This document shows positions 1 through 64,000 of a DNA stretch of 64,000 nucleotides, in pieces. The position numbers and the translations under genes were made by a program. The notes beneath the pieces are model-generated. The model searched no databases and had not been told where the DNA came from. It was given only the letters and a program-made list of their open reading frames with translations. Source of the DNA: Sporomusa acidovorans (lineage in GTDB: Bacteria; Bacillota; Negativicutes; Sporomusales; Sporomusaceae); the NCBI RefSeq assembly GCF_900101845.1, contig NZ_FNAM01000016.1, positions 1-64,000 on the forward strand, in the 5' to 3' direction. Within the stretch, counting starts at the first letter, position 1, and the number at the start of each line of letters is the position of its first letter.

Positions 1-219
1 ACAGGTTCCCAGTATTACTATGACTCTGACGCCGACTTTTTAAAAGCTTTTAACCGGATACGGGATCAGCAGGCGTTTGACGAGTTTGCGGAAAAATGGA
101 TTTTTAGTGTTAAAACCCATGAAGAATATTTGGAAAAGCTGGGGGTCAGACGGCTGGAAGAATTGCGGGCCAGTCAGATTTTGGGCTATTCAGCCAGAGC
201 CAAAAGGGGGACGAGATAG
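1..219 (+). CDS. CoA-transferase subunit A, C-terminal end (partial)
   Basis: The first 72 codons of the window form an open frame with no start, ending at TAG 217-219, one base before the GTG of the next gene. The peptide has the look of the C-terminal tail of the glutaconate CoA-transferase A subunit family (a YYDSDADFLKAF stretch, then EEYLEKLGV). Such enzymes work as an A/B pair that moves CoA between acids in the cytoplasm, and the adjacent B subunit supports the call. The upstream part lies outside the window, so the substrate cannot be judged. Confidence 0.7.
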   Translation, partial: TGSQYYYDSDADFLKAFNRIRDQQAFDEFAEKWIFSVKTHEEYLEKLGVRRLEELRASQILGYSARAKRGTR

Positions 220-1032
220 GTGAGCCATACCAGCGAATATTGCCAACCCGGCGAGTTTAAGCCCATTGATCTGCTGGCGGCAGCGGCAGCCAGAGAGGTA
301 TGTGACGGCGACGTCGTTTTTGCCGGTACCGGCCTGCCCATGCTGGCAATTACCCTGGCCCAGCATGAACATGCGCCGAGCGCCGTCTGTATTTACGAAG
401 CCGGCAGTATTGACGGCAGACCTCTGCATACGCCCACATCCGTGGGGGATGCCCGCTGCACCTACCAGGCGTCCCGGGCTTCGGGGTTATTTGAAGCTTT
501 TTACGGGCAACTGCATTCCGGAACAGTCGATCTCGGCTTTTTAGGCGGCGCGGAAATTGACAAATATGGCAATGTAAATTGCACGGTACTTGGTGATTAC
601 AATCATCCGCAAAAACGGTTTACCGGCAGCGGCGGCAACGCGGACATTTGTTCCTATGCCAAACGGACAGTATTCATCATGGTACAGGAAAAACGGCGAT
701 TCAAGGAACAGGTTGATTATGTGACCTCACCCGGCTGGCGGATAAAAAAATGGCCCTCCGGCGAATGGGTGCCCAAACAGGAGGTCTACCGCTCCTACTT
801 TAAAGGCGGTGTTTCCACCGTCATTACCGACATGGCCGTATTTCGTTTTGACGAAACCGGAGAAATGTATTTGGATACCGTGCATCCCGGCTTTACCGTG
901 CAAAATGTTATTGATAACGTTGGCTTTACCCTGAATGTGTCACGGGTAGCGGGGGAAACACTGCCGCCTACCAGAAAGCAAGTGGAACTATTGTATAAGG
1001 TAATTGACCCGGAGGGGATCTTCCTGCCCTAA
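220..1032 (+). CDS. CoA-transferase subunit B (GctB-like)
   Basis: A 270-residue protein of the class I CoA-transferase family. It starts at GTG 220, directly after the stop of the A subunit, which implies translational coupling. Motifs seen are GDVVFAGTG near residue 30, IYEAGS with Glu60 as the probable catalytic glutamate that forms the glutamyl-CoA thioester, and LGFLGGAEID followed by a GSGG loop. Family knowledge says the A/B pair swaps CoA between a short or aryl-containing acid and an acyl-CoA donor. No neighbour fixes the substrate. The length is normal for the family and no damage is seen. Confidence 0.85.
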   Translation: MSHTSEYCQPGEFKPIDLLAAAAAREVCDGDVVFAGTGLPMLAITLAQHEHAPSAVCIYEAGSIDGRPLHTPTSVGDARCTYQASRASGLFEAFYGQLHSGTVDLGFLGGAEIDKYGNVNCTVLGDYNHPQKRFTGSGGNADICSYAKRTVFIMVQEKRRFKEQVDYVTSPGWRIKKWPSGEWVPKQEVYRSYFKGGVSTVITDMAVFRFDETGEMYLDTVHPGFTVQNVIDNVGFTLNVSRVAGETLPPTRKQVELLYKVIDPEGIFLP

Positions 1033-1511
1033 TAACAGTTAGCTTGTTGATGAATACTTATTCCTAAAAAAGAATACTAGTCTGAACCCATAACATGGGA
1101 AAAAAGAAAAAAGCACTTCTTATGCCGTATAGTAAAACTATATTACATGAGCGGTGCATTTTTTCATGACAAGCAATCAATATGAAACTAGACGTTTTTA
1201 GAAGTTTGTTGCATTTCATTTTACAATGATCGATCATAATTAAATAGAATTTAGATTTGGCATTGACGGTTGGATATTATGAAAACGCAAGTGTGAACAA
1301 GCCTGGTAAAGCCAGCATGATTGGCAGCGATTCAGTATGAAACAATTGCGTCAGGTCGTCTCAAACCGTTTGGGCAAAGCTGGAAAGGAAATTGTAATAA
1401 CAAGGCACCATCCTGTATAATAGGTATCAACACGAAAATGGAGCACTTGATTGCTCGCTAACTTCGTAGTAATGCGACAGTAAAAAACATGAGGAGTGTG
1501 GAGAACCTTAT
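1033..1511 (+). other. 479-bp intergenic region
   Basis: No convincing gene. It holds a 12-bp perfect palindrome ATGATCGATCAT at 1226-1237, which could be an operator. At 1337-1420 there is a 27-codon open stretch whose end reads EIVITRHHPV, like the start of Phd/YefM-type antitoxins (treated under findings). The promoter of htpX should lie in the last 100 bases, but no clear -35/-10 pair was identified. Confidence 0.5.
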
Positions 1512-2387
1512 ATGAACCGTATGAAAACGGTACTTCTTCTAGCGACACTGACAGGAGTATTGTTGGCGATCGGCAACTGGTTTGGCGGAAAAGGCGGCAT
1601 GCTGGTCATGTTCTTGCTATCGGTGGCCATGAATTTCGGCAGTTACTGGTTTAGTGATAAAATTGTGCTCAATATGTACGGCGCACGGGAAGTGACCGCC
1701 CAGGAAGCCCCGATACTCTATGAAATCGTTGTCAATCTGGCGCGCAAGGCCAAGATGCCCATGCCTAAGGTCTATATTATGGATACCGAGATGCCCAACG
1801 CTTTTGCGACCGGACGCGATCCCGAGCATGCGGCGGTGGCGGCCACAACCGGCATTCTCCGCATTTTAAACCGTGAGGAGCTGGCAGGGGTTATGGCCCA
1901 TGAACTGGCGCACGTGAGAAATCGCGACACCTTAATTAGTACCATTGTGGCCACGTTGGCGGGGATGATCAGTATGATCGCCAATATGGCGCAATGGGCG
2001 GTTCTATTCGGCGGTTTCGGCCGTAATAATGACGAAGAGCAAGAAAATGGTGTTGGTGGAATTATCGGGTCACTGTTGTTGATGGTGGTAGCTCCGTTAG
2101 CGGCTACCCTCATTCAGCTTGGTATTTCCCGGACCCGGGAGTTTCTGGCTGATGAAAGCGGTGGTTTACTGACCGGCAATCCGCAAGCTTTAGCCAATGC
2201 GCTGCAAAAACTGGAGTATTATGCCAAACATCAGACGTTGCCGGCGGTGACACCGGCAACCGCCCATATGTTTATCGTCAATCCGCTTAAGGGCGGCGAC
2301 TGGCTGGCTAATCTCTTTAGTACGCACCCTACTACCGCCCAGCGGGCGGTAAAATTGCAGGAACTGGCACAGCGGCTGGGCCGCTGA
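1512..2387 (+). CDS. htpX: HtpX family membrane zinc metalloprotease
   Basis: A 291-residue integral membrane protease that degrades damaged membrane proteins under stress (family knowledge). Two N-terminal hydrophobic helices lie within residues 5-50. The zinc site HELAH is at 130-134 and the third ligand is probably Glu210 in REFLAD; two further hydrophobic segments lie at 143-165 and 183-205. The order and length match HtpX. The ATG at 1512 follows a GGAGA ribosome site. It is followed at once by a strong terminator, so it appears monocistronic. Confidence 0.95.
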
Positions 2388-2389
2388 CA

Positions 2390-2426
2390 GCAAAAGGAGG
2401 TTGTGTCATAGGCAACCTCCTTTTGC
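2390..2426 (+). terminator. Rho-independent terminator of htpX
   Basis: Perfect 14-bp arms, GCAAAAGGAGGTTG at 2390-2403 and its complement at 2413-2426, with a 9-nt loop, two bases after the htpX stop. Confidence 0.85.
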
Positions 2427-2546
2427 CATAACTATTTACCTAAATAATGGGACGCGGTGATTGGCAAATTAGCGAGAGACTATGTAGTTTTATTGTGAAA
2501 AAAGGAGGTGAACCGATCTCTCTACTGCCTAGGGAATCGGAACTTA

Positions 2547-3866
2547 TTGGACCCTGCGTCTACTGTGTTTAATGTAGTGCTTGTCGTGTTTTTGGTATTG
2601 TTAAATGGTTTTTTCGTTGCTGCCGAGTTTGCTATGGTTAAGGTGCGCAGTACGCGGATCGAAACGCTGTTACAGGAAGGCAATACGCGTGCTAAGTATG
2701 CGAAAAAACTGGTCGATCATCTGGATGCGTATTTATCGGCTTGCCAGCTAGGGATTACTCTGGCTTCACTGGGTCTCGGCTGGATTGGCGAGCCGGCTGT
2801 TGCCCACATGATTGAGCCTGTATTGTTAGACTTGGGCTTTTCGGAAGCCGTTATTCAGACAATATCTTTTGGGATTGCTTTTTCGCTGATTACCGCGTTG
2901 CATATCATTCTGGGTGAATTGGCCCCTAAATCGCTGGCCATCCAGAAAGCCGACAGTGTGACAATCTGGACGTCTGTGCCATTGATTGGCTTTTACAAGC
3001 TTATGTATCCGTTTATATGGATTTTAAATACAATGACTGGTTGGATTCTCCGAGGGGTGGGCATCCAGGTTGCGAGTGAGCATGAAGCCGCCCATACGGA
3101 AGAAGAAATCCGCATTCTGATGGAAGAGAGTCAAAAACAAGGCTATATAAACAAGACAGAACTCACACTAGTCGATAATATTTTTGATTTTGCTGAAAGA
3201 CATGCGAAAGAAGTTATGATTCCGCGGACTGATATGGTGTGCCTCTATGCCGAGGATCCCTTTGCCGTCAACATGGAAAAGGCTTTGGACGAGCAACTTA
3301 CCCGTTACCCGGTCTGTGACCCGGATAAAGACAATATTATCGGGTTTGTGCATATCAAGGATTTGCTTGCCGTACTGGCGAAAGGAGAAAGTCCGGCACT
3401 GCGGGACCTGGTGCGGGGAGTCTTGGCTGTTCCTGAATCAATGCCGATTAGTGATTTACTGAAACTCTTGCAAAAGAATCGGGCGCAAATTGCGATCGTG
3501 ATTGATGAATACGGCGGTACTGCCGGTTTGGTAACGGTCGAGGATATATTGGAGGAAATCGTCGGGGAAATTCAGGATGAGTTTGACGAGGAGCGGCCAT
3601 TTGTTGAAATCCGGGAAGATAATATTCATTCGGTTGATGGCCGGCTGTTACTGGAGGAAGTAAATGAAGTTTTTGGCTTGAAGCTGGATTCGGATGATAT
3701 CGATACTCTTGGTGGCTGGGTGTCGGCCCGGGTGGAGATGCCACCGCATCCCGGTCAGAAAATTAGTCATGAAGAGTATGAGTTTGTGGTCGAAGAAGTC
3801 GATAATATGCGGGTTACCCGGGTGTTACTGCGGACGGATTTACGGAAGGTAGCTGTTAAAGAGTAA
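2547..3866 (+). CDS. CNNM/CorC-type membrane protein with CBS pair (hemolysin C family)
   Basis: Membrane protein of the DUF21-CBS-CorC_HlyC family, linked in other bacteria to Mg2+/Co2+ efflux or divalent cation homeostasis. The N-terminal third has about four hydrophobic segments (DUF21; note LNGFFVAAEFAMVKVR). Two CBS motifs follow near residues 200-325, with IPRTDMV and an EYGGTAGLVTVEDILEEIVGEI stretch read in two parts, then the C-terminal CorC/HlyC domain. The frame is open from GTG 2508, but that GTG sits inside the AAAGGAGG sequence itself. The family's usual N-terminus (MDP...) fits TTG 2547 better, so 2547 was chosen; the start stays uncertain. Confidence 0.85.
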   Translation: MDPASTVFNVVLVVFLVLLNGFFVAAEFAMVKVRSTRIETLLQEGNTRAKYAKKLVDHLDAYLSACQLGITLASLGLGWIGEPAVAHMIEPVLLDLGFSEAVIQTISFGIAFSLITALHIILGELAPKSLAIQKADSVTIWTSVPLIGFYKLMYPFIWILNTMTGWILRGVGIQVASEHEAAHTEEEIRILMEESQKQGYINKTELTLVDNIFDFAERHAKEVMIPRTDMVCLYAEDPFAVNMEKALDEQLTRYPVCDPDKDNIIGFVHIKDLLAVLAKGESPALRDLVRGVLAVPESMPISDLLKLLQKNRAQIAIVIDEYGGTAGLVTVEDILEEIVGEIQDEFDEERPFVEIREDNIHSVDGRLLLEEVNEVFGLKLDSDDIDTLGGWVSARVEMPPHPGQKISHEEYEFVVEEVDNMRVTRVLLRTDLRKVAVKE

Positions 3867-4016
3867 TTTTATTATTTTCTTGGCCTCTGCATAATCAATG
3901 TAATAATTGGTTAAAAAACTACGACTTAACTAATAGGAAAAAAGTAGTCCCTGTCAAATTAGATAGTATCTGGTTTGATGGGGGCTTTTGCAATAACGAA
4001 TTGCCGGGCGCACCAT

Positions 4017-4059
4017 AGAAAAAAGTAGAGATTCGCAGACTGAAACTCTACTTTTTTCT
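4017..4059. terminator. Bidirectional terminator between convergent genes
   Basis: Perfect 14-bp arms AGAAAAAAGTAGAG (4017-4030) and CTCTACTTTTTTCT (4046-4059). The A-run on one side and T-run on the other let it serve both the CorC-like gene and the converging LysR gene. Confidence 0.85.
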
Positions 4060-4088
4060 ATTTCATTTTTACTTTACAGACAGTTAAA

Positions 4089-5018
4089 TTACTCAGTTGT
4101 ACAAGGAAATATCATACCATTTTGTATGATTTGAATATTTTTCTTTGCTTTGTTCAGAAACAAAGGGATAGCTGGATTTCGATTTACTTTTTTCCAGGAT
4201 GCCACCAAATCAACTTGAGCATCTTCGCCTTCCAGTTTAATGAAGCGAAGATTGGGACTGGCATAGGGCTTTGTAGCAAAATAAGGGAGAATGGCAATTC
4301 CCTCACCTGATTCGACAAACGTAAGCAGGATTTCGGTGAGATAAGGTCGTTCGACTATCCTGGGGGTAAATCCCCGGTTGGCGCATAGCTGAAAAGTGAA
4401 ATCGTAGGGGCAGGGTGCAACTTCGCGGTTTAGGACAATAAAGGGCTCTTTAGCTACTGCCGCTAAATCCAATTCAGGCTGATTTGCCAGCGGATGGTCA
4501 TAGGGAATGACAAAACATTCCACATCCCGTAAAAGTGGCTGCCAGACTACATGGGGCGCATTTTGTAATGATACGGACATAGTAAGACCTATATCGATAT
4601 CATTGTGCTCTAAAGCCATATTTAAATCACCCCAATTCAATTGGATTAACATTAATTTGATCTTGGGATATGATTTTCGAAAGTCTTTTACTAGCTTGGG
4701 TAAAAAATGTTTAGTATGCGATTCAAGAAACCCGACTTTTAAAGTACCTGCAAAACCAGACGCAGTATGTCGGGTTTTTTTTATTGCTTCTTCCAGTGTA
4801 GCAATAAGGGATTTAGCTTCTTTTAAAAAAACTTGACCAGCTTCTGTCAATTGAACTGAGTGCGAATTTCTTTTAAATAATTTGACACCTAGCTGCTTTT
4901 CTAAATCAGCTATTTGCAAACTTACTGCGGATTGTGTGAGATATAGGTGTTTGGCTGCTTCGGTAAAATTTAATCGTTCTGCGACGCAAACAAAAATTTC
5001 CAATTGACGAGTTTCCAT
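4089..5018 (-). CDS. LysR-family transcriptional regulator
   Basis: A 309-residue LysR regulator with the winged HTH at residues 1-60 (NFTEAAKHLYLTQSAVSLQI) and a periplasmic-binding-like effector domain from about 90 to 295. The ATG at 5018 was preferred because GGAGG lies just upstream on the reverse strand; an in-frame TTG at 5030 overlaps that ribosome site. It is divergent from the decayed cluster at 5.3-10.9 kb, whose promoter it could have controlled; that role is inferred from position only. The effector is unknown. Confidence 0.93.
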   Translation of the reverse strand: METRQLEIFVCVAERLNFTEAAKHLYLTQSAVSLQIADLEKQLGVKLFKRNSHSVQLTEAGQVFLKEAKSLIATLEEAIKKTRHTASGFAGTLKVGFLESHTKHFLPKLVKDFRKSYPKIKLMLIQLNWGDLNMALEHNDIDIGLTMSVSLQNAPHVVWQPLLRDVECFVIPYDHPLANQPELDLAAVAKEPFIVLNREVAPCPYDFTFQLCANRGFTPRIVERPYLTEILLTFVESGEGIAILPYFATKPYASPNLRFIKLEGEDAQVDLVASWKKVNRNPAIPLFLNKAKKNIQIIQNGMIFPCTTE

Positions 5019-5062
5019 GCTTCCCTCCAAGAAAATTTGGTCAAAAAGTATAGGATAATTTC

Positions 5063-5091
5063 ATTATAGTGTAGTTTTAATTAGTTAACAA
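5063..5091 (-). promoter_or_regulatory. Promoter of the LysR gene with an overlapping T-N11-A palindrome
   Basis: On the reverse strand TTGTTA, a 17-bp spacer and a perfect TATAAT lie about 45 bases upstream of the LysR start. The palindrome ATAAT-TTC-ATTAT overlaps the -10 box, which fits LysR autoregulation. The divergent side also has a TATAAT-like box near 5190. Confidence 0.6.
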
Positions 5092-5278
5092 TACAATACG
5101 TGCATTGCCGAAAGGTATGATGAATGGGTATTATTTTTGCTTATCGCTATAATGAGTAATCTGAATTTCCCTAAAAATATGTTTTACTATAATATAAAAA
5201 ATAATAATTGTGAATTTTTTAAATGTTGCGAGTGCCTACTGTAGAGGATAGTTTCTAACTTTTAAAGGAGGGGTTACG

Positions 5279-5740
5279 ATGAAAACACCGCAGAATTGTT
5301 GAACGAACGTAAGGAAAGAATAAGAAAAGCCGTCGCGCTGGAAAAAACTGACCGGACTCCGGTAGTAACGTTAGCAGATGGTTTTTGTGCGACCCATATG
5401 GGGGTCAAACTGTCAGAGTTTTGTTCAAGTTTAAAAGTGTCTAACAAGGTAATGGTGGAATCGATCAAAGACCTGGGCGATATTGACGGCTTTGATTGAA
5501 ACAGATGGCGCAACCAACATTTATAAAATAAAAGAGATTCTCGGTGACCGCATGTGTATTAAGGGGGATGTGCCGGCCGCCCTGTTTACGCTAGGGACTC
5601 CTGAAGATGTATATCATTATTGTACGAAATTAATTAAAGATATGGGAACGGGATTTATCCTCGCCTCAGGCTGCGCTGTTCCGGTGAATGCCAAAGTTGA
5701 AAATGTAAAAGCCATGATCGCTGCGGCAAACGGAAAATAA
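5279..5740 (+). pseudogene. Broken uroporphyrinogen-decarboxylase-like methyltransferase (MtaA/MtbA type)
   Basis: Remnant of a paralogue of the next gene. A good AAAGGAGGGG site precedes ATG 5279, but that frame stops after seven codons. The coding frame resumes one register away (ELLNERKERIRKAVALEKTD) and runs to 5499. A second piece from about 5483 to 5740 (IKEILGDRMCIKGDVPAAL, then SGCAVPVNAKVEN) matches the C-terminal end of the neighbour. Only about 150 of an expected 370 residues remain; roughly 220 central residues, including the probable metal-binding His, are missing. It needs at least one frameshift plus one internal deletion. Confidence 0.85.
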
Positions 5741-5789
5741 TTTTCAATACCATTTTTAAAGCAAAAAATATTAGCAAAGGATGGTTCAA

Positions 5790-6929
5790 ATGACAGTAAA
5801 AAAAGATCAAATGACAGCAGAAGAGAGACTGGTAGCAACCATTAATCTTGAACCGGTCGACCGGGTAGTGTGTGCGCCGATGATTGACCAGTATGCCGGG
5901 CAATTTGCAGGAATTACTAATAAGGAGTTTATGTGGGACTGGAAAAAGTGCATGAATGCTCTTGATAAAGTACAAGAAGCTTATCCGATTTGGGACAGCA
6001 ACCCTTTTATCATGTGTGAACGGTATGCGCCGCTTATGAAAAAAGTCGGACTCATGCGTACGGCAATGCCTGGTGTGGAACTGCCGGACAATGCTTCTTT
6101 TCAGATGCACGAAGTGGAAATTACAACCCGGGAAGACTATGACCTGCTCATTAATGAAGGGCTCTTGGCCTATGTCGGTAAGTTTAATCAAGTAGCCCAT
6201 GGCACAACTCTGGAGGAGCAGCTTGCGGCGATGCAAGAAAAAGGCAAATTATTGATAGATGAAAACCAACGTACGCAGCGCCGCGGGCAAAGTTCAACCT
6301 GGGGAATATTGGGTGGTTCGGCACCCGACGTGTTATCAATGAGCCGGTCGCTGGAAAAATTTTTTAAAGATGTATTTCAAATACCGGATACAGTATATGA
6401 AGCTATGAATGTGGTTACCGATGGCATGATTGAGCTGCTTTCCGTTCAGGCGGATCAGGTCGGTATTCGGCGTACGTTTATCGGTGACTCCCGCAGCAGT
6501 GCGCAATGGATATCGCTGAAGAAGTTCGAAAAATTATTTTTGCCGGTAATGAAGCGGCTTGTGAATGGTTTGAACCAAAAAGAAATTATTCCGATATTGC
6601 ACTTTGATTCCGACTGGACGAAAAATTTGCCCTATTTATTGGAACTGCCGGCCAAAAAATTTGTTGTGCAATTAGACGGTTCTACAGATATTTTCAAGGC
6701 GAAAGAAATACTAAACGGCCATTGCGCCATTATGGGAGATATGCCGGCCGCGCTTTTAGCGGTAGGATCGCCAAGTGAAGTAGACGCGTACGCTAAAAAG
6801 CTGTTTGAGGTTGTCGGCAAAGGCGGCGGTTTCATTTATTCATCAGGCTGCTGTGTTCCTATGAACGCAAAACACGAAAATATGAAAGCCTTCTTTGACG
6901 CGGTAGAGAAGTACGGACGTTATAATTAA
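5790..6929 (+). CDS. Uroporphyrinogen-decarboxylase-like protein (corrinoid methyltransferase superfamily)
   Basis: A 379-residue TIM-barrel protein of the URO-D/MtaA superfamily, whose anaerobic members move methyl groups from methyl-corrinoid proteins to CoM or tetrahydrofolate, for example in O-demethylation. ATG 5790 fits the AAAGG site better than ATG 5781. Start and end of the barrel are typical (EERLVATINLEPVDR; SSGCCVPMNAKHEN). The usual HxC zinc motif reads ILHFDSD here, so the first Cys is replaced by Asp, while the late Cys (SGCC) is kept. No corrinoid protein or partner methyltransferase is visible nearby, so catalytic function is open. It is the only intact gene in a decayed cluster. 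Confidence 0.8.
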   Translation: MTVKKDQMTAEERLVATINLEPVDRVVCAPMIDQYAGQFAGITNKEFMWDWKKCMNALDKVQEAYPIWDSNPFIMCERYAPLMKKVGLMRTAMPGVELPDNASFQMHEVEITTREDYDLLINEGLLAYVGKFNQVAHGTTLEEQLAAMQEKGKLLIDENQRTQRRGQSSTWGILGGSAPDVLSMSRSLEKFFKDVFQIPDTVYEAMNVVTDGMIELLSVQADQVGIRRTFIGDSRSSAQWISLKKFEKLFLPVMKRLVNGLNQKEIIPILHFDSDWTKNLPYLLELPAKKFVVQLDGSTDIFKAKEILNGHCAIMGDMPAALLAVGSPSEVDAYAKKLFEVVGKGGGFIYSSGCCVPMNAKHENMKAFFDAVEKYGRYN

Positions 6930-6999
6930 TCTCTAGAGTTTAGGTAAGACGGTTTGATAGAGGCCGTTAAAGAAATTTAGGAAGAGGATGGTTTGTATT

Positions 7000-7843
7000 A
7001 TGAAAAAGATAGCCGCCTTGTTAGCAACGCTAATGGTAGGAGCAGCTGCTAATTCTGCTTGTTTAGCTATTTCGGGAGCCGATGTAGTCATAACCGGTAC
7101 CGTTGATCTTAGGTATAGCAATGCCAACGATAAAGGAATGTATACTTTCGATGGGAGTGATGTGGATACAAACGGTTATTATCATCGGACAGATATAAAT
7201 TTGTTTGTTCCGGTTTCTAAAGACGTATCGTTTACAGGATCCGTATTTGCCGGGTCACGCAATGCCGCTAGTGACAGATTTGATAACACATCGGTTACTA
7301 TGGTGTACTTATTACGCAGTTGATACCGCCTATACAATTGACAAAGATAAGAAGATCGTAGCTACTCTATGGAAAGACGATGATAAAGAATTGTTAAATG
7401 CGTATAATACTGTTACTTTGGGGTATCAGCAGCAGCTTAACTCCAAATGGGTATTTTCCGGTGAGTATGGGCGAAATGACTCCAATCTAGCACAACATGA
7501 AAATGGTGGAGCCGCCAACGCTTTTTTTGCACGCATAAAATGTCAAGGAGCTATCCCGTCAAAGGTAGGTTCCAGTGGGGCGTCATTAACGTATATAAAG
7601 GCGGATCCTTACTTTGATCCATGCAGTAACACTTTGCTTGAGACTACCCCCAATGGCTGGGGCTATCCGACAAACGGCTCAAATATTGATAATGTCAAGG
7701 GCTTAGTGGCTTCTTACGAGCGGACCGTATTTGACAACACGGTATTTAAGATTGACTATGCACCGGTCAAGCGGGTTAAGGATATGAACGGCGTTCCGGA
7801 TGACCGCAGTTATGTCCTGGCGAAGTTGAAGTTGTATTTCTAA
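7000..7843 (+). pseudogene. Broken outer-membrane porin
   Basis: The first frame (7000-7323) gives a signal peptide (KKIAALLATLMVGAAANS) and early barrel strands (VVITGTVDLRYSNAN). It goes out of frame near 7300, and a second frame continues barrel sequence (YYAVDTAYTIDKDKK, then VTLGYQQQLNSKW) to the terminal LKLYF at 7843, a typical aromatic barrel end. About 280 codons remain against 379 in the intact porin at 26825, so a central part is lost as well as the frame. ATG 7000 was chosen because ATG 6988 abuts the GAAGAGG site. Confidence 0.8.
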
Positions 7844-7913
7844 GGGCTGTTTTATTTCTTAGCATTATCATGCTATTTTAATAAAGTATTGGAAAAGTTT
7901 TAAGCTAGTAGTT

Positions 7914-7949
7914 AAGGAGCAGTCTCAATGCTTTTAGACTGCTCCTTTT
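7914..7949 (+). terminator. Rho-independent terminator after the broken porin
   Basis: AAGGAGCAGTCT (7914-7925) pairs with AGACTGCTCCTT (7936-7947) and is followed by TT. It separates the porin remnant from the molybdoenzyme remnant. Confidence 0.8.
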
Positions 7950-7993
7950 GCATACGTTTGTTATATGAACATATCCTGGAGGGAAAAAGTAAG

Positions 7994-10628
7994 ATGATAT
8001 TAGACAGTACGCAATTTTCAGTTATTCTATTTGGCCTGGAAAAGGTTTTGAAAATGACGGCATTGCGTTCGGCCATTTTTGCGGAGCGATTGAAAGAAAA
8101 GAATCTGACAGCCCAAATTAAGCTGCGAGACAATTCCCAAGGCAGGTATTTTATTTTTAAAGATGGCAAAATTTCTTCAAAAGCAGGTATTCATCCCGAT
8201 CCTGATATTGTTATGTCGTTTGAAGATGCAGCAACAGCAGTGAGAATCATGAGCCCTACCAAAACTTTTTTAGAATTTATCAGTTCCGCTAAGAGTTTTC
8301 AGCTTGATATGCGGGGGCCGGACGAATTAGCGATATGGTTTGCGGAAACCTTGAATATGACAATGAATCATAATCCGGATTATGGCCTGGATATGGGCGG
8401 TGGTGTTAAGCGTTATACGAACAACACTAACTGCGGTCCTGTCTTTGTGTATGTAAAAAATGGCAAAATTCTCCGTATTACGCCTACTGATTTTGACGGA
8501 GAGGATGCAGATCCGTGGGTGGTTAAAGCCCGGGGCCAAACCTTCTCGCCACCTAAGAAAACTACGGTTAATCCGCATACTCTGGCCTGGAAATCCATGA
8601 TTTATTCCCCAAATCGGTTGCTGTATCCCATGAAACGCGTGGACTTTGATCCGCATGGCGCAAGAAATCCACAAAACCGGGGCATATCCGGCTATGAACG
8701 GATTAGCTGGAACGAAGCACTCGATATTGTTGTCAATGAAATTAAACGGGTAAAAAGAGAACATGGTCCGGGTGCCATTATGAACGGCAGTGGCTCGCAC
8801 CATACCTGGGGAGCGTTAGGATACTGGCTTAGTGCCAGACTGCGTTTTTTTAACTCGATTGGCTGGACACCGGTAGTTCATAATCCGGATAGCTGGGAAG
8901 GCTGGTTCTGGGGAGCAACGCACCATTGGGGCCAAAGTGCCCGGAATGGGGGCTCGGAGTTCTATAATCTAGTGGAGGACTGCCTGCAGAACTGCGAAAT
9001 GATGGTCTTTTGGTCTAGCGACCCTGAATCTACCAGTGGTGTATATGGTGCAGCCGAAGGCACAGTACGGCGCCAGTGGTTAAAAGAGTTGGGCATTAAG
9101 TTTGTTCATATTGATCCTTATTACAATCATACGGTCGGACTTTTAGGCGGTAAATGGCTGGCACCTAAGCCAGGTACGGACAGTGCTATGGTGTTGGCTA
9201 TCGCTTATGTCTGGATTACCGAGAACCTTTATGATAAGGATTATGTGGATAAGGGGGATGTCGGGTGACATCTTTGGCACCGGTAACTTCCTTAATTTAT
9301 ATCAGCGGATGCCGAATATCGTAACCATGAATACCGTTAAGCAGGGGGTGCCGCGGCTTAAAATTCCCGAGGCCATTATGGAGGGTCACTGTGAAACTTA
9401 TAACGCGGATGCTACCACGATTGAAGGACAGTTCATCCCGCTCAAATACCCCACTCCCGGTTATTCACCGGTAAAAATGTATTATAAATATGGCGGCTCG
9501 CATATTGGCACTATGGTTGACACTAACCGTTATGCAAATATGTATCGCTCCGACGGCCTTGAGTTCGTTGTCAATCAGTCAATTTGGTTTGAGGGAGAAG
9601 CGCAGTTTGCTGACGTAATTTTACCAGCCTGTACGAACTTTGAACGCTGGGACATCAGTGAATTTGCCAATTGCGGCGGCTATATCCACCATTCCTTTAC
9701 CCAGGTCAATCATCGGGTTGCTGTTTTACAGCATAAATGCATTGAACCGCTGGGCGAGTCAAAATCTGATATCGAAATTTTCCTGGAGTTGTCGAAACGC
9801 TTGGGTTTGGGCTCGGTATTTTCCGAAGGATCTACAGAACTGGAATGGTGTAAACGGTTATTTGACGGAACGGATTTGCCTTATAAAATATCCTGGAAAA
9901 AGTTTCTCAAGAAAGGTTACTATGTTATTCCGCCATTGCCGGAAGAGCGACGTGATCCGGTTTCGTTCCGCTGGTATGCGGAAGGCCGGCCTAAGGACAC
10001 CCCGGAACCTTTTCCGGCACCGTCTGACTATACGGAAGCATACCGCATGGGTCTGCAACCGCAGTCAGGCAAATTAGAGTTCGAATCCTCAAGTCTCAAA
10101 CGTTATGACCCCAACGATCCGGAGCGGCCACCTATAATGAAATACGTTCCTGCCTGGGAAGGTCCACATGCCACCGAATTATTTGCCAAGTATCCGTTAC
10201 AGCTTGTTTCGCCACATCCCAAGTTTACCTTTCATACCCAGAGTGACGGCAAGGATAGCATTATTAATGATATAAAGGATCATCGAGTATTAATTAACGG
10301 CCACTATTATTGGATTATCAGGATTAATCCGCAAGACGCCACTGCCCGTGGCATTAGGGAAAATGATTTGGTCAAGGCATTTAATGACCGGGGGGCAGTG
10401 ATTTGTGCAGCCCAATTGACGGAACGTATTCCGCCGGGAATTGTACACTCCTATGAATCTTCTGCTGTTTACAAACCGGTGGGTGAACCTGGAAGATCGC
10501 CGGATCTTGGTGGCTGCGTTAACCTCCTTACTCCCAGTCGGATGATGATAAAAAAATCCCATGGCATGGCCGCTAATTCATGTCTTATTGAAATCACCAA
10601 ATGGAGTGACGAGGAGAGATTTTCATGA
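7994..10628 (+). pseudogene. Broken molybdopterin oxidoreductase, pyrogallol hydroxytransferase (AthL) type, with N-terminal SCP2-like domain
   Basis: ATG 7994 follows GGAGG. Residues 1-125 look like an SCP2 sterol-carrier-like domain (GRYFIFKDGKISSKAG; IVMSFEDAATAVRIM). From about residue 138 the sequence closely follows the large subunit of pyrogallol-phloroglucinol transhydroxylase (DMSO reductase family): GPVFVYVKNGKI, SWNEALDIVV, HNPDSWEGWFWG, MVFWSSDPES. The first frame stops at 9268. The rest resumes in another frame from about 9262 ([14 protein letters not shown]) and runs to 10628 with [16 protein letters not shown] and [11 protein letters not shown]. Compared with the remembered family sequence about 130 residues are absent at the junction. 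A working bis-MGD enzyme is unlikely. Confidence 0.85.
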
Positions 10629-10894
10629 AAAAGTGGCATTTGATTATTGATGTTGAAAAATGTGTAGACTGCAATAATTGTTTCATGGCCTGCAAAGATG
10701 AACATGTTGATAATGATTGGCCGGGATATACCCGGCCTCAGCCCCGGCATGGCCAGCGTTGGATCAATATTAAGCGTACAGAACGGGGACAGTACCCGCT
10801 TGTTGATGTGGCGTACAGGCCAACCCCCTGTATGCATTGTGAAGATGCACCCTGCATTCGCGCCTCTAAGGGGAGTATCACCAATTTATATTAG
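10625..10894 (+). pseudogene. Truncated Fe-S subunit of the transhydroxylase-type enzyme (AthS-like)
   Basis: Starts at ATG 10625 with a 4-bp overlap of the large-subunit stop, the usual coupling. It has CVDCNNCFMACKDEH at residues 14-28 and YRPTPCMHCEDAPC near 64-77, which match the N-terminal ferredoxin part of the AthS family. Family members have about 270 residues and three [4Fe-4S] clusters. This frame ends after 89 residues, and the AT-rich DNA that follows shows no continuation in any frame, so the last two thirds are deleted. Confidence 0.85.
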
Positions 10895-11237
10895 AAAAAA
10901 ATACAATTGTATTTGCCGGCTTTTGTATATTTCCTTAACATGAATATATTGTTGTATTCTAGATTACTATTTTAATAGTATAGTCTAAAGGGTTAATTTG
11001 CTTAGAAATCTTCAATTTCTTGCTTAAAGCAGTTTAATTGTTTTATTCTTGAAGTATCTCATATATTATTTATGAAATAAAACTAAGTTGTCGGTAATTT
11101 ATACAATAAAATCTCTGATTGTCCCGTAGGAATCTAACATGACTTAACAATAATGAAATGCTATGATTAATTATAGATATTTTAGATTTTTTTAAGTAAT
11201 GTAATAAATTTAAAAGATATTTTTGGAGGAATCGGAG
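10895..11237 (+). other. 343-bp AT-rich intergenic region
   Basis: No gene seen. It begins where the Fe-S subunit is cut off and ends with the GGAGGA ribosome site of the flavoprotein gene (11224-11229). A stretch near 11030 (TTTAATTGTT...GAAGTAT) weakly resembles the island promoter element but with a shorter spacer. No terminator hairpin was seen. Confidence 0.5.
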
Positions 11238-12968
11238 ATGTTAGAGCAAGGTGGGGAACAAGGGAAAAAAAATGGCGGATTATCACGCCGTACCTTTCTG
11301 AAAAGCAGTGTAGTTACGGTTGCAGGCGTTGTTGCGGGAACTATGATCAGCGGCTGCGGTAAAGGACGAAAAGAAGACCAAGGAACCTCAGAAACTAGCA
11401 AAGCTGGTGATGCCAAAGGAACTATAAGTGAACCCAGTTTTCTGAAGGCGCCGCAACTCATTAAAGATAGCGAAATTTCTTCCACCTTGGAAGCGGATGT
11501 CGTTGTGGTGGGTGCTGGTATGTCTGGGCTATGTGCAGCAATTTCTGCCGCTGAGGAAGGGGCCAAGGTGATCCTTCTGGAAAAAACTCCTAATGTTAAT
11601 TTCCGGGGGTATGATTATGGTGCCGTTAATTCAAAAGTGCAAAAACAAGTTGGCTGCGATATGGAGCCTATAACGCTTACTAGAGAAATGATGCGTTATG
11701 CAGGTTATAGAAATGATCAACGCGTTGTTATGAAATATGTAAATGAAAGTGGAAAAGTCAATGATTGGCTATTAGAAATGGCGCTTAGCGCCGGTTGTAA
11801 GGTTAAACACATTTGGACCCGTGATGAAATGGTGGCAGAGGGGGCAACTTTACCAACTATGCCATCTATGACATTTGTTCTTGAGCCCACCCAAGAAGCA
11901 ATGGAAAAAGCACCAAAAGGAATGATTGGTGGGAAGCCGGTGATTGCCATGGCATTTACTTTGTTTTCGACAGCTGAGAAAAAAGGGGTGGACATTCATT
12001 TCAATACGCCGGCTGTACAGCTTATCAGGGAAAATGAAAACACCGGCAGGGTTACAGCTGTCATTGCGAAGGAGCAAAACGGCAAATATATTAAATGCGT
12101 TGGCAAAAAAGGCATTATCTTATGTGCGGGTGATTATGGCAATGATGATGAGATGCTGCACTATTACATACCAAGTAGTTCAACCGTCAAAATAAAATTA
12201 TATCCAAGTAAGGCGAATACCGGCGATGGCCAAAAAATGGGAATGTGGGTTGGCGCTGCCATTGATGAGCCACCGCATGCCCCCATGTATTTTGATATAG
12301 GCATGGCAGAGGCACCCGGCTTAGCGGATTCGGTTATGCGTCAGCCTTGGCTTAGCGTAAATGACGAGGGGGACCGGTATGCAAATGAAGATTTGCCTTA
12401 TGCTTATGTAAGTAATGCGGTTCGGCAAGAACCCGGGTATAAACGCTGGACGATTTGGGACGCAAAATGGCCGGAAGAAGCTCCGCGTTTTCATCAAACC
12501 GCTTGTAAGTCTTTAAAAAGTGAATACCATGATCCCAAGCGGGTTGAGCAGCTTATTAAAGATAATGTTATAAAATCAGCGAATACATTTGACGAGCTAG
12601 CTCAAAAGATGAATATTCCCGCCGATAAATTAAAAACTTCCATAGCACGCTACAATGAACTTGCTAAAAAAGGCTTTGATGAAGATTTTTACAAACGTAC
12701 GGACTGTATGACGACAATTGAGAGGCCGCCATTTTATGCGGCCCACCTTGACACGGCATTGTTGGTAACATTAGGCGGACTTAAAATTAATGAAAATATG
12801 CAGGTTTTAGATAAAAATAAGAAGGTAATTCCGGGCCTTTTTGCAGCAGGTAATAATTCCGGTAGTTTTTATGCAAACGATTATTGTGTAACGGTAATGG
12901 GAAATAGTCATGGCCGTGCCTATACGTTTGGTTACTTAGCAGGAAAAAACGTATTAAAATCGAATTAA
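11238..12968 (+). CDS. Tat-exported lipoprotein flavoreductase (fumarate/urocanate reductase-like)
   Basis: A 576-residue FAD-binding protein. The N-terminus carries a Tat motif (LSRRTFLKSS) followed by a hydrophobic stretch and a lipobox ending ISGC, so it is probably exported folded with its flavin and lipid-anchored. The dinucleotide fold is at about residues 87-115 (DVVVVGAGMSGLCAA, ending in LLEKT). The C-terminal FAD contact reads IPGLFAAGNNSG. This matches the soluble fumarate / urocanate / arylacrylate reductase group. No FMN_bind domain is present, so it needs an external electron donor; the cytochrome at 20076 is a candidate. The usual His before the late GG motif is not evident (LVTLGG), so the acceptor is unlikely to be plain fumarate. 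ATG 11238 fits GGAGGA better than TTG 11223. Confidence 0.85.
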   Translation: MLEQGGEQGKKNGGLSRRTFLKSSVVTVAGVVAGTMISGCGKGRKEDQGTSETSKAGDAKGTISEPSFLKAPQLIKDSEISSTLEADVVVVGAGMSGLCAAISAAEEGAKVILLEKTPNVNFRGYDYGAVNSKVQKQVGCDMEPITLTREMMRYAGYRNDQRVVMKYVNESGKVNDWLLEMALSAGCKVKHIWTRDEMVAEGATLPTMPSMTFVLEPTQEAMEKAPKGMIGGKPVIAMAFTLFSTAEKKGVDIHFNTPAVQLIRENENTGRVTAVIAKEQNGKYIKCVGKKGIILCAGDYGNDDEMLHYYIPSSSTVKIKLYPSKANTGDGQKMGMWVGAAIDEPPHAPMYFDIGMAEAPGLADSVMRQPWLSVNDEGDRYANEDLPYAYVSNAVRQEPGYKRWTIWDAKWPEEAPRFHQTACKSLKSEYHDPKRVEQLIKDNVIKSANTFDELAQKMNIPADKLKTSIARYNELAKKGFDEDFYKRTDCMTTIERPPFYAAHLDTALLVTLGGLKINENMQVLDKNKKVIPGLFAAGNNSGSFYANDYCVTVMGNSHGRAYTFGYLAGKNVLKSN

Positions 12969-12982
12969 ATTGCAAGAACTTT

Positions 12983-13016
12983 AAAATGCATCTATGAAGT
13001 TCATAGATGCATTTTT
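12983..13016 (+). terminator. Terminator of the flavoprotein gene
   Basis: AAAATGCATCTATGA (12983-12997) pairs perfectly with TCATAGATGCATTTT (13001-13015) around a 3-nt loop, followed by T and AT-rich sequence. Confidence 0.85.
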
Positions 13017-13157
13017 ATATTATCAGAAAGCGTAACCTTTCTGACAATAAGTAAGAACGGTTAACCCTAAAGGGGTACAGACGGCTTCTGTCGGCATCCT
13101 GAAGGATTTGGCACAAGCCAGTCTTTTCTTATATATTCGAAGGAGTGAGTAAGTGCT

Positions 13158-14399
13158 ATGAGGGGAGTACCGCATTCTGTGTGTATTTTGGAGAAAGTTA
13201 GAAAACATGGCATAACGGCACTTATTTCTTATATTCAGAAGCGATTTAGAAAACAATTTGCGTTTGTGGATGGACAAGGTAAAGAAATCTATGCAACAGG
13301 GAAATTTTTTAAAAAAATAGATAGTTCGCTTATTTTGCAGATAAAAAACAAACACTGGCATGATAGCGAGCAAAATATATTTGTTTATAAGGTTGAGAAA
13401 AATGGAATATGTTTATTTTTAGTGTTGCATCCGGTAGCAAAAACAGATGTGCCAGAGGTAATTTCACTGTTAGAAGATACAAGATTAGCATTGTCTTTTT
13501 ATCTAAATACTCTAATTGAATTTCAAACTCAATGCTCAAACATTGAAAATGATCTCATGGAAACCTTATTTGGCAAAAAACGCGGGAAAGTAGATGAGTT
13601 TTTACCGTTTGGCCATTTCAACTTAAATACCGATAAACCATATGTTATTCAGCTATTTCATCTCGAAAAGACGGATGATCCGGTACTAGTAAACAACATA
13701 ATTAACGATGTGGTCAAATATACGGACAAAAATAAATTGCCTGCCTTGCGGCCGATATATTGGCAAAAAAATCTAGTGCATATTATACCGGCTCTATATA
13801 AAAATGACACTTTTGAGTTACGAAAAGAATGGCCGGAAATAAAAGTTTCAGAAATTTTTCGCAAATCAGCTGAGCGGAAATATAATATAAAAATTTCTAT
13901 TGGAATCGGCCAGATATATTCGTTGCATGAATTATATAAAAGTTATAATGAAGCTCGCGTTGCCCTGATATTTCGCCGATTGATAGGAGAAGTTGGCTAC
14001 GTACAACGGTTTTGTGATTTAGGGTTTTTCCGCTTTCTTTTTACACAAGATCTAGAATTAAATAAAAATTTTGTAATGAATAAATTAGGGGCAATTGTTT
14101 ATTACGATAATCAAAAAAATGGAGAACTTTTAAATACTTTGCGAATTTTAATGGATAACGGGTTTAACTGGAAAGAGACAGCCGCAAAATGTGATGTTCA
14201 TGTGAATACGATATATTACCGTGTTGAACGTATTGAAAAAATGCTGCAGACAAACCTACATGATTCCAGCGTTAAATTTGAATTATTTGTGGCATTAAAG
14301 TTATGGGATATATTAAATGCATTAGATGTAGTTGATAATTATTATGTTGGCTCGATTGAGAAAGCATTAAATAAAGCGGAGGCTAGTTGGGAGAGTTAG
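13158..14399 (+). CDS. PucR/CdaR-like regulator with C-terminal HTH (first of a tandem pair)
   Basis: A 413-residue protein. The C-terminal domain (about residues 325-375; WKETAAKCDVHVNTIYYRVERI) is the HTH_30 DNA-binding domain of the PucR/CdaR family. The middle part (ISIGIGQIYSLHELYKSYNEARVAL) is the GGDEF-like domain that usually precedes it. The first 120 residues are a variable sensor region. Family members activate catabolic genes on sensing a substrate. It lies between the flavoprotein gene and a second copy of itself and could control either the flavoprotein or the aromatic island. ATG 13158 follows AAGGAG with a long spacer. Confidence 0.85.
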   Translation: MRGVPHSVCILEKVRKHGITALISYIQKRFRKQFAFVDGQGKEIYATGKFFKKIDSSLILQIKNKHWHDSEQNIFVYKVEKNGICLFLVLHPVAKTDVPEVISLLEDTRLALSFYLNTLIEFQTQCSNIENDLMETLFGKKRGKVDEFLPFGHFNLNTDKPYVIQLFHLEKTDDPVLVNNIINDVVKYTDKNKLPALRPIYWQKNLVHIIPALYKNDTFELRKEWPEIKVSEIFRKSAERKYNIKISIGIGQIYSLHELYKSYNEARVALIFRRLIGEVGYVQRFCDLGFFRFLFTQDLELNKNFVMNKLGAIVYYDNQKNGELLNTLRILMDNGFNWKETAAKCDVHVNTIYYRVERIEKMLQTNLHDSSVKFELFVALKLWDILNALDVVDNYYVGSIEKALNKAEASWES

Positions 14400-14401
14400 T
14401 C

Positions 14402-15595
14402 ATGGGGAATAATATTGCTGTGGAAATGAAATTTTTGGAACAGCTATTAGATGAAGGTATTATGCGTATTATCGAGGATCTAGAAATGGCATTAGGGAAA
14501 AGTATTCTTTTAGCGGATAACCGTGAAAAAATATTTTATCCGTTAAACTATATGCATGATGAAAAAACTTGCATGCTCCTCCGCCAGATCCCCGTAATTA
14601 AAGAAACAGAATATTATTTTCATAAGACCCAAAAAATGTTATTCTACCAACTGGGTAATCTAGAACATCGTTTAATTATTGGTGTCTATAACGTCCAACA
14701 AAAAGATATTTTAGCGTTAATTGAAAAAATACATATGCGCAGCTTAGCGTTGAAAACGTATTTAGATATGCAGGAACAATTAGAAAAACAGGCAAAATCC
14801 TTTGAAAAAAATCTAATAGAAACATTAATAAAAAGTAGTACTAATATCCATGATATTATCGGATTCCATAAAATTGATTTAAGAACAGATCAATTTTATG
14901 GAATTTTATTGCTGGAATTTGCTAATATAATAAATATTGTGGATATAAGTACGACACTCGGAAATTTTTGCAAACAAGTAGAAAATAGTAAAATTTTTCC
15001 GCCTATTCTTTGGAATGATATGATTGTTGTAATTATAGAGGCTTTAGATAGCAAAGATAGGCAAGCGATGGCAAATATAGAAAAAATGGCTGCGAATTGG
15101 CAAGAAAAATTAGCCGGACAATTTGGCGTTCAACCAAATTGTGGAATAGGACGGTTTTATATGTTAGCCAATTTACATAAATCCTATATTGAAGCAAAAA
15201 TTTCTTTAGCATTTCCTGTCATCATGGGAAAATCGGGCTCTGTACAAGCATTTGATAATCTCGGGGTTTTCAGTATGATTTTTTCACAAGAGATTGGTTC
15301 GTTGAAGGAATATGTCTTAGAAATTTTAGGACCCATATTGATTTATGATCACGAAGTTAATATGCAGCTTGTCGATACACTAAGAATTTTATTGCATAAT
15401 GATTTTAACTGGGCCAAAACTGCTAAAGAAATGTTTGTTCATGTCAATACGATATATTATCGATATGATAAAATCGAAAAAATGCTTAAGCTTGATTTAT
15501 CCAAAGGTAAAGACCGCAACGAGGCATTTGCCGCACTGATTGTGTGGGATGTATTAACCAATATAGGCGTTATAGAGAATAATTTTTTTTGCTGA
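14402..15595 (+). CDS. PucR/CdaR-like regulator (second of the tandem pair)
   Basis: A 397-residue paralogue of the upstream gene with the same plan: sensor region, GGDEF-like middle (CGIGRFYMLANLHKSYIEAK) and C-terminal HTH_30 (NWAKTAKEMFVHVNTIYYRY). The start is ATG 14402, preceded by GGGAGAG; the in-frame TTG at 14387 lies inside the upstream gene. The two genes are three bases apart and presumably co-transcribed. The 3' end overlaps the convergent ccmF gene by 26 bp. Partners or a heterodimer are possible but unproven. Confidence 0.85.
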   Translation: MGNNIAVEMKFLEQLLDEGIMRIIEDLEMALGKSILLADNREKIFYPLNYMHDEKTCMLLRQIPVIKETEYYFHKTQKMLFYQLGNLEHRLIIGVYNVQQKDILALIEKIHMRSLALKTYLDMQEQLEKQAKSFEKNLIETLIKSSTNIHDIIGFHKIDLRTDQFYGILLLEFANIINIVDISTTLGNFCKQVENSKIFPPILWNDMIVVIIEALDSKDRQAMANIEKMAANWQEKLAGQFGVQPNCGIGRFYMLANLHKSYIEAKISLAFPVIMGKSGSVQAFDNLGVFSMIFSQEIGSLKEYVLEILGPILIYDHEVNMQLVDTLRILLHNDFNWAKTAKEMFVHVNTIYYRYDKIEKMLKLDLSKGKDRNEAFAALIVWDVLTNIGVIENNFFC

Positions 15596-17708
15596 CAAAC
15601 ACTTTCGTCAAGATACCGGCGATGATAAAGAGACAGCCAAGCCAAACCAGCCACATTAAAGGCTTGAAACTTATTTCAACATCAATATTCCGGTTGTCTT
15701 GCGGCAGTACATCTATGCGCAGACTAATCTCTTTGGTATTGGTATTGAGACTTTGCAGAGAAAGCTGGCAGGTATCGCTAATTTTGCGGGGGAGTGCATG
15801 AAACTTGCCATCTTGCTGTACCATTTCCAGGGTATACATATTTTCTGTATTTTTGGTTTCAACAAGCACCTGCACAGTAATTTTAAGGGAATCCGCGGCT
15901 TGCTTGTCTACCAAGATGTTTTTTAGTGTAAAGGTCATATGGTCTAAGGTTTGAGGAGTATCAAGAGCTAAACGGACTTGCCTTTTCTCAGTATTGGATT
16001 GTGATGGTGTTAGATAAAGATCGCCGCGAAGTGTTTTTAAAATGGCAGGCTCGTGGGCAGATGCTCTTCCGTCCGCCGAATATTTTGTTACAGCATAAAT
16101 ATATTTTCCCTGGTCTATTTTGAAACTCTCAATTTTTTGCTGAGCCGATTTTTTTGCCGTACTGCCAGTATATTCAATAGCCTGGCCAAAAATGGAAACG
16201 GCCTGTTGGGGCTGCAGGCTTACGGTTGTTTTTTCACTGGCAAGCGAAGTGACAAGAATGCCAATGCAAAGAAAGCCGAGGCCCATATGGCTAAGCGAGG
16301 CGGCTATTAACCTCTTTTTTACAAGCAGTGAGGCATGAATGGCTATCAGCACAAAGGACAGACCGGTAACGAGTATGGCCAGAGGCTGAAAAATTGAATA
16401 GCAGGAGCAAAATAACAAACCCAGAAAAAGTGACGGCAGCAAGGCCAGATAATATTTTTTGCTTTTTAACTTGCCTTGGTTCCAGTTATGCAGCAGGGAG
16501 AGATTTGTAAATACAAGCAAAATAACGGTTAATGGCAGGGTAGACCGATTGTAAAAGCCGGGATCAATGCTTTGGGGAGAGCCGAATAGCTGAGTGATTA
16601 AGGGCGCTGATGTGCCCAGTAATATCAGCCCTGCCAATCCAAGCAGGGTGACACCGCCGGCCGCAAGTGAAAACTCACGGCTGTAAAAACTTTGGTATAG
16701 CGGCACAGCGGGAAGCAAGCGCCATTTTATTATCAGAATAACGGTTGCCATAACGCCTAAACTAAGCATAAGCATAGCTAGCATGCTGGCACTGCTGTCC
16801 TGACTAAAAGAGTGTACAGAAAAATCGCTGAGCACACCGCTGCGGGTAAGATAAGTTCCATATAAGACCAGGATAAATGTATAAATAGCACAAAAATAGG
16901 CGGCGCGATAAGCGCCTGCTTTTTTGTGGGCGATAAACAAAAAATGAATTAACGCCGTGCAGGTAAGCCAAGGAATAAGAGATGCATTTTCAACAGGATC
17001 CCAGCTCCAATAGCCGCCCCATCCCAGTGTTTTATATGCCCAGTAGGCGCCAAGAAAAATACCCGAGCCAAGAAATCCCCAGGCCAGCATGCTCCAAGGT
17101 AAGGCATGTTCGATTAATTCTTTAGGCTTGTTCGCAATGAGTCCGCCAATCGCTAAGGCAAACGGAACAGCCAGGAGCGCATATCCCATAAAGATAAGCG
17201 GCGGATGAATAACCATCCAAAAATCCTGCAGGAGAGGATTCAGTCCCATACTTTCCGTAAAAGGGCCAGGATGCAGCAGGAACGGATTTTTTAGAAGCAG
17301 TATAATGTGTAAAACAGTCTGCACCATACAATAAGCAATAAAAGCTGGCTTCGGCAGGTATCCTTTCTTTAGCAGATAGAGTCCAATCAGGCTGTGGAAC
17401 AATAACCACAATAAGAAAGAGCCTTCTTGTCCGGCCCAGAAAACAGCAAGCTTATAGAACAAGGGGAGACTTGCGGCAGAATAACTCCAGACATAATTGT
17501 ACTGAAACTGATCGGTAAGAATGGCATATACTAAAAAAGCGGCAGCAAGGATACTGAAAATAGCCGACAACTGATAAAGAAACACGCTGAATGCAGAGAT
17601 TTTGGCGCAATTTGGCAGCAATTTGGCACGACTATAGCGGCTAATGGCAGAAAAGAGCGCTGCTATTGAACAAATACAACCAAGAAACAGACTAATAACA
17701 CCAATCAT
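15570..17708 (-). CDS. ccmF: Cytochrome c haem lyase CcmF
   Basis: A 712-residue multi-spanning membrane protein of the CcmF/CycK/NrfE family, which attaches haem to CXXCH motifs of exported apocytochromes. The WWD-type signature GWGGYWSWDPVEN is present, with His residues in flanking helices and about a dozen hydrophobic segments. A soluble loop lies near the C-terminus before the last helix (WLVWLGCLFIIAGILT). ATG 17708 follows GAGAGGA on the reverse strand. It is the last gene of ccmABCEF and starts one base after the ccmE stop. Confidence 0.93.
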   Translation of the reverse strand: MIGVISLFLGCICSIAALFSAISRYSRAKLLPNCAKISAFSVFLYQLSAIFSILAAAFLVYAILTDQFQYNYVWSYSAASLPLFYKLAVFWAGQEGSFLLWLLFHSLIGLYLLKKGYLPKPAFIAYCMVQTVLHIILLLKNPFLLHPGPFTESMGLNPLLQDFWMVIHPPLIFMGYALLAVPFALAIGGLIANKPKELIEHALPWSMLAWGFLGSGIFLGAYWAYKTLGWGGYWSWDPVENASLIPWLTCTALIHFLFIAHKKAGAYRAAYFCAIYTFILVLYGTYLTRSGVLSDFSVHSFSQDSSASMLAMLMLSLGVMATVILIIKWRLLPAVPLYQSFYSREFSLAAGGVTLLGLAGLILLGTSAPLITQLFGSPQSIDPGFYNRSTLPLTVILLVFTNLSLLHNWNQGKLKSKKYYLALLPSLFLGLLFCSCYSIFQPLAILVTGLSFVLIAIHASLLVKKRLIAASLSHMGLGFLCIGILVTSLASEKTTVSLQPQQAVSIFGQAIEYTGSTAKKSAQQKIESFKIDQGKYIYAVTKYSADGRASAHEPAILKTLRGDLYLTPSQSNTEKRQVRLALDTPQTLDHMTFTLKNILVDKQAADSLKITVQVLVETKNTENMYTLEMVQQDGKFHALPRKISDTCQLSLQSLNTNTKEISLRIDVLPQDNRNIDVEISFKPLMWLVWLGCLFIIAGILTKVFVSKKNYSL

Positions 17709-17709
17709 G

Positions 17710-18078
17710 TTACAATCCTCTCTTTTCGTATTTGGACGGACATTTAATGAGTAACTTTTCAGCGGAAAATGTCTCGCCGTTTTGCCTGCCGACAACAACA
17801 ATTTCCGTAGCATGCTCGAAGTTATCCGGTTTTGTTCCCTGGTAGCATACGGGAACCTTATTCCCTTTTTCGTCCACTAAAAAGAATGTTAACTCCTGAT
17901 TCCGATAGGTAATCATGTCTGACTCTTTTACCAGCGTTCCTTTGACTTGCACAGTGGAATGAGCTGTCCTCGCTTCGGCGAAACTAACGTAGGGATTAAG
18001 CGATAACTTGAATTCAGTTAGGAAGTATATGATGAGAAAGGCAAGAAAAATAAATATAATAGAATGACGTTTTTTCAT
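17710..18078 (-). CDS. ccmE: Haem chaperone CcmE, cysteine variant
   Basis: A 122-residue periplasmic haem chaperone with one N-terminal membrane helix (residues 6-21) and an OB-like domain. Normal CcmE binds haem through the His of HxxxY. Here the motif is C113-PSK-Y117 (LLIKCPSKYEK), so Cys takes the place of His. This Cys variant is known from deltaproteobacteria and archaea in the so-called System I*, which also lacks CcmD and CcmH. The gene overlaps ccmC by 4 bp and lies between ccmC and ccmF, as expected. Confidence 0.9.
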   Translation of the reverse strand: MKKRHSIIFIFLAFLIIYFLTEFKLSLNPYVSFAEARTAHSTVQVKGTLVKESDMITYRNQELTFFLVDEKGNKVPVCYQGTKPDNFEHATEIVVVGRQNGETFSAEKLLIKCPSKYEKRGL

Positions 18079-18695
18079 AGGCTAATCCTCCGGCTGAATA
18101 ACAGTCTAAAAAAAATGAGGGTAACATTGATTAGTGAAGCTAATAAAACATAGAGCATGATTCGGTTCATTTCGATATGCCCGCTGGCATTTATTACCGG
18201 CTCGGGATGGAGAGAGAAGTAATAGCGGGGAATAACGAAAACTAAAAAAGGTATGGTTAAGCAGGAAAAAAGTGAATATATCGCAGACAGCTTGGCCTTT
18301 TTTTCTTGTTCTGGAATGGAAGTACGTAGCGCAAAATATGCGCCGTATAGCAAGAGTAAAATAAAGATGGTTATTTGGCGGGGGTCCCAGTTCCAGTACG
18401 TCCCCCAGGTTAATTTGGCAAAAATTGCGCCGCTGACAGTAGCCAAAAGGCAAAAGAAAAATCCGAGTAAGGCAGAACGATAACTGAAATAATCGTTTTC
18501 TAGACGACGGTTTCTAAGATAGCGAAAAGCCCACCACGCTGACAGCAGGAAAGCCAGAACGGAAACCCAGGCAGTTGGAATATGAAAAAAAATTAAACGG
18601 ACTAAATGGCCAAGGCCAATGGCGGGCGGTACCAGGGAAAATACCAACCAGACAACGCCGGCAGTAAATAAGAATAGTAATGTATTAATCATCAT
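18075..18695 (-). CDS. ccmC: Haem handling protein CcmC
   Basis: A 206-residue protein with six predicted hydrophobic helices and the WWD signature WGTYWNWDPRQ near residues 97-107. CcmC loads haem onto CcmE. His residues in GLGHLVRLIFFHIPTAW and in the late periplasmic loop (YYFSLHPEP) are the likely haem ligands. ATG 18695 follows AAGGAGAG. It sits 12 bases after ccmB. Confidence 0.93.
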   Translation of the reverse strand: MMINTLLFLFTAGVVWLVFSLVPPAIGLGHLVRLIFFHIPTAWVSVLAFLLSAWWAFRYLRNRRLENDYFSYRSALLGFFFCLLATVSGAIFAKLTWGTYWNWDPRQITIFILLLLYGAYFALRTSIPEQEKKAKLSAIYSLFSCLTIPFLVFVIPRYYFSLHPEPVINASGHIEMNRIMLYVLLASLINVTLIFFRLLFSRRISL

Positions 18696-18707
18696 AATGC
18701 GCTCTCC

Positions 18708-19385
18708 TTAATCGTACCAAATGTAATCAAATAAAATAGAAGCAATGCCAAGCAGAAAAATATCATAGCCGAAGACCAAGCAGAGTTGGTGTTGCATGGT
18801 AAAAACTGTATTTGTTAGTACGCCTTCAGTAAGTTGAATAGATACTAAAAATAGCGGCAAAATGATGGGAAAGCTCAGGACGGTAAAGAGCGAAGCTTGG
18901 CTCTTAGTATAAATAATCATCGAAGCTGTTAATGTTGTTATAGCAGCAATCCCTATATTTCCGGCAAATAAAAGCAAGCATAAATAGCCGAAGTGATAAC
19001 AGGTAACATTCAGAAAAATTATAAATAATGGCAGCAAGAATAGTGCTAAGACATGCAGCAATAAAAGGTTATAGAAAAACTTTCCCCATAACACCGGTTG
19101 GCTACTGCTGTAACTGCGGAGAGTATGGAGGGTACCTGTGGCCTGTTCTTGCAAAAAGACGCGAGAAAGTCCGGCCATTGCCGAAAAAAAGAAAATGGTC
19201 CAGAAAAGAATGGCGATTAGGTTTGCCGTTAATGGCTGGCTGCCAAGCGACAGGCTAACGGCGGCAAGGGTTGTTAGTGCAAACATGAGGAGGGAATTAA
19301 TGGCGGAGAGAGTTCGCAACTCGGTTTTTATTTCTTTTAAAAAGATCAGTTTGGTTTTATGTAAGCCGGTAAAGCGTGTCGGCAT
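18708..19385 (-). CDS. ccmB: Haem exporter membrane subunit CcmB
   Basis: A 225-residue protein with about six hydrophobic segments and the CcmB-type N-terminal amphipathic part (FLKEIKTELRT). It partners the CcmA ATPase in releasing holo-CcmE from CcmC. The start ATG 19385 follows GGAGGT and lies inside the 3' end of ccmA (29-bp overlap), a sign of tight coupling. Confidence 0.88.
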   Translation of the reverse strand: MPTRFTGLHKTKLIFLKEIKTELRTLSAINSLLMFALTTLAAVSLSLGSQPLTANLIAILFWTIFFFSAMAGLSRVFLQEQATGTLHTLRSYSSSQPVLWGKFFYNLLLLHVLALFLLPLFIIFLNVTCYHFGYLCLLLFAGNIGIAAITTLTASMIIYTKSQASLFTVLSFPIILPLFLVSIQLTEGVLTNTVFTMQHQLCLVFGYDIFLLGIASILFDYIWYD

Positions 19386-19977
19386 AGGCTACCTCCGCAG
19401 AATCATTTGTGGCAAGGAGTATAGTGCGTTGTTCAATTTTGGCCATACCAATCAACTGCTTAACAAGATTCCTTCCATTTTGATCTAGATTAGAAGATGG
19501 CTCATCAAGCAGCCAAATTTTTTTGTTCGCTGCATATAGCAAGGCAAGTTTCAATCGCTGTTTCATGCCGGTAGAAAAGTTGCTTAGCTGCATGCTTGAC
19601 GCTTGCGGCAGATTTACTATTTGCAGGCTGTTGTTAATTTGGCCGGCAGACAGAAAACTGCCTGTCATGCCGAGGAAAAAAGCAAGATTTTCTGCGGCTG
19701 TCAATGATTCATAAAACTGCATCTCAGGCGAAATAAATGCAATTTGGCTGTGTATCTCATCTGACGATAGGGGCTGATTGTTCAGCATATAGGTAATTGT
19801 TCCGGCAGATGGGCGGATAAGCGTAGCGATAATCTTTAAGAAAGTGGATTTTCCCGATCCATTTTCTCCCGTAATGCAAGTACAGGCGCCGGCGGCAATA
19901 GCACCGCTAAATTGACCGTATAAAGATCGTTTTGGGTATCTTTTTTCTATTCCGGAAAAATGAATGGATATTCCCAA
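19357..19977 (-). CDS. ccmA: Haem exporter ATPase CcmA
   Basis: A 206-residue ABC ATPase. Walker A GENGSGKST is at about residues 38-46, the ABC signature region is LSNFSTGMKQRLKLALL and Walker B is IWLLDEPSSNLD. Size and operon position (first of ccmABCEF) identify CcmA. It starts at TTG 19977 after an AGGGG site. Only 15 bases separate the start from the terminator of the upstream cytochrome gene, so the ccm genes may depend on read-through or on a promoter overlapping that hairpin. Confidence 0.92.
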   Translation of the reverse strand: MGISIHFSGIEKRYPKRSLYGQFSGAIAAGACTCITGENGSGKSTFLKIIATLIRPSAGTITYMLNNQPLSSDEIHSQIAFISPEMQFYESLTAAENLAFFLGMTGSFLSAGQINNSLQIVNLPQASSMQLSNFSTGMKQRLKLALLYAANKKIWLLDEPSSNLDQNGRNLVKQLIGMAKIEQRTILLATNDSAEVAYADTLYRLT

Positions 19978-19991
19978 TTTTATTCCCCTAG

Positions 19992-20036
19992 AAAATAAGG
20001 GACTGCCAACGGAAAAATATAGCAGTCCCTTATTTT
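19992..20036 (-). terminator. Hairpin between the cytochrome gene and ccmA
   Basis: Perfect 15-bp arms AAAATAAGGGACTGC (19992-20006) and GCAGTCCCTTATTTT (20022-20036). On the reverse strand it follows the cytochrome stop and ends in a short T-rich tract, so it should end or attenuate the cytochrome message before ccmA. Confidence 0.8.
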
Positions 20037-20075
20037 AACTTAATTATTGTCTCTACCGCTGCAAGCTGCGAAAAT

Positions 20076-20588
20076 TTATTTTTCCCATTCAGGGGGAAGC
20101 TTTTTCATAAAGTCGAAATTGTGGCATTCCGCACAGGATGTCTTGGATTTGCTATGCATCTTATGACAATCAGCACACACTAAGTCGCCTAAATGAGAGT
20201 CGTGAGGATTTTCATTTCCATATTGAGTTTTGGCTTTGATGTCATTGATATTGTGACATTTAAGACACATCGCGTTATCAAATTTACGTTTTTCCGGCGG
20301 ATCATCAAAATCGTCTGTGACATATTCCCAGGTTTCTTCTACTTTATCAGAAATTGTATTTTCATGACATTCAATGCACGTTACTCCAGCTTGAGCATGC
20401 TTACGGGATAAAAGTTCTCCGGAATTGTAGCCTTCTACATATGGCCCCATAACGTGGCAGGGGGCGCAGGAAATGTTAGGGTAGGCTTCGACCTGTTTCA
20501 TTGCAAACGCAGCAACGCCAATAAAAAAAACTAATGAAATTGCAACAAGCAATGGCTTACGTTTGATAAAATCAATTAAAAAAGCCAT
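20076..20588 (-). CDS. Membrane-anchored pentahaem cytochrome c (NapC/NirT/NrfH-like)
   Basis: A 170-residue protein with one N-terminal membrane helix (residues 13-30) and five CXXCH sites: CAPCH, CIECH, CLKCH, CADCH and CAECH. Family members take electrons from menaquinol and pass them to exported reductases. The ccm genes next to it would mature it, and the Tat-lipoprotein flavoreductase at 11238 is the most plausible partner in this window (inference). NrfH has four haems, so five is slightly unusual. The ATG at 20588 follows AAAGGAGG. Confidence 0.88.
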   Translation of the reverse strand: MAFLIDFIKRKPLLVAISLVFFIGVAAFAMKQVEAYPNISCAPCHVMGPYVEGYNSGELLSRKHAQAGVTCIECHENTISDKVEETWEYVTDDFDDPPEKRKFDNAMCLKCHNINDIKAKTQYGNENPHDSHLGDLVCADCHKMHSKSKTSCAECHNFDFMKKLPPEWEK

Positions 20589-20611
20589 TATGAGTCCTCC
20601 TTTAAGTAATC

Positions 20612-20623
20612 ATTGACAACAAT
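20612..20623 (-). promoter_or_regulatory. Possible operator ATTGTTGTCAAT before the cytochrome gene
   Basis: The 12-mer ATTGTTGTCAAT (ATTG-N4-CAAT), followed by a base and ATTA, lies just upstream of the cytochrome ribosome site on the reverse strand. The same 12 bases occur in the spacer of the promoter-like element at 30253-30281, which hints at a shared regulator. Confidence 0.35.
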
Positions 20624-20907
20624 CGGTTTATCTTATTTTATAATAAACAGTAAGATTTTTCTTTGACGATTTCTACAATAAATTAAAGCTGCTCTTTGTA
20701 GATAATAACGACGGGGGATTGCCTGTTGATTAGGAAATGAACGGCTAACTGGGGGATAAAACACCTAAAAAAAATAGATTTCTTTAGTGAACTGTATACA
20801 AAAGTATGCTACATATTATAGAAATCACTAAAGAAAATAAAGCGAATTAATTATAAAATTGAAATAACGGTTTAGCAATGGGGAATAAAATCAGTACGGA
20901 GGGCATT
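20624..20907 (+). promoter_or_regulatory. Divergent intergenic region with a 12-bp inverted repeat
   Basis: TTTCTTTAGTGA (20779-20790) and TCACTAAAGAAA (20825-20836) form a perfect inverted repeat about 70 bases before the chemoreceptor start. It could be an operator; there is no T-run for a terminator. No gene is seen. Confidence 0.4.
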
Positions 20908-21736
20908 ATGGAAAATGAATTACAGGAAATAGTGGAGGCTTTCAACAAAATTACGCCACTTATCCAACAACTATTCGCAGATCCTATTAGTTTTATTATT
21001 ACAGATAGAGAAAAAGTGGTAGGGCTGCTATCGCATTCGAAAACTCCTCAAAATATAAGTATAGGCGATAAGTTAACAGGAGAAGAGGGCCTGAGCCTAT
21101 CCATGAAAGACAATAGGTTCGTATCTATGGTACTGCCGAAAGAGTTCTACGGATTTTCTTTTAAGGGAGTCAGCATCCCGCTAAAAGATAGCAACAATAC
21201 GATAATTGGCGCACTGGGAATCGGTATCAATTTGGACCGGCAAAATGAACTTGCCGACATATCCCATAATATTTCGGGTTCTTTAGATCAACTGGCAAAA
21301 GCTATCAGTCAGGTTACGGCAGGTGTACTGGACATCGCCAATTATAGCAAACAAAATTTAGAGAAAATGGATAAAACAAAGCTGGAAACACAAAATACCG
21401 ACAATGTGCTTGATTTTATTAGAAATGTGGCAGGCCAAACCAATCTTTTGGGAATTAATGCGGCTATAGAGGCAGCAAGGGCAGGTGAGCATGGCAGAGG
21501 ATTTGGCGTGGTTGCTGAAGAAATCCGTAAACTTTCCAGTTCTAGTGCGGATAGTATAAAAGATAGAGGATACTTTACAGACCATTCAAAATCATATAGC
21601 CAATGTTTCCGAGAGTATTAATAAAGAAAGCGGGATATTGCAAGAGCAATCGGCGGCTTTGGAAGAAATTAATGCCTCTGTTGAGGAACTAAGCTCTTCA
21701 GCACATTTTTTAGCGGATATTGCCCAAAAAATGTAA
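20908..21736 (+). pseudogene. Frameshifted soluble methyl-accepting chemotaxis protein
   Basis: ATG 20908 (after CGGAGGG) begins a protein without membrane helices: a short sensor part (residues 1-110) and a half-length signalling domain with [19 protein letters not shown]. The frame breaks at ATAAAAGATAG near 21560 and stops at 21621. One base later the sequence continues sensibly ([17 protein letters not shown], then SAALEEINASVEELSSS) to TAA 21734-21736. A single lost A in the A-run explains it, so it may be a recent mutation, a phase-variable tract or a sequencing error. Restored length is about 275 residues, like YfmS-type soluble receptors. Confidence 0.8.
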
Positions 21737-21737
21737 A

Positions 21738-21788
21738 AAAAACGAGAGATGTAAACATGAATAAACTTAATTATACTCTCTCGTTTTT
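21738..21788 (+). terminator. Terminator of the soluble chemoreceptor
   Basis: AAAAACGAGAGA (21738-21749) pairs with TCTCTCGTTTTT (21777-21788), directly after the restored stop codon. Its position supports 21736 as the true gene end. Confidence 0.8.
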
Positions 21789-21849
21789 GCAGGATTGGTT
21801 TGAAAACTATCTAAGAGCTGTACGTTTGGAATTTTGCTAAATAGTAAGA

Positions 21850-22617
21850 TCATAGCTGGTTTATGTGTTTTGCAATCCTAGTTACAGCCTGTAAAGCTAA
21901 AGACTCTTCCGGTAATTTTAATAGTGGTTTTCCTGCAAAGTCATGTTTTTCAACTAACCTGTCATAAGGAATTATGCCCAATATGGGTACACCGATTTCT
22001 TGTGCCATAGTTTCCAAAGGGGTAACGCTGTCTTTGCCTCGATTTAAGACGACACCTATTTGATCGCAGGCCGGAACACAGCCGTTGTCTACCAGCTGTT
22101 TAATATGTTTTACAGTCTGCATGCCTCGATACGATGTATCTGTGACAATAATTAGGGTATTGACTTTATCTACAACCTGACGGTTAATTTGTTCCAGGCC
22201 GGCTTCACCGTCAATTAAAATAGTATCGAAGGTGTTGGAAAGCTGGGCGATGGCATCTCGTAGCAGATCATTTAGAGCGCAAAAGCAGCCTTTTTTATCC
22301 ATGCACCCCATTGCTAGAAAAGAGAAGCCCTTTTCCTCAACCAAGGCTTTAAAGATCATATAATCGAGTTTCTCCACAATAGCGGTTTGGTCCGTTTCGC
22401 CCGCCTGCGCCGCTTTTATTATTTCTTCCCGGACTTTTCCTATTGTCAAATCTGTTGTAAGTCCCAATGAAAAGGGCAGCCCCAGCGCCGGGTCCGCATC
22501 GATCACCAATAATTTCCCGCTGCTTTGTTGCTGGGACAAAACTTTCGTCATCATAGAAGTAAAGGCTGTTTTGCCAACACCGCCCTTACCGCAGACAGCT
22601 ATTATTTTTCGTTCCAA
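21850..22617 (-). CDS. CooC-like P-loop ATPase (MinD/NifH class)
   Basis: A 255-residue protein with the deviant Walker A CGKGGVGKTAF at residues 9-19, VIDADPALGLPFSLG at 38-52 and a CxC pair at Cys111/Cys113 (KKGCFCAL). This matches CooC, the nickel-insertion ATPase for CO dehydrogenase and acetyl-CoA synthase. TTG 22617 with AAGGA was chosen as start because the longer frame only reads through the 5' hairpin. No CO dehydrogenase is visible here. It is the last gene of a set with an AcsB-like protein and a dehydratase/reductase, which suggests maturation of a metal site in one of them (inference). Confidence 0.82.
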   Translation of the reverse strand: MERKIIAVCGKGGVGKTAFTSMMTKVLSQQQSSGKLLVIDADPALGLPFSLGLTTDLTIGKVREEIIKAAQAGETDQTAIVEKLDYMIFKALVEEKGFSFLAMGCMDKKGCFCALNDLLRDAIAQLSNTFDTILIDGEAGLEQINRQVVDKVNTLIIVTDTSYRGMQTVKHIKQLVDNGCVPACDQIGVVLNRGKDSVTPLETMAQEIGVPILGIIPYDRLVEKHDFAGKPLLKLPEESLALQAVTRIAKHINQL

Positions 22618-22647
22618 TTTAATCCTTCTTTCTCTATATAGTATCCA

Positions 22648-22714
22648 ACATGTTGCAGGCAGGTGGTGTATTGGCAAAAATGAAAGTCAAATACGCCACC
22701 TGCCTGCAACATGT
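22648..22714 (-). repeat. Long 25-bp inverted repeat between the AcsB-like and CooC-like genes
   Basis: Arms 22648-22672 and 22690-22714 are complementary at 24 of 25 positions (the exception can be G:U in RNA) around a 17-nt loop. It lies inside the operon, 31 bases before the CooC-like start on the reverse strand. No T-run follows in the operon direction, though one (ATTTTT) follows on the forward strand. It may set mRNA stability or relative expression. Confidence 0.8.
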
Positions 22715-22752
22715 ATTTTTAATGCTGAATACATATTCTATGGACGGAATAA

Positions 22753-23487
22753 CTATTTCGCATATAAAGGTTTCAGTTTATTTGCGACTTCTAGCCCATT
22801 TTCACGTGCTGTAGCGCATAGTTCTTTTGACGAGCATTTTCCGCAATGTCCGGTTTTTATGCACTCATTGACATTAATTCCCCGGTTTTTCCAGACAGAT
22901 TCTTTGATTTTTTTCTGAAACTCATAAATCTTTCCGGCGATAGATTGCCAATGCTGGAATTGTGCTGTGGGAGAAGTAAGATAAAAAACTTGGACATTTG
23001 TTATGTTAGCAAATCTTTTTTTTATGCGTTGAATTAATATTTCTCCTAAGGCAGCAAAAGATAATCCGTCTTTTGCTGCTTGGTTGCTGATACGACACCA
23101 GAAAGTTTGATTGCTTTTCTTTACCATATAGCCGTCCACCTGCATCAATCCGTGCAGCGCTTGTCCTAACAGGTAATACGTTTCTTCATCAAAATTATGT
23201 CCGGCCACTTTCACAATTTGACCAAAAGGTAAAGAGAGTTCCGTTGTATTAAGATCTTCGCCGCACAGGAAGACGCCACTGTCTTTAATATCACTGGGGA
23301 CAATGATCGAGAATGTTGCTTGGCAGCCGCCGAGTTCAATTTTCATATCACTTTTTAGCACAATTCCCGAGCCTCTGCCTTTTTGTAAAAAATAAGACGT
23401 TCTCACATCTGCTAAAGATAGTTTCTGAAAGCACTCGGATGCCATTACGCTATCTATTTGTGCCTCGTACGCTTTAAATTGCTCCAT
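22753..23487 (-). CDS. Acetyl-CoA-synthase (AcsB/CdhC)-like protein lacking the A-cluster domain
   Basis: A 244-residue protein. Residues about 65-195 resemble the central region of acetyl-CoA synthase: SLPFGQIVKVAG, TFWCRISNQAAKDG, LGEILIQRIKKRF and NVQVFYLTSP align by eye with remembered AcsB sequence. The AcsB C-terminal domain that holds the Ni-Fe-S A-cluster is missing. Instead a short Cys motif C209-x5-C215-x2-C218-x5-C224 follows, suitable for a [4Fe-4S] cluster. ATG 23487 follows AAGGCGGTG. It lies 11 bases after the activase gene and upstream of the CooC-like ATPase. A role as electron carrier or assembly factor is a guess. Confidence 0.6.
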   Translation of the reverse strand: MEQFKAYEAQIDSVMASECFQKLSLADVRTSYFLQKGRGSGIVLKSDMKIELGGCQATFSIIVPSDIKDSGVFLCGEDLNTTELSLPFGQIVKVAGHNFDEETYYLLGQALHGLMQVDGYMVKKSNQTFWCRISNQAAKDGLSFAALGEILIQRIKKRFANITNVQVFYLTSPTAQFQHWQSIAGKIYEFQKKIKESVWKNRGINVNECIKTGHCGKCSSKELCATARENGLEVANKLKPLYAK

Positions 23488-23498
23488 AATACACCGCC

Positions 23499-24287
23499 TT
23501 ATTTTGGACACATAGCCCTATCTCTAGCAAAAAGCGCCGCTCCTAACGCACCTGCAATTTGCGGGTTTTCATTAAGCTTTGTAATTTTGCTATGCAATTG
23601 CTGTTCCAAGCTTCGAATTAATGCCTGATTTCTGGCACAACCACCTGTTAGTACAATATCTTCTACAATACCAATTTTATAAACCATCGCATGGATTCTT
23701 CTTGCTATAGAATCATGAATACCCGCAGCTATATCGGAAATTTTGACATTGTTATTCACCAATGTTATTACTTCCGATTCGGCAAACACACTGCATTGTT
23801 TTGATATTGTTTTCGGCGATGTTGATTGCAGCGAATAGTTTACCAGATCATCCAAGGAACAGTCTAACACTCTGCACATAGCTTCAAAAAACCGCCCTGT
23901 TCCTGCTGCGCATTTATCATTCATAGAAAAATCAACGACTTTGCCTGCTTTATTTAAAGAAATAACCTTACAATCCTGGCCGCCTATGTCCACAATTGTT
24001 CTAACAGCAGGATGAAGCCAATGCGCGCCTTTAGCGTGACACGAAATTTCCGATATATCATCTTGAACATAGGAAACATTAGTTCTGCCATAACCTGTAC
24101 CAACAATATAGGACAGGGCATCAACTGAATCAAGCCCAGCTTTCGCTACAGCCTCTTTCATGACTTGTTGGGCAGTGGCCTCCGGTCCATGGGCAGTGCG
24201 AGCAATCGACCATGCTAAAATTTGATCATCTTTTAATATTACAACCTTACCTGTGGTAGAACCAATATCACATCCTGCAACAAACAT
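23499..24287 (-). CDS. ATP-dependent activase of a 2-hydroxyacyl-CoA dehydratase/benzoyl-CoA reductase (BadF/HgdC family)
   Basis: A 262-residue ASKHA-fold ATPase. It has the phosphate loop CDIGSTTGK, DIGGQDCK near residue 100 and NDKCAAGTGRF with Cys126, and a second cysteine Cys165 in KQCSVFAE; two such dimers bridge one [4Fe-4S] cluster in this family. It pumps single low-potential electrons into the partner enzyme with ATP hydrolysis. A single activase gene suggests a homodimer as in HgdC, unlike BcrA/BcrD. It follows the two catalytic subunits by 16 bases and starts at ATG 24287 after GAGGTG. Confidence 0.92.
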   Translation of the reverse strand: MFVAGCDIGSTTGKVVILKDDQILAWSIARTAHGPEATAQQVMKEAVAKAGLDSVDALSYIVGTGYGRTNVSYVQDDISEISCHAKGAHWLHPAVRTIVDIGGQDCKVISLNKAGKVVDFSMNDKCAAGTGRFFEAMCRVLDCSLDDLVNYSLQSTSPKTISKQCSVFAESEVITLVNNNVKISDIAAGIHDSIARRIHAMVYKIGIVEDIVLTGGCARNQALIRSLEQQLHSKITKLNENPQIAGALGAALFARDRAMCPK

Positions 24288-24303
24288 TTACAATCACCTC
24301 GCA

Positions 24304-25611
24304 TTACATGTCTTTGGCCCGCTTAAAACCTGTGGTGCTTAAGAAATTAGAGATATCCTTTTTCAGTTGGTCAAGGGGAGTATACCGTTCATCAAACAGG
24401 CTTGTTGTCAGACCTAAAAGCGGCACCTCCATATCGCGGCATACCTTACGCAGGAAATACTTGGAACCTGACTGATCCTTATGTCCCATATGCCCGCCGT
24501 CAATTACACAGTTGATGCTATAGGTGTTAATAAGATCTGTTACATCATCAATCATTACATCTACAAAGCCGCGTCCCTGGCGAATCATCGGCACTTCAAA
24601 CACTGACCGCCGCGCTAGCCCAAACAGCATGCTTTCTTCGGTAGAGGTATCAATTTTTTCATACGGCGTATTCCCCTGGAAAGACATAACAACAACCGCA
24701 TTCCATTCTTCTTCCAGCCATTTGCCTAACCTTTCTCCCCACTGCGGCGCTAAGTCCGGCCATAAAATACGGATCTGTTCCTTTTCCAGCACACCTTTGC
24801 CGGCAGCTACCGCATCTTTCATCATATCGCGCACCACTGTCATGAGCGCTGTTGCCCGCGGGTCGCCGCACGGCAAATGCTGTGTCAGGGCCCAGAACAT
24901 ATCATCAGTAATGAATGAACCGATTGGGCAGGGACGGGCCTGTTTCAGTTCATTGACTTCTTTCCATACTTCATATTGTCTGTTGGTTTCTTCAACAATT
25001 TCACGGACTTTGGCAAATTCATATTTTGTGCCTGTTGTTTTCTCTAAGAAGGCAATCATATCTTTGAGCTGCTTGGCAACATATTTATAATCTTCGTCAG
25101 TATGCCCGTAGCTGGGGTCAATGATAAAATGAGGTACGTCTTTCCATTCCTTGTTGACCTTAAAGGCCTGATGCAACATAAGTTCACCGTCGCAAGGTTC
25201 GCCCATAGCCAAAAAACAATCCGGTTTCGGATGGAATTGGTTATATACAGAGTATACTGCATAACGGATAAGCGAACACATCTTCTCATCAAGCGGAAAA
25301 TGGTCGCATTCCTTGGCATCTTGATAATCTGTTAATTCCAGATGAAACAATAGCTCGAATACCGGATTATAGTATTTAATCCCCATTCCGGCTGCAATTT
25401 CCTGGGCATTGCCATACCATGTACAGATAAGGGGCTTGTGATTCTCAGCAGCGTCGGTAATATTCTCGTTGTAATCAAGCATTAATTTTAAAAATTTTAT
25501 CTGTACCGGGTTTTGCTCTTCGGCCGGTGCCGATTCCAGCATTTTTAACACTCCGACTACTCTTTCATGATATTCATGAATTCTTTTTAAATCTTTTCTC
25601 ATTTTTGCCAT
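24304..25611 (-). CDS. 2-hydroxyacyl-CoA dehydratase / benzoyl-CoA reductase family subunit (BcrB/HgdB-size)
   Basis: A 435-residue protein of the HGD-D family. Conserved Cys residues that may bind the active-site cluster occur at ICTWYGN, MGEPCDGEL and LPCGDPRA. The C-terminal half has the usual VVVMSFQGNTPYEK and RKVCRDMEVPLLGL strands. Size (435, with a 378-residue partner) is like BcrB/BcrC of ATP-driven benzoyl-CoA reductase or HadB/HadC dehydratases. Which reaction it catalyses, ring reduction or syn-dehydration of a 2-hydroxyacyl-CoA, cannot be told from sequence by eye. It starts at ATG 25611, three bases after the upstream stop. Confidence 0.85.
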   Translation of the reverse strand: MAKMRKDLKRIHEYHERVVGVLKMLESAPAEEQNPVQIKFLKLMLDYNENITDAAENHKPLICTWYGNAQEIAAGMGIKYYNPVFELLFHLELTDYQDAKECDHFPLDEKMCSLIRYAVYSVYNQFHPKPDCFLAMGEPCDGELMLHQAFKVNKEWKDVPHFIIDPSYGHTDEDYKYVAKQLKDMIAFLEKTTGTKYEFAKVREIVEETNRQYEVWKEVNELKQARPCPIGSFITDDMFWALTQHLPCGDPRATALMTVVRDMMKDAVAAGKGVLEKEQIRILWPDLAPQWGERLGKWLEEEWNAVVVMSFQGNTPYEKIDTSTEESMLFGLARRSVFEVPMIRQGRGFVDVMIDDVTDLINTYSINCVIDGGHMGHKDQSGSKYFLRKVCRDMEVPLLGLTTSLFDERYTPLDQLKKDISNFLSTTGFKRAKDM

Positions 25612-25614
25612 GGC

Positions 25615-26751
25615 TCATGCCTCCTCCATTGTTTCTAAGAATGCTTGCACGCGTGTTTTTAACTGCCCCACGCTATCTAAAATATATTCCACTTCTAAAT
25701 TTAAAATAGGAATATTCTGCTCTTTAAAGAAATTCGGCAGAATAAACTGTACAAAGGCCATTTGATCACATTCTGTGAGCCTGGCGGTAATAACGCCATC
25801 GATTTGGAATGCTTTGACAATCTCTGTCATACTTTCAAGACGTTTGTCCAAAGTACCGAATTGACGCTGGGTAACTGCTCTGGTATAAAAGTAGAAGTCA
25901 ATAATTGCCTGCAGGGGATCGCTGCTTGTGGAAATTTCGCCTTCAGCTGCTTTGTAGCCTATACTGTTATAATCGGCAACAATGGTCGCACCTTGGCTTT
26001 CTAAAGCTTCCATGAACTTAATATCATCGTCATGGATGCCAATATAAAGCAACCTTTTTTGTTTTTTCTGAGATTGTTCAGGAGCTTTTTCTGTTAATTC
26101 ATGCAGCAGTTCTGTCAATAATTCATTATAGCGTTTGCGCGGCATAGCGGTAGCGGCAAGCATGACGGCCCTGGTGTCAGCGCCGCTGAGCGGCGGGACG
26201 GGCCGTTTTTTAAGCTCATAGATTTTGCGCTGCAGTCTTCGGGTTTCATTATGCAGCATGATGGCCTCTTTGAGCATGTTATCTGTAATGGTTACACCAA
26301 ATTTTTCTTCTGTTTTTTGTTTAAATTGTATAATTTCTTTTTCGTAAAATTCTCTGGCAAGAGCGTCATTTTTTTTAGGTAAATATATAAATGCATAGCA
26401 AGGATTTTCAGGTATGGTAAGCCAGTTATCATAAATTCGGCGCATATGATCGCACTGGTTAAATACAACCGCGCCGTCTAGGAATTTATATTCTCCCTGT
26501 AGGATCTGTTCGAAGGTAGAGCGCGTATAGCCGCAGTTTAACTGGCGGAAATAGGCGTCGGCCAGTTCTGTTCCCGTACTGCCTGTTCCCCGGATACCAA
26601 ACGCAAGAACACCGGCGGCGGTCAGAATTTCTTCCGGTACAGCCGGATAAAAATAGCCGGCGACTTTTCCGCCTTGTTCCTTCCAGGCGGCGACTTCGGA
26701 ATTATAGATGGTTGATGCGGCTTCTTTAAAAATTTCCATTGCTTTTTTCAT
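25615..26751 (-). CDS. 2-hydroxyacyl-CoA dehydratase / benzoyl-CoA reductase family subunit (BcrC/HgdA-size)
   Basis: A 378-residue partner subunit of the HGD-D family. Candidate cluster cysteines are QLNCGYTRS, FNQCDHMRR and LTECDQMAF, the typical three-site spacing. The opening PAVPEEILTAAGVLAFGIRG is the family signature. ATG 26751 follows AAAGGAG; the 13 upstream codons of the open frame have no ribosome site. It is the first gene of a five-gene reverse-strand set (two subunits, activase, AcsB-like, CooC-like) lying after a porin gene. Confidence 0.87.
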   Translation of the reverse strand: MKKAMEIFKEAASTIYNSEVAAWKEQGGKVAGYFYPAVPEEILTAAGVLAFGIRGTGSTGTELADAYFRQLNCGYTRSTFEQILQGEYKFLDGAVVFNQCDHMRRIYDNWLTIPENPCYAFIYLPKKNDALAREFYEKEIIQFKQKTEEKFGVTITDNMLKEAIMLHNETRRLQRKIYELKKRPVPPLSGADTRAVMLAATAMPRKRYNELLTELLHELTEKAPEQSQKKQKRLLYIGIHDDDIKFMEALESQGATIVADYNSIGYKAAEGEISTSSDPLQAIIDFYFYTRAVTQRQFGTLDKRLESMTEIVKAFQIDGVITARLTECDQMAFVQFILPNFFKEQNIPILNLEVEYILDSVGQLKTRVQAFLETMEEA

Positions 26752-26778
26752 CGCATTTTGCTCCTTTATTAAATATAT

Positions 26779-26816
26779 AGCAAGATTCACATCCTAAAGA
26801 ATATGAATCTCTCGCT
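26779..26816 (-). terminator. Hairpin between the porin and the dehydratase operon
   Basis: AGCAAGATTCA (26779-26789) pairs with most of TGAATCTCTCGCT (26804-26816), with a 2-nt bulge. It lies 8 bases after the porin stop and may end most porin transcripts or act as a partial terminator before the operon. Confidence 0.5.
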
Positions 26817-26824
26817 ATTTTAAT

Positions 26825-27964
26825 TTAGAAATGATATTCCATTGCTGCCATAAAATTCTCGGCGTTTTTATTATCTGTTTTCCTTGTATGATCACCATAT
26901 TGTAATGTCAATGTGGCATTTTGAAATACTGTATATTCTAATCCGTATTCAAAACCCTTAATGTTTGACATATTATACGCATTAAACGGATTATTGTCGT
27001 CAAAATTTTTCATAATTTCAGGCGCATCGGAATCTCCCATTGAAAGTACATCGAAGCCGGTATCCGCATTACGATATCCAATCCACGCACCATATGATCC
27101 TGGCTTATTAAGGTCGGCACCACGATATTTTACACTTGCTACATAGGCTGTAGCGCCATCGTTGCCGGACAGAGCTTTAGCGATATCAGATTTATTTTTT
27201 CCATATTCATATTTTATACCGTAATTCTGTAACCCGGTATATTTGAAGCCGACAGCATACGTATCGATAATTTCTTGATGTTTATCTTGTAAATACGCCG
27301 CAGTAATACTTGTATTTTTCAAACCAAGATACTCCATATTACCTGCCATCAGATTTAGGCTTTTCTGACCTGCGATGGCAGTTGGATATGAGATATTTCC
27401 AGCTTTACCGACAGCCCCAGTCAACTTAAAAGCACCCAGTTTCTTTTGATACATAAAGCCATCAGCACCTGTTGTCACATTTCCTTCCGCGCCAATACCA
27501 TTGATCAAACCTTGTCCGAGATATAGCGGAATGCGGCCAAAAAGCAGTGTATCTGCACCAAGTGCTTTACCGGCAATAAACGCTTGCGTTACAGACATAT
27601 CGGCATCTCCACCCGCATGATTTTCGGATTCAATCCGACCACTAAAAATCAAATTATCCGTAAGCGGTTTAAATATATTTAAACGTATACGGTTATTTGA
27701 TTCAGGAGATTGATCCCGGTCTTTGGCATACTCATAGCGAACCCGAACATCACCAGTGATTTTTACTTGTTTGGAGTCTGACTTAGCGGCAGCCGCCTTT
27801 TCATTTTTGGCCTTATTTTCCGCCGCCTGTTTTTCTAAGACTAAAATCCGTTCTTTTAATGCAGCGATTTCTGTTTCGACGCTATTGTCTGCTGGAGCCG
27901 CATATACGGGTCCTACCATTGACAAAATTACCGTGGCTGCTAAAATAGCAACTTTTTTTTTCAT
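26825..27964 (-). CDS. Outer-membrane porin-like beta-barrel with N-terminal coiled coil
   Basis: A 379-residue protein with a signal peptide ending near VYAAPA, a short coiled coil at about residues 30-60 (ETEIAALKERILVLEKQ) and then alternating strand sequence that begins VKITGDVRVRYEYAK and ends in AAMEYHF. The terminal Phe is the classic barrel assembly signal. No SLH domain is seen at the N-terminus. It implies an outer membrane. It is adjacent to the dehydratase operon and may admit its substrate. ATG 27964 follows AGGAGG. Confidence 0.85.
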   Translation of the reverse strand: MKKKVAILAATVILSMVGPVYAAPADNSVETEIAALKERILVLEKQAAENKAKNEKAAAAKSDSKQVKITGDVRVRYEYAKDRDQSPESNNRIRLNIFKPLTDNLIFSGRIESENHAGGDADMSVTQAFIAGKALGADTLLFGRIPLYLGQGLINGIGAEGNVTTGADGFMYQKKLGAFKLTGAVGKAGNISYPTAIAGQKSLNLMAGNMEYLGLKNTSITAAYLQDKHQEIIDTYAVGFKYTGLQNYGIKYEYGKNKSDIAKALSGNDGATAYVASVKYRGADLNKPGSYGAWIGYRNADTGFDVLSMGDSDAPEIMKNFDDNNPFNAYNMSNIKGFEYGLEYTVFQNATLTLQYGDHTRKTDNKNAENFMAAMEYHF

Positions 27965-28380
27965 TTCTATTAATTCCTCCTACCAATTTTTATTTCCTTC
28001 ATTTATATTAGCAGGTTCAAATTTGTTCGTCATTTTGCATTTATACAAATTATCGGATAATTTACTAGTGCTTTATCCTGATAACTGAGATTGAATTTTT
28101 GTGCATTATCTATGGATTAAGCGCTTTTTCTGGTAGTTTTTTGCAGTTAGGCATTCATCACTTTATATATTTCGACAAAATATATTTAGTCTAATTGGCT
28201 ATTTATCCAAAGAAATACTTTACATTTTGTCGTACACTAGTTAATAAGTCCTCTGGATTGCCGAAGCTAATCTATCTATAATTGCTACATTATGCAGAAC
28301 AATAATACATATTATATAAAATGTCATCTGCCAGTGGAGGAACTAGAAGCAGGTGAACATGATGAAAAGGAGAATTTAGC
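27965..28380 (+). other. 416-bp divergent intergenic region between porin and tatA
   Basis: AT-rich DNA with the promoters of two divergent genes. No conserved island promoter element was found here in either direction. The tatA ribosome site AAGGAG lies at its right end. Nothing else could be supported. Confidence 0.5.
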
Positions 28381-28596
28381 ATGTTTAATTTCAGTATGGC
28401 TGAATTAGGAATAATCTTAGTAATTGCCCTCATGGTATTTGGTCCGGGAAAGCTACCTGATGTTGGCAAAGCCTTAGGCAGAAATATTCGAGAAGTTCGG
28501 CAAGCGGCCAATGAAATAAATAGTCCTAATACGGAGAAAGAGGAAAGTTTGGCGGTTGGAACCAAGGCTAGAAAAGAAATGAAGCATTCTGGGTAG
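28381..28596 (+). CDS. tatA: Twin-arginine translocase subunit TatA
   Basis: A 71-residue protein with an N-terminal membrane helix (residues 5-20, MAELGIILVIALMVFG), the FGPGKLPD hinge and an amphipathic helix (VGKALGRNIREVRQAA). This is the standard TatA/E architecture and length. It would form the export pore for folded proteins such as the Tat lipoprotein at 11238. No tatC is seen in the window. The ATG follows AAAAGGAG. Confidence 0.93.
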   Translation: MFNFSMAELGIILVIALMVFGPGKLPDVGKALGRNIREVRQAANEINSPNTEKEESLAVGTKARKEMKHSG

Positions 28597-28662
28597 CATT
28601 TGTTGCCCAGGAGATTTGTTGACAAAAAAATAATGATGTCATATAAGGCACCATTATTTAAT

Positions 28663-28685
28663 ACAACTATATACAATATAGTTGT
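28663..28685 (+). repeat. AT-rich 10-bp inverted repeat after tatA
   Basis: ACAACTATAT (28663-28672) and ATATAGTTGT (28676-28685) around a 3-nt loop. It lies 67 bases after tatA and 38 bases before promoter-like site A; it could be a weak terminator or an operator. Confidence 0.45.
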
Positions 28686-28722
28686 TAATAAAAACTTCAT
28701 AATTTTTAAATAATTAAAATAA

Positions 28723-28751
28723 TTAAATTGTTATCAATTATAAAGTATTGT
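28723..28751 (+). promoter_or_regulatory. Island promoter-like element, site A
   Basis: TTAAAT (28723-28728), 17-bp spacer beginning TGTTATCAATTATAAAG, TATTGT (28746-28751), then ACATTTAA. It shares spacer bases with sites B-F. No intact gene follows directly: a terminator lies at 28875-28918, before a truncated chemoreceptor. Confidence 0.7.
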
Positions 28752-28874
28752 ACATTTAACATGACAAGTCGGAAATGGTGTTCGAAATTTAGTTGCGAGC
28801 GATCAAAACATTACCTCAAAAGCTTATTGCTGTGGAACAAATTTGTTATGTTGAGTTGCGGTACCTTAAAAATG

Positions 28875-28918
28875 CGGGGACAGGGATTTAAGAAATTACT
28901 CTCTGTCCCCGGTTTTTT
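28875..28918 (+). terminator. Strong terminator downstream of site A
   Basis: CGGGGACAG (28875-28883) pairs with CTGTCCCCG (28903-28911), followed by GTTTTTT. A transcript from site A would be only about 160 nt long. Confidence 0.8.
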
Positions 28919-28936
28919 GTAGCTTTAACGGGAAAA

Positions 28937-30106
28937 ATGAATTCTGCAGGCATCAGGAGAAAAAGAAGGCTCCGGCCACGTATTAGGTTCAATGGGGAGG
29001 CGCATTTATTTATTACCTGGTATGCCCGCCGTATGGCTAAACCAATTCAGGCATTGGAAATGGTGGCAAAGCGGATTGCCGCCGGCGATATTTCGCAAGT
29101 TAGGCTGGGGATTGTATCGAATGATGAAATCGGGCGGTTGGGAAAAAGTTTTGAACAGATGGCGGAAAATTTACGCGGCTTAATCCGCAAAATTACAGAA
29201 GCGTCCGAACAGGTGGCGGCTTCTTCTGAAGAACTCAGTGCCAATGCGGATCAGTCGGCCCAGGCGTCAAGCCAGGTAGCTCAAGTTATTGCCGGGATGG
29301 CGAATGGAGCGGAAAAGCAAATGAAGGCCGTGGGCGATACGGCTTTAGTAATAAATCGAATGGCCGAAGGGGTTCAACAAATTGCCGCCAACGCCGATGT
29401 GGTTTCTGGCTTTTCGAAAAAATCAGCGGATTCGGCGCAAGAGGGCAGCCAGGCGATAGAAAAAGCAATGACTCAGATGGAAAATATCGAAAAAACGGTA
29501 AATCGATCAGCTGAGGTTGTAACAAAATTGGGTGAACGCTCACAAGAAATTGGTCAAATTGTGAATACCATAGTCGGCATTGCCGGGCAGACCAACTTAC
29601 TGGCTTTGAATGCAGCAATAGAAGCCGCCCGGGCAGGCGAGATGGGACGGGGATTTGCCGTAGTGGCCGATGAGGTGCGTAAGCTGGCGGAACAATCGCA
29701 AGATGCGGCTAAGCAGATTGCGAAACTGATCACAGAAATTCAAAAAGATACCGATAGCGCGGTGCTTGCAATGGATGACGGCACTAAGGAGGTTAGTATC
29801 GGTACTGAAGTCGTAAATGGCGCCGGTAAAACCTTTGAAGAAATTTTTAGATCCATCAATGACGTGTCAGTTCAGATGAAAGAAATATCAACTGCGATTC
29901 GACAGATGGCAAGTGGTAGCCAACAAATTGTAGGCTCAGTGCATGAAATTGAAACAATAAGCAAAGAGGCTTCGGGGCATGCACAGACCGTATCTGCTGC
30001 AACGGAGGAACAATCAGCCACTATGGAAGAAATCGCTGCTTCCAGTCAGGCTCTTGCCAGGATGGCAACAGATCTAACTCAGGCCATAAGTTATTTCAAA
30101 GTATAG
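28937..30106 (+). pseudogene. Methyl-accepting chemotaxis protein lacking its sensor and membrane part
   Basis: The frame opens at 28937, but residues 1-25 are not receptor-like. From about residue 28 ([21 protein letters not shown]) it is the end of a second transmembrane helix and a HAMP domain, then a complete signalling domain with [16 protein letters not shown] and an [15 protein letters not shown] methylation region, ending in SYFKV. The periplasmic sensor and first helix are missing, and no good ribosome site precedes the start. The paralogue at 42209 has the full plan. It is probably a 5'-deleted gene. Confidence 0.75.
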
Positions 30107-30134
30107 AAAATATTGGGCACAACATAAAATTGAA

Positions 30135-30184
30135 ACAGCAAAAATTAAGCCTTTCAAGGCGGAGAGCTTAATTTTTGCTGTTTT
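30135..30184 (+). terminator. Terminator after the truncated chemoreceptor
   Basis: Perfect 16-bp arms ACAGCAAAAATTAAGC (30135-30150) and GCTTAATTTTTGCTGT (30166-30181), followed by TTT. Confidence 0.88.
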
Positions 30185-30252
30185 ATTTAGCATTACTATC
30201 AATCGAAATGACTATATATTCAAACTTCATAAAAATTCAATCATTAAACTAA

Positions 30253-30281
30253 TTAAATTGTTGTCAATCATTAAGTATAGT
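30253..30281 (+). promoter_or_regulatory. Island promoter-like element, site B
   Basis: TTAAAT (30253-30258), 17-bp spacer TGTTGTCAATCATTAAG, TATAGT (30276-30281), then ACATTTA. It contains the palindrome ATTGTTGTCAAT. It lies 75 bases before the Etf:quinone oxidoreductase gene. Confidence 0.78.
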
Positions 30282-30356
30282 ACATTTAGGACGACAACCG
30301 GAGAATAGACGTTATGTTCAAAAAAATTTTAAGAGATAAGAGAGGAGCAATTTATT

Positions 30357-32366
30357 ATGGCAAAGATCCTGGTATTTTTACTCTGGATGGGTTTTTCATT
30401 TGGCTTAATGACGTATATGATCTTTCGAAAATTCAAGAATACATTGCACGGGAAAGCGGATGACAGATCTGATCGGCTGGGAGATCGTCTTACCTATTTC
30501 CTGACAAATGTTGTAGGGCAGGACAAGGTATTGCAGGATCCGATTTCCGGTTTGTCCCACGTTATGATCATGTGGGGCTTCGTTGTGCTTGGCTTTGGTG
30601 CAATCAACCTGGCAGTTGAGGGGCTGTTTGGCGTTCCAGTGCCGTTCATTGGTGACAATTGGCTGTTTATCGGCTTAAAGGAATTGTTTTTACTCTTGGT
30701 TTATATCGGGGTTATCCTGGCGGTATTGCGGCGAACAGTACTGAAGCCGGCCCGGATAGAAAACTCCGCTGAGGCGTTTGCCATTCTTGGCCTGATCAGT
30801 CTGATAGTTACCGGAGATCTTTTGTATAATGGCGCCGGTTTTGCTCTGGGAGAAAGAGCAGACATTCGCAGCGCCGCTTTTTTCGCTAACTTCATAGCCG
30901 GATTGCTGGCCGGAACTTCACCTGCCATACTTCATATTTTGGCCGATGCCGCCTGGTGGACACATTTTTTGGCGATGGGGCTTATGGCCATTTTGATACC
31001 CGGCTCAAAGCATCTGCATCTTGCCTTTGCACCCGCCAACGCCATCTGGCATACTTTGCGACCCAAAGGTTCTCTGACTAAGGTCGACTTTGACGACGAA
31101 ACTGAGGAAGAATTTGGTGTTAACAAATTGGAGCAATTCACTTGGAAACAGCTTTTCGATACGTATAGCTGTGTGCGGTGCGGCAGGTGTACCGAGCATT
31201 GCCCGGCCTTCCAGACCGGAAAGCCGTTGGATCCGCGTGCCCTGCATGTTGAATTGCGGGCTCATATGGAGGAAAAAGCACCACTCTTGGATAAGATCAA
31301 AGCGGCCGGCGGGGAGAAACCGGAATTTACTGAGGCTGAACAAACAATCCTCAATAAGACGATTGTTGACGGTGTGTTTTCCGAAGAATTTATCTGGTCC
31401 TGTACTACCTGCCGCGCTTGCGAACAAGCCTGTCCTGTATCTAACGAACATGTGCAGAAAATCATCGATTTGCGCCGTTATATGGTCATGACGGAAGCCA
31501 AAATGCCGGAAGACGTACAGCGTACATTCAATTGTTATGCGAGCGGCAATCCGTGGAAACTTCCCAGTAGCAGCCGCGGCGACTGGATGAAGGGTCTGGA
31601 TGTTCCCGCTTGGTCGGATAAGGCCGAATATCTACTTTATGTGGGGTGCTCCGGGGCTTATGACGACAGGGCTAAAAAGGTCAGTGCCGCTTTGGTAAAG
31701 GTTTTGCAAGCGGCCGGCGTCAATTTCGGCGTTCTTGGCAACGACGAACCGTGCTGCAGTGAGACCACTCGCCGGCTGGGCAACGAGTTTGAGTTTCAGC
31801 AGTTGGCTGAAAGTAATGTGGAATTGTTTAAAAATCTGGGTGTTAAAAAAATTATTACCCTTTGTCCGCATTGCTTTAACTCTCTTAAAAATGATTATCC
31901 TGATTTTGGTGGTGAATTTGAAGTCATTCATCATTCCCAGTTTCTTGCCAGGCTGATTCAGTCCGGAAAAATCAAGGTAGAAAAAGCGTTTGACGCCAAG
32001 ATTGTCTACCATGACGCCTGCTACCTTGGACGTTACAATGATGTGTTTGAGGCGCCGCGGGCAGTCCTTCAGTCCGTACCGGGAGTATGTCTGACCGAAA
32101 TGGGGCAAAACCATAAGAATTCATTTTGCTGCGGTGCCGGTGGCGGACGGAACTGGATGGAGGAAAAAATCGGCGATGGCCAGCGGCGTATTAATGAGGT
32201 TAGAGCCAAGGAAGCCTTGGATACCGGGGCAGAGGTCATTGCTACGGCTTGCCCGTATTGCCTGACGATGATGCTTGACGGTACTAAGGCGCATAATGCC
32301 GAAGAACGGGTTCGAACACTGGATATTGCGGAAATTCTTGCCCAGTCCATTAAGCAGGAAATTTAA
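30357..32366 (+). CDS. Membrane Fe-S Etf:menaquinone oxidoreductase (EMO/DUF224 type)
   Basis: A 669-residue protein. The N-terminal 230 residues hold about six hydrophobic helices (NarI-like, with His residues for haem b). A HdrD-like part follows: two [4Fe-4S] motifs, CVRCGRCTEHC near residue 271 and CTTCRACEQAC near 348, then two CCG domains (DEPCCSE; SFCCGAGGG). Proteins of this plan pass electrons between EtfAB and the quinone pool in acyl-CoA oxidisers and reducers. It lies behind site B and is followed by an acyl-CoA dehydrogenase behind site D. It very likely serves both acyl-CoA dehydrogenases and EtfBA here. ATG 30357 follows GAGAGGAG. Confidence 0.9.
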   Translation: MAKILVFLLWMGFSFGLMTYMIFRKFKNTLHGKADDRSDRLGDRLTYFLTNVVGQDKVLQDPISGLSHVMIMWGFVVLGFGAINLAVEGLFGVPVPFIGDNWLFIGLKELFLLLVYIGVILAVLRRTVLKPARIENSAEAFAILGLISLIVTGDLLYNGAGFALGERADIRSAAFFANFIAGLLAGTSPAILHILADAAWWTHFLAMGLMAILIPGSKHLHLAFAPANAIWHTLRPKGSLTKVDFDDETEEEFGVNKLEQFTWKQLFDTYSCVRCGRCTEHCPAFQTGKPLDPRALHVELRAHMEEKAPLLDKIKAAGGEKPEFTEAEQTILNKTIVDGVFSEEFIWSCTTCRACEQACPVSNEHVQKIIDLRRYMVMTEAKMPEDVQRTFNCYASGNPWKLPSSSRGDWMKGLDVPAWSDKAEYLLYVGCSGAYDDRAKKVSAALVKVLQAAGVNFGVLGNDEPCCSETTRRLGNEFEFQQLAESNVELFKNLGVKKIITLCPHCFNSLKNDYPDFGGEFEVIHHSQFLARLIQSGKIKVEKAFDAKIVYHDACYLGRYNDVFEAPRAVLQSVPGVCLTEMGQNHKNSFCCGAGGGRNWMEEKIGDGQRRINEVRAKEALDTGAEVIATACPYCLTMMLDGTKAHNAEERVRTLDIAEILAQSIKQEI

Positions 32367-32434
32367 TATAGTCGTGCTAAAAATCGGCTGGACAATGTGG
32401 TTTTACTTCATAATATTTTGATAGTTTATAATTA

Positions 32435-32463
32435 TTAAATTGTCGTAAATATTTAACTATAGT
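32435..32463 (+). promoter_or_regulatory. Island promoter-like element, site D
   Basis: TTAAAT (32435-32440), 17-bp spacer TGTCGTAAATATTTAAC, TATAGT (32458-32463), then ATATT. It lies 134 bases before the acyl-CoA dehydrogenase gene. Confidence 0.75.
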
Positions 32464-32525
32464 ATATTGGGGCTTAAGAGGCGGATTACTCTTAACAAGT
32501 CCGGAAGGAGCCGAATTAAAAAGCT

Positions 32526-32569
32526 AAGGCGTAAGCCTTGCACTATAGATGCTTTCGGATTTCCGAAAG
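32526..32569 (+). promoter_or_regulatory. Two hairpins in the 5' leader of the acyl-CoA dehydrogenase gene
   Basis: AAGGC-GTAA-GCCTT (32526-32539) and CTTTCGGA-TT-TCCGAAAG (32552-32569) are two perfect small hairpins between site D and the start codon. No T-run follows. They do not match a riboswitch class that I recognise. Confidence 0.45.
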
Positions 32570-32596
32570 TTCTTAAAATGATAAGGGGGAAAAAAA

Positions 32597-33781
32597 GTGG
32601 GAAAATTGAATGAACAAGAATTTCAAGCGTATTTAAAACAAATCAGAGAATTGGCAGAAGGTAAACTTGACGAGATGCAAAAAGACATCGAAGTTACGAA
32701 TGTGTTCCCGGAGGAGTTCTATCAAATCTGTATTAAAAATAATTTGTATCGTTGCTCGGTTCCGGTTGAGTATGGCGGCTGGGGTCTTTCCGAACTGGAA
32801 ATTCTAAAAATTCAGGAGGAATTTAGCCGCGGACCGGGCGGCATGCGTATGCATTTGCATTATGCAATGGATTTGAACTGGCGTCCGCTGTATGATTTTG
32901 GTACGGAAGAGCTTAAGAAGGAATTAATGCCTGGTTTTCAGGATAGAACAGTCTTTACCTGCTGGGCTGTAACCGAAGAAACAGGCGGAACCGGTGCCGA
33001 TATTCAAACAAGGGCGGTAAGAGACGGAGACGATTACATTATTAATGGGGAAAAGTTCCTGATTTCCCATACTGACTGCTGTAATTATGCCTACATTACC
33101 GTTCTTACCGATCCGAATGCCGATAAGGACCATCGTCTTTCCACCTTTATGGTGCCCTGCAACACTCCCGGGTATGAAGTCACTCCCATGCCGCATATGA
33201 TGGGGTGCCGCGGTGCAGGCCATACCGGTTTAAAATTTACCAATATGAGAGTCAATAAAAAATACCTTCTTGGCAAGGAGGGCGATGGTCTTCATATCTC
33301 TATTCATTCCTTGTCTGTTTCCCGTGCTCACATTGCCGCCAGCAATTTAGGCATGGCCCAGCGTATGCTGGAAATCTCCCTCAAGCGGGCTCATGACCGT
33401 GTTACCTTTGGCAAACCTATCATTGAACGCCAGGCCATTAGGATGAAAATTGCCGATATGGCTACTCATGTCCATGCTTTGCGTACTATGGTCTATGATT
33501 TTGCCAAGGATTATGAAAAGGATCCTCATGGAGAATATATTGAAGAAAAAGCGGCTATGTGTAAATTGTTCAGTATCCAAGTTACGAAAGTGTGCGGCGA
33601 TGAAATGCTGGAAATCTTCGGTGGTATCGGCTACTTCGAAGATTGCGAATATGGTCCTGTTGAACGCTTGTATCGTGATTCCCGCGCCATGTGGTTAGAG
33701 GAAGGTACTCCTACCGTGCAGCGCATCACTATTTCCCGTCAGACTGTCAAACATGGTGGCCGCTTAGAATACCTGGATTAA
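32597..33781 (+). CDS. Acyl-CoA dehydrogenase
   Basis: A 394-residue flavoprotein of the acyl-CoA dehydrogenase family. It shows CWAVTEETGGTGADIQT (flavin and substrate contacts), RAHDRVTFGKPIIERQAIR in the C-terminal helical domain, and the catalytic-base region WLEEGTPTVQR with Glu368/369, in place of the usual YEGT. It oxidises or, in reverse, reduces the alpha-beta bond of a CoA thioester with Etf as partner. Unusual Cys residues (DCCNYAY) are noted. Substrate is unknown; neighbours suggest an aryl- or cyclic acyl-CoA. It starts at GTG 32597 after AAGGGGG. Confidence 0.9.
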   Translation: MGKLNEQEFQAYLKQIRELAEGKLDEMQKDIEVTNVFPEEFYQICIKNNLYRCSVPVEYGGWGLSELEILKIQEEFSRGPGGMRMHLHYAMDLNWRPLYDFGTEELKKELMPGFQDRTVFTCWAVTEETGGTGADIQTRAVRDGDDYIINGEKFLISHTDCCNYAYITVLTDPNADKDHRLSTFMVPCNTPGYEVTPMPHMMGCRGAGHTGLKFTNMRVNKKYLLGKEGDGLHISIHSLSVSRAHIAASNLGMAQRMLEISLKRAHDRVTFGKPIIERQAIRMKIADMATHVHALRTMVYDFAKDYEKDPHGEYIEEKAAMCKLFSIQVTKVCGDEMLEIFGGIGYFEDCEYGPVERLYRDSRAMWLEEGTPTVQRITISRQTVKHGGRLEYLD

Positions 33782-33801
33782 TACCAATTACGGACATGCC
33801 G

Positions 33802-33842
33802 GAGGATCATCAGGAGCAAATCAAACCGATGATCCTCTTTTT
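33802..33842 (+). terminator. Terminator after the acyl-CoA dehydrogenase
   Basis: GAGGATCAT (33802-33810) pairs with ATGATCCTC (33829-33837), followed by TTTTT. It may be leaky, since the next gene has no obvious promoter of its own. Confidence 0.75.
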
Positions 33843-33903
33843 CCTTTGAATCATAGATCACCACCGGAGACGGAATAGACTGATGATTGGGAGGGCTGGA
33901 AAT

Positions 33904-34431
33904 TTGGTGGAACATGAATTTGGACCACTTAGAAGCAGAGCATCCAGAAAACCCTGGCCGGAATGCCCTGATATCATAATCTACCGTTGCGGTCATTGTG
34001 GAAAGCTGTATCAAGGATTGGGGGGGGATCAGCCGGCTCAGGCGCTTAGCTGTTGTAATATGACCATGGAATGTCTGAGCCCGCTGCATATCGAGGATGT
34101 AATGCCCGAATTTAACGTGGATTACAAAATCGTTGGCGGTTTTAACCAGAGTGCTGTGCAGGTATTCTGGGAAACAAAACCGGAAGACAAACCGGAGTGG
34201 ATTTTGCTGAAGACTTTTACCGGTGGTTATATCAAATATGTTGCTTCCAAGAAGCGGCCGCCCCTGGTATTCCCCTTAGCCGACGAAGACGCTTATGTAT
34301 ATTGTGACAGGCAAGTTTGTCAGGAGTGCGTTTTTCGCTGCAAGCGCGGTTTTATGATTTATCTGTACAGTAAGACAAGAGGTTTGTTGGAAATCCCTTT
34401 AGAAAAAATGTCTGATTACTTCAAAGTTTAA
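33904..34431 (+). CDS. Desulforedoxin-like two-Cys4-site protein of unknown function
   Basis: A 175-residue protein counted from TTG 33904, which fits the GGGAGGG site better than ATG 33883. The N-terminal part resembles the iron-binding head of desulfoferrodoxin (C29-x2-C32, then CC at 50-51: YRCGHCGKLY and LSCCNMTMECL). A beta-rich middle (FNQSAVQVFWE, EWILLKTFTGGYIKYV) follows. A second Cys set C134-x4-C139-x2-C142-x3-C146 lies near the end. Both sets could bind iron or zinc. It sits between the acyl-CoA dehydrogenase and a CoA transferase and might be a rubredoxin-like electron carrier. I do not recognise the exact family. Confidence 0.6.
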   Translation: MVEHEFGPLRSRASRKPWPECPDIIIYRCGHCGKLYQGLGGDQPAQALSCCNMTMECLSPLHIEDVMPEFNVDYKIVGGFNQSAVQVFWETKPEDKPEWILLKTFTGGYIKYVASKKRPPLVFPLADEDAYVYCDRQVCQECVFRCKRGFMIYLYSKTRGLLEIPLEKMSDYFKV

Positions 34432-34539
34432 AAGTGGTATATTAGAGTTCCCTAAGAGGGGTAACAGACTACCGGACAGGCCAAACCATATGCAAAGGAT
34501 TTTACCAATAGCAAGCTAGATTGAAGGAGGTTTTTTGCC

Positions 34540-35811
34540 TTGAAAGGATTGGAAGGAATCAAAGTAATTGAATTAACTTCTTACATAGCCGCGCCGGCAT
34601 GCCCCAGAATCCTTGGGGAAATGGGAGCGGAAATTATTAAGATTGAACCATTTACCGGTGACGAGCAACGTACGCAAGGGCCGGGCTATGGCATGCTGCG
34701 CGATGATATTGAAGACCCCGCCTTTGATATGGCAAGCCTTGATAAGAACTGGTTAAGTGTCAACCTTAAAAGCAAGGAAGGTCTGGAATTTGTTTATAAA
34801 ATGCTGGCAACGGCCGACGTCCTGGTTACAAATTTTCGGGACAGGGCTTTGGTTAAATTAGGATTGGATTACAAGACGATCAGTAAGATGTTTCCGCATA
34901 TTGTTTATGCACAAATGAGAGGTTATGGCGAAAGAGGCCCGGAGAAGGATTCCAGGGGATATGACGCTACGGCATATTCCGCCAGGGGCGGCATATTAAC
35001 CGCATTCCCCCAGGTGGGCGAAAACCCGGTCAATGTTCCGGCAGCTTTTGGCGATTGGAACGCGAGCGGCTTTTTGACCGCCGGTGTCTTGGCTGCCTTA
35101 GTTCGCAAAGAAAAAACAGGTTTGGGCGATAAAATTGTTGTAAATCTTTATCATGTCGCCTGTTGGGGCATGCAGCATGCCATTGTTTCCCGTCAGTCCG
35201 GAGCGCTGTATCCAAGATCACGCAAATTGGTGCCAACGCCGTCCAACAACTGTTACCAATCTAAAGACGGGATTTGGTTTCTAATTTGCCAGGGCAATTA
35301 TAACAAGTATTATGAACAAATGGTTACAGCATTTGGGATTGGATTACTCATAAACAATGAAGAGTACAATACCCTGGAAAAACTTACCGCGAATAAAACC
35401 AATGGCTATGTAGTCGAACTTTTCGAAAAAGCGTTTGCCAAAAAAACATTTGCCGAATGGGAAGAGATTTTCAGGAAAAATGAAATACCTTATCAGAAAG
35501 CCTTTACGATTGACGATGTCCTTATGGATGAAGAAGCTTACGCCAATGATATTTTAAGACGCGTTCACTATGAGTCTTACGGCAAACGCGTTATACCTAC
35601 AAGTCCGATCAGAATGAGGAGTGTCGGCGATCCTAAGTTATGGACTTCGAAACCAATCGGTTATGATACGCGTTCTTATCTGCTTAAATATGGCTATTCC
35701 GAAAACGATGTGCAAAAATTTATTAATAATGGCGTAATTAAAGTGTATGAAGGCAAGACATTAGCATTCAATAAACTTAATGATTCATCGGCAGCAGAGC
35801 CTCTTTCCTAA
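34540..35811 (+). CDS. Class III CoA transferase, FldA-like (first copy)
   Basis: A 423-residue CaiB/BaiF-family transferase. It opens KGLEGIKVIELTSYIAAPAC and carries the probable catalytic Asp172 in AFGDWNASG. The plan and an insert with RGYDATAYSARGG resemble FldA, the cinnamoyl-CoA:phenyllactate CoA-transferase, and HadA. Such enzymes move CoA between an arylacrylate-type product and a new substrate. It starts at TTG 34540, nine bases after AAGGAGG. A close paralogue lies at 54767, and an FldBC-like dehydratase lies at 24-26.7 kb. Confidence 0.85.
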   Translation: MKGLEGIKVIELTSYIAAPACPRILGEMGAEIIKIEPFTGDEQRTQGPGYGMLRDDIEDPAFDMASLDKNWLSVNLKSKEGLEFVYKMLATADVLVTNFRDRALVKLGLDYKTISKMFPHIVYAQMRGYGERGPEKDSRGYDATAYSARGGILTAFPQVGENPVNVPAAFGDWNASGFLTAGVLAALVRKEKTGLGDKIVVNLYHVACWGMQHAIVSRQSGALYPRSRKLVPTPSNNCYQSKDGIWFLICQGNYNKYYEQMVTAFGIGLLINNEEYNTLEKLTANKTNGYVVELFEKAFAKKTFAEWEEIFRKNEIPYQKAFTIDDVLMDEEAYANDILRRVHYESYGKRVIPTSPIRMRSVGDPKLWTSKPIGYDTRSYLLKYGYSENDVQKFINNGVIKVYEGKTLAFNKLNDSSAAEPLS

Positions 35812-35898
35812 AAGCAGATCTTTCATTAAAAACGGTACAAAAGTCTGCAGAGCCAATCAGTTAATAGTAGTGTATTAATGATAAAGCGAGGTTCATGT

Positions 35899-37374
35899 AT
35901 GTTAAAGAAAAAAGTAACAGATTTACGTTCTGCGATTGGATTATTAAAGTCAGTGCCGGGACAATTACTTGAAACGAATGAACCCGTAGATCCACATGCC
36001 GAATTATCCGGGGTGTATCGTCATGTCGGTGCGGGCGGAACCGTAATGCGCCCTACAAAAACCGGACCGGCAATGCTGTTTAATACGATAAATGGTCATG
36101 AAGATGCACGAGTAATTATTGGCTTATTGGCCAGCCGAAGCAGAGTCGGACTTATGCTTGGCACCGATCCGGAACGACTTGGTTTTCTTTTAAAGGAAGC
36201 CGTGAGCAACCCTGTAGCACCCATCATAGTTTCGAAAGATAAAGCTAGCTGTCAAGAAGTTATTCACTACGCCCATGAACCGGGCTTTGATATTAGAAAA
36301 TTAGTTCCTGCGCCAACGAATACGGAAGAAGATGCCGGTCCCTATATTACTATGGGGATGTGCTATGCTTCTGATCCGGCTACCGGAGAATCAGATATTA
36401 CCATTCATCGTTTATGCTTGCAGAGTAAAGATGAAATATCGATGTATTTTGTTCCGGGCGCCCGTCATTTAGGCGTGTTTCGCGAGCGGGCGGAAAGATC
36501 CGGAAAACCGTTACCGATATCAATTAGTATCGGTGTTGATCCCGCTATTGAAATTGCGGCTTGTTTCGAGCCGCCGACAACACCTCTTGGTTATAATGAA
36601 TTGTGTATAGCCGGAGCAATTAGAAATGAAGCTGTTGAATTAGTGTCATGTTTGACCATTAATGAAAAAGCAATTGCCAATGCTGAATATGTTATTGAGG
36701 GCGAACTGCTGCCCGGCAGGTGTGTTCGCGAAGATCAGCATACAAACACAGGCAAAGCGATGCCGGAGTTCCCCGGCTATACCGGCCCGGCTAATCCTGA
36801 ATTACCTGTGATCAAAGTAAAAGCGGTTACGCATCGTGTGCAGCCTATCATGCAGACCTGTATAGGACCAAGTGAGGAACATGTAAATATGGCTGGTATC
36901 CCCACTGAGGCAAGTATTCTGCAAATGGTAGAAAAAGCTATGCCGGGCAGATTGCTGAATGTTTATGCGCATTCCTCAGGCGGTGGCAAATATATGGCTA
37001 TTTTACAAATAAAAAAGAGCCAGCCAAGTGACGAAGGACGGCAAAGACAAGCTGCACTGCTCGCATTTTCCGCATTTTCCGAACTTAAGCATGTAATCCT
37101 GGTTGATGAAGATGTCGACCTGTTTGACAGCAATGATATCATGTGGGCACTGAATACTCGCTATCAAGGCGATGTCGATACCATATTTATTCCCGGCGTA
37201 CGTTGCCATCCGCTTGATCCATCTCAAAGCCCTGATTATAACCCGGCCCTTAAGGATAAAGGTATCTCCTGCAAGGTGATTTTTGACTGTACGGTGCCTT
37301 ATCATTTAAAAGATAAGTTTAAAAGATCAAAGTTTAAGGAGGTGGATCCAAGAAGATTTACAACAGATATATAA
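35899..37374 (+). CDS. lpdC: UbiD-family decarboxylase, gallate decarboxylase (LpdC) type
   Basis: A 491-residue prenyl-FMN-dependent decarboxylase. By eye it follows LpdC of Lactobacillus along its whole length: DPHAELSGVYRHVGAGGTV, GFDIRKLVPAPTNTEEDAGP, ATFEPPTTP-type segment (CFEPPTTPLGYNEL), AMPEFPGYTG and RQAALLAFSAFSELKHV. LpdC removes the carboxyl group from gallate or protocatechuate. The following small LpdD-like gene strengthens the call; no UbiX/LpdB flavin prenyltransferase is seen in the window. ATG 35899 follows GCGAGG. The true substrate may be another hydroxybenzoate. Confidence 0.85.
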   Translation: MLKKKVTDLRSAIGLLKSVPGQLLETNEPVDPHAELSGVYRHVGAGGTVMRPTKTGPAMLFNTINGHEDARVIIGLLASRSRVGLMLGTDPERLGFLLKEAVSNPVAPIIVSKDKASCQEVIHYAHEPGFDIRKLVPAPTNTEEDAGPYITMGMCYASDPATGESDITIHRLCLQSKDEISMYFVPGARHLGVFRERAERSGKPLPISISIGVDPAIEIAACFEPPTTPLGYNELCIAGAIRNEAVELVSCLTINEKAIANAEYVIEGELLPGRCVREDQHTNTGKAMPEFPGYTGPANPELPVIKVKAVTHRVQPIMQTCIGPSEEHVNMAGIPTEASILQMVEKAMPGRLLNVYAHSSGGGKYMAILQIKKSQPSDEGRQRQAALLAFSAFSELKHVILVDEDVDLFDSNDIMWALNTRYQGDVDTIFIPGVRCHPLDPSQSPDYNPALKDKGISCKVIFDCTVPYHLKDKFKRSKFKEVDPRRFTTDI

Positions 37375-37403
37375 ATAGGAAGCCATTATTTAGTTAACAG
37401 CAA

Positions 37404-37790
37404 ATGGAAAGTGGTGATAGAGTGCGGCAGCTAACAGCAGCGAGCGGCAGAATAGGAATCACTTTGGAGGCTATCACAGTAGGGGAGGATATATGTGTAA
37501 TTATTTATGGGGGCGATAGTCCTCATATTGGTTGCGTAACCTTAAGTATTTTTCGACCAAGTTGGAAGGATGGCAGCACTCCTAGTACTACAACATCTGT
37601 GTTGAATTTAATAGGACATAAAGATGATCAGGTTGCACAGTCGGTATCACACTCACTTTCCGCTAAATTAAATAAAAATGTGGCTGTTATTTGCGGTATT
37701 CATATTGATAACATAACAAGCGAGGAAATCAAGGATACCATCAAACTTGTGGAGAGCTTAACCGACAGGTTAATACAGAAATTAATATAA
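37404..37790 (+). CDS. lpdD: LpdD-like small partner of UbiD decarboxylase
   Basis: A 128-residue protein, 29 bases after lpdC. It has the LpdD plan: GITLEAITVGEDICVIIYGG, SPHIGCVTLS, TSVLNLIGHKDDQVAQ and VAVICGIHIDNITSEEI. LpdD is described as needed for, or helping to supply prenyl-FMN to, LpdC-type decarboxylases. The start could also be GTG 37422. The gene pair ends at a strong hairpin. Confidence 0.8.
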   Translation: MESGDRVRQLTAASGRIGITLEAITVGEDICVIIYGGDSPHIGCVTLSIFRPSWKDGSTPSTTTSVLNLIGHKDDQVAQSVSHSLSAKLNKNVAVICGIHIDNITSEEIKDTIKLVESLTDRLIQKLI

Positions 37791-37855
37791 GTTTCGATAG
37801 ATTCGCTTTTTTCAAAAAAACGCTGCCTGCGTAATTATATTCTGTTTTTCGAAAT

Positions 37856-37905
37856 TGGCTTTATCTTTAAGCTGGCGAACTCTTGCCGGCCTAAAGATAA
37901 AGCCA
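37856..37905. terminator. Hairpin between convergent lpdD and LysR genes
   Basis: Perfect 14-bp arms TGGCTTTATCTTTA (37856-37869) and TAAAGATAAAGCCA (37892-37905) with an inner GCTGGC/GCCGGC stem. No long T-run, but the position between converging genes suits termination. Confidence 0.65.
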
Positions 37906-37994
37906 GTGTTATAATGGTCGATCAACTTATGATATCTGAATATTATAGATTCGATTCCTGTAGGTTCACAGTTAAAGTTAATAAATTCGTAAAT

Positions 37995-38900
37995 TTATGC
38001 ATATTCACGTTCTTGTAGCCAATGAATAAAAAAGTTTTTAAAGTTCGAAAGAACCGGAGAAAGTTTCCGCTTTTTGGGAAAGACCACGGAAAGAGTTCTA
38101 CGCGCTGTTGGCGTAAAACGAACAATGGCAATATTTTTTCGCTGGGCAGCCATAACCGTTCGCGAAGATATCATCGCAATACCTAATCCTTCAGCAACGA
38201 GTCCCAAACAGGTATCTGTGTACTGAGTATCATAACCAAATTTTGGTTTAAAACCAGCCGCCCCACAGGCTTCAATCGTATCTACAAAAAGACCGGAAGA
38301 TTTGGAAAAACAAATAAACGTTTCTTGTGCAGCCTCGCGTAAATCAATAACCTGTTTAGCAGCGAATGGATGGGAGGTGCTGGTTATTAGTACAATTTCA
38401 TCATTGACCAGAGGATAGGCGTCTAAAGGAAATTTTCCAGGTTTGTGCTTATCAAAAGCCGTAAGAAATGCTACTTCAATCTTCCCGTTATAGATTAATG
38501 GGTATAGATCAAAGCATTCGGCTTCGTGGAATTCAAGCGAAATTTTCGGATAGGTTCTTTGGAAGGTGGCAATAAGTGAAGTAATGCCATATGCGCCAAG
38601 CGCCGGGGTATTGCCAATAGTTATTTGTCCGCTTTCACCGACTACATATTTTTGCATTGAATTGTTAGTTTCCACCATATCCAGCATGATTTTTTTGGCA
38701 TTTTCAACGAACTCTAAACCTGCTGGCGTCAGGTGGACTGAGCGTGTAGTCCTTCCGAATAATACAACACCCAATTCATCTTCAAGTTTTTTTATTTGCT
38801 GTGACAGAGAGGAGGGCGTTACACATACTTCAGCGGCCGCTCGAGAAAAATTTTGGTATTTGGCTACTGACAGGACGTACCGAAGTTGATACATTTCCAT
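37995..38900 (-). CDS. LysR-family transcriptional regulator
   Basis: A 301-residue LysR protein with HTH at residues 1-60 (NFSRAAAEVCVTPSSLSQQIKKLEDEL) and an effector domain from about 88. ATG 38900 follows AAAGGAG on the reverse strand; the longer open frame to 38972 has no ribosome site. It converges on lpdCD and is divergent from the MFS block behind site C. A role in control of lpdCD or the island promoters is possible, but the six island elements show no clear T-N11-A box. Confidence 0.92.
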   Translation of the reverse strand: MEMYQLRYVLSVAKYQNFSRAAAEVCVTPSSLSQQIKKLEDELGVVLFGRTTRSVHLTPAGLEFVENAKKIMLDMVETNNSMQKYVVGESGQITIGNTPALGAYGITSLIATFQRTYPKISLEFHEAECFDLYPLIYNGKIEVAFLTAFDKHKPGKFPLDAYPLVNDEIVLITSTSHPFAAKQVIDLREAAQETFICFSKSSGLFVDTIEACGAAGFKPKFGYDTQYTDTCLGLVAEGLGIAMISSRTVMAAQRKNIAIVRFTPTARRTLSVVFPKKRKLSPVLSNFKNFFIHWLQEREYA

Positions 38901-39340
38901 GTAAATTCTCCTTTCGCATGTTATACACAGTATCAACATTCTGTAAATTTCGACAATATCCTGCCAATGCAAGATGTCGAATTATTCGAAAAATAGCGTA
39001 ATATGTTAAATTAAAACTTCTCAATCAAGTTTTTATAATCAAATGATTTTTAAGTATTTTTAATTAATGAAAGCTAAATACAGATAGTATGCTGAAATTT
39101 TGCTTGTTGTCATTTTTACTTCATGTAGTATTGCTAATAAAAAAATGAATATATGCTAATGCTTCATAATATTTTTAATCTTTAAACTAATTAAATTGTT
39201 GTAGATAATTAAGTATAGTACATTTAATATAAACCAAACCTGGAATTTTACTATTTTACAGCAAAGGAGGTTCTGTATAAAGTAATCCTGTTAATGAGTT
39301 TTATGAAGATAATTAAGTTATAGTTAAAGGAGGAAACATT
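38901..39340 (+). other. 440-bp divergent intergenic region holding site C
   Basis: AT-rich region between the LysR and MFS genes. It contains promoter-like site C at 39191-39219, an AAAGGAGG at 39264 with no following gene start, and the true MFS ribosome site AAAGGAGG near 39327. The unused ribosome site may mark a lost small frame. Nothing else was recognised. Confidence 0.5.
39191..39219 (+). promoter_or_regulatory. Island promoter-like element, site C
   Basis: TTAAAT (39191-39196), 17-bp spacer TGTTGTAGATAATTAAG, TATAGT (39214-39219), then ACATTTAA. It lies 121 bases before the first MFS gene. Confidence 0.77.
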
Positions 39341-40654
39341 ATGAATGCAAAGGTTGGGAATAAGCGATGGATTATCGTGACTTTGATGCTACTGAGTTAT
39401 GCTGTTATGTATATCAGCAGAACCAGTATGTCAATTGCCGGACCTGTGATGATGAAAGATTTTAACTGGAGTGCCACTCAGTTTGGTTTGGTATCGACGG
39501 CTTTTTTTATCGGTTATGCGCTTACCATGATGCCTGCCGGTTATTTAGCCGACCGGTTTGGCAGTGGGAAGATTATGGTATTTGGCATTCTGCTATATTC
39601 TTTATTTACGTTTCTTACTCCTTTTGGAGCGACAATAGGCATGTTGATCCTGCTTCGTGCCATAGTGGGTATAGGACAAGGGGTAATTTTGCCGTGCAAT
39701 GGCTCATTATTGGCTCAATGGGTACCTAAAAAAGAATCGGCAACGGCGCAAGGTGTTGTTATGATTGGTACTCCGATGGGTATCACTCTTACTATGCCGC
39801 TGGCAATCTTCTTTATGCAAAACTATAATTGGCAAACTGTATTTTATGCATTTGCGTTTTTGGGTCCTATCTGGATATTGTTATGGAGCCGACTGGGAAA
39901 AAATAAACCGGAATTGCATCCCTCAATTTCGAAAGAAGAAGTGGAATATATTAAAAATGACCAGGGACCTGTAGAAATAAGTGGCGCGGCTGCTGCCGTG
40001 GCACCAGGAGATGTTTTTAAGAATGTATCCGTGTGGACTTCTGCACTAGCGTATTTTACAAGTAATTACCTTTTTTTCTTGTTCTTTGCCTGGTTGCCAA
40101 CTTATTTTGTCAATGGACGTGGTTTTACGCTGGTCAAGAGCGGGTATATGACGATGATTCCCTATATGTTTGCCATGATCGCATACCCTCTTGGCGGTAT
40201 TTTGGCTGATAAGGCTGCCAAAAAATTTGGCAACAATATGGGGCGAAAACTATATCCCGTTATTGGGTTGATTGGGGCGGGAGTTTTCCTAATATTGGGC
40301 ACTCGCGTCGGCAGTGCGGAAGGCGCTATCATGCTTATCACCATATCCATCTTCTTCTTATCCATAACGCAAGCGCCATTTTTTTCTATGCCACCAATTT
40401 TTTCTTCAAAAAATGCGGGCAAGATCATCGGCTTGTATGGTTTCTGCGGTACTTGTGCCGGTTTAAGTGCACCCATATTAACCGGGGCCATTATTGATTA
40501 CACTAAGAGCTATGATTATGCTATGTATTTTGGTTCTGCTGTAGCCATAGTAGGTGCACTTATCTTATTGACGATTTGCACTGTTAAAGCAGTTGAAAGT
40601 AAAACCTATGTCGGTATCTCCCAGTCTACCACTGATATGAATTCCCGTAATTAA
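39341..40654 (+). CDS. MFS transporter, anion:cation symporter family (first copy)
   Basis: A 437-residue carrier with about 12 hydrophobic helices. It opens GNKRWIIVTLMLLSYAVMYISRTSM and has the MFS loop motif GYLADRFGSGK between helices 2 and 3. The ACS family carries organic anions such as sugar acids and aromatic acids with protons or Na+. With two paralogues at 40881 and 44208 and a chemoreceptor between them it forms an uptake and sensing block. The ATG follows AAAGGAGG. Confidence 0.88.
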   Translation: MNAKVGNKRWIIVTLMLLSYAVMYISRTSMSIAGPVMMKDFNWSATQFGLVSTAFFIGYALTMMPAGYLADRFGSGKIMVFGILLYSLFTFLTPFGATIGMLILLRAIVGIGQGVILPCNGSLLAQWVPKKESATAQGVVMIGTPMGITLTMPLAIFFMQNYNWQTVFYAFAFLGPIWILLWSRLGKNKPELHPSISKEEVEYIKNDQGPVEISGAAAAVAPGDVFKNVSVWTSALAYFTSNYLFFLFFAWLPTYFVNGRGFTLVKSGYMTMIPYMFAMIAYPLGGILADKAAKKFGNNMGRKLYPVIGLIGAGVFLILGTRVGSAEGAIMLITISIFFLSITQAPFFSMPPIFSSKNAGKIIGLYGFCGTCAGLSAPILTGAIIDYTKSYDYAMYFGSAVAIVGALILLTICTVKAVESKTYVGISQSTTDMNSRN

Positions 40655-40880
40655 TGTCAGTGGTAGAAATGAACTGTTATTGTCATATTTTTGCAAGGCT
40701 CTATCTTATTATTCCTGTAACCTATTAACAATCACTCCTTAGATCTATTTTTAAGATGGAGTGTTGCTTTTACTTCGGAAAATAACTATTGTTTTCAGAA
40801 TTAATAGTAAAAATTATCATGACGGTATTGGTAAGAGTTGGTTACATTTTCAGCTAAATTTGAGAGAGGAGAGGAATAGT

Positions 40881-42161
40881 TTGCAGGCAAAGATTGGCAA
40901 TAAAAGGTGGGAAATTATTGTTCTGATTGTCTTATGTTATGTGGTTTTGTACATGGATCGATCTTGTATGTCCATAGCAGGTCCAATTATGATGAAGGAA
41001 TTTAATTGGAGCGCTACCGATTATGGTTTGGTTTCAACAGCCTTTTTTATTGGCTATGGTTGTACTCAAATTCTAGGTGGCTGGTTAGCCGACCGGTTTG
41101 GCGGGGGCAAAGTTGTTATAATTGGTGCATTGTGGTGGTCGCTATTTGTTTTTTTGACTCCTTATGGTTCAACGCTTGGCCTGATGATCGTGATACGTGT
41201 CTTGATGGGCTGGGGTGAGGGGGTCACTTTGCCCGCCAACTCTTCGATAGTGGCGCAATGGATGCCCAAGAATGAATCAGGCTTAGCCCAGGGACTATGC
41301 CTTATGGGTGTTCCTATTGGACTGGTTATTACAATGCCGCTTTCCGTTTGGATTATGCAGACATGGGACTGGAAACTGATATTTCATAGTTTTGCTTTTA
41401 TAGCACCGTTTTGGGTTTTGTTGTGGCTAAAATTTGGGGTGGACAGACCGGAACAGCATCTAACAATAAGCCGGGAGGAATTGGCCTATATTAGAACTGA
41501 TCAAGGCATACAGAAAAGTACGGATTTGCCTGCCAATCTGACCGTACGGGATATATTTTCAAACAGTTCCGTGTGGAGTTGTGCAATTGCTTACTTTTGT
41601 GCCAACTACTTACTATACTTGTTTATGACCTGGTTACCTAATTATTTTGCACTGGGCCGGCACCTTGACATGGAAAAGACAGGTATCTATTCAATGTTCC
41701 CGTATATAGTTGCCACCTTTACGTATCCGCTTGGCGGTTATTTAGCAGATCGCGCTGCAATTAAATTTGGTGACAATATAGGCCGGAAGCTTTATCCCAT
41801 TGCCGGCATGGTGGCAGCCGGCGGCTTATTGGCAATTGGTTCCCAAGCACCCAACGCCACTGCTGCTATGGTGCTCATATCGGCTTCAAATGGCCTGCTA
41901 TGCTTGACTATGGGTGGCTTTTACTCAATGCCCATGGTATTTTCTCAGCAAAATGCCGGTAAGATAACTGGCTTATTTGCTACGTTCGCCACGATTGGCG
42001 GAATAAGTGCCCCCACTATTACTGGCTATATTATTGATTATTTTGGTCGGTACGAATATGCGTTATTTGTCGGTGCCGCTGTTGCTATGGTAGGGGCAAT
42101 TATTTTGCTAGTTGCCTGTAAGGTTAAACCGATTGAAAGTAAAACGGCAGTTTGTTGTTGA
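40881..42161 (+). CDS. MFS transporter, anion:cation symporter family (second copy)
   Basis: A 426-residue paralogue of its neighbours, with 12 hydrophobic helices, the [20 protein letters not shown] opening and the [11 protein letters not shown] loop. It starts at TTG 40881, seven bases after GAGAGG; the 40 codons upstream in the same frame are not carrier-like. It is closer to the copy at 44208 than to the copy at 39341 (both have YMDRSCMS and [13 protein letters not shown]). Probable substrate: an organic acid entering the island pathway. Confidence 0.87.
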
Positions 42162-42208
42162 GAGATAGTTTACTTCTGAAAAACAGAAAAAGAGGTAATT
42201 GTCATAAT

Positions 42209-44182
42209 ATGAAAAGTTTGCAAGCAAAGTTAATGCTTATAATTATTTCTATTATATTGATAGCGTTAGGTACCTTGGGGGGATTAAGCTATTGGAAAAC
42301 GTCGCAGCTCCTGTTTACAAACACGGAAGAAAGCGCCGTTGCTTTAACGCAAAATTCCGCTGAGCAGGCAGGATTATGGATCAATGCTCATAAATCGGAA
42401 ATTTCAATGCTGGCTCATTCTACCCTGATTACCAGTGGAAACATTGAAAACATTGTGCCTTTCCTTAAATCTGTCAATCAAGCCAATAAGGATTATATCT
42501 CTATTGTCTTTATTCAACTGGATGGAACGTTTTACGATTCTGCCGGCTTTACCGGCAATATCGCTCATAGGGAATATTTCCAGCGGGCCATTAAAGGAGA
42601 AACAGTAATAACAGACCCCTTAATATCAGTAACGGTGGGATTGCCTTTTGTAGCCATTGTGGTGCCTGTGGAAGCAAATGGCAAAATAATCGGCTGTCTA
42701 TCAGGTACAGTTAGTTTGGAAAATTTTAGCAAACAAATCGTAGCTGTCAAGATAGGTGAAACCGGCTATGCATTTGCCGTTCAGGGTAATGGTCTGGTGA
42801 TTGTACATCCCAATCATGACTATGTATTAAAACAAAACAGCATTACTGATCATGATTCTCCTCCACCGGTAAAAGCTGTCATAGAAAAAATGATAAGCGG
42901 AGAAAACGGTTATTCCCGGTATACTTATGCAGGAGTCGACAAGCTGATAGCTTATGCGCCAATACCGGGAGTTTCCTGGTCTCTTGGTATAACGGTGCCA
43001 ACACAGGAGATTACCGGGAAATTGAACCAATTGACCGTAATTATTGGCGTGATTACTTTGGCGGTTTTACTATTTGCAGTGATTGCCGTTGTCATTTTTA
43101 CGAAACGAATGATCAAGCCGATAAAAAAAGTGGAGGCGGCAGCAAACCAGATAGCTGACGGTGACATTACGGTCAGCAGTGTGGGGATTACATCTGATGA
43201 TGAATTGGGGCATCTAGGACAGTCTTTTGAAAAAATGACAGCAAACTTGCGGGTGCTTATCCGGGAAATCTCCAGTGCTGTTGAGCAGGTTGCGACTTCT
43301 TCCAAAGAGCTTACGGCCAGTGCCGAACAATCAGCACAAGCGGCTAACCAGGTGGCCGGCTCTATTACTGAGGTTGCCCAGGGCGCGGAAAAACAACTGG
43401 GTCTGGTAAATATAAGCACAAAAGTGGTAGAACAGATGTCACAGGGAATTGGGCAGGTTGTTGAAAATACCGCGGTAGTATCGGCAGCGGCAGAAAAAAC
43501 AGCCAGGGCGGCCAATGACGGTGAGCAAGCTATAGAAAAGGCAATCAATCAAATGACGGTAATTGAACAAAAGACTACGGATACTGCCCTGGTTATTGGG
43601 GAATTGGAGGAAAAATCCCAATATATTGGGCAGATTGTTGAAACGATATCCAATATAGCGGGCCAGACTAACCTTTTGGCCTTGAATGCAGCCATTGAAG
43701 CTGCCAGGGCCGGGGAACAGGGGCGTGGCTTTGCTGTTGTTGCTGATGAAGTTCGCAAACTTGCCGAACAGTCGCGGGAAGCGGCAAAACAAATTGCTGA
43801 ATTGATTGGCGAGGTTCAGCAAAGAACCAACAATGCGGTTACATTCATGGATCAAGGGAGAAAAGAAGTGACAGTAGGCACAGAAGTGGTTAATGTAGCC
43901 GGACAGAATTTCCGTAATATTCTTGTCATGATTCAAAACATGACAAAGCAAATCAGTGAGATATCCGCTGCGATTCAGCAAGTGGCAAATGGCAGCCGGC
44001 AGGTCGTCGATGCGATACAGGAAATTAATACGGAAAGCAAAAATACGGCCGGCGAAGCGCAGACAGTTTCAGCCGCAACCGAGGAACAGTCGGCCTCTAT
44101 GCAGCAAATCTCATCGGCAAGTCAGTCATTAGATAAAATGGCGGAGAAATTGCAGCAAGCCATATATAATTTTAAAGTTTGA
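42209..44182 (+). CDS. Methyl-accepting chemotaxis protein with periplasmic Cache sensor
   Basis: A 657-residue receptor. It has a first membrane helix at about residues 8-28, a dCache-like periplasmic domain at about 30-270 ([32 protein letters not shown]), a second helix near 285-305, HAMP ([20 protein letters not shown]) and a full signalling domain with [19 protein letters not shown] 42209 was chosen because the protein from there begins with the first helix. The HREYFQRA motif is typical of small-molecule Cache sensors. Its place between MFS genes suggests that it senses the transported acid. Confidence 0.9.
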
Positions 44183-44207
44183 TGAAGTACTTAAGGAGGC
44201 GTTTCCT

Positions 44208-45494
44208 ATGAACGCAAGCTTTGGTAATAAAAGATGGATGATCATAATTATGTTAACATTATGCTATACGATTTTGTATATGGATAGATCCTGTATGTCT
44301 ATGTCCGGGCCGGCTATGATGAAACATTTTAATTGGAGTGCAACCGAGTTTGGACTTGTTTCAACAGCTTTCTTTATTGGCTATGCCTGTACGCAGATTC
44401 CCGGCGGGTGGCTGGCAGACCGGTTTGGCGGCGGCAAGGTTACGATGATTGGCGCCCTGTGGTGGTCGCTGTTTGTATTTTTAACCCCTTTTGGCTCCAC
44501 GCTGGGCCTAATGGTGGTCATACGCATTGCCATGGGCTGGGGTGAAGGCGTATCCCTGCCGGCCATGACTTCGATTATTGCGCAATGGATGCCGAAAAAA
44601 GAATCAGGATTAGCACAAGGCTTAAGTCTTATGGGTGTTGCCCTGGGGATTGCTGCTGCGATGCCTTTATCAGCTTGGATCATCAAGAATTGGGGATGGC
44701 AAACGGTATTTTACTCCTTTGCTTTCATTGCTCCCGTTTGGGTCGTTATCTGGTGGAAATATGGTAAGGATAAGCCGGAGCAGTATCCTACAATAACCAA
44801 AGAAGAAATAGCGTATATTCGATCAGACCAGGGACGGCCAACCGAGTCTGCAGAGGCTGTGCCTTTAACCTCTAAAGATATATTTTCAACACCGTCGGTT
44901 TGGACCGGTGCCATATCATTTTTTTGTACGAACTACCTCTTTTATTTGTTTATGACCTGGCTGCCGGCTTATTTTGTCAGAGGGCGTGGGTTCGAAATGG
45001 GAACCAGCGCAATCTATACGATGATGCCCTATATTGTTGCAACATTTACGTATCCGATTGGCGGTTGGTTAGCTGACCGGGCGGCAGAAAAATTCGGACA
45101 TAACATGGGAAGAAAATTATTTCCCCTGCTAGGTATGGTTGGCGCCGGCATCCTGTTAGTTTTTGGCTCCCAGGCAACGAGCGCCACTTCGGCCGTAGCA
45201 CTAATATCTGCTTCCAACGGCGTGTTGTGCCTCACCATGGGCGGGTATTATTCGATGCCAATTGTTTTCTCGCCGACGAATGCAGGTAAAATTGTCGGTT
45301 TGTATGCTACCTGTGCCACAATTGGCGGGATAACAGCACCGCTTCTAACCGGTATTGTCGTTGATGCTTATGGATACAATTATGCACTATACCTGGGCGC
45401 GGGATTATCGATTTTAGGTGCACTTATCCTGCTGACCAGCCAGGTTAAACCGATTGTACCTAAGGCCAATAGACTTAATAGTATGAAAGCATAA
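44208..45494 (+). CDS. MFS transporter, anion:cation symporter family (third copy)
   Basis: A 428-residue ACS-family carrier with 12 hydrophobic helices, [20 protein letters not shown] near the start and [12 protein letters not shown] in the first cytoplasmic loop. It begins 25 bases after the chemoreceptor stop with a good AAGGAGG site, so the two are probably co-transcribed. The three carriers look like products of tandem duplication. It ends at a strong terminator. Confidence 0.88.
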   Translation: MNASFGNKRWMIIIMLTLCYTILYMDRSCMSMSGPAMMKHFNWSATEFGLVSTAFFIGYACTQIPGGWLADRFGGGKVTMIGALWWSLFVFLTPFGSTLGLMVVIRIAMGWGEGVSLPAMTSIIAQWMPKKESGLAQGLSLMGVALGIAAAMPLSAWIIKNWGWQTVFYSFAFIAPVWVVIWWKYGKDKPEQYPTITKEEIAYIRSDQGRPTESAEAVPLTSKDIFSTPSVWTGAISFFCTNYLFYLFMTWLPAYFVRGRGFEMGTSAIYTMMPYIVATFTYPIGGWLADRAAEKFGHNMGRKLFPLLGMVGAGILLVFGSQATSATSAVALISASNGVLCLTMGGYYSMPIVFSPTNAGKIVGLYATCATIGGITAPLLTGIVVDAYGYNYALYLGAGLSILGALILLTSQVKPIVPKANRLNSMKA

Positions 45495-45509
45495 GCCAGT
45501 GACCATTTT

Positions 45510-45541
45510 GTCCTCCCTCACCGGGAGGACTTTTTTTTTTT
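45510..45541 (+). terminator. Terminator of the MFS/chemoreceptor block
   Basis: GTCCTCCC (45510-45517) pairs with GGGAGGAC (45523-45530), followed by eleven T. Confidence 0.92.
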
Positions 45542-45670
45542 ACTTTAAAAACAGAAAAAAGATAAATTCGATAATTAAAAATATTATATACAATCTGCAA
45601 CTGATTAAAATCACTTAACTGTGCTGAGACAATTTAATTGAACTTAATTAAGCGTTATACTTTAAATTTA

Positions 45671-45699
45671 TTAAATTGTTGGAAATTTTTAACCAGAGT
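45671..45699 (+). promoter_or_regulatory. Island promoter-like element, site E (weakest -10)
   Basis: TTAAAT (45671-45676), spacer TGTTGGAAATTTTTAAC and CAGAGT at the expected -10 place (45694-45699), directly followed by ATAGTA. It precedes the SDR operon but with a leader of about 410 bases. Confidence 0.6.
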
Positions 45700-46114
45700 A
45701 TAGTAAAACTGAAAGTAAAGATGGATAGCATTCCCCACTTTGCAAAGTAGTAACTCAGGATAAAAGCGTATTGTCAACCTCTTTACTTTTGCAACCTAGT
45801 CAACGCTATATGGGATGCTCCTTAATCAAGGAGGTGAGTAGACAAAATACACGCATTAAAGTAGGATTCGTTAAATCAGCCGATCACCGGTTTTGGGCCG
45901 TAAAAGAACTCCCCAAAGTTTAACCTTATGAAACATAACTTATTACGTAAACTAATCAGAAAATTCTTTAAAAAGATAGTTTTTAATTTAAAACTGCATG
46001 GCATATAACCGGAATTGGCTTGTGCTAGTCTATAAATCACTTATGGAGTTCAGAGTGTCCCATAATAAGTAGTTGTGTAGCAACATGATTATGTAAGGGA
46101 AAGGACTGAGTGTA
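45700..46114 (+). other. Long leader region of the SDR operon
   Basis: About 415 bases between site E and the SDR start. It contains a hairpin CTCCTT-AATC-AAGGAG (45818-45833) that would hide the best ribosome site in the region, and a 29-codon open frame that starts right behind it (see next entry). No other gene is seen. Confidence 0.5.
45834..45923 (+). CDS. Possible leader peptide or gene remnant, 29 codons
   Basis: GTG 45834 overlaps AAGGAGGTGA and opens a frame to TAA 45921-45923, with IKVGFVKSADHRFWAVKEL as its core. The sequence looks protein-like, somewhat like the first strand of a binding protein, but the GTG sits inside the ribosome site. It may be a leader peptide controlled by the hairpin or the remains of a deleted gene. 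Function unknown. Confidence 0.25.
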   Translation: MSRQNTRIKVGFVKSADHRFWAVKELPKV

Positions 46115-46903
46115 ATGGATAATCCATCTAAGGGAAATTGGGTTAATACTGTGCCGTTAAAAGGTCAGGTCGCGGTTGTTACCGGCGGTGGAACAGGAAT
46201 TGGGCGAGGAATTGCGGAAACTTTTGCTGCAGCCGGGGCAAAAGTAGTAGTTGCCGGACGTAGAGAAGAAAAACTGGCAGAAGTTTGCGAAGCCATAAAG
46301 GCAACCGGCGGGGAAGCCCTCGGCGTCCGTACCGATGTGACAGTGCAAGCCGATATTGATAACCTTATGGAACAAGCTTGCAAAATGTTTGGAACAGTTA
46401 ATATTCTTGTAAACAATTCGGGTATGGCACTTCCCCGCTGCAATACTCTTAATGTAGCCAGAGAAGATTGGGAAAAGCTTTTTGCCCTTAATATGACGTC
46501 GGCATTTTTTGTTTCACAGGCTGCGGCCAAGGTTATGGCTAAAAATGGTGGCGGGAGAATTGTAAATATGACATCACAAAGAGGGATCAGTGCGTTACCG
46601 GGTATTGTACCTTATTGCACAGCCAAAGGCGCTTTGATGTCGATGACGAAGGCGCTGGCTATCGATTTGGCACCCAATAATATAAATGTGAATGCGGTAG
46701 CCCCCGGATATGTTCATACCGATATGGTCGCGGGGTTATTAGCTGATCCTGACAGATTGCAGTCAGTTCTTGATCGTACTCCCCTGCGAAAAATGGGAAC
46801 AGTGGACGAAATGGCGGCAGCCGTACTATATTTAGTTATTCCCCAATCATCTTATACTACCGGACAAACTTTGATTCTGGACGGCGGTTGGTCTAGCCAG
46901 TGA
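46115..46903 (+). CDS. Short-chain dehydrogenase/reductase
   Basis: A 262-residue classical SDR with the cofactor motif TGGGTGIG at residues 23-30, NNSG near 100, and the catalytic Ser154, Tyr167 and Lys171 (YCTAKG). The C-terminal YTTGQTLILDGGW is standard. It oxidises or reduces a hydroxyl/keto group with NAD(P)(H), for example a 3-hydroxyacyl-CoA or a cyclic alcohol. It shares an operon with a zinc alcohol dehydrogenase and a CoA transferase. The ATG follows AAAGGA. Confidence 0.92.
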   Translation: MDNPSKGNWVNTVPLKGQVAVVTGGGTGIGRGIAETFAAAGAKVVVAGRREEKLAEVCEAIKATGGEALGVRTDVTVQADIDNLMEQACKMFGTVNILVNNSGMALPRCNTLNVAREDWEKLFALNMTSAFFVSQAAAKVMAKNGGGRIVNMTSQRGISALPGIVPYCTAKGALMSMTKALAIDLAPNNINVNAVAPGYVHTDMVAGLLADPDRLQSVLDRTPLRKMGTVDEMAAAVLYLVIPQSSYTTGQTLILDGGWSSQ

Positions 46904-46971
46904 TGTTTGGTTTAGGCAATCAGTAAGCTACGGAAATAGAGTGATAGTTCAATTATAAGGAGATGTTTACC

Positions 46972-48021
46972 ATGAAAGGTATGATGGATGCTGTTATTAA
47001 GACCAAGGCGGCCCCTAAAAGTATGGAATTTACCTCTGTCCCAATTCCCGAGATTACTCCAGATCAAGTGCTTGTCCGAGTCAAAGCCAGTGGAATTTGC
47101 GGAACAGATCATTCCTTATATCATTGGAACGAGGCAATTGCTAATTCTTACAAGCTTCAGTTTCCTTCCATTTTTGGGCATGAATTTGCGGGGGTTATTG
47201 CAGAAGCAGGCAGTCAGGTACAAGGTATAACGGTTGGTGAACGGGTAACGGTAAACCCTATCATCTACTGCGGTCAGTGCAGCTATTGTGCGGAAGGAAT
47301 TATTAATATTTGTGACAATCGCCCGTTTTTAGGCACTGACTATAATGGCGGTTTTGCGCAATATGTCGCCGTGCGCGCTGAAAATATTGTAAAGCTCCCC
47401 GACTCAGTAAGCTTTAAATCCGGCGCTTTGATGGAACCTTTGTGTGTTGCTGTCCATGCTGTTGACAGGGTTAAACCGCAATTTGGCGAGACGGCAGTTG
47501 TTGTTGGTCCAGGTGCTATTGGTTTGCTAATGCTGCTTGTTCTAAAGAATATGGGTGTTGGCAAGGTAATTGTTACCGGTTCGGGTGCAGATAAAGAAAG
47601 ATTGGCAACTGCCGAGCAGCTAGGTGCTGACTATACCATCAACATTGATGAAAAGGATCCGGTTGCAGCAATAAAAGACCTTACTGGTGGTAGAGGTGCC
47701 GATGTTATTTTTGATGCCGCCGGGCATCATTCGGTGGTTCAGCAGGCCGTACAGATGGTAGCTAAACATGGCAAGATTGCTGTAACTGGTTTACCGGCCA
47801 AGGCAAGTGAACTGATGATGACGCAAATCTCAATGAGAGAGATTAGTATTGTGGGAAATCGGGCGTATGAACGTAAGACTTGGTTTCAAGCGGCAAAAAT
47901 GATTGCGGGCGGCCTGAACGTGGAGCCAATTGGCACGCACACGCTACCACTTAAAGAGTGGGAAAAAGGTATGGAATTGCTTGACCAGAGAAAGGGTTTG
48001 CGCATTATCCTTGAGCCTTAA
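46972..48021 (+). CDS. Zinc-dependent alcohol dehydrogenase (MDR family)
   Basis: A 349-residue medium-chain dehydrogenase. Catalytic zinc ligands are Cys43 (GICGTD), His70 and Glu71 (FGHEFAG). The structural zinc loop is C100-x2-C103-x2-C106-x7-C114. The NAD-binding VVVGPGAIGLL lies near 175. It is closest in feel to sorbitol or threonine dehydrogenases; 6-hydroxycyclohex-1-ene-carbonyl-CoA dehydrogenase of benzoyl-CoA pathways is in the same broad family. ATG 46972 fits AAGGAG better than ATG 46963. It follows the SDR gene by 68 bases. Confidence 0.9.
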   Translation: MKGMMDAVIKTKAAPKSMEFTSVPIPEITPDQVLVRVKASGICGTDHSLYHWNEAIANSYKLQFPSIFGHEFAGVIAEAGSQVQGITVGERVTVNPIIYCGQCSYCAEGIINICDNRPFLGTDYNGGFAQYVAVRAENIVKLPDSVSFKSGALMEPLCVAVHAVDRVKPQFGETAVVVGPGAIGLLMLLVLKNMGVGKVIVTGSGADKERLATAEQLGADYTINIDEKDPVAAIKDLTGGRGADVIFDAAGHHSVVQQAVQMVAKHGKIAVTGLPAKASELMMTQISMREISIVGNRAYERKTWFQAAKMIAGGLNVEPIGTHTLPLKEWEKGMELLDQRKGLRIILEP

Positions 48022-48043
48022 ATAGTCTGGAACAGTATAATGG

Positions 48044-48080
48044 AACTTGGTCCCAAACACTTGGGACCAAGTTTACTATT
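48044..48080 (+). terminator. Hairpin after the alcohol dehydrogenase
   Basis: AACTTGGTCCCAA (48044-48056) pairs perfectly with TTGGGACCAAGTT (48061-48073) around ACAC, followed by TACTATTT. It may only partly stop transcription into the next gene. Confidence 0.75.
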
Positions 48081-48125
48081 TCAGTTGATATTGGATAAAG
48101 TTTACTATACTGGGAGGGAGAATGT

Positions 48126-49301
48126 ATGCTTGCAGAATCGTTCGCTGGACTAAAAGTTCTCGACTTAACAAGATATTTGCCAGGAGGGTATGCAACCCAG
48201 GTATTTGCCGACCTTGGGGCCGAGGTGATAAAGGTCGAGGAAATAAAAAAAGGTGATTTTTGCCGGGGTGATGATCCCAAAATCAATAATGTTAGTTACT
48301 ATTTTGCAGCCTTATGCCGTAATAAAAAAAGTATAGCCATTAACCTTAAAAGCAGCGATGGTCAGCGGATATTTAAACGGCTGGCTGAAACGGCTGATAT
48401 TATTATTGAAAATTTTCGCCCGGGTGTCACTAAGCGCCTGGGAATTGATTATGAAGAAATAAAGAAAACAAACCCTAAAATAATTTATTGTTCTTTATCA
48501 GGTTTCGGTCAGAATAACCCCTTAAGTCTGAAAGCAATACATGATTTGAATTTACAAGCATTAAGCGGCTATTTATCACTGAACGGCGGCAAGCCTTCTC
48601 CCATACACTTGGCTGATGCGGCTACCGCCATGGTTGGCGCTCTTGGTATCGCCGCAGCCCTATTTCATCGTGAGGTGACAGGCGCGGGTCAGTACGTGGA
48701 CGTAGCTATGTTTGAATCTTTTATTTGGTGGCTCAGCCTATTATATAGCAGATTTCATTTCCAAGGGAATCAAATTTCCGCGGAGACAATAGAATATCCG
48801 GCACTTTGCTACAATACCTATGAAACAAAGGATAAAAAGTTAATGGCATTTGCCATGGTAGAAGACAAGTTTTGGAAAGAGTTTTGTGAAAACACCGGTA
48901 TGCAGGATTTAATTCCCAAGCAATTTTTAAGGCGGCAAGAAGATCCGGAGGCGTGGCAGAAAATGTGTTCATTGGTGGCTAGTAAAACCAGGACCGAATG
49001 GTTAGAATGGCTTGATGGTAAAGACATTTGCATAACTCCGGTTAAGAATATGGGGGATGCCGCCAAGGATATTTTGGCGGGAAATACCGGCATACTGGAT
49101 TATGTGGAGTTTCCTATTGTCGGCAAGATTCTGCAAACAGGATTGCCGATACATCTATCGGCTATTCCTACCTCGCTGCAGGCGGCAACACCGCCGCCGG
49201 AACTGGGTCAGCATACCAGAGAAATTTTGGCGCGAATTGGCTTTAACAACGGGGAGATTGAAACTTTTATCAACAAGGGAGTAGTTGGGGGTATTAAATA
49301 A
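48126..49301 (+). CDS. Class III CoA transferase (CaiB/BaiF family)
   Basis: A 391-residue transferase with LPGGYATQVFADLGAEVIKVE at the start and probable catalytic Asp164 in HLADAATAM. It lacks the FldA-type insert seen in the other two copies and resembles the AMACR/BaiF branch, so it probably handles a different pair of acids. ATG 48126 follows GGAGGGAG. It ends before a terminator-like hairpin. Confidence 0.87.
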   Translation: MLAESFAGLKVLDLTRYLPGGYATQVFADLGAEVIKVEEIKKGDFCRGDDPKINNVSYYFAALCRNKKSIAINLKSSDGQRIFKRLAETADIIIENFRPGVTKRLGIDYEEIKKTNPKIIYCSLSGFGQNNPLSLKAIHDLNLQALSGYLSLNGGKPSPIHLADAATAMVGALGIAAALFHREVTGAGQYVDVAMFESFIWWLSLLYSRFHFQGNQISAETIEYPALCYNTYETKDKKLMAFAMVEDKFWKEFCENTGMQDLIPKQFLRRQEDPEAWQKMCSLVASKTRTEWLEWLDGKDICITPVKNMGDAAKDILAGNTGILDYVEFPIVGKILQTGLPIHLSAIPTSLQAATPPPELGQHTREILARIGFNNGEIETFINKGVVGGIK

Positions 49302-49312
49302 TAACATAATGG

Positions 49313-49376
49313 CTGACGTCCTTGACTGCTGTCGCCAGGCATTCTTATTGTGCGATAGCCGGGGGCGTCTTTTTAT
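49313..49376 (+). terminator. Terminator after the CaiB-like gene
   Basis: GACGTC near 49315 pairs with GGCGTC before TTTTT at 49371, with a second partial stem (CTGTCGC/GCGATAG) inside. The stem is imperfect, but the T-run is clear. Confidence 0.55.
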
Positions 49377-49454
49377 TTAGCCATTTATTAGTATAGCTTA
49401 AGAGCCTATTGACAATTAAGTTTCTTTTCATAGTAATTAGATAATTTAAAAATG

Positions 49455-49483
49455 TTAAATTGTTATAAATAATGAACTGTAGT
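49455..49483 (+). promoter_or_regulatory. Island promoter-like element, site F
   Basis: TTAAAT (49455-49460), spacer TGTTATAAATAATGAAC, TGTAGT (49478-49483), then ACATTGAAG. It lies 145 bases before the second acyl-CoA dehydrogenase gene, in a gap (49302-49627) that otherwise holds only the terminator. Confidence 0.75.
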
Positions 49484-49627
49484 ACATTGAAGCTGGAAGG
49501 TAAAAAGTAGTTCGAGTTTTTGGATAACTTACGGGGGGGATAAGTATTAGCTAGGAGAAATTCTACGGCGATCAGGTTATTTACGGTAATTAATAAAATA
49601 AATAACTAGAGATTTGGGGGATTAACT

Positions 49628-50761
49628 ATGGGACACATATTAACAACCGAGCAAAAAGAGTTAGTCGCGATGGTCAGAAATTTTGCGCTGAAAGAAGTAA
49701 AGCCGCATGTCAAGGAACTTGATGAAAAGGGAGAATTCCCTATGGAACTTCTTAAACAGGCCTTTAACATGGGCCTGCATTGTTTGGAAATACCCGAAGA
49801 ATATGGTGGCTCTGGTTTGGATTATAAAACAACAGCCATTATCTTTGAAGAGTTAGCTCAAGTGGATGCTGGTTTTGCCATTTCGCTTGTTACGACCTTT
49901 GTTGCCTTACGATCGGTAATTATGGCAGGCAATGATGCTCAGAAAAAATTGTTTGCCGACGTTATTGTCCCCGGGGCTTTCGGAGCTTTTTGTTTAACAG
50001 AGCCTAATTCGGGCTCGGATGCGGGATCTATGCGGGGTACGGCCGTTAGAGACGGCGATGAATACGTGATTAATGCCAATAAATGCTTTGTTACCAACGG
50101 GGGGGTTGCTGACATATTTGTTGTATTTGCTTCGACGGACAAGAGCAAAGGCATCAAGGGGATATCTGCCTTTATTGTAGAAAGAAACCGGCCGGGAATC
50201 ACCGTTGGCAAGCATGAAAATAAAATGGGACTTAGACTATCCAATACTACCGACGTAACATTTACTGATGTAAGAATCCCGGCAGACCATTTGCTTGGCA
50301 AAGAAGGTACCGGGTTTATTACAGCTATGAACACCCTGAATATTTCCAGAGCTTTTGTGGGAGCGCTAGCGGTTGGCATTTGCCAGTCGGCTATTGACGA
50401 GGCTGTAAAATATGCCAAGGAAAGAGTCCAATTTAAAAAAACGATTGGGCAGTTTCAGGCAGTGCAAATGATCTTAGCGGATATGGAAATTCAGACGGAA
50501 GCAGCCCGCCAGTTAGTTCACCATGCGATGATCCTGATGGATGACAATAAACCTGTTGTAAAAGAAGGCTCGATCACCAAAACTTTCTGCGGAGATACGG
50601 TTGTGAGGGTAACGACAGATGCCGTGCAAATTTTTGGCGGCTATGGTGTCAGCAAGGAGTATCCGGTTGAAAAGCTGATGAGGGATTCCAAAGTGTTCCA
50701 GATTTTTGAAGGGACAAATCAAATCCAAAGAATCGTAATTGCAAGAGAAATGTTTAAATAG
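49628..50761 (+). CDS. Acyl-CoA dehydrogenase (second copy)
   Basis: A 377-residue acyl-CoA dehydrogenase of standard length with FCLTEPNSGSDAGS in the flavin domain, RVQFKKTIGQFQAVQ in the helical domain and catalytic Glu361 in FEGTNQIQR. It lies directly before etfB and etfA, so those are its electron partners. The order resembles the acyl-CoA dehydrogenase-EtfBA part of caffeate reduction and of Stickland phenylpropionate formation. Direction (oxidation or reduction) is not fixed by sequence. It differs strongly from the copy at 32597. Confidence 0.93.
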   Translation: MGHILTTEQKELVAMVRNFALKEVKPHVKELDEKGEFPMELLKQAFNMGLHCLEIPEEYGGSGLDYKTTAIIFEELAQVDAGFAISLVTTFVALRSVIMAGNDAQKKLFADVIVPGAFGAFCLTEPNSGSDAGSMRGTAVRDGDEYVINANKCFVTNGGVADIFVVFASTDKSKGIKGISAFIVERNRPGITVGKHENKMGLRLSNTTDVTFTDVRIPADHLLGKEGTGFITAMNTLNISRAFVGALAVGICQSAIDEAVKYAKERVQFKKTIGQFQAVQMILADMEIQTEAARQLVHHAMILMDDNKPVVKEGSITKTFCGDTVVRVTTDAVQIFGGYGVSKEYPVEKLMRDSKVFQIFEGTNQIQRIVIAREMFK

Positions 50762-50784
50762 GGGAAGTACGGGGAGGAGTAGTT

Positions 50785-51573
50785 ATGGATATTTTAGTTT
50801 GTGTTAAGCAAGTACCGGATACTTCAGAGATAAAGATCGACCCGGTCACCAATACGCTTATTCGCAGTGGCGTACCGAGTATTGTAAATCCCTTTGACGC
50901 CAATGCCCTGGAAGCGGCTGTCCAACTGAAGGAGGCATACGGCGGCACTGTAACTGTAATCAGCATGGGACCGGAACAGGCTAAGAATGCTTTAAAAGAA
51001 TGCATATCACTCGGCGCTGACAAGGCGGTACTTATCAGTGACCGGGCCTTTGGCGGCTCTGATACCTTAGCAACCAGCTATATTCTAGCAAACGCGATTA
51101 AAAAACTAGGCAAATTTGATCTTGTTCTCTGCGGAAAGCAGGCAATCGACGGAGATACCGGCCAAGTAGGACCGGAGATCGCCGAACATCTTGATATGGC
51201 GCAGCTAACCTATGTCGCCAAGCTGGCGGTAGAAGGAGACACTATTACCATTCAAAGAGAGCATGATGAAGGCTATGAAGTTGTGGAAGCAAAACTGCCG
51301 GCAGTGGTTACGGTCGTAAAATCGATTAATAATCCCAGATATCCGTCAATTAAGAGTAAAATGGCGGCAAATAAAGCCGTAATCAATGTACTCACGGCGG
51401 CCGACCTGCCTGAAATTAACCCGGAAAGAATTGGTCTTAAAGGTTCCCCGACAAAAGTAAAGAAAACTTTTACACCTCCGAGAAAAGAATCCGGTATAAG
51501 AATTTGTGAAGATACGGGAAGCGCCTGTGCACAAACATTACTTGAAAAATTAGTGGCGGCTAAGCTTGTTTAA
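50785..51573 (+). CDS. etfB: Electron transfer flavoprotein subunit beta
   Basis: A 262-residue EtfB. It begins MDILVCVKQVPDTSEIKID and has LCGKQAIDGDTGQVGPEIAE, the AMP- or second-FAD-binding region with the DGDTGQVGP loop found in many anaerobe EtfB proteins. It starts 23 bases after the acyl-CoA dehydrogenase with a GGGGAGGAG site. Together with EtfA it carries electrons to or from the membrane oxidoreductase at 30357. Confidence 0.95.
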   Translation: MDILVCVKQVPDTSEIKIDPVTNTLIRSGVPSIVNPFDANALEAAVQLKEAYGGTVTVISMGPEQAKNALKECISLGADKAVLISDRAFGGSDTLATSYILANAIKKLGKFDLVLCGKQAIDGDTGQVGPEIAEHLDMAQLTYVAKLAVEGDTITIQREHDEGYEVVEAKLPAVVTVVKSINNPRYPSIKSKMAANKAVINVLTAADLPEINPERIGLKGSPTKVKKTFTPPRKESGIRICEDTGSACAQTLLEKLVAAKLV

Positions 51574-51587
51574 GGAGGAGAGTATTC

Positions 51588-52598
51588 ATGAATATTGCGG
51601 ACTATAAAAATGTGTGGGTTTATATTGAAACGGCTCATGGCGAGGCAAAAAATGTCGGATTGGAGTTGTTAGGCCAGGGGAGAATTCTGGCTGAGGCTAA
51701 TCATGAGAAACTGGTTGGTGTTGTGATTGGCAAAGATGTGGACGCGACAGTTAAAGCGGCTGTTAGTTATGGTGCGGATGAGGTCATTTTGGTGGAAGGA
51801 GAGGAATATAAAGATTACAATACCGACGGCTATGCCAATGCTATGGTAAAACTTGTTGAGAAATATAAGCCGTCGGTCATATTAATCGGTGCTTCGAATA
51901 ACGGCCGGGATTTAGGACCGCGGATTTCCGCCCGGCTCACCACCGGCCTTACCGCCGATTGTACAGGCTTGGGGATCAACGAGGAAACAGGAGATGTTGC
52001 CTGGACCAGGCCGGCCTTTGGCGGAAACCTTATGGCCACGATCTTATGCTCGCATACACGACCACAGATCGGAACCGTAAGACCCGGAGTATTTAAAAAA
52101 GTGCAGCCGGATAACACCAGAAGTGCGCCTATTATTAAAGAAGAAATTAGGACGCCGGCGGAAATGATCCGGACAAAAGTTGTTGGCCTTATCAAATCCA
52201 TGAGTGAGTCCGCCGTCAAGCTGGAAGAGGCGGAAATTATCGTTTCCGGCGGCAGAGGTATGGGAAAGCCGGAGAATTTTGCCCTGCTTAAAGAACTGGC
52301 CGATCTCTTAGGCGGTGCCGTGGGGGCTTCAAGAGCAGCTGTTGATGCAGGCTGGATGCCACCCTTACAGCAAGTAGGCCAAACAGGAAAAACAGTGAGC
52401 CCCAAAATTTATTTTGCGTGCGGCATTTCGGGTGCGATCCAGCACTTGGCAGGCATGTCCTCTTCGGATGTGATTGTGGCTATCAATAAAGATCCGGAAG
52501 CGCCGATTTTCGATGTGGCCGATTATGGGGTAGTAGCTGATTTATTTGAAGTGATCCCTGTTCTTATCGACGAAATAAAAAAGATCAAAGCAAGTTAG
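51588..52598 (+). CDS. etfA: Electron transfer flavoprotein subunit alpha
   Basis: A 336-residue EtfA. The C-terminal FAD domain is clear: [45 protein letters not shown] and [16 protein letters not shown]. There is no N-terminal ferredoxin-like extension of the kind present in the CarE protein of caffeate respiration, so direct ferredoxin coupling through that domain is not indicated. It begins 14 bases after etfB with AAGGAGGAG. Confidence 0.95.
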
Positions 52599-52710
52599 CT
52601 GTAAATACCTAGCAGTGTCTACCTCCAAATGAGTCTTTAAGCAGATAGAACTATGGCTTATGCTGTTAGAGTTTGCTAACATAGTATATTTTCTTGATAA
52701 TCTAATGAGT

Positions 52711-52839
52711 AAAAAAAGGATGATTGAAATTTCAAGATGCAAGGGTGCTACATGGATTTGGAATGCATTATGGATTTTTACATGATGATACTAAACCACT
52801 AAGTAACAGGGCAAATGAATTTTTAAGCATCCTTTTTTT
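52711..52839 (+). repeat. 12-bp inverted repeat (A-run to T-run) after etfA
   Basis: AAAAAAAGGATG (52711-52722) and CATCCTTTTTTT (52828-52839) are perfect arms about 105 bases apart, with further partial pairing inside. It may be a large terminator structure or the ends of a small element. No gene is seen between the arms. Confidence 0.5.
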
Positions 52840-52854
52840 ATGGCTATAGGAAAG

Positions 52855-52951
52855 CCAATAAAGATTTTCTTTTGACAGAGCGTTAGTAACGCTCCATCGT
52901 TGGCGCTTGACTTACGTTGATACTAACACCCTGCCGGTAAATCTTTATTGG
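52855..52951 (+). repeat. 97-bp element with 13-bp terminal inverted repeats
   Basis: CCAATAAAGATTT (52855-52867) and AAATCTTTATTGG (52939-52951) are perfect terminal inverted repeats. Inside lies a second perfect hairpin GAGCGTTA-G-TAACGCTC (52878-52894). The layout suits a MITE-like element or a folded RNA just upstream of the ligase gene. No transposase is present. Confidence 0.6.
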
Positions 52952-53021
52952 ATACTATATAGTCAAAGTGCCATTGTTATGTTATTAAGTCTGACTGATA
53001 GAATCAGGGGATGAGTGTGGA

Positions 53022-54659
53022 ATGTTTGCTTCAACAATTAACATGAATGAGTCTCGTAAGCAATATTACCGGCAAAACGGCTATTGGGGTGATGCCACTC
53101 TGGCCGATTATTGGCGGATGGCAGTTTTAAGCTCTCCGGAAAAAATAGCGGTAATGGACCTGCAAGGTACTAGTTATACTTATGCTGAACTGGATGATGC
53201 GGCCAGCAGAGTAGCGTCTTTTTTACATGCGGCAGGTATAAAATCCGGGGACTTTGTATCTTTTCAATTGCCTGGGTGGAGCGAGTTTTCAATCATTTAT
53301 GTGGCCTGTTTGAAAGTAGGGGCAGTTGCAAATCCGATTTTACCGTGTTATCGCCAAGAAGAATTGGTGTATATTTTGAATAAATGCGAATCTAAAGTGT
53401 TTTTTTTCCCGTCTAACTATCGACGGTTTACCTATTTACCGATGGTTCAATCTTTAATTCCAGAGGTACCTAGCTTGAAAGAAGTTGTCGTAGTAGACAA
53501 AGAAAAAATGATAGATAATGATAATCCGTTTAAAAGATTTTTTAGACAGTACTCACCATTACCTGACAATCATGTAAGCAGGGCTGATGATTTAGCAGCA
53601 GTGTTATTTACTTCGGGAACCGATGGTGCTCCCAAGGGAGTTATGTTTACTCATAATAACATTATTGCCAGTGAAAAAGCTTTTGCGGCTGCACTCAATT
53701 TTAACTATACAGATATAATGTTAATGACAGCGCCCATGGCTCATGCCACTGGTTTTCACCATGGTGTTACCTTACCGTTTATGTATGGAGCTAAAAGTGT
53801 CCTTCAGGATATATTTTCTGCGGAGACCAGCCTGGCATTAATTGCCCGTGAAAAATGTACTTGCAGCATGGGGGCTACACCGTTTGTTTATGATATACTT
53901 CGTTTATTGCAAAACAAGAAATATGATATAGCCTCACTGCGCTTCTTTTTATGTGGCGGGGCGCCAATACCCAGGCATTTAGTTCAAGAATCAATGAAAG
54001 TAGGACTAAAAGTAGTGGGTGTTTATGGTTCCACGGAAAGTGTTCCCCATACTGTTGTTCGCTTACATGACTCGTTGGAGAAAGTAATTCAGACCGACGG
54101 TGCGCCTGTAGCCGGTGTAGAGTTAAAAGTGGTGGATGCATCACGACAAATAATTCCTGTAGGTACTGAAGGAGAGGAAGCTTCACGCGGTCCCAATGTT
54201 TTTATGGGTTATCTTAAAGATTCTGAATTGACAGCTCGTGTCTTTGATGAGGAAGGCTGGTATTACAGTGGAGATCTCTGTACATTAGATGAGGACGGAT
54301 ACATCAGAATTACGGGGAGAAAAAAAGATGTGATTATCCGGGGAGGCGAAAATATCAGCAGTGTGGAAATTGAAAATATTTTACTGCAAATGCCGAATGT
54401 ATATGAAGCAGGTGTAGTCGGCATGCCTGATCCAAGGCTGGGGGAACGCACTTGCGCCTATCTGGTACTAAATGATTGTGATAAAGGGATTGATCTTGAG
54501 GATGTAAAAAAGTTTTTTGCGGAAAAAGGCGTAGCTAAATGTAAATATCCCGAGCGGATAGAGATAATCGATAGCCTGCCAAGAACGGCGTCAGGTAAGA
54601 TCAAGAAATATGTTTTACGCCAGGATATCAAAAATAAGCTTACCGGGATATCTCAGTAA
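53022..54659 (+). CDS. fadK: Acyl-CoA synthetase, FadK-like AMP-forming ligase
   Basis: A 545-residue ANL-superfamily ligase. P-loop FTSGTDGAPKG is near residue 198, YGSTES near 337, the Asp of WYYSGDL near 415, ITGRKKDVIIRGGENIS near 430 and the C-terminal catalytic Lys in PRTASGKIKK. By eye it follows E. coli FadK closely from GYWGDATLADYW onward. It activates a carboxylic acid with ATP to the CoA thioester in the cytoplasm. Neighbours suggest that the acid may be cyclic or aryl-substituted instead of a fatty acid. ATG 53022 follows AGGGG. Confidence 0.87.
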   Translation: MFASTINMNESRKQYYRQNGYWGDATLADYWRMAVLSSPEKIAVMDLQGTSYTYAELDDAASRVASFLHAAGIKSGDFVSFQLPGWSEFSIIYVACLKVGAVANPILPCYRQEELVYILNKCESKVFFFPSNYRRFTYLPMVQSLIPEVPSLKEVVVVDKEKMIDNDNPFKRFFRQYSPLPDNHVSRADDLAAVLFTSGTDGAPKGVMFTHNNIIASEKAFAAALNFNYTDIMLMTAPMAHATGFHHGVTLPFMYGAKSVLQDIFSAETSLALIAREKCTCSMGATPFVYDILRLLQNKKYDIASLRFFLCGGAPIPRHLVQESMKVGLKVVGVYGSTESVPHTVVRLHDSLEKVIQTDGAPVAGVELKVVDASRQIIPVGTEGEEASRGPNVFMGYLKDSELTARVFDEEGWYYSGDLCTLDEDGYIRITGRKKDVIIRGGENISSVEIENILLQMPNVYEAGVVGMPDPRLGERTCAYLVLNDCDKGIDLEDVKKFFAEKGVAKCKYPERIEIIDSLPRTASGKIKKYVLRQDIKNKLTGISQ

Positions 54660-54766
54660 ATAAGGATAGGCTCTGCAAGCGGTGCCATGAGTTGCTATAA
54701 ACTTTGTAAAAAAATACACTTTGTGTAAAAGAGTATTAGTATTGAAAGGAAAAGGGGAAATGTTAA

Positions 54767-56050
54767 ATGAAAGGTCTGGAAGGAATTAGGGTAATCGATT
54801 TCTCACAATATGTAGCTGCGCCGGCGTGCCCGAGAATTCTGGGGGAAATGTGTGCGGACGTCATTAAAATTGAGCCGCTAACTGGTGATGAACAACGAAC
54901 ACAGGGCGCAAGCTATGGCATGATACCTGATGAAATTGAAAATCGGGGATATGACCAAGCCAACACAAATAAAAAGTGGGTCAGTATTAACGTGAAGCAT
55001 CCGGAAGGAATGAATTTTGCGCTGAAACTCATAGGCGATGCCGATATTTTTGTTACCAATATGCGGGATGGAGCCTTGAAGCGATTGGGATTGGATTATG
55101 AGACGCTAAGCAAGAAGTTTCCACAGCTTGTTTGGGCTCAAGCCAGAGGCTATGGCGAAAGAGGGCCAATGAAAGATGCGAAAGGTTTTGACGCCACATC
55201 TTATTCGGCCCGTGGCGGTTATGCGTTGAATTGCCCCCAAAAGGGAGATGCGCCTGCCAATATGCCGGTGGCGATCGGCGACTGGAACGCTTCTATGGCT
55301 TTGACTTCCGGGGTTCTGGCCGCATTAGTGAGAAGACTGAAGACAGGAAAAGGCGATAGAGTTTCTGTTAATCTCTATCATGTGGCTCTCTGGGGAATGC
55401 AAATACCGATTATTTCCCGGCAGGATGGACTTGAGTATCCGAAGTCAAGAAAAACAATGCCCTGTCCGACGAACAATTCCTATTGTTCCAAGGATGGTAT
55501 TTGGTTTATTATTTGCTTTGGTCACTACAACAAATATCATGAGCTGGTATTCAGAACCATTGGTCTGGATGATCTGATTGGCCAGAAAGACGTGGAGTCT
55601 CTGGAAGGATTTCAGGAAAACGGGAAACATGTTTATGTTATCAAACGTATGGAAGAAGCATTCCGGCAGAAAAACTATGCCGAATGGGAAAAACTTTTTC
55701 TTGAGAATGATATTCCATTTGAAAAATGCTTTTCTGTGGATGATATCCTTGCGGATGAGGAAGCTTACGCTAATGATGCGCTGCGGCATTTCCATTATGA
55801 TCGTTTTGGCGACAAAGTAATGCCTACGACTCCCATTCGATTGTGGAGCGTTGGGGACCCGGATATCTGGATCGCTAAACCTGTGGGGTACGATACGAAG
55901 ACATATATGCTGCAGTATGGTTATAACGAAGATGAGATTAGCAAGCTGGCAAAAGACGGTGTTGTGAAAATATATGCAGGAGAGCCGTTGCAGTTTCATA
56001 AAGCTGAAAAAACTTCTGCCAAAATTCCGCTTCCCGGTTATAACCCTTAA
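54767..56050 (+). CDS. Class III CoA transferase, FldA-like (second copy)
   Basis: A 427-residue paralogue of the gene at 34540. Both share KGLEGI at the start, APACPRILGEM, TGDEQRTQG and Asp172 in AIGDWNAS. It lies between the FadK-like ligase and a thioesterase. Having both a ligase and a transferase lets the cell start the pathway with ATP and then recycle CoA from product to substrate (inference from caffeate and phenyllactate pathways). Confidence 0.87.
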   Translation: MKGLEGIRVIDFSQYVAAPACPRILGEMCADVIKIEPLTGDEQRTQGASYGMIPDEIENRGYDQANTNKKWVSINVKHPEGMNFALKLIGDADIFVTNMRDGALKRLGLDYETLSKKFPQLVWAQARGYGERGPMKDAKGFDATSYSARGGYALNCPQKGDAPANMPVAIGDWNASMALTSGVLAALVRRLKTGKGDRVSVNLYHVALWGMQIPIISRQDGLEYPKSRKTMPCPTNNSYCSKDGIWFIICFGHYNKYHELVFRTIGLDDLIGQKDVESLEGFQENGKHVYVIKRMEEAFRQKNYAEWEKLFLENDIPFEKCFSVDDILADEEAYANDALRHFHYDRFGDKVMPTTPIRLWSVGDPDIWIAKPVGYDTKTYMLQYGYNEDEISKLAKDGVVKIYAGEPLQFHKAEKTSAKIPLPGYNP

Positions 56051-56072
56051 CCAAAACGGAGGTAATCTGATT

Positions 56073-56486
56073 ATGGCGAGTGATTGTTATAAAGATACTC
56101 TCATAGAGGCACTTGGTATTCAAGTAATTGAAATAGATGATAAGCAGGTTGTTGCAACCATGCCGGTCAATACGGCGACCCGTCAGCCGTTTGGGCGCTT
56201 GCATGGGGGAGCGTCGGTAGCGTTAGCGGAAACGGCAGCTAGTTTAGGTACCTATTACTTTATCAATAAAGACGCGGAATATGCCGTTGGTATAGAAATA
56301 AATGCCAATCATGTCCGGGGAAAAACGGATGGAATTGTCACGGCGGTGGCCAAGCCTGTTCATCGCGGGAGAACGATTATGGTATGGAATATTAGAATCC
56401 ATGATGAAGCGGGAAATCTTATCTGTATTTCAAGATGCACGATGGGGGTATTTCCCAAAAAGAGTAATAGCAATCGCCGCCTTTAG
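56073..56486 (+). CDS. PaaI-type hotdog-fold thioesterase
   Basis: A 137-residue hotdog thioesterase. FGRLHGGASVALAETAAS carries the catalytic region of the PaaI/EntH/MenI group. It would hydrolyse an aryl- or hydroxyacyl-CoA to free CoA. The true start is ATG 56073, after ACGGAGG; the open frame begins inside the CoA transferase. It is probably the last gene of the ligase operon. Its 3' end overlaps the convergent YbaK-like gene by 4 bp. Confidence 0.9.
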   Translation: MASDCYKDTLIEALGIQVIEIDDKQVVATMPVNTATRQPFGRLHGGASVALAETAASLGTYYFINKDAEYAVGIEINANHVRGKTDGIVTAVAKPVHRGRTIMVWNIRIHDEAGNLICISRCTMGVFPKKSNSNRRL

Positions 56487-56935
56487 TCAGCTTCTAAAAA
56501 TGCCACAATGTGATTTAAGTGTATTAATGCTTCCGGGGCGATTTTTAGTGTTCGGTTTGCCTGGCCTGAGCCGCCATATACAAAGGGGTACTGTAAAAGC
56601 TTTTTGTCAAATATGGTTGGCAGAGTAAGGCCGACCATAGGGGTGTCGCCGGGGGAAAAGCCGGTAATTGCCCGAACCTTATTCTTATTTGCCAGCTTTG
56701 CTTGAGAAACACTTAAAATTTTTGCAATTTGCTCAAAGTCAATATGGCTCCGGCTGCCCGCAAAAATGATGGAATAGTAGCCTTTGTCGGTTTGAATAAT
56801 TAAAGTGGGAGCCGTTTGACCAGTTTCAATACCAAAATAGGCGGCTCCCGCCGCTGCTGAATAAATTTGTTTATCATGCATGATGAATTCGTATTCGAGA
56901 TTAGCCTTATCCAAAGTACTTTTAACTATATCCAT
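56483..56935 (-). CDS. YbaK/EbsC-family aminoacyl-tRNA deacylase-like protein
   Basis: A 150-residue protein with the YbaK/aaRS-associated domain. LIIQTDKGYYSIIFAG, KVRAITGFSPGDTPMVGL and YVYGGSGQANRTLKI-type segment (FVYGGSGQANRTL) are typical. Family members remove wrong amino acids from tRNA. It starts at ATG 56935. It is unrelated to the acyl-CoA island and marks its right border. Confidence 0.88.
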   Translation of the reverse strand: MDIVKSTLDKANLEYEFIMHDKQIYSAAAGAAYFGIETGQTAPTLIIQTDKGYYSIIFAGSRSHIDFEQIAKILSVSQAKLANKNKVRAITGFSPGDTPMVGLTLPTIFDKKLLQYPFVYGGSGQANRTLKIAPEALIHLNHIVAFLEAD

Positions 56936-57020
56936 TTCTAATTAATTCCTTTCTGTATAGTATATATACATATTTTAACAGCAATTGAGGACTAAAACAA
57001 ACAACCTGGTTATAAATTGA

Positions 57021-57070
57021 AAAACCAGAGCTGATGGCTTATTACAATGAGCCGTTGCTCTGGTTTTGTT
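57021..57070. terminator. Hairpin with no obvious gene to serve
   Basis: AAAACCAGAGC (57021-57031) pairs with GCTCTGGTTTT (57057-57067), with an inner GGCT/AGCC stem. No forward gene ends close by. It may insulate the MerR-type promoter that follows. Confidence 0.55.
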
Positions 57071-57103
57071 GTGAAGATAGTAGTGAAAAATGATAAAAAC
57101 CTC

Positions 57104-57134
57104 TTGACATAGAGTTAACTCTAAGTTGTAAGAT
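57104..57134 (+). promoter_or_regulatory. MerR-type promoter with 19-bp spacer and central palindrome
   Basis: TTGACA (57104-57109), a 19-bp spacer and TAAGAT (57129-57134). The spacer holds the perfect palindrome TAGAGTTAACTCTA (57110-57123). An over-long spacer with a dyad is the hallmark of MerR-family activation (as in AdhR/NmlR-like sites). The regulator gene is not in the window. Confidence 0.7.
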
Positions 57135-57176
57135 TAAGTGCATATACTAAGTGATAACTTATGGGAGGGAAAATTT

Positions 57177-58283
57177 ATGGCAAGTAAAGTTTATTTCGTC
57201 AATTTACGGGCAAGAAGCGATAAAAGCAATAAGGTTAGTAAAATTAGAAAATTGTTTGATTGTGCCGGCTTGAATGAACTGCTTCACCAGGATGATCTTA
57301 CGGGTGTGAAATTACATTTTGGCGAGCGCGGCAGTGATGGGTTTATTAATCCGGTTTTTGTGCGTCAGGTGGTTGATAAGATTAAGGAAAATGGAGCGAA
57401 GCCTTTTCTTACCGATACCAATACTCTCTATTCGGGAAGCAGGCATAATGCGGTTGATCATTTGCTGACGGCTCTGGAACACGGTTTTGATTACACGGTA
57501 ACCGGGGCGCCGCTTATTATTGCCGATGGCTTGCGCAGCGAAAATATTGCCGAAGTTCTGATTGAGAAAAAACATTTTCATAAGGTAAAATTGGCGAAAG
57601 ATATTGTTAGTGCTGATAGCCTAATTGTTTTATCCCATTTTAAAGGGCATGAAATGGCCGGTTTTGGCGGAGCAATAAAAAATCTCGCCATGGGCGGTGC
57701 TCCGGCCGTCGGCAAAAAAGAACAACATGCAACGAAGATTATTGTTGATCAGGATAAATGCATTGGCTGTGGAAAGTGCTGTACCGTTTGTCCGGAAAAA
57801 GCAATTACGCTGAACAATCAAAAAGCAGGTATTGCTTTGGATAAGTGCATTGGCTGCGGTGAATGTTTAACCGTATGTCCGGTAAAGGCGACCGGCATGG
57901 ATTGGCAGACAGATTTGACAGACCTTATTGAGCGTATGACTGAATATGGGTATGGTGTCACGAAAGCCCATGAGAATCGCATTGGCTATATCAATTTTCT
58001 CTTGAATATCACTCCTGATTGTGACTGTGTTCCCTGGAGTGATGCGCCGATTGTGCCTGATATCGGTTTCTTGGCATCGACAGATCCTGTTGCGATTGAT
58101 CAAGCCAGCTATGATCTGGTTAATAAACAGACAGGATTAGCTGCTTCTTTTCTTACCGGCAACTGTGAGGCCGGTGCCGATAAGTTTCAGGGTTTGCGTT
58201 CGCATATCGACGGTACCATTCAATTGCGCTATGGTGAGGAGATTGGCATGGGCAGCCGCGAGTATGAATTAATTACCTTATAA
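57177..58283 (+). CDS. DUF362 protein with two [4Fe-4S] ferredoxin motifs
   Basis: A 368-residue protein. An N-terminal DUF362 domain (GVKLHFGERGSDGFINP, FLTDTNTLYSGSRHN, LSHFKGHEMAGFGGAIKN) is followed by two ferredoxin motifs, CIGCGKCCTVCP near 198 and CIGCGECLTVCP near 227, and a DUF362 C-terminal part. The catalytic role of the family is unclear. ATG 57177 follows GGGAGGG. A MerR-type promoter stands 43 bases upstream, so it may belong to a stress or aldehyde response. Confidence 0.87.
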   Translation: MASKVYFVNLRARSDKSNKVSKIRKLFDCAGLNELLHQDDLTGVKLHFGERGSDGFINPVFVRQVVDKIKENGAKPFLTDTNTLYSGSRHNAVDHLLTALEHGFDYTVTGAPLIIADGLRSENIAEVLIEKKHFHKVKLAKDIVSADSLIVLSHFKGHEMAGFGGAIKNLAMGGAPAVGKKEQHATKIIVDQDKCIGCGKCCTVCPEKAITLNNQKAGIALDKCIGCGECLTVCPVKATGMDWQTDLTDLIERMTEYGYGVTKAHENRIGYINFLLNITPDCDCVPWSDAPIVPDIGFLASTDPVAIDQASYDLVNKQTGLAASFLTGNCEAGADKFQGLRSHIDGTIQLRYGEEIGMGSREYELITL

Positions 58284-58315
58284 ACAGGTATTTATTATCA
58301 TACCAGCAATGAAAT

Positions 58316-58337
58316 AAGAGCAGCTTAGGCTGCTCTT
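58316..58337. terminator. Bidirectional hairpin between DUF362 gene and a small reverse gene
   Basis: AAGAGCAGC-TTAG-GCTGCTCTT is a perfect 9-bp stem. It overlaps the stop of the reverse small gene and has a T-rich tail on that strand. Confidence 0.7.
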
Positions 58338-58461
58338 ACGTTGCGGGATGATTAGGACCGGAGAGATGCTTATCGCCGGTAACCTCTTTATTTTTCAGGC
58401 TTTGGTTTTGAGCTTTTGCACGTTTCTGCGCTATAGAGTCATTAGCATTATTTTTAGCCAC
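58336..58461 (-). CDS. Small basic protein, 41 residues
   Basis: GTG 58461 is preceded by GGGGAGGTGA on the reverse strand. The frame encodes a polar, Lys- and Asn-rich peptide (AKNNANDSIAQKRAKAQ; HLSGPNHPAT at the end) without hydrophobic segments. The composition and Gly-Pro-Asn ending recall small spore proteins of Firmicutes, but I do not recognise the family. The stop runs into a terminator hairpin, which supports a real gene. Confidence 0.65.
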   Translation of the reverse strand: MAKNNANDSIAQKRAKAQNQSLKNKEVTGDKHLSGPNHPAT

Positions 58462-58528
58462 AGTATCACCTCCCCGCAAGTATATTGTTTGCGGGATCAA
58501 TTATATAAATACAAAGAGAAAAAACAAC

Positions 58529-58615
58529 TTATTTTCTACGGCGCGAACAGATATACTGGGAAATACTGATGCCAACCAAACCCAAAAGAGAGAAGGCTAA
58601 CAGTAATTCTTCCAT
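58529..58615 (-). CDS. Small membrane peptide, 28 residues
   Basis: ATG 58615 follows TAGGAGCG on the reverse strand. The peptide is one membrane helix (LLLAFSLLGLVGISISQY) with a basic tail CSRRRK, which predicts the C-terminus in the cytoplasm. Function unknown; single-helix peptides of this type can be regulatory. Support is the ribosome site, hydrophobic composition and charge pattern only. Confidence 0.5.
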   Translation of the reverse strand: MEELLLAFSLLGLVGISISQYICSRRRK

Positions 58616-58704
58616 ACCGTAACGCTCCTATTACTGTAATTTTTATCTAGTATAGTATATGGAAATTGACAGTAAAAGGTTACATAGTAAAGCTGACAAG
58701 GCGG

Positions 58705-58878
58705 CTAATCGGCCGCCCCGTCTGTAAAAAATTTTTCAAATGCTTCTCGATGTTTATGTTCATTGGTCATGGCTTCGGAAATGATGGATTTGTTGATTTG
58801 CTCCCGGCTTAACGCGTTATCGCCGGCACTCATAGCATATTCGCTTGCAAATGATTCCATTTCGGTTTTTTTGTGCAT
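58705..58878 (-). CDS. Small acidic/basic mixed protein, 57 residues
   Basis: ATG 58878 follows a perfect GGAGGTGATT site on the reverse strand. The protein (HKKTEMESFASEYAMSAGD, then REQINKSIISEAMTNEHKHR) is helical in look and has no Cys or membrane segment. A GGCGGC/GCCGCC stem lies at its stop. Family not recognised. It lies in a row of small reverse genes. Confidence 0.65.
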   Translation of the reverse strand: MHKKTEMESFASEYAMSAGDNALSREQINKSIISEAMTNEHKHREAFEKFFTDGAAD

Positions 58879-58940
58879 ACAATCACCTCCTGCAGGTAGT
58901 TTTCCCAGATTAACGAATTGAATAAGGTAAATGTAATAAG

Positions 58941-59117
58941 TTATTTTATCTCATAGCCCTGTTCGCTGTTTACTTGATCGGACGGTATTAGTTTGACTGA
59001 AGTCTGATAGGTTAACGGTAGCGCACTGGCGACATTGAAATAAGCGTCGGCATAATTGCTTGCAATAACCGTTTCGCCGGTTTCCTTGCCGTCGATGATA
59101 ATCCGGTATACGGGCAT
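58941..59117 (-). CDS. Small protein, 58 residues
   Basis: ATG 59117 follows GGAAAGGAG on the reverse strand. The protein starts MPVYRIIIDGKETGETVIA and looks like a small beta-rich fold; it may be a dimer-forming single domain. No known motif was recognised. It lies 28 bases after the next upstream small gene and is probably co-transcribed with it. Confidence 0.65.
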   Translation of the reverse strand: MPVYRIIIDGKETGETVIASNYADAYFNVASALPLTYQTSVKLIPSDQVNSEQGYEIK

Positions 59118-59145
59118 GGTGTTCTCCTTTCCTATATTAAGTGTA

Positions 59146-59280
59146 TTATTTTGGCCGGGCCGGTTTGGTTTGTATATTTTGTTCCTGGCTGCTTATTCGG
59201 TTCGGAACATCTTTGGGATCTCCCAGCGTTACCTTCTTTGAATCAAAACCATTTTTAATTGATTGTCTGATAATCGACAT
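59146..59280 (-). CDS. Small protein, 44 residues
   Basis: ATG 59280 follows GCGGAGGTGA. The peptide begins SIIRQSIKNGFDSKKVTLGD and ends in a Pro/Lys-rich tail (TKPARPK). The longer open frame upstream has no ribosome site. First of the row of small reverse genes. Function unknown. Confidence 0.6.
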   Translation of the reverse strand: MSIIRQSIKNGFDSKKVTLGDPKDVPNRISSQEQNIQTKPARPK

Positions 59281-59328
59281 TTCGTTCACCTCCGCAATTA
59301 GTTTGCCCAATGAATAAGCAATCCGGCA

Positions 59329-59358
59329 TTGACAAAAATGTCCATTCAAGAGTACAAT
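59329..59358 (+). promoter_or_regulatory. Sigma-A-type promoter of the YbgC-like gene
   Basis: TTGACA (59329-59334), 18-bp spacer, TACAAT (59353-59358). Confidence 0.65.
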
Positions 59359-59377
59359 ATATAAGTGAATTTCTACC

Positions 59378-59402
59378 AGCATGCTGATAGCGTGCTTTTT
59401 TA
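59378..59402 (+). terminator. Terminator-like hairpin in the leader of the YbgC-like gene
   Basis: AGCATGCT-GAT-AGCGTGCT followed by six T lies 20-45 bases after the predicted promoter and 47 bases before the start codon. It may attenuate the gene. Confidence 0.6.
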
Positions 59403-59448
59403 TTTATATCATTTTATATCATTACGAATTAGGAATAGGATAAGGTAA

Positions 59449-59853
59449 ATGATAACAGTAAGAGAAAAAGTAAGATTTGTTGAAACCGATTTGATGGGGG
59501 TGGTTCATCACTCCAATTATTTTCGCTGGTTTGAGATGGCCAGGGTTGAGTATTTGCGGCAGATTGGTATTTTGCTCACCGACATGATGGCTGAGGATAT
59601 CGTATTTCCCATTACCGACGTCGAATGTAAGTACCGTGCGTCAGCTAAATTTGATGACTATATCTTAATCGAAGCTGTTTTGGCTGAGGTATCCAAGGTA
59701 AAAATGGTATTTACTTATCGTGTGCTAAGAGAAAAAGACGGCGCCCTGTTAGCTACCGGGCGTACCCAAAATGCCTTTACGAATAAACAGGGGAAAGTGG
59801 TTCGTCTACCGGACAAGTACTTTGATAAACTGAATAAGCCTTCCCAATGTTGA
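59449..59853 (+). CDS. Acyl-CoA thioesterase, YbgC/4-hydroxybenzoyl-CoA thioesterase family
   Basis: A 134-residue hotdog-fold protein with the family active-site block FVETDLMGVVHHSNYFRWFE; the Asp of ETD is the catalytic residue in 4-hydroxybenzoyl-CoA thioesterases. It hydrolyses short or aromatic acyl-CoAs. It may cooperate with the aromatic island, but it lies in a separate transcription unit with its own promoter and leader hairpin. Confidence 0.88.
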   Translation: MITVREKVRFVETDLMGVVHHSNYFRWFEMARVEYLRQIGILLTDMMAEDIVFPITDVECKYRASAKFDDYILIEAVLAEVSKVKMVFTYRVLREKDGALLATGRTQNAFTNKQGKVVRLPDKYFDKLNKPSQC

Positions 59854-59872
59854 GACTTTACTGTATTAACGA

Positions 59873-59902
59873 TTGACAACGGTCTCGGCCGCTGCATATT
59901 AT
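59873..59902 (+). promoter_or_regulatory. Sigma-A-type promoter of murI
   Basis: TTGACA (59873-59878), 18-bp spacer, TATTAT (59897-59902), 41 bases before the murI start. Confidence 0.7.
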
Positions 59903-59943
59903 ATATGGCGCCAAGAGAGACTAATCTGATAGGAGGTGGCGTC

Positions 59944-60774
59944 ATGGGAGATAATGCGCCAATCGGGATATTTGATTCCGGACTGGGTGGGCTTACAGTT
60001 GTCAGAGAAGTTCTTAGTCTGCTGCCGGGAGAAGATATTATTTATTTTGGCGATACGGCCCGTACCCCCTATGGTTCACGGCCACCGGCCGAAATTTTAG
60101 GTTTTATGCAAGAGATCTTAACCTTCTTCTCTGCGCAAAAAGTCAAAATGGCCATTGTTGCCTGTAATACGATGACGGCACTTGGTCTTGAACAGGCCAA
60201 AACCAAGTTTCCGTTTTTATTAATAGGAGTAAATAATGGGGCTGAAGCCGCCCTTCATGTCAGCCGCAATAAGCGGATTGGTGTTATCGCTACCGAAGCC
60301 ACCATTAACAGTGGCAAACATGCTAAGGCTCTTAAGGACAAGGATTCCTTAGTGACAGTATACCCGCAGGCTTGTCCGCAATTTGTGCCGCTTATCGAGC
60401 AGGAAAAATTGTCTGGCCCTGAGATTGAACATGCCGCACGGGAACACCTGGCTCCGCTTGCTGAGGGCGGTATTGATACATTGATACTGGGATGTACGCA
60501 CTATCCGTTTATCAGTCCTTTGATTAGCGATATTATGGGCTCTGGAGTCACCCTTGTCGATCCCGCCAGGGAAACGGCTGCACAGGCGAGGACTGAGCTT
60601 GCCCGTCATAATAAACTGGCTACACGCTCCCAAGGAACGGTGCAGTTATGTTTTTCGGCCGATCTTAAAAGGGCGGAGAGATTTACCGCCTGTGCGATTG
60701 ATTTTTCCCGGGAGCGGAGTTTGGCACCTAGATTTGAATTAATTCATTTACAGGATTATTGCTTAAAAGTTTAA
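59944..60774 (+). CDS. murI: Glutamate racemase
   Basis: A 276-residue enzyme making D-glutamate for peptidoglycan. The signature IGIFDSGLGGLTV is at residues 7-19, one catalytic Cys is Cys74 in ACNTMTA, and the second lies in LGCTHYPF near 185. ATG 59944 follows AGGAGGTGG; the frame extends upstream without need. It leads an apparent operon of unrelated genes. Confidence 0.95.
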   Translation: MGDNAPIGIFDSGLGGLTVVREVLSLLPGEDIIYFGDTARTPYGSRPPAEILGFMQEILTFFSAQKVKMAIVACNTMTALGLEQAKTKFPFLLIGVNNGAEAALHVSRNKRIGVIATEATINSGKHAKALKDKDSLVTVYPQACPQFVPLIEQEKLSGPEIEHAAREHLAPLAEGGIDTLILGCTHYPFISPLISDIMGSGVTLVDPARETAAQARTELARHNKLATRSQGTVQLCFSADLKRAERFTACAIDFSRERSLAPRFELIHLQDYCLKV

Positions 60775-60816
60775 TAACAGGGTTTCTTACCGATGCCCGG
60801 ATACGGAGGCCGTATT

Positions 60817-61359
60817 GTGGAATTTTTAATTGGTTTGGTTGTTATTGTTCTATGTGCGATAGCTGGAGTATGGTTGTTTATTGCTCATAAGGGCGATGCT
60901 CATTTTACATTTATCGTGGAGCAGAGAACTGATTTTACTCTTAAAGAGATAACGCAGGAAAGCGCAACTTTTTCAACCACTGTGCCATTTGTTAATGACG
61001 GAAAACAGGATGGCACTTTGATGGACGTATTCCCCCGTCACTTTTTGCCGTCAGAACAGTTTGATGCTGTGGACACCGATTCGCGGTTGACACTTGCTAG
61101 TGCCAACCGGACTGATGGCTATTGGGAAGCCTGTATAATTCCGGTGACTACCGGTGGATCGATAATTTTGACAGTTAAATTTACCGCCAAAGCGGGAGAT
61201 ATCAAAACTGCACTCCAAGATATGGTGGATATGCCTATCGACATTGTCTATCAGGTAGTTGCTCGCAGTCTGTGGTACATTGCTAAAGAGCGGTTGGTTA
61301 TGACCGCTGAGGAAATACATAGGGCGCTTGCTGCCGGCATCGAGACTGCAGCCAGATAG
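60817..61359 (+). CDS. Membrane-anchored protein of unknown function
   Basis: A 180-residue protein with one N-terminal membrane helix (EFLIGLVVIVLCAIAGVWLF) and a beta-rich outer domain (TFSTTVPFVNDGKQDGTLMD). The GTG at 60817 follows ACGGAGG with good spacing and is preferred over ATG 60793. It lies between murI and a CofE-like gene, close enough to be co-transcribed. I do not recognise the family; conserved neighbours may help. Confidence 0.7.
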   Translation: MEFLIGLVVIVLCAIAGVWLFIAHKGDAHFTFIVEQRTDFTLKEITQESATFSTTVPFVNDGKQDGTLMDVFPRHFLPSEQFDAVDTDSRLTLASANRTDGYWEACIIPVTTGGSIILTVKFTAKAGDIKTALQDMVDMPIDIVYQVVARSLWYIAKERLVMTAEEIHRALAAGIETAAR

Positions 61360-61370
61360 GAGGAACAGAC

Positions 61371-62042
61371 ATGACAGAGCAGGCAATAGAACTAAAATCA
61401 GTACCTACCCGTATCTTAACGGATAAAGATAATATTGTTGATGTAATTGAAAAATACACGAAAGAAGATATTGGCCCTTATGATGTAGTGTCGGTGGCAG
61501 AAAGTGTTGTCGCGATTACCCAGGGGCGATTTGTCCGGCCGGAAGAAATTCAGCCAACGCTGCTGGCAAGGGTGCTTTGCCGGTTTATCCCCAAAGAGGG
61601 AAGCCTGGCGAGTGCTTACGGCATGCAGACTGTCATGAATGCAGAAGGCAGCTTTCGGGTAACATGGGCTTTATTTATCGGGATGTTAGGCAAGCTGGTG
61701 GGGCGAAGAGGCTTATTTTATGAGCTGGCCGGTGAGCAGGCAGCACTGATTGACGATGTTACCGGTACGATGCCGCCTTTTGATAAACATCTTGTTTATG
61801 GCCCGTCCGAACCGAAAAAGGTAGCAGAAGCCATAAAAGAGCGCTTGGGCTGTTACGGCGCTGTTGTTGCCGATGTTAATGATCTCAAACGATCGAGAAT
61901 TGTCGGTATAACCGATGGGTTAGATCCTAAAGAAATCGCACATATGCTCGTTCATAACCCCTTTGGGAATGCCAGTCAAAAAACGCCGATTGTTATTATC
62001 AAGAATTACGGCTTAGCAGCACAAAAAGCGACCGCACAATAA
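61371..62042 (+). CDS. CofE-like protein (coenzyme F420-0:L-glutamate ligase family)
   Basis: A 223-residue protein. VPTRILTDKDNIVDVI at the start and DVVSVAESVVAITQGRFV are typical of the CofE fold, as is GAVVADVNDLKRSRIVG. CofE adds glutamate to F420-0, but F420 is not expected in this group and no other cof gene is present. Related proteins in Firmicutes may ligate an amino acid to another acid. It follows the membrane protein by 11 bases with an AGGAGG site. Confidence 0.75.
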   Translation: MTEQAIELKSVPTRILTDKDNIVDVIEKYTKEDIGPYDVVSVAESVVAITQGRFVRPEEIQPTLLARVLCRFIPKEGSLASAYGMQTVMNAEGSFRVTWALFIGMLGKLVGRRGLFYELAGEQAALIDDVTGTMPPFDKHLVYGPSEPKKVAEAIKERLGCYGAVVADVNDLKRSRIVGITDGLDPKEIAHMLVHNPFGNASQKTPIVIIKNYGLAAQKATAQ

Positions 62043-62057
62043 ATCAATTTTGCCAAG

Positions 62058-62088
62058 AACAGAGGGTAGACTGCTATCCTCTGTTTTA
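62058..62088 (+). terminator. Terminator-like hairpin before the HgdB-like gene
   Basis: AACAGAGG (62058-62065) pairs with CCTCTGTT (62078-62085), followed by TTAAA. A moderate terminator between two same-strand genes. Confidence 0.6.
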
Positions 62089-62109
62089 AATATCTAGGAG
62101 GCTGATTAT

Positions 62110-63105
62110 ATGGCGCGCATCGGCCTGACAACAACGGTGCCTGTTGAAATTATTTTGGCGGCAGGACATGTGCCTGTTGATCTTAACAATATATTTATTA
62201 CCAGCGAGCAGGCCGGACGGATGGTGGAAACAGCTGAGGAGGCCGGATATCCCCGGAACATTTGCGGCTGGATAAAAGGATTATATGCCGTCATGGTAAA
62301 TAAAGAATTTAACGATGCCTGCGGCGGAATTGACAAGGTTATTGCCGTTACCCAGGGGGATTGCAGCAACACGCATGCGCTGATGGAGACCTACCAGTTG
62401 GCAGGCATTGAAACCATTCCTTTTGCCTATCCCGTTGACCGCGACTATGATCTCCTGAAGCTGCAAATGGAAAAGTTAATGGCGGCGCTGGGAACCAATT
62501 GGCAGGATGTTAACCGTGTTAAACGCGAACTGGACAAACTGCGCCTCCGGGTGGCTGAACTTGACAGGCGCACGTGGCAGGATAATACAATAAGCGGTTT
62601 TCATAATCATTTGTATCAGGTTAGTTGCAGTGATTTTAACAGCAATGTGGAACTCTTTGCCGGCGATGTTGAGCAGTTCTTAGTGAAGGCGGATGATGCT
62701 TCCGAATATACGGATGAACTTAGATTAGGCTATATCGGCGTGCCGCCTATTTTTACCGATTTATATCCTTATGTAGAGTCAATGGGGGCCCGGATTGTTT
62801 ATAATGAGGTGCAACGGCAGTTTGCGATGCCGTTTGTTACTGACGACCTTGTTGAACAATACCGGCTGTATACTTATCCCTATGGTGTTTTTGGCCGGAT
62901 TAAGGATATCGCGGCCGAAATTGAACGGCGTAATCTGGACGGACTGGTTCATTATGTGCAGAGTTTTTGTTTCCGTCAGATTGAAGATATCATTTTACGG
63001 GAAAAACTCGACATACCCATTTTGACAATCGAAGGTGACAAGCCAGGAAAACTGGATGCCAGAACCAGACTGCGGCTGGAAAGTTTTCTGGAGATGCTGC
63101 GTTAA
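62110..63105 (+). CDS. 2-hydroxyacyl-CoA dehydratase-family protein (HgdB/double-cubane protein type)
   Basis: A 331-residue HGD-D family protein, one subunit only. It starts IGLTTTVPVEIILAAGHVPVDLN. Conserved Cys residues lie in RNICGWIKG, DACGGID, TQGDCSNTH and QSFCFRQIED. A single-subunit member with its own activase resembles double-cubane cluster proteins or uncharacterised HgdB-like proteins, whose natural substrates are unknown. ATG 62110 follows AGGAGG. The activase gene begins 14 bases after its stop. Confidence 0.82.
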   Translation: MARIGLTTTVPVEIILAAGHVPVDLNNIFITSEQAGRMVETAEEAGYPRNICGWIKGLYAVMVNKEFNDACGGIDKVIAVTQGDCSNTHALMETYQLAGIETIPFAYPVDRDYDLLKLQMEKLMAALGTNWQDVNRVKRELDKLRLRVAELDRRTWQDNTISGFHNHLYQVSCSDFNSNVELFAGDVEQFLVKADDASEYTDELRLGYIGVPPIFTDLYPYVESMGARIVYNEVQRQFAMPFVTDDLVEQYRLYTYPYGVFGRIKDIAAEIERRNLDGLVHYVQSFCFRQIEDIILREKLDIPILTIEGDKPGKLDARTRLRLESFLEMLR

Positions 63106-63119
63106 TAAGGAGGAGACCA

Positions 63120-63875
63120 ATGCGCTGTGGGATTGATTTAGGTAGTCGTAGTGTTAAGCTGGTTATCCTGGATGATGCCAAACAACTAAAGTCAACAAAT
63201 ATCTATGAGACGGCCAGGTTTTACCGGGATTACGGCCATCGGACAGAGGCAGGACTGGCAGTCGATTTTGCTGCCCTGGGGTATCGGGAAGTTACCCGGC
63301 TTACAGCCACCGGTTACGGCCGCAATACGATTGAGCTTGTCGGTGCAACCGTAATTCCTGAATTAAAGGCACATATGTTAGGGGCGATTGCCCAAACCGG
63401 ATTAACGGATTTTACCCTGCTGGATTTAGGCGGCCAGGATAGTAAAGTGATCAAAGTCCGCAAGGGGCGCATGGCCGACTTTCAGACTAATGACAAATGT
63501 GCGGCAAGTACCGGCCGCTATTTGGAGAATATGGCCGCAGTACTTGACATCAGTTTAGAGGAATTAGCAAATTATAGCGTCAATCCGGTGGAACTTAGCG
63601 CTACCTGTGCTATTTTTGGCGAATCGGAGCTAATCGGCCGGATCGTGGAGGGGTACAGCATCGCTGAATTGGCCGCCGGTGTCAATTATACGATTTACAA
63701 GCGGATAAAACCCATGTTGGTGGCCATGAGGAGTGATAAACTCGTTTTTACAGGCGGTGTTGCCCTGGGCGGGGCGATTAAAGAATTTATTACCCGGGAA
63801 ATGGATATTGAGGTGATTGTACCCGAATATCCCCAACTTAACGGTGCAATTGGTTGTGCCGTGTATGAAAGTTAG
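63120..63875 (+). CDS. Activase for the HgdB-like protein (BadF/HgdC family)
   Basis: A 251-residue ASKHA ATPase with CGIDLGSRSVK, LDLGGQDSK near 102, NDKCAASTGRY with Cys127 and ATCAIFGESE with Cys163, the two cluster ligands. DLGSRS replaces the DIGSTT of the first activase, so the two are not recent copies. It should reduce the protein encoded just upstream at the cost of ATP. Confidence 0.9.
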   Translation: MRCGIDLGSRSVKLVILDDAKQLKSTNIYETARFYRDYGHRTEAGLAVDFAALGYREVTRLTATGYGRNTIELVGATVIPELKAHMLGAIAQTGLTDFTLLDLGGQDSKVIKVRKGRMADFQTNDKCAASTGRYLENMAAVLDISLEELANYSVNPVELSATCAIFGESELIGRIVEGYSIAELAAGVNYTIYKRIKPMLVAMRSDKLVFTGGVALGGAIKEFITREMDIEVIVPEYPQLNGAIGCAVYES

Positions 63876-63899
63876 CCAAATTGTTTGGAGGCGAGGAAT

Positions 63900-64000
63900 A
63901 TGCTGCTGGGTATTGATGTGGGCGGGACCTTTACCGATGCTGTTGTTCTTGAGGACGGCAAGGTCTTGGCTTCAGCCAAGACACCGACAACACATGGCGA
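63900..64000 (+). CDS. Hydantoinase/oxoprolinase-family protein, N-terminal start (partial)
   Basis: ATG 63900 follows GGAGGCGAGG. The 33 codons visible (LLGIDVGGTFTDAVVLEDGK) match the ATP-binding opening of the HyuA/OplA N-terminal domain. The gene runs off the window. It is 24 bases after the activase and probably belongs to the same operon. Confidence 0.8.
   Translation, partial: MLLGIDVGGTFTDAVVLEDGKVLASAKTPTTHG

Follow-up and report, generated by a model that had tools for sequence, protein, structure and literature searches.

Benzoyl-CoA reductases of class I, like hydroxyacyl-CoA dehydratases, have been described as iron-sulfur enzymes that operate near the lower limit of biological redox potentials, and the nickel enzyme acetyl-CoA synthase (ACS) is considered very ancient. 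A complete ACS A-cluster consists of four cubane cysteines and the CGC nickel ligands, and Trp418 of ACS is presumably a residue tied to CoA. According to the available portion of PMC11971306, the [8Fe-9S] cluster of the BzdN-type subunit has six cysteine ligands. AcsF is cited as the maturation protein in a CODH/ACS operon in the accessible part of PMC10134865, which also presents an operon of Acetobacterium wieringae for a putative isoprene reductase; this reductase, whatever its metal may be, is encoded together with nickel chaperone genes.

We analyzed a 64,000-nucleotide stretch of DNA from Sporomusa acidovorans (the window). Between positions 21850 and 26751, five intact open reading frames lie on the minus strand in the same direction, encoding two HGD-D subunits (HGD1 and HGD2), an activase, a 244-residue protein labeled ACSL for its relation to the ACS middle domain, and a CooC/AcsF-type ATPase. 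It looks real that some oxygen-avoiding bacteria combine a piece of ACS, a maturation ATPase of the nickel-enzyme type and a radical enzyme related to benzoyl-CoA reductase, in a putative role outlined below. In the portion of the open-access journal literature that was searched, we found no account of such a set of genes, although an earlier one may exist. The features of the locus are as follows.

25615..26751, minus strand: HGD1, HGD-D subunit, BzdN/HadC-like (PF06050; best PDB match 8s02_B)
26533..26535, minus strand: HGD1 Cys73 (numbered from the ATG), one of three kept cluster cysteines
24304..25611, minus strand: HGD2, second HGD-D subunit, probably catalytic (PF06050; best PDB match 8s02_A)
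24481..24483, minus strand: HGD2 His377, aligned with HadB Cys346, the third cysteine that binds the catalytic cluster
24439..24441, minus strand: HGD2 Cys391, present in all 25 rows with histidine at 377
23499..24287, minus strand: BadF/HgdC-type activase ATPase (TIGR00241; best PDB match 4eht_A)
22753..23487, minus strand: ACSL, 244 residues, ACS middle-domain relative (PF03598, 64.3 bits)
22816..22863, minus strand: ACSL motif C-x5-C-x2-C-x5-C (Cys209 to Cys224), last three cysteines opposite the first three A-cluster cysteines
22654..22708, no strand assigned: hairpin with perfect arms between the ACSL and ATPase genes
21850..22617, minus strand: CooC/AcsF-type ATPase, TTG start at 22617 (best PDB match CooC 3KJE; tree)

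The first-pass annotation had read the leading three genes as two HGD-D subunits and an activase, and this is borne out by Pfam. PF06050 (cut-off 28.4) gave 267.2 bits for HGD1, scored on the open reading frame from 26790, and 142.1 bits for HGD2, while the activase reached 203.3 bits with BcrAD_BadFG (cut-off 31.5) and 248.2 bits with TIGR00241 (cut-off 125.4). The HGD1 start was taken as the ATG at 26751; a GTG at 26790 is also possible. The best PDB matches were BzdN for HGD1 (6.5e-37), BzdO for HGD2 (1.1e-10) and 4eht_A for the activase (4.3e-67), and a profile built from six other HGD2 proteins was nearest to HadB. The HGD proteins stayed below the NCBIfam cut-offs for bzdN (136.1 vs 453.8 bits) and bzdO (42.9 vs 448.6 bits) and far under those of the HadB/C and bcrB/C models, and HGD1 scored 186.6 bits with the double-cubane cluster protein model NF040772 (cut-off 350).

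The locus resembles the class I benzoyl-CoA reductases BzdNOPQ and MbdONQP in having two HGD-D subunits with activase, but it encodes one activase only and carries ACSL and the ATPase in addition. All six [8Fe-9S] cysteines are present in 33 of 39 HGD1 rows, whereas the window HGD1 retains three in the alignment (Cys73, Cys100 and Cys328), with Tyr35, Ser263 and Thr294 at the places of the others. These three correspond to the single-cubane set of 2-hydroxyacyl-CoA dehydratases (HadBC and kin), which the locus also approaches through the HadB-like HGD2 profile. Unlike HadBC and the reductases, the window HGD2 has Cys112, Cys140 and His377 instead of three cysteines at the aligned catalytic-cluster ligand places. 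The third place is histidine in 25 of 46 HGD2 rows, window included, and cysteine in 21, and His377 is coupled to Cys391, 14 residues on, in every one of the 25. Of the 47 HGD2 rows, one is gapped at 377/391 and another three have gaps at 112/140. Where a stretch contains a second HGD pair, that pair is part of the HGD counts, as is operon L097, which lacks ACSL; copies of at most 200 residues in class-of-G1106 loci were excluded.

The 244-residue protein had been described as resembling the central part of ACS without its A-cluster domain, and profile search, PDB comparison and alignment uphold this kinship. The PF03598 (CdhC) cut-off of 24 bits was exceeded by ACSL in all ten genomes examined for it. 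All 15 PDB matches were ACS or archaeal ACS beta, whether the query was the single sequence (best 5e-9) or a profile built from 11 relatives (best 2.6e-21), while whole-enzyme NCBIfam ACS models gave about 61 bits against cut-offs of 800 to 809. ACSL aligns with the ACS middle domain and ends in a CxxC-x5-C motif whose cysteines line up with cysteines one to three of the A-cluster; ACSL stops after the third, and no complete A-cluster was found in the alignment. The CxxC falls in A-cluster register in 36 of 36 profile matches reaching that far, among 105 ACS matched. The four-cysteine motif, earlier considered ACSL's own, is thus present but not wholly its own, because three of its cysteines are shared in position with ACS. 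Among ACSL relatives, 35 of 42 keep all four cysteines and 41 of 42 keep CxxC-x5-C. ACSL further differs from ACS (AcsB/CdhC) in its length (244 vs about 400-730 residues), in lacking the N-terminal CODH-binding domain and the CGC nickel ligands, and in being encoded with HGD genes; Trp418 and the basic stretch GRKMQ...ERR are likewise not conserved in the alignment.

Sequence comparison sets the ACSL proteins apart as a separate family. Among the matches listed, ACSL proteins scored 164 to 292 bits in the ACSL search and ACS rows at most 83, and one branch separated 42 ACSL from 24 ACS rows (SH-aLRT 97, quick tree, no bootstrap). For this, 106 ACS sequences were subsampled, leaving 25 in the alignment and 24 in the tree, and a 102-residue ACSL fragment in G1322 (65.6 bits) was left out of the counts. 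A truncated acs gene was considered and rejected on the same separation in tree and score. Structure predictions were built from the window and two related loci only. The proposed comparison of the predicted structure with AcsB held in rank, with ACS chains at Foldseek positions 1 to 22, but not in significance (best E 0.0022, none below 0.001). Since mean pLDDT was 50.4 for ACSL and 39.3 for HGD2, no geometry was drawn from either model.

The ATPase carries a deviant Walker A motif (GKGGVGKT) and a CxC as GCFC, which lies opposite the GSQCYC-type CxC of CooC in the 3KJE alignment. CooC 3KJE was the best PDB match (1.8e-11), in keeping with the earlier assignment as a CooC-type ATPase with CxC, although MinD proteins follow closely (2.8e-10); the best NCBIfam model, minD_arch, was far under its cut-off. 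Across the 34 ATPases examined, window included (32 of type A loci, that of G767 and that of L097), CxC occurs in all and the deviant Walker A in 33. In a 26-row tree without named MinD rows, these ATPases adjoin AcsF and mostly form their own branch (flanking support 83/76 and 89/84). The G767 ATPase falls within the AcsF clade; the ATPase link therefore arose at least twice, on the branches starred in the tree. The association with HGD genes sets these ATPases apart from AcsF and CooC, and they occur even where ACS and CODH were not detected. The isoprene reductase operon of Acetobacterium wieringae differs in both partners, having an unrelated FAD/Fe-S reductase and HypA/HypB in place of a CooC/AcsF protein.

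ACSL was found at 42 loci in 35 genomes from two phyla. In other genomes, too, the final two genes keep company with HGD genes, contrary to one of the refuting outcomes named at first. ACSL adjoins HGD-D and/or activase genes at each of the 39 loci that could be assessed; three further loci lie at contig ends. The ATPase gene comes immediately downstream of ACSL at 32 of the 33 type A loci and at none of the nine type B loci, and thus does not always adjoin ACSL. Among type B loci, G767 has an ATPase upstream and seven genomes also carry a type A locus; among the matches listed, G1297 has neither. Four type B loci (L182, L183, L184 and L186) showed no activase gene in the interval from HGD2 to ACSL, and the ATPase is also missing there. 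Conversely, S. silvacetica has a further HGD operon, L097, that includes an ATPase of this kind and lacks ACSL. The G456 class and loci L175-L177 combine the ATPase with an ordinary cysteine at HGD2 position 377, so that ATPase and histidine are not strictly linked; on account of the G456 class, the idea of the ATPase as a marker of His-type HGD2 was dropped.

There is good support for a partnership of the ACSL/ATPase pair with an HGD/BCR-type enzyme driven by ATP, whereas maturation, activation or electron supply, perhaps with nickel, as suggested in the first-pass annotation, are putative roles of the pair. HGD1, HGD2 and the activase would form a radical enzyme that works at low potential and is powered by ATP, a member of the class I benzoyl-CoA reductase/2-hydroxyacyl-CoA dehydratase superfamily, for which we infer a CoA ester as substrate from homology and the neighboring acyl-CoA genes. 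The operon may supply this enzyme with a dedicated metal-loading pair akin to the ACS system. ACSL, as an ACS middle domain with the beginning of the A-cluster cubane motif, would receive a metal ion, most likely nickel, at its cysteine site from the ATPase, and could either belong to the HGD enzyme as an accessory subunit or act as a scaffold handing the loaded centre to it. We put forward such metal loading tentatively, at somewhat less than an even chance; the identity of the metal and the direction of transfer are guesses. It is favored by the exclusive match of ACSL to ACS among solved structures, the A-cluster register of its CxxC, the HGD-D or activase neighbors in two phyla, the downstream ATPase at nearly all type A loci, the CxC of every ATPase examined and their place near AcsF in the tree, the G040 genome described below, and the concerted change at HGD2 positions 377 and 391. 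Against it stand the missing nickel ligands and Trp418, the nine of 42 loci without a downstream ATPase, the ACSL-less ATPase operon, the near-equal MinD scores, the presence of ACS in seven of ten hosts and the loci pairing the ATPase with Cys377.

ACSL might instead be a nickel-free subunit that carries an ordinary [4Fe-4S] cluster and serves in electron transfer or docking, with the ATPase as a second ATP-driven electron donor or switch that acts, NifH-like, alongside or instead of the activase. NifH-type ATPases are such donors or switches, and an ACSL motif with three to four cysteines and no Ni_d site would fit, as would the four type B loci where no activase was seen; these, however, lack the ATPase as well, and its nearest kin are AcsF and CooC rather than NifH. 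We regard this role as rather unlikely. We also hold it unlikely that ATPase and ACSL build or insert the HGD iron-sulfur cluster (double cubane or His-ligated), with ACSL as a scaffold outside the finished enzyme. Six cysteines in most HGD1 rows and altered catalytic ligands in over half of the HGD2 rows agree with such a role, and the available part of PMC11971306 names no dedicated maturation factor. Yet the window, G040 and G111 retain the pair despite the loss of three of six cysteines and, according to the same portion of that paper, the BzdNO active site subunits were produced without such a pair.

The CoA interaction of the ACS middle domain, on which a statement on autoethanogenum ACS in the accessible part of PMC12289521 bears, could mean that ACSL presents or releases a CoA ester and that the ATPase only helps ACSL to fold or mature. 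Acyl-CoA enzymes among the neighbors suit this role, but Trp418 and the basic stretch are not conserved in ACSL, and we consider it improbable. Since ACS is also encoded in seven of the ten host genomes examined, the genes may occur together in part because their hosts share a habitat. That a shared acetogenic lifestyle explains all of the co-occurrence, with the pair serving ACS/CODH unconnected to the HGD enzyme, is very improbable given the HGD-D or activase neighbors at every assessable locus. It is also contradicted by G040, rated 100% complete, unless the assembly misses both enzymes: ACSL and the ATPase are present, while the profile search found no ACS and no CODH over cut-off and no second ATPase above 42.9 bits (388.7 for that of the set). 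The pair therefore need not serve ACS, and service to ACS only was rejected on this genome.

Metal loading of ACSL by the ATPase may extend to the catalytic site, where an ATPase-loaded, pared-down A-cluster on ACSL would work with or pass to the His-ligated cluster. Such a nickel or heterometal branch of the superfamily is possible, if on balance rather unlikely; if true, it would combine nickel-iron-sulfur and ATP-driven radical chemistry in a single complex. A branch that combines an altered cluster ligand with an AcsF-type ATPase and a protein derived from ACS would mean either a second metal in the superfamily or a new cluster-building route. It also shows kin of an ACS part at work outside the Wood-Ljungdahl pathway. 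Genomes like G040 make the question directly testable.

A search of plasmids for the gene set gave no match, none was confirmed on viral contigs, and a search of genome contigs gave two loci. Genes around the operon include acyl-CoA enzymes. The hairpin at 22654..22708 has a single zero-mismatch occurrence in the genome.

The operon, five genes running from 26751 to 21850 on the minus strand, represents a branch of the benzoyl-CoA reductase (BCR)/2-hydroxyacyl-CoA dehydratase (HAD) superfamily with unfamiliar partners. No description of the gene set around ACSL, the 244-residue protein related to acetyl-CoA synthase (ACS), was found in the literature searched, as far as those texts were accessible.

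25615-26751, minus strand: HGD1, HGD-D subunit (Pfam HGD-D)
24304-25611, minus strand: HGD2, HGD-D subunit (Pfam HGD-D)
23499-24287, minus strand: ACT, activase (Pfam BcrAD_BadFG)
22753-23487, minus strand: ACSL, 244 aa (Pfam CdhC, 64.3 bits, cut-off 24)
21850-22617, minus strand: CooC-type ATPase (Pfam AAA_31/CbiA)

Judged by sequence, ACSL is kin of ACS. All 15 PDB matches were ACS or archaeal ACS beta when ACSL was searched alone (E limit 1, lowest 5e-9), as were all 15 for a profile built from 11 relatives (E limit 0.1, lowest 2.6e-21), and the region matched was the ACS middle domain (chain residues 332-484 of the C. hydrogenoformans enzyme). In a joint alignment ACSL was collinear with ACS into the A-cluster motif, where FYSCxxCQSFAPxHVC of ACS faces xxxCxxC, a gap of three and a third Cys in ACSL. 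The ACSL profile matched 105 ACS sequences, and the two CxxC motifs were in register in all 36 alignments reaching that far. Unlike ACS, ACSL ends before the fourth Cys, a cubane ligand of the A-cluster, and the CGC motif, which provides the nickel ligands. Trp418, a residue tied to CoA in ACS (Moorella numbering, computed from what we take to be Cys506), and the neighbouring basic stretch are likewise not kept in the joint alignment. In a quick tree, one branch (SH-aLRT 97) separates the 42 ACSL rows from the 24 ACS rows; ACSL is a separate family and not a member of ACS. No curated NCBIfam model names this family, since the four models matched by the 11 ACSL proteins scanned all describe ACS, and the protein of the window scored far below their cut-offs.

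Several unusual ACS-like genes were seen along the way. One 1466-aa ACS frame (L114, G952 C29) is seemingly interrupted at its A-cluster CGC motif by an intein-like insert, as judged by eye. Locus L142 (G1106 C84, 3783-12422) encodes two CdhC-like proteins (454 and 481 aa); behind each lies the gene of a roughly 835-aa protein, CODH-like by eye, and methylmalonyl-CoA-mutase-like genes are nearby. The second ACS match of genome G000 (L002, C23:37037-37495) contains one in-frame TGA, reflecting a pseudogene, recoding or a sequence error.

Genome searches placed ACSL at 42 loci in 35 genomes among the matches listed. These included 3 of 300 genomes of the window's class, 6 of 97 from a second class of its phylum (one of which also appears among the 398 genomes sampled from that phylum), 2 of 400 sampled from the phylum to which G767 belongs (its locus L089 is recorded as uncultured Dehalococcoidia, a group of the Chloroflexota), and, among the matches listed, 24 more of 343 genomes in the class of G1106. 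HGD-D and/or activase genes adjoin ACSL in all 39 loci not at contig ends (L159, L170 and L187 run into them); in G701 and G724 the contig retains, besides ACSL, only activase genes or part of one. The order HGD1-HGD2-ACT-ACSL-ATPase is exact in the window, G040, G111, G1106 and 10 of 31 further loci. Variants carry a second activase (G456, G712, G721, L175), a second HGD2 (L160, L161, L177) or an activase that precedes an HGD pair (L164, L166, L169, L181).

The ATPase gene directly follows ACSL in 32 of the 33 loci that we call type A; in the remaining one (L163), none was present in the 472 nt of contig past ACSL. The nine type B loci have no ATPase after ACSL and carry, before it, an ORF of about 146 aa that matched no Pfam family and looks like a sterol-carrier protein. 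Four type B loci showed no activase in the interval from HGD2 to ACSL. A type A locus is also present in seven of the nine type B genomes, and none was among the matches listed for the other two (G767, G1297). The ends of contigs C281 and C266 of G767 overlap exactly over 99 bases; joined there, the two contigs would have an ATPase lying upstream of HGD1. This ATPase falls inside the AcsF clade (98/96) and the remaining ten ACSL-linked ATPases in that tree fall outside; therefore the link between ATPase and ACSL arose at least twice (starred branches). AcsF-like ATPase genes also adjoin MoxR-type AAA- and VWA-like genes in six genomes (L099, L103, L104, L105, L108, L109).

A role of ACSL and the ATPase for ACS alone is contradicted by one genome, G040 (completeness 100, contamination 5). 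Its CdhC search returned its own ACSL as the only match and no ACS, no CODH exceeded the cut-off (one match, 30.5 bits against 478), and the operon's ATPase, at 388.7 bits, had no second one close to it, the next match reaching 42.9. No ACS was found in G711 and G712, genomes only 64 and 83% complete, and ACS is present in the other seven of ten genomes examined for CdhC.

The nearest PDB entries were BzdN for the window's HGD1 (6.5e-37) and BzdO for its HGD2 (1.1e-10), both class I BCR subunits; a profile built from six further HGD2 proteins came closest to HadB (3.1e-27), with BzdO fourth. PMC11971306 lists Cys36/73/100/263/293/327 as [8Fe-9S] ligands in BzdN and Cys95/128/380 as ligands of the catalytic [4Fe-4S]-OH2 cluster in BzdO. 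All six [8Fe-9S] cysteines are kept in 33 of 39 HGD1 rows and three partial rows have Cys at every readable place, while in the window, G040 and G111 three of the six places hold Tyr, Ser and Thr. All 44 HGD2 rows that can be read at the first two ligand places have Cys there. At the third, which aligns with HadB Cys346 (numbered by counting along the alignment as printed), 25 of the 46 rows that can be read have His, and a Cys lies 14 residues further on in 25 of 25 His rows compared with 2 of 21 Cys rows. To our knowledge, no His ligand has been described at this place in the family. Judged by the ligands tested, the enzyme of the window falls outside both the ordinary class I BCRs and the ordinary HADs.

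The substrate is likely a CoA ester. Acyl-CoA genes neighbour loci in the class of G1106; those checked, spread over L174, L166 and L178, encode acyl-CoA dehydrogenase-, thioesterase-, thiolase-, ChsH2- and enoyl-CoA hydratase-like proteins. In the three Negativicutes-type loci, a multihaem cytochrome gene (window, by Pfam; L064 and L065, by eye) and cytochrome c maturation-like genes (by eye) lie near the operon.

We tentatively favour, at somewhat less than even confidence, the proposal that the AcsF-type ATPase and ACSL form a putative metal-loading pair. The ATPase would serve the Cys site of ACSL, and ACSL would be either part of the HGD enzyme or a donor to it. PMC10134865 cites AcsF as the maturation protein of a CODH/ACS operon. 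Competing explanations are a plain electron-transfer role, a role in cluster assembly and a role in CoA handling. Speaking against metal loading are the type B loci without a downstream ATPase, the ordinary Cys at the third HGD2 place in the G456 class and L175-L177 where the ATPase is present, and an S. silvacetica HGD operon with the ATPase and without ACSL. The latter (L097, G111 C143, 2108-10938) is a second BCR/HAD-like operon of that genome, ordered HGD1-HGD2-CooC-like ATPase-FAD protein-two activases-enoyl-CoA hydratase-like gene.

In the window, the gap between ACSL and the ATPase contains a hairpin with 19-base arms (22654-22708) that occurs only once in the genome when no mismatches are allowed; this gap is shorter in G040 and in G111, which belongs to the same genus, Sporomusa. 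By eye, a further HGD-D-like gene and an activase-like gene lie at the window's end (62110-63875), and a molybdopterin oxidoreductase-like gene at 7928-10628 is split into two overlapping frames (7928-9268 and 9183-10628), possibly by a frameshift.
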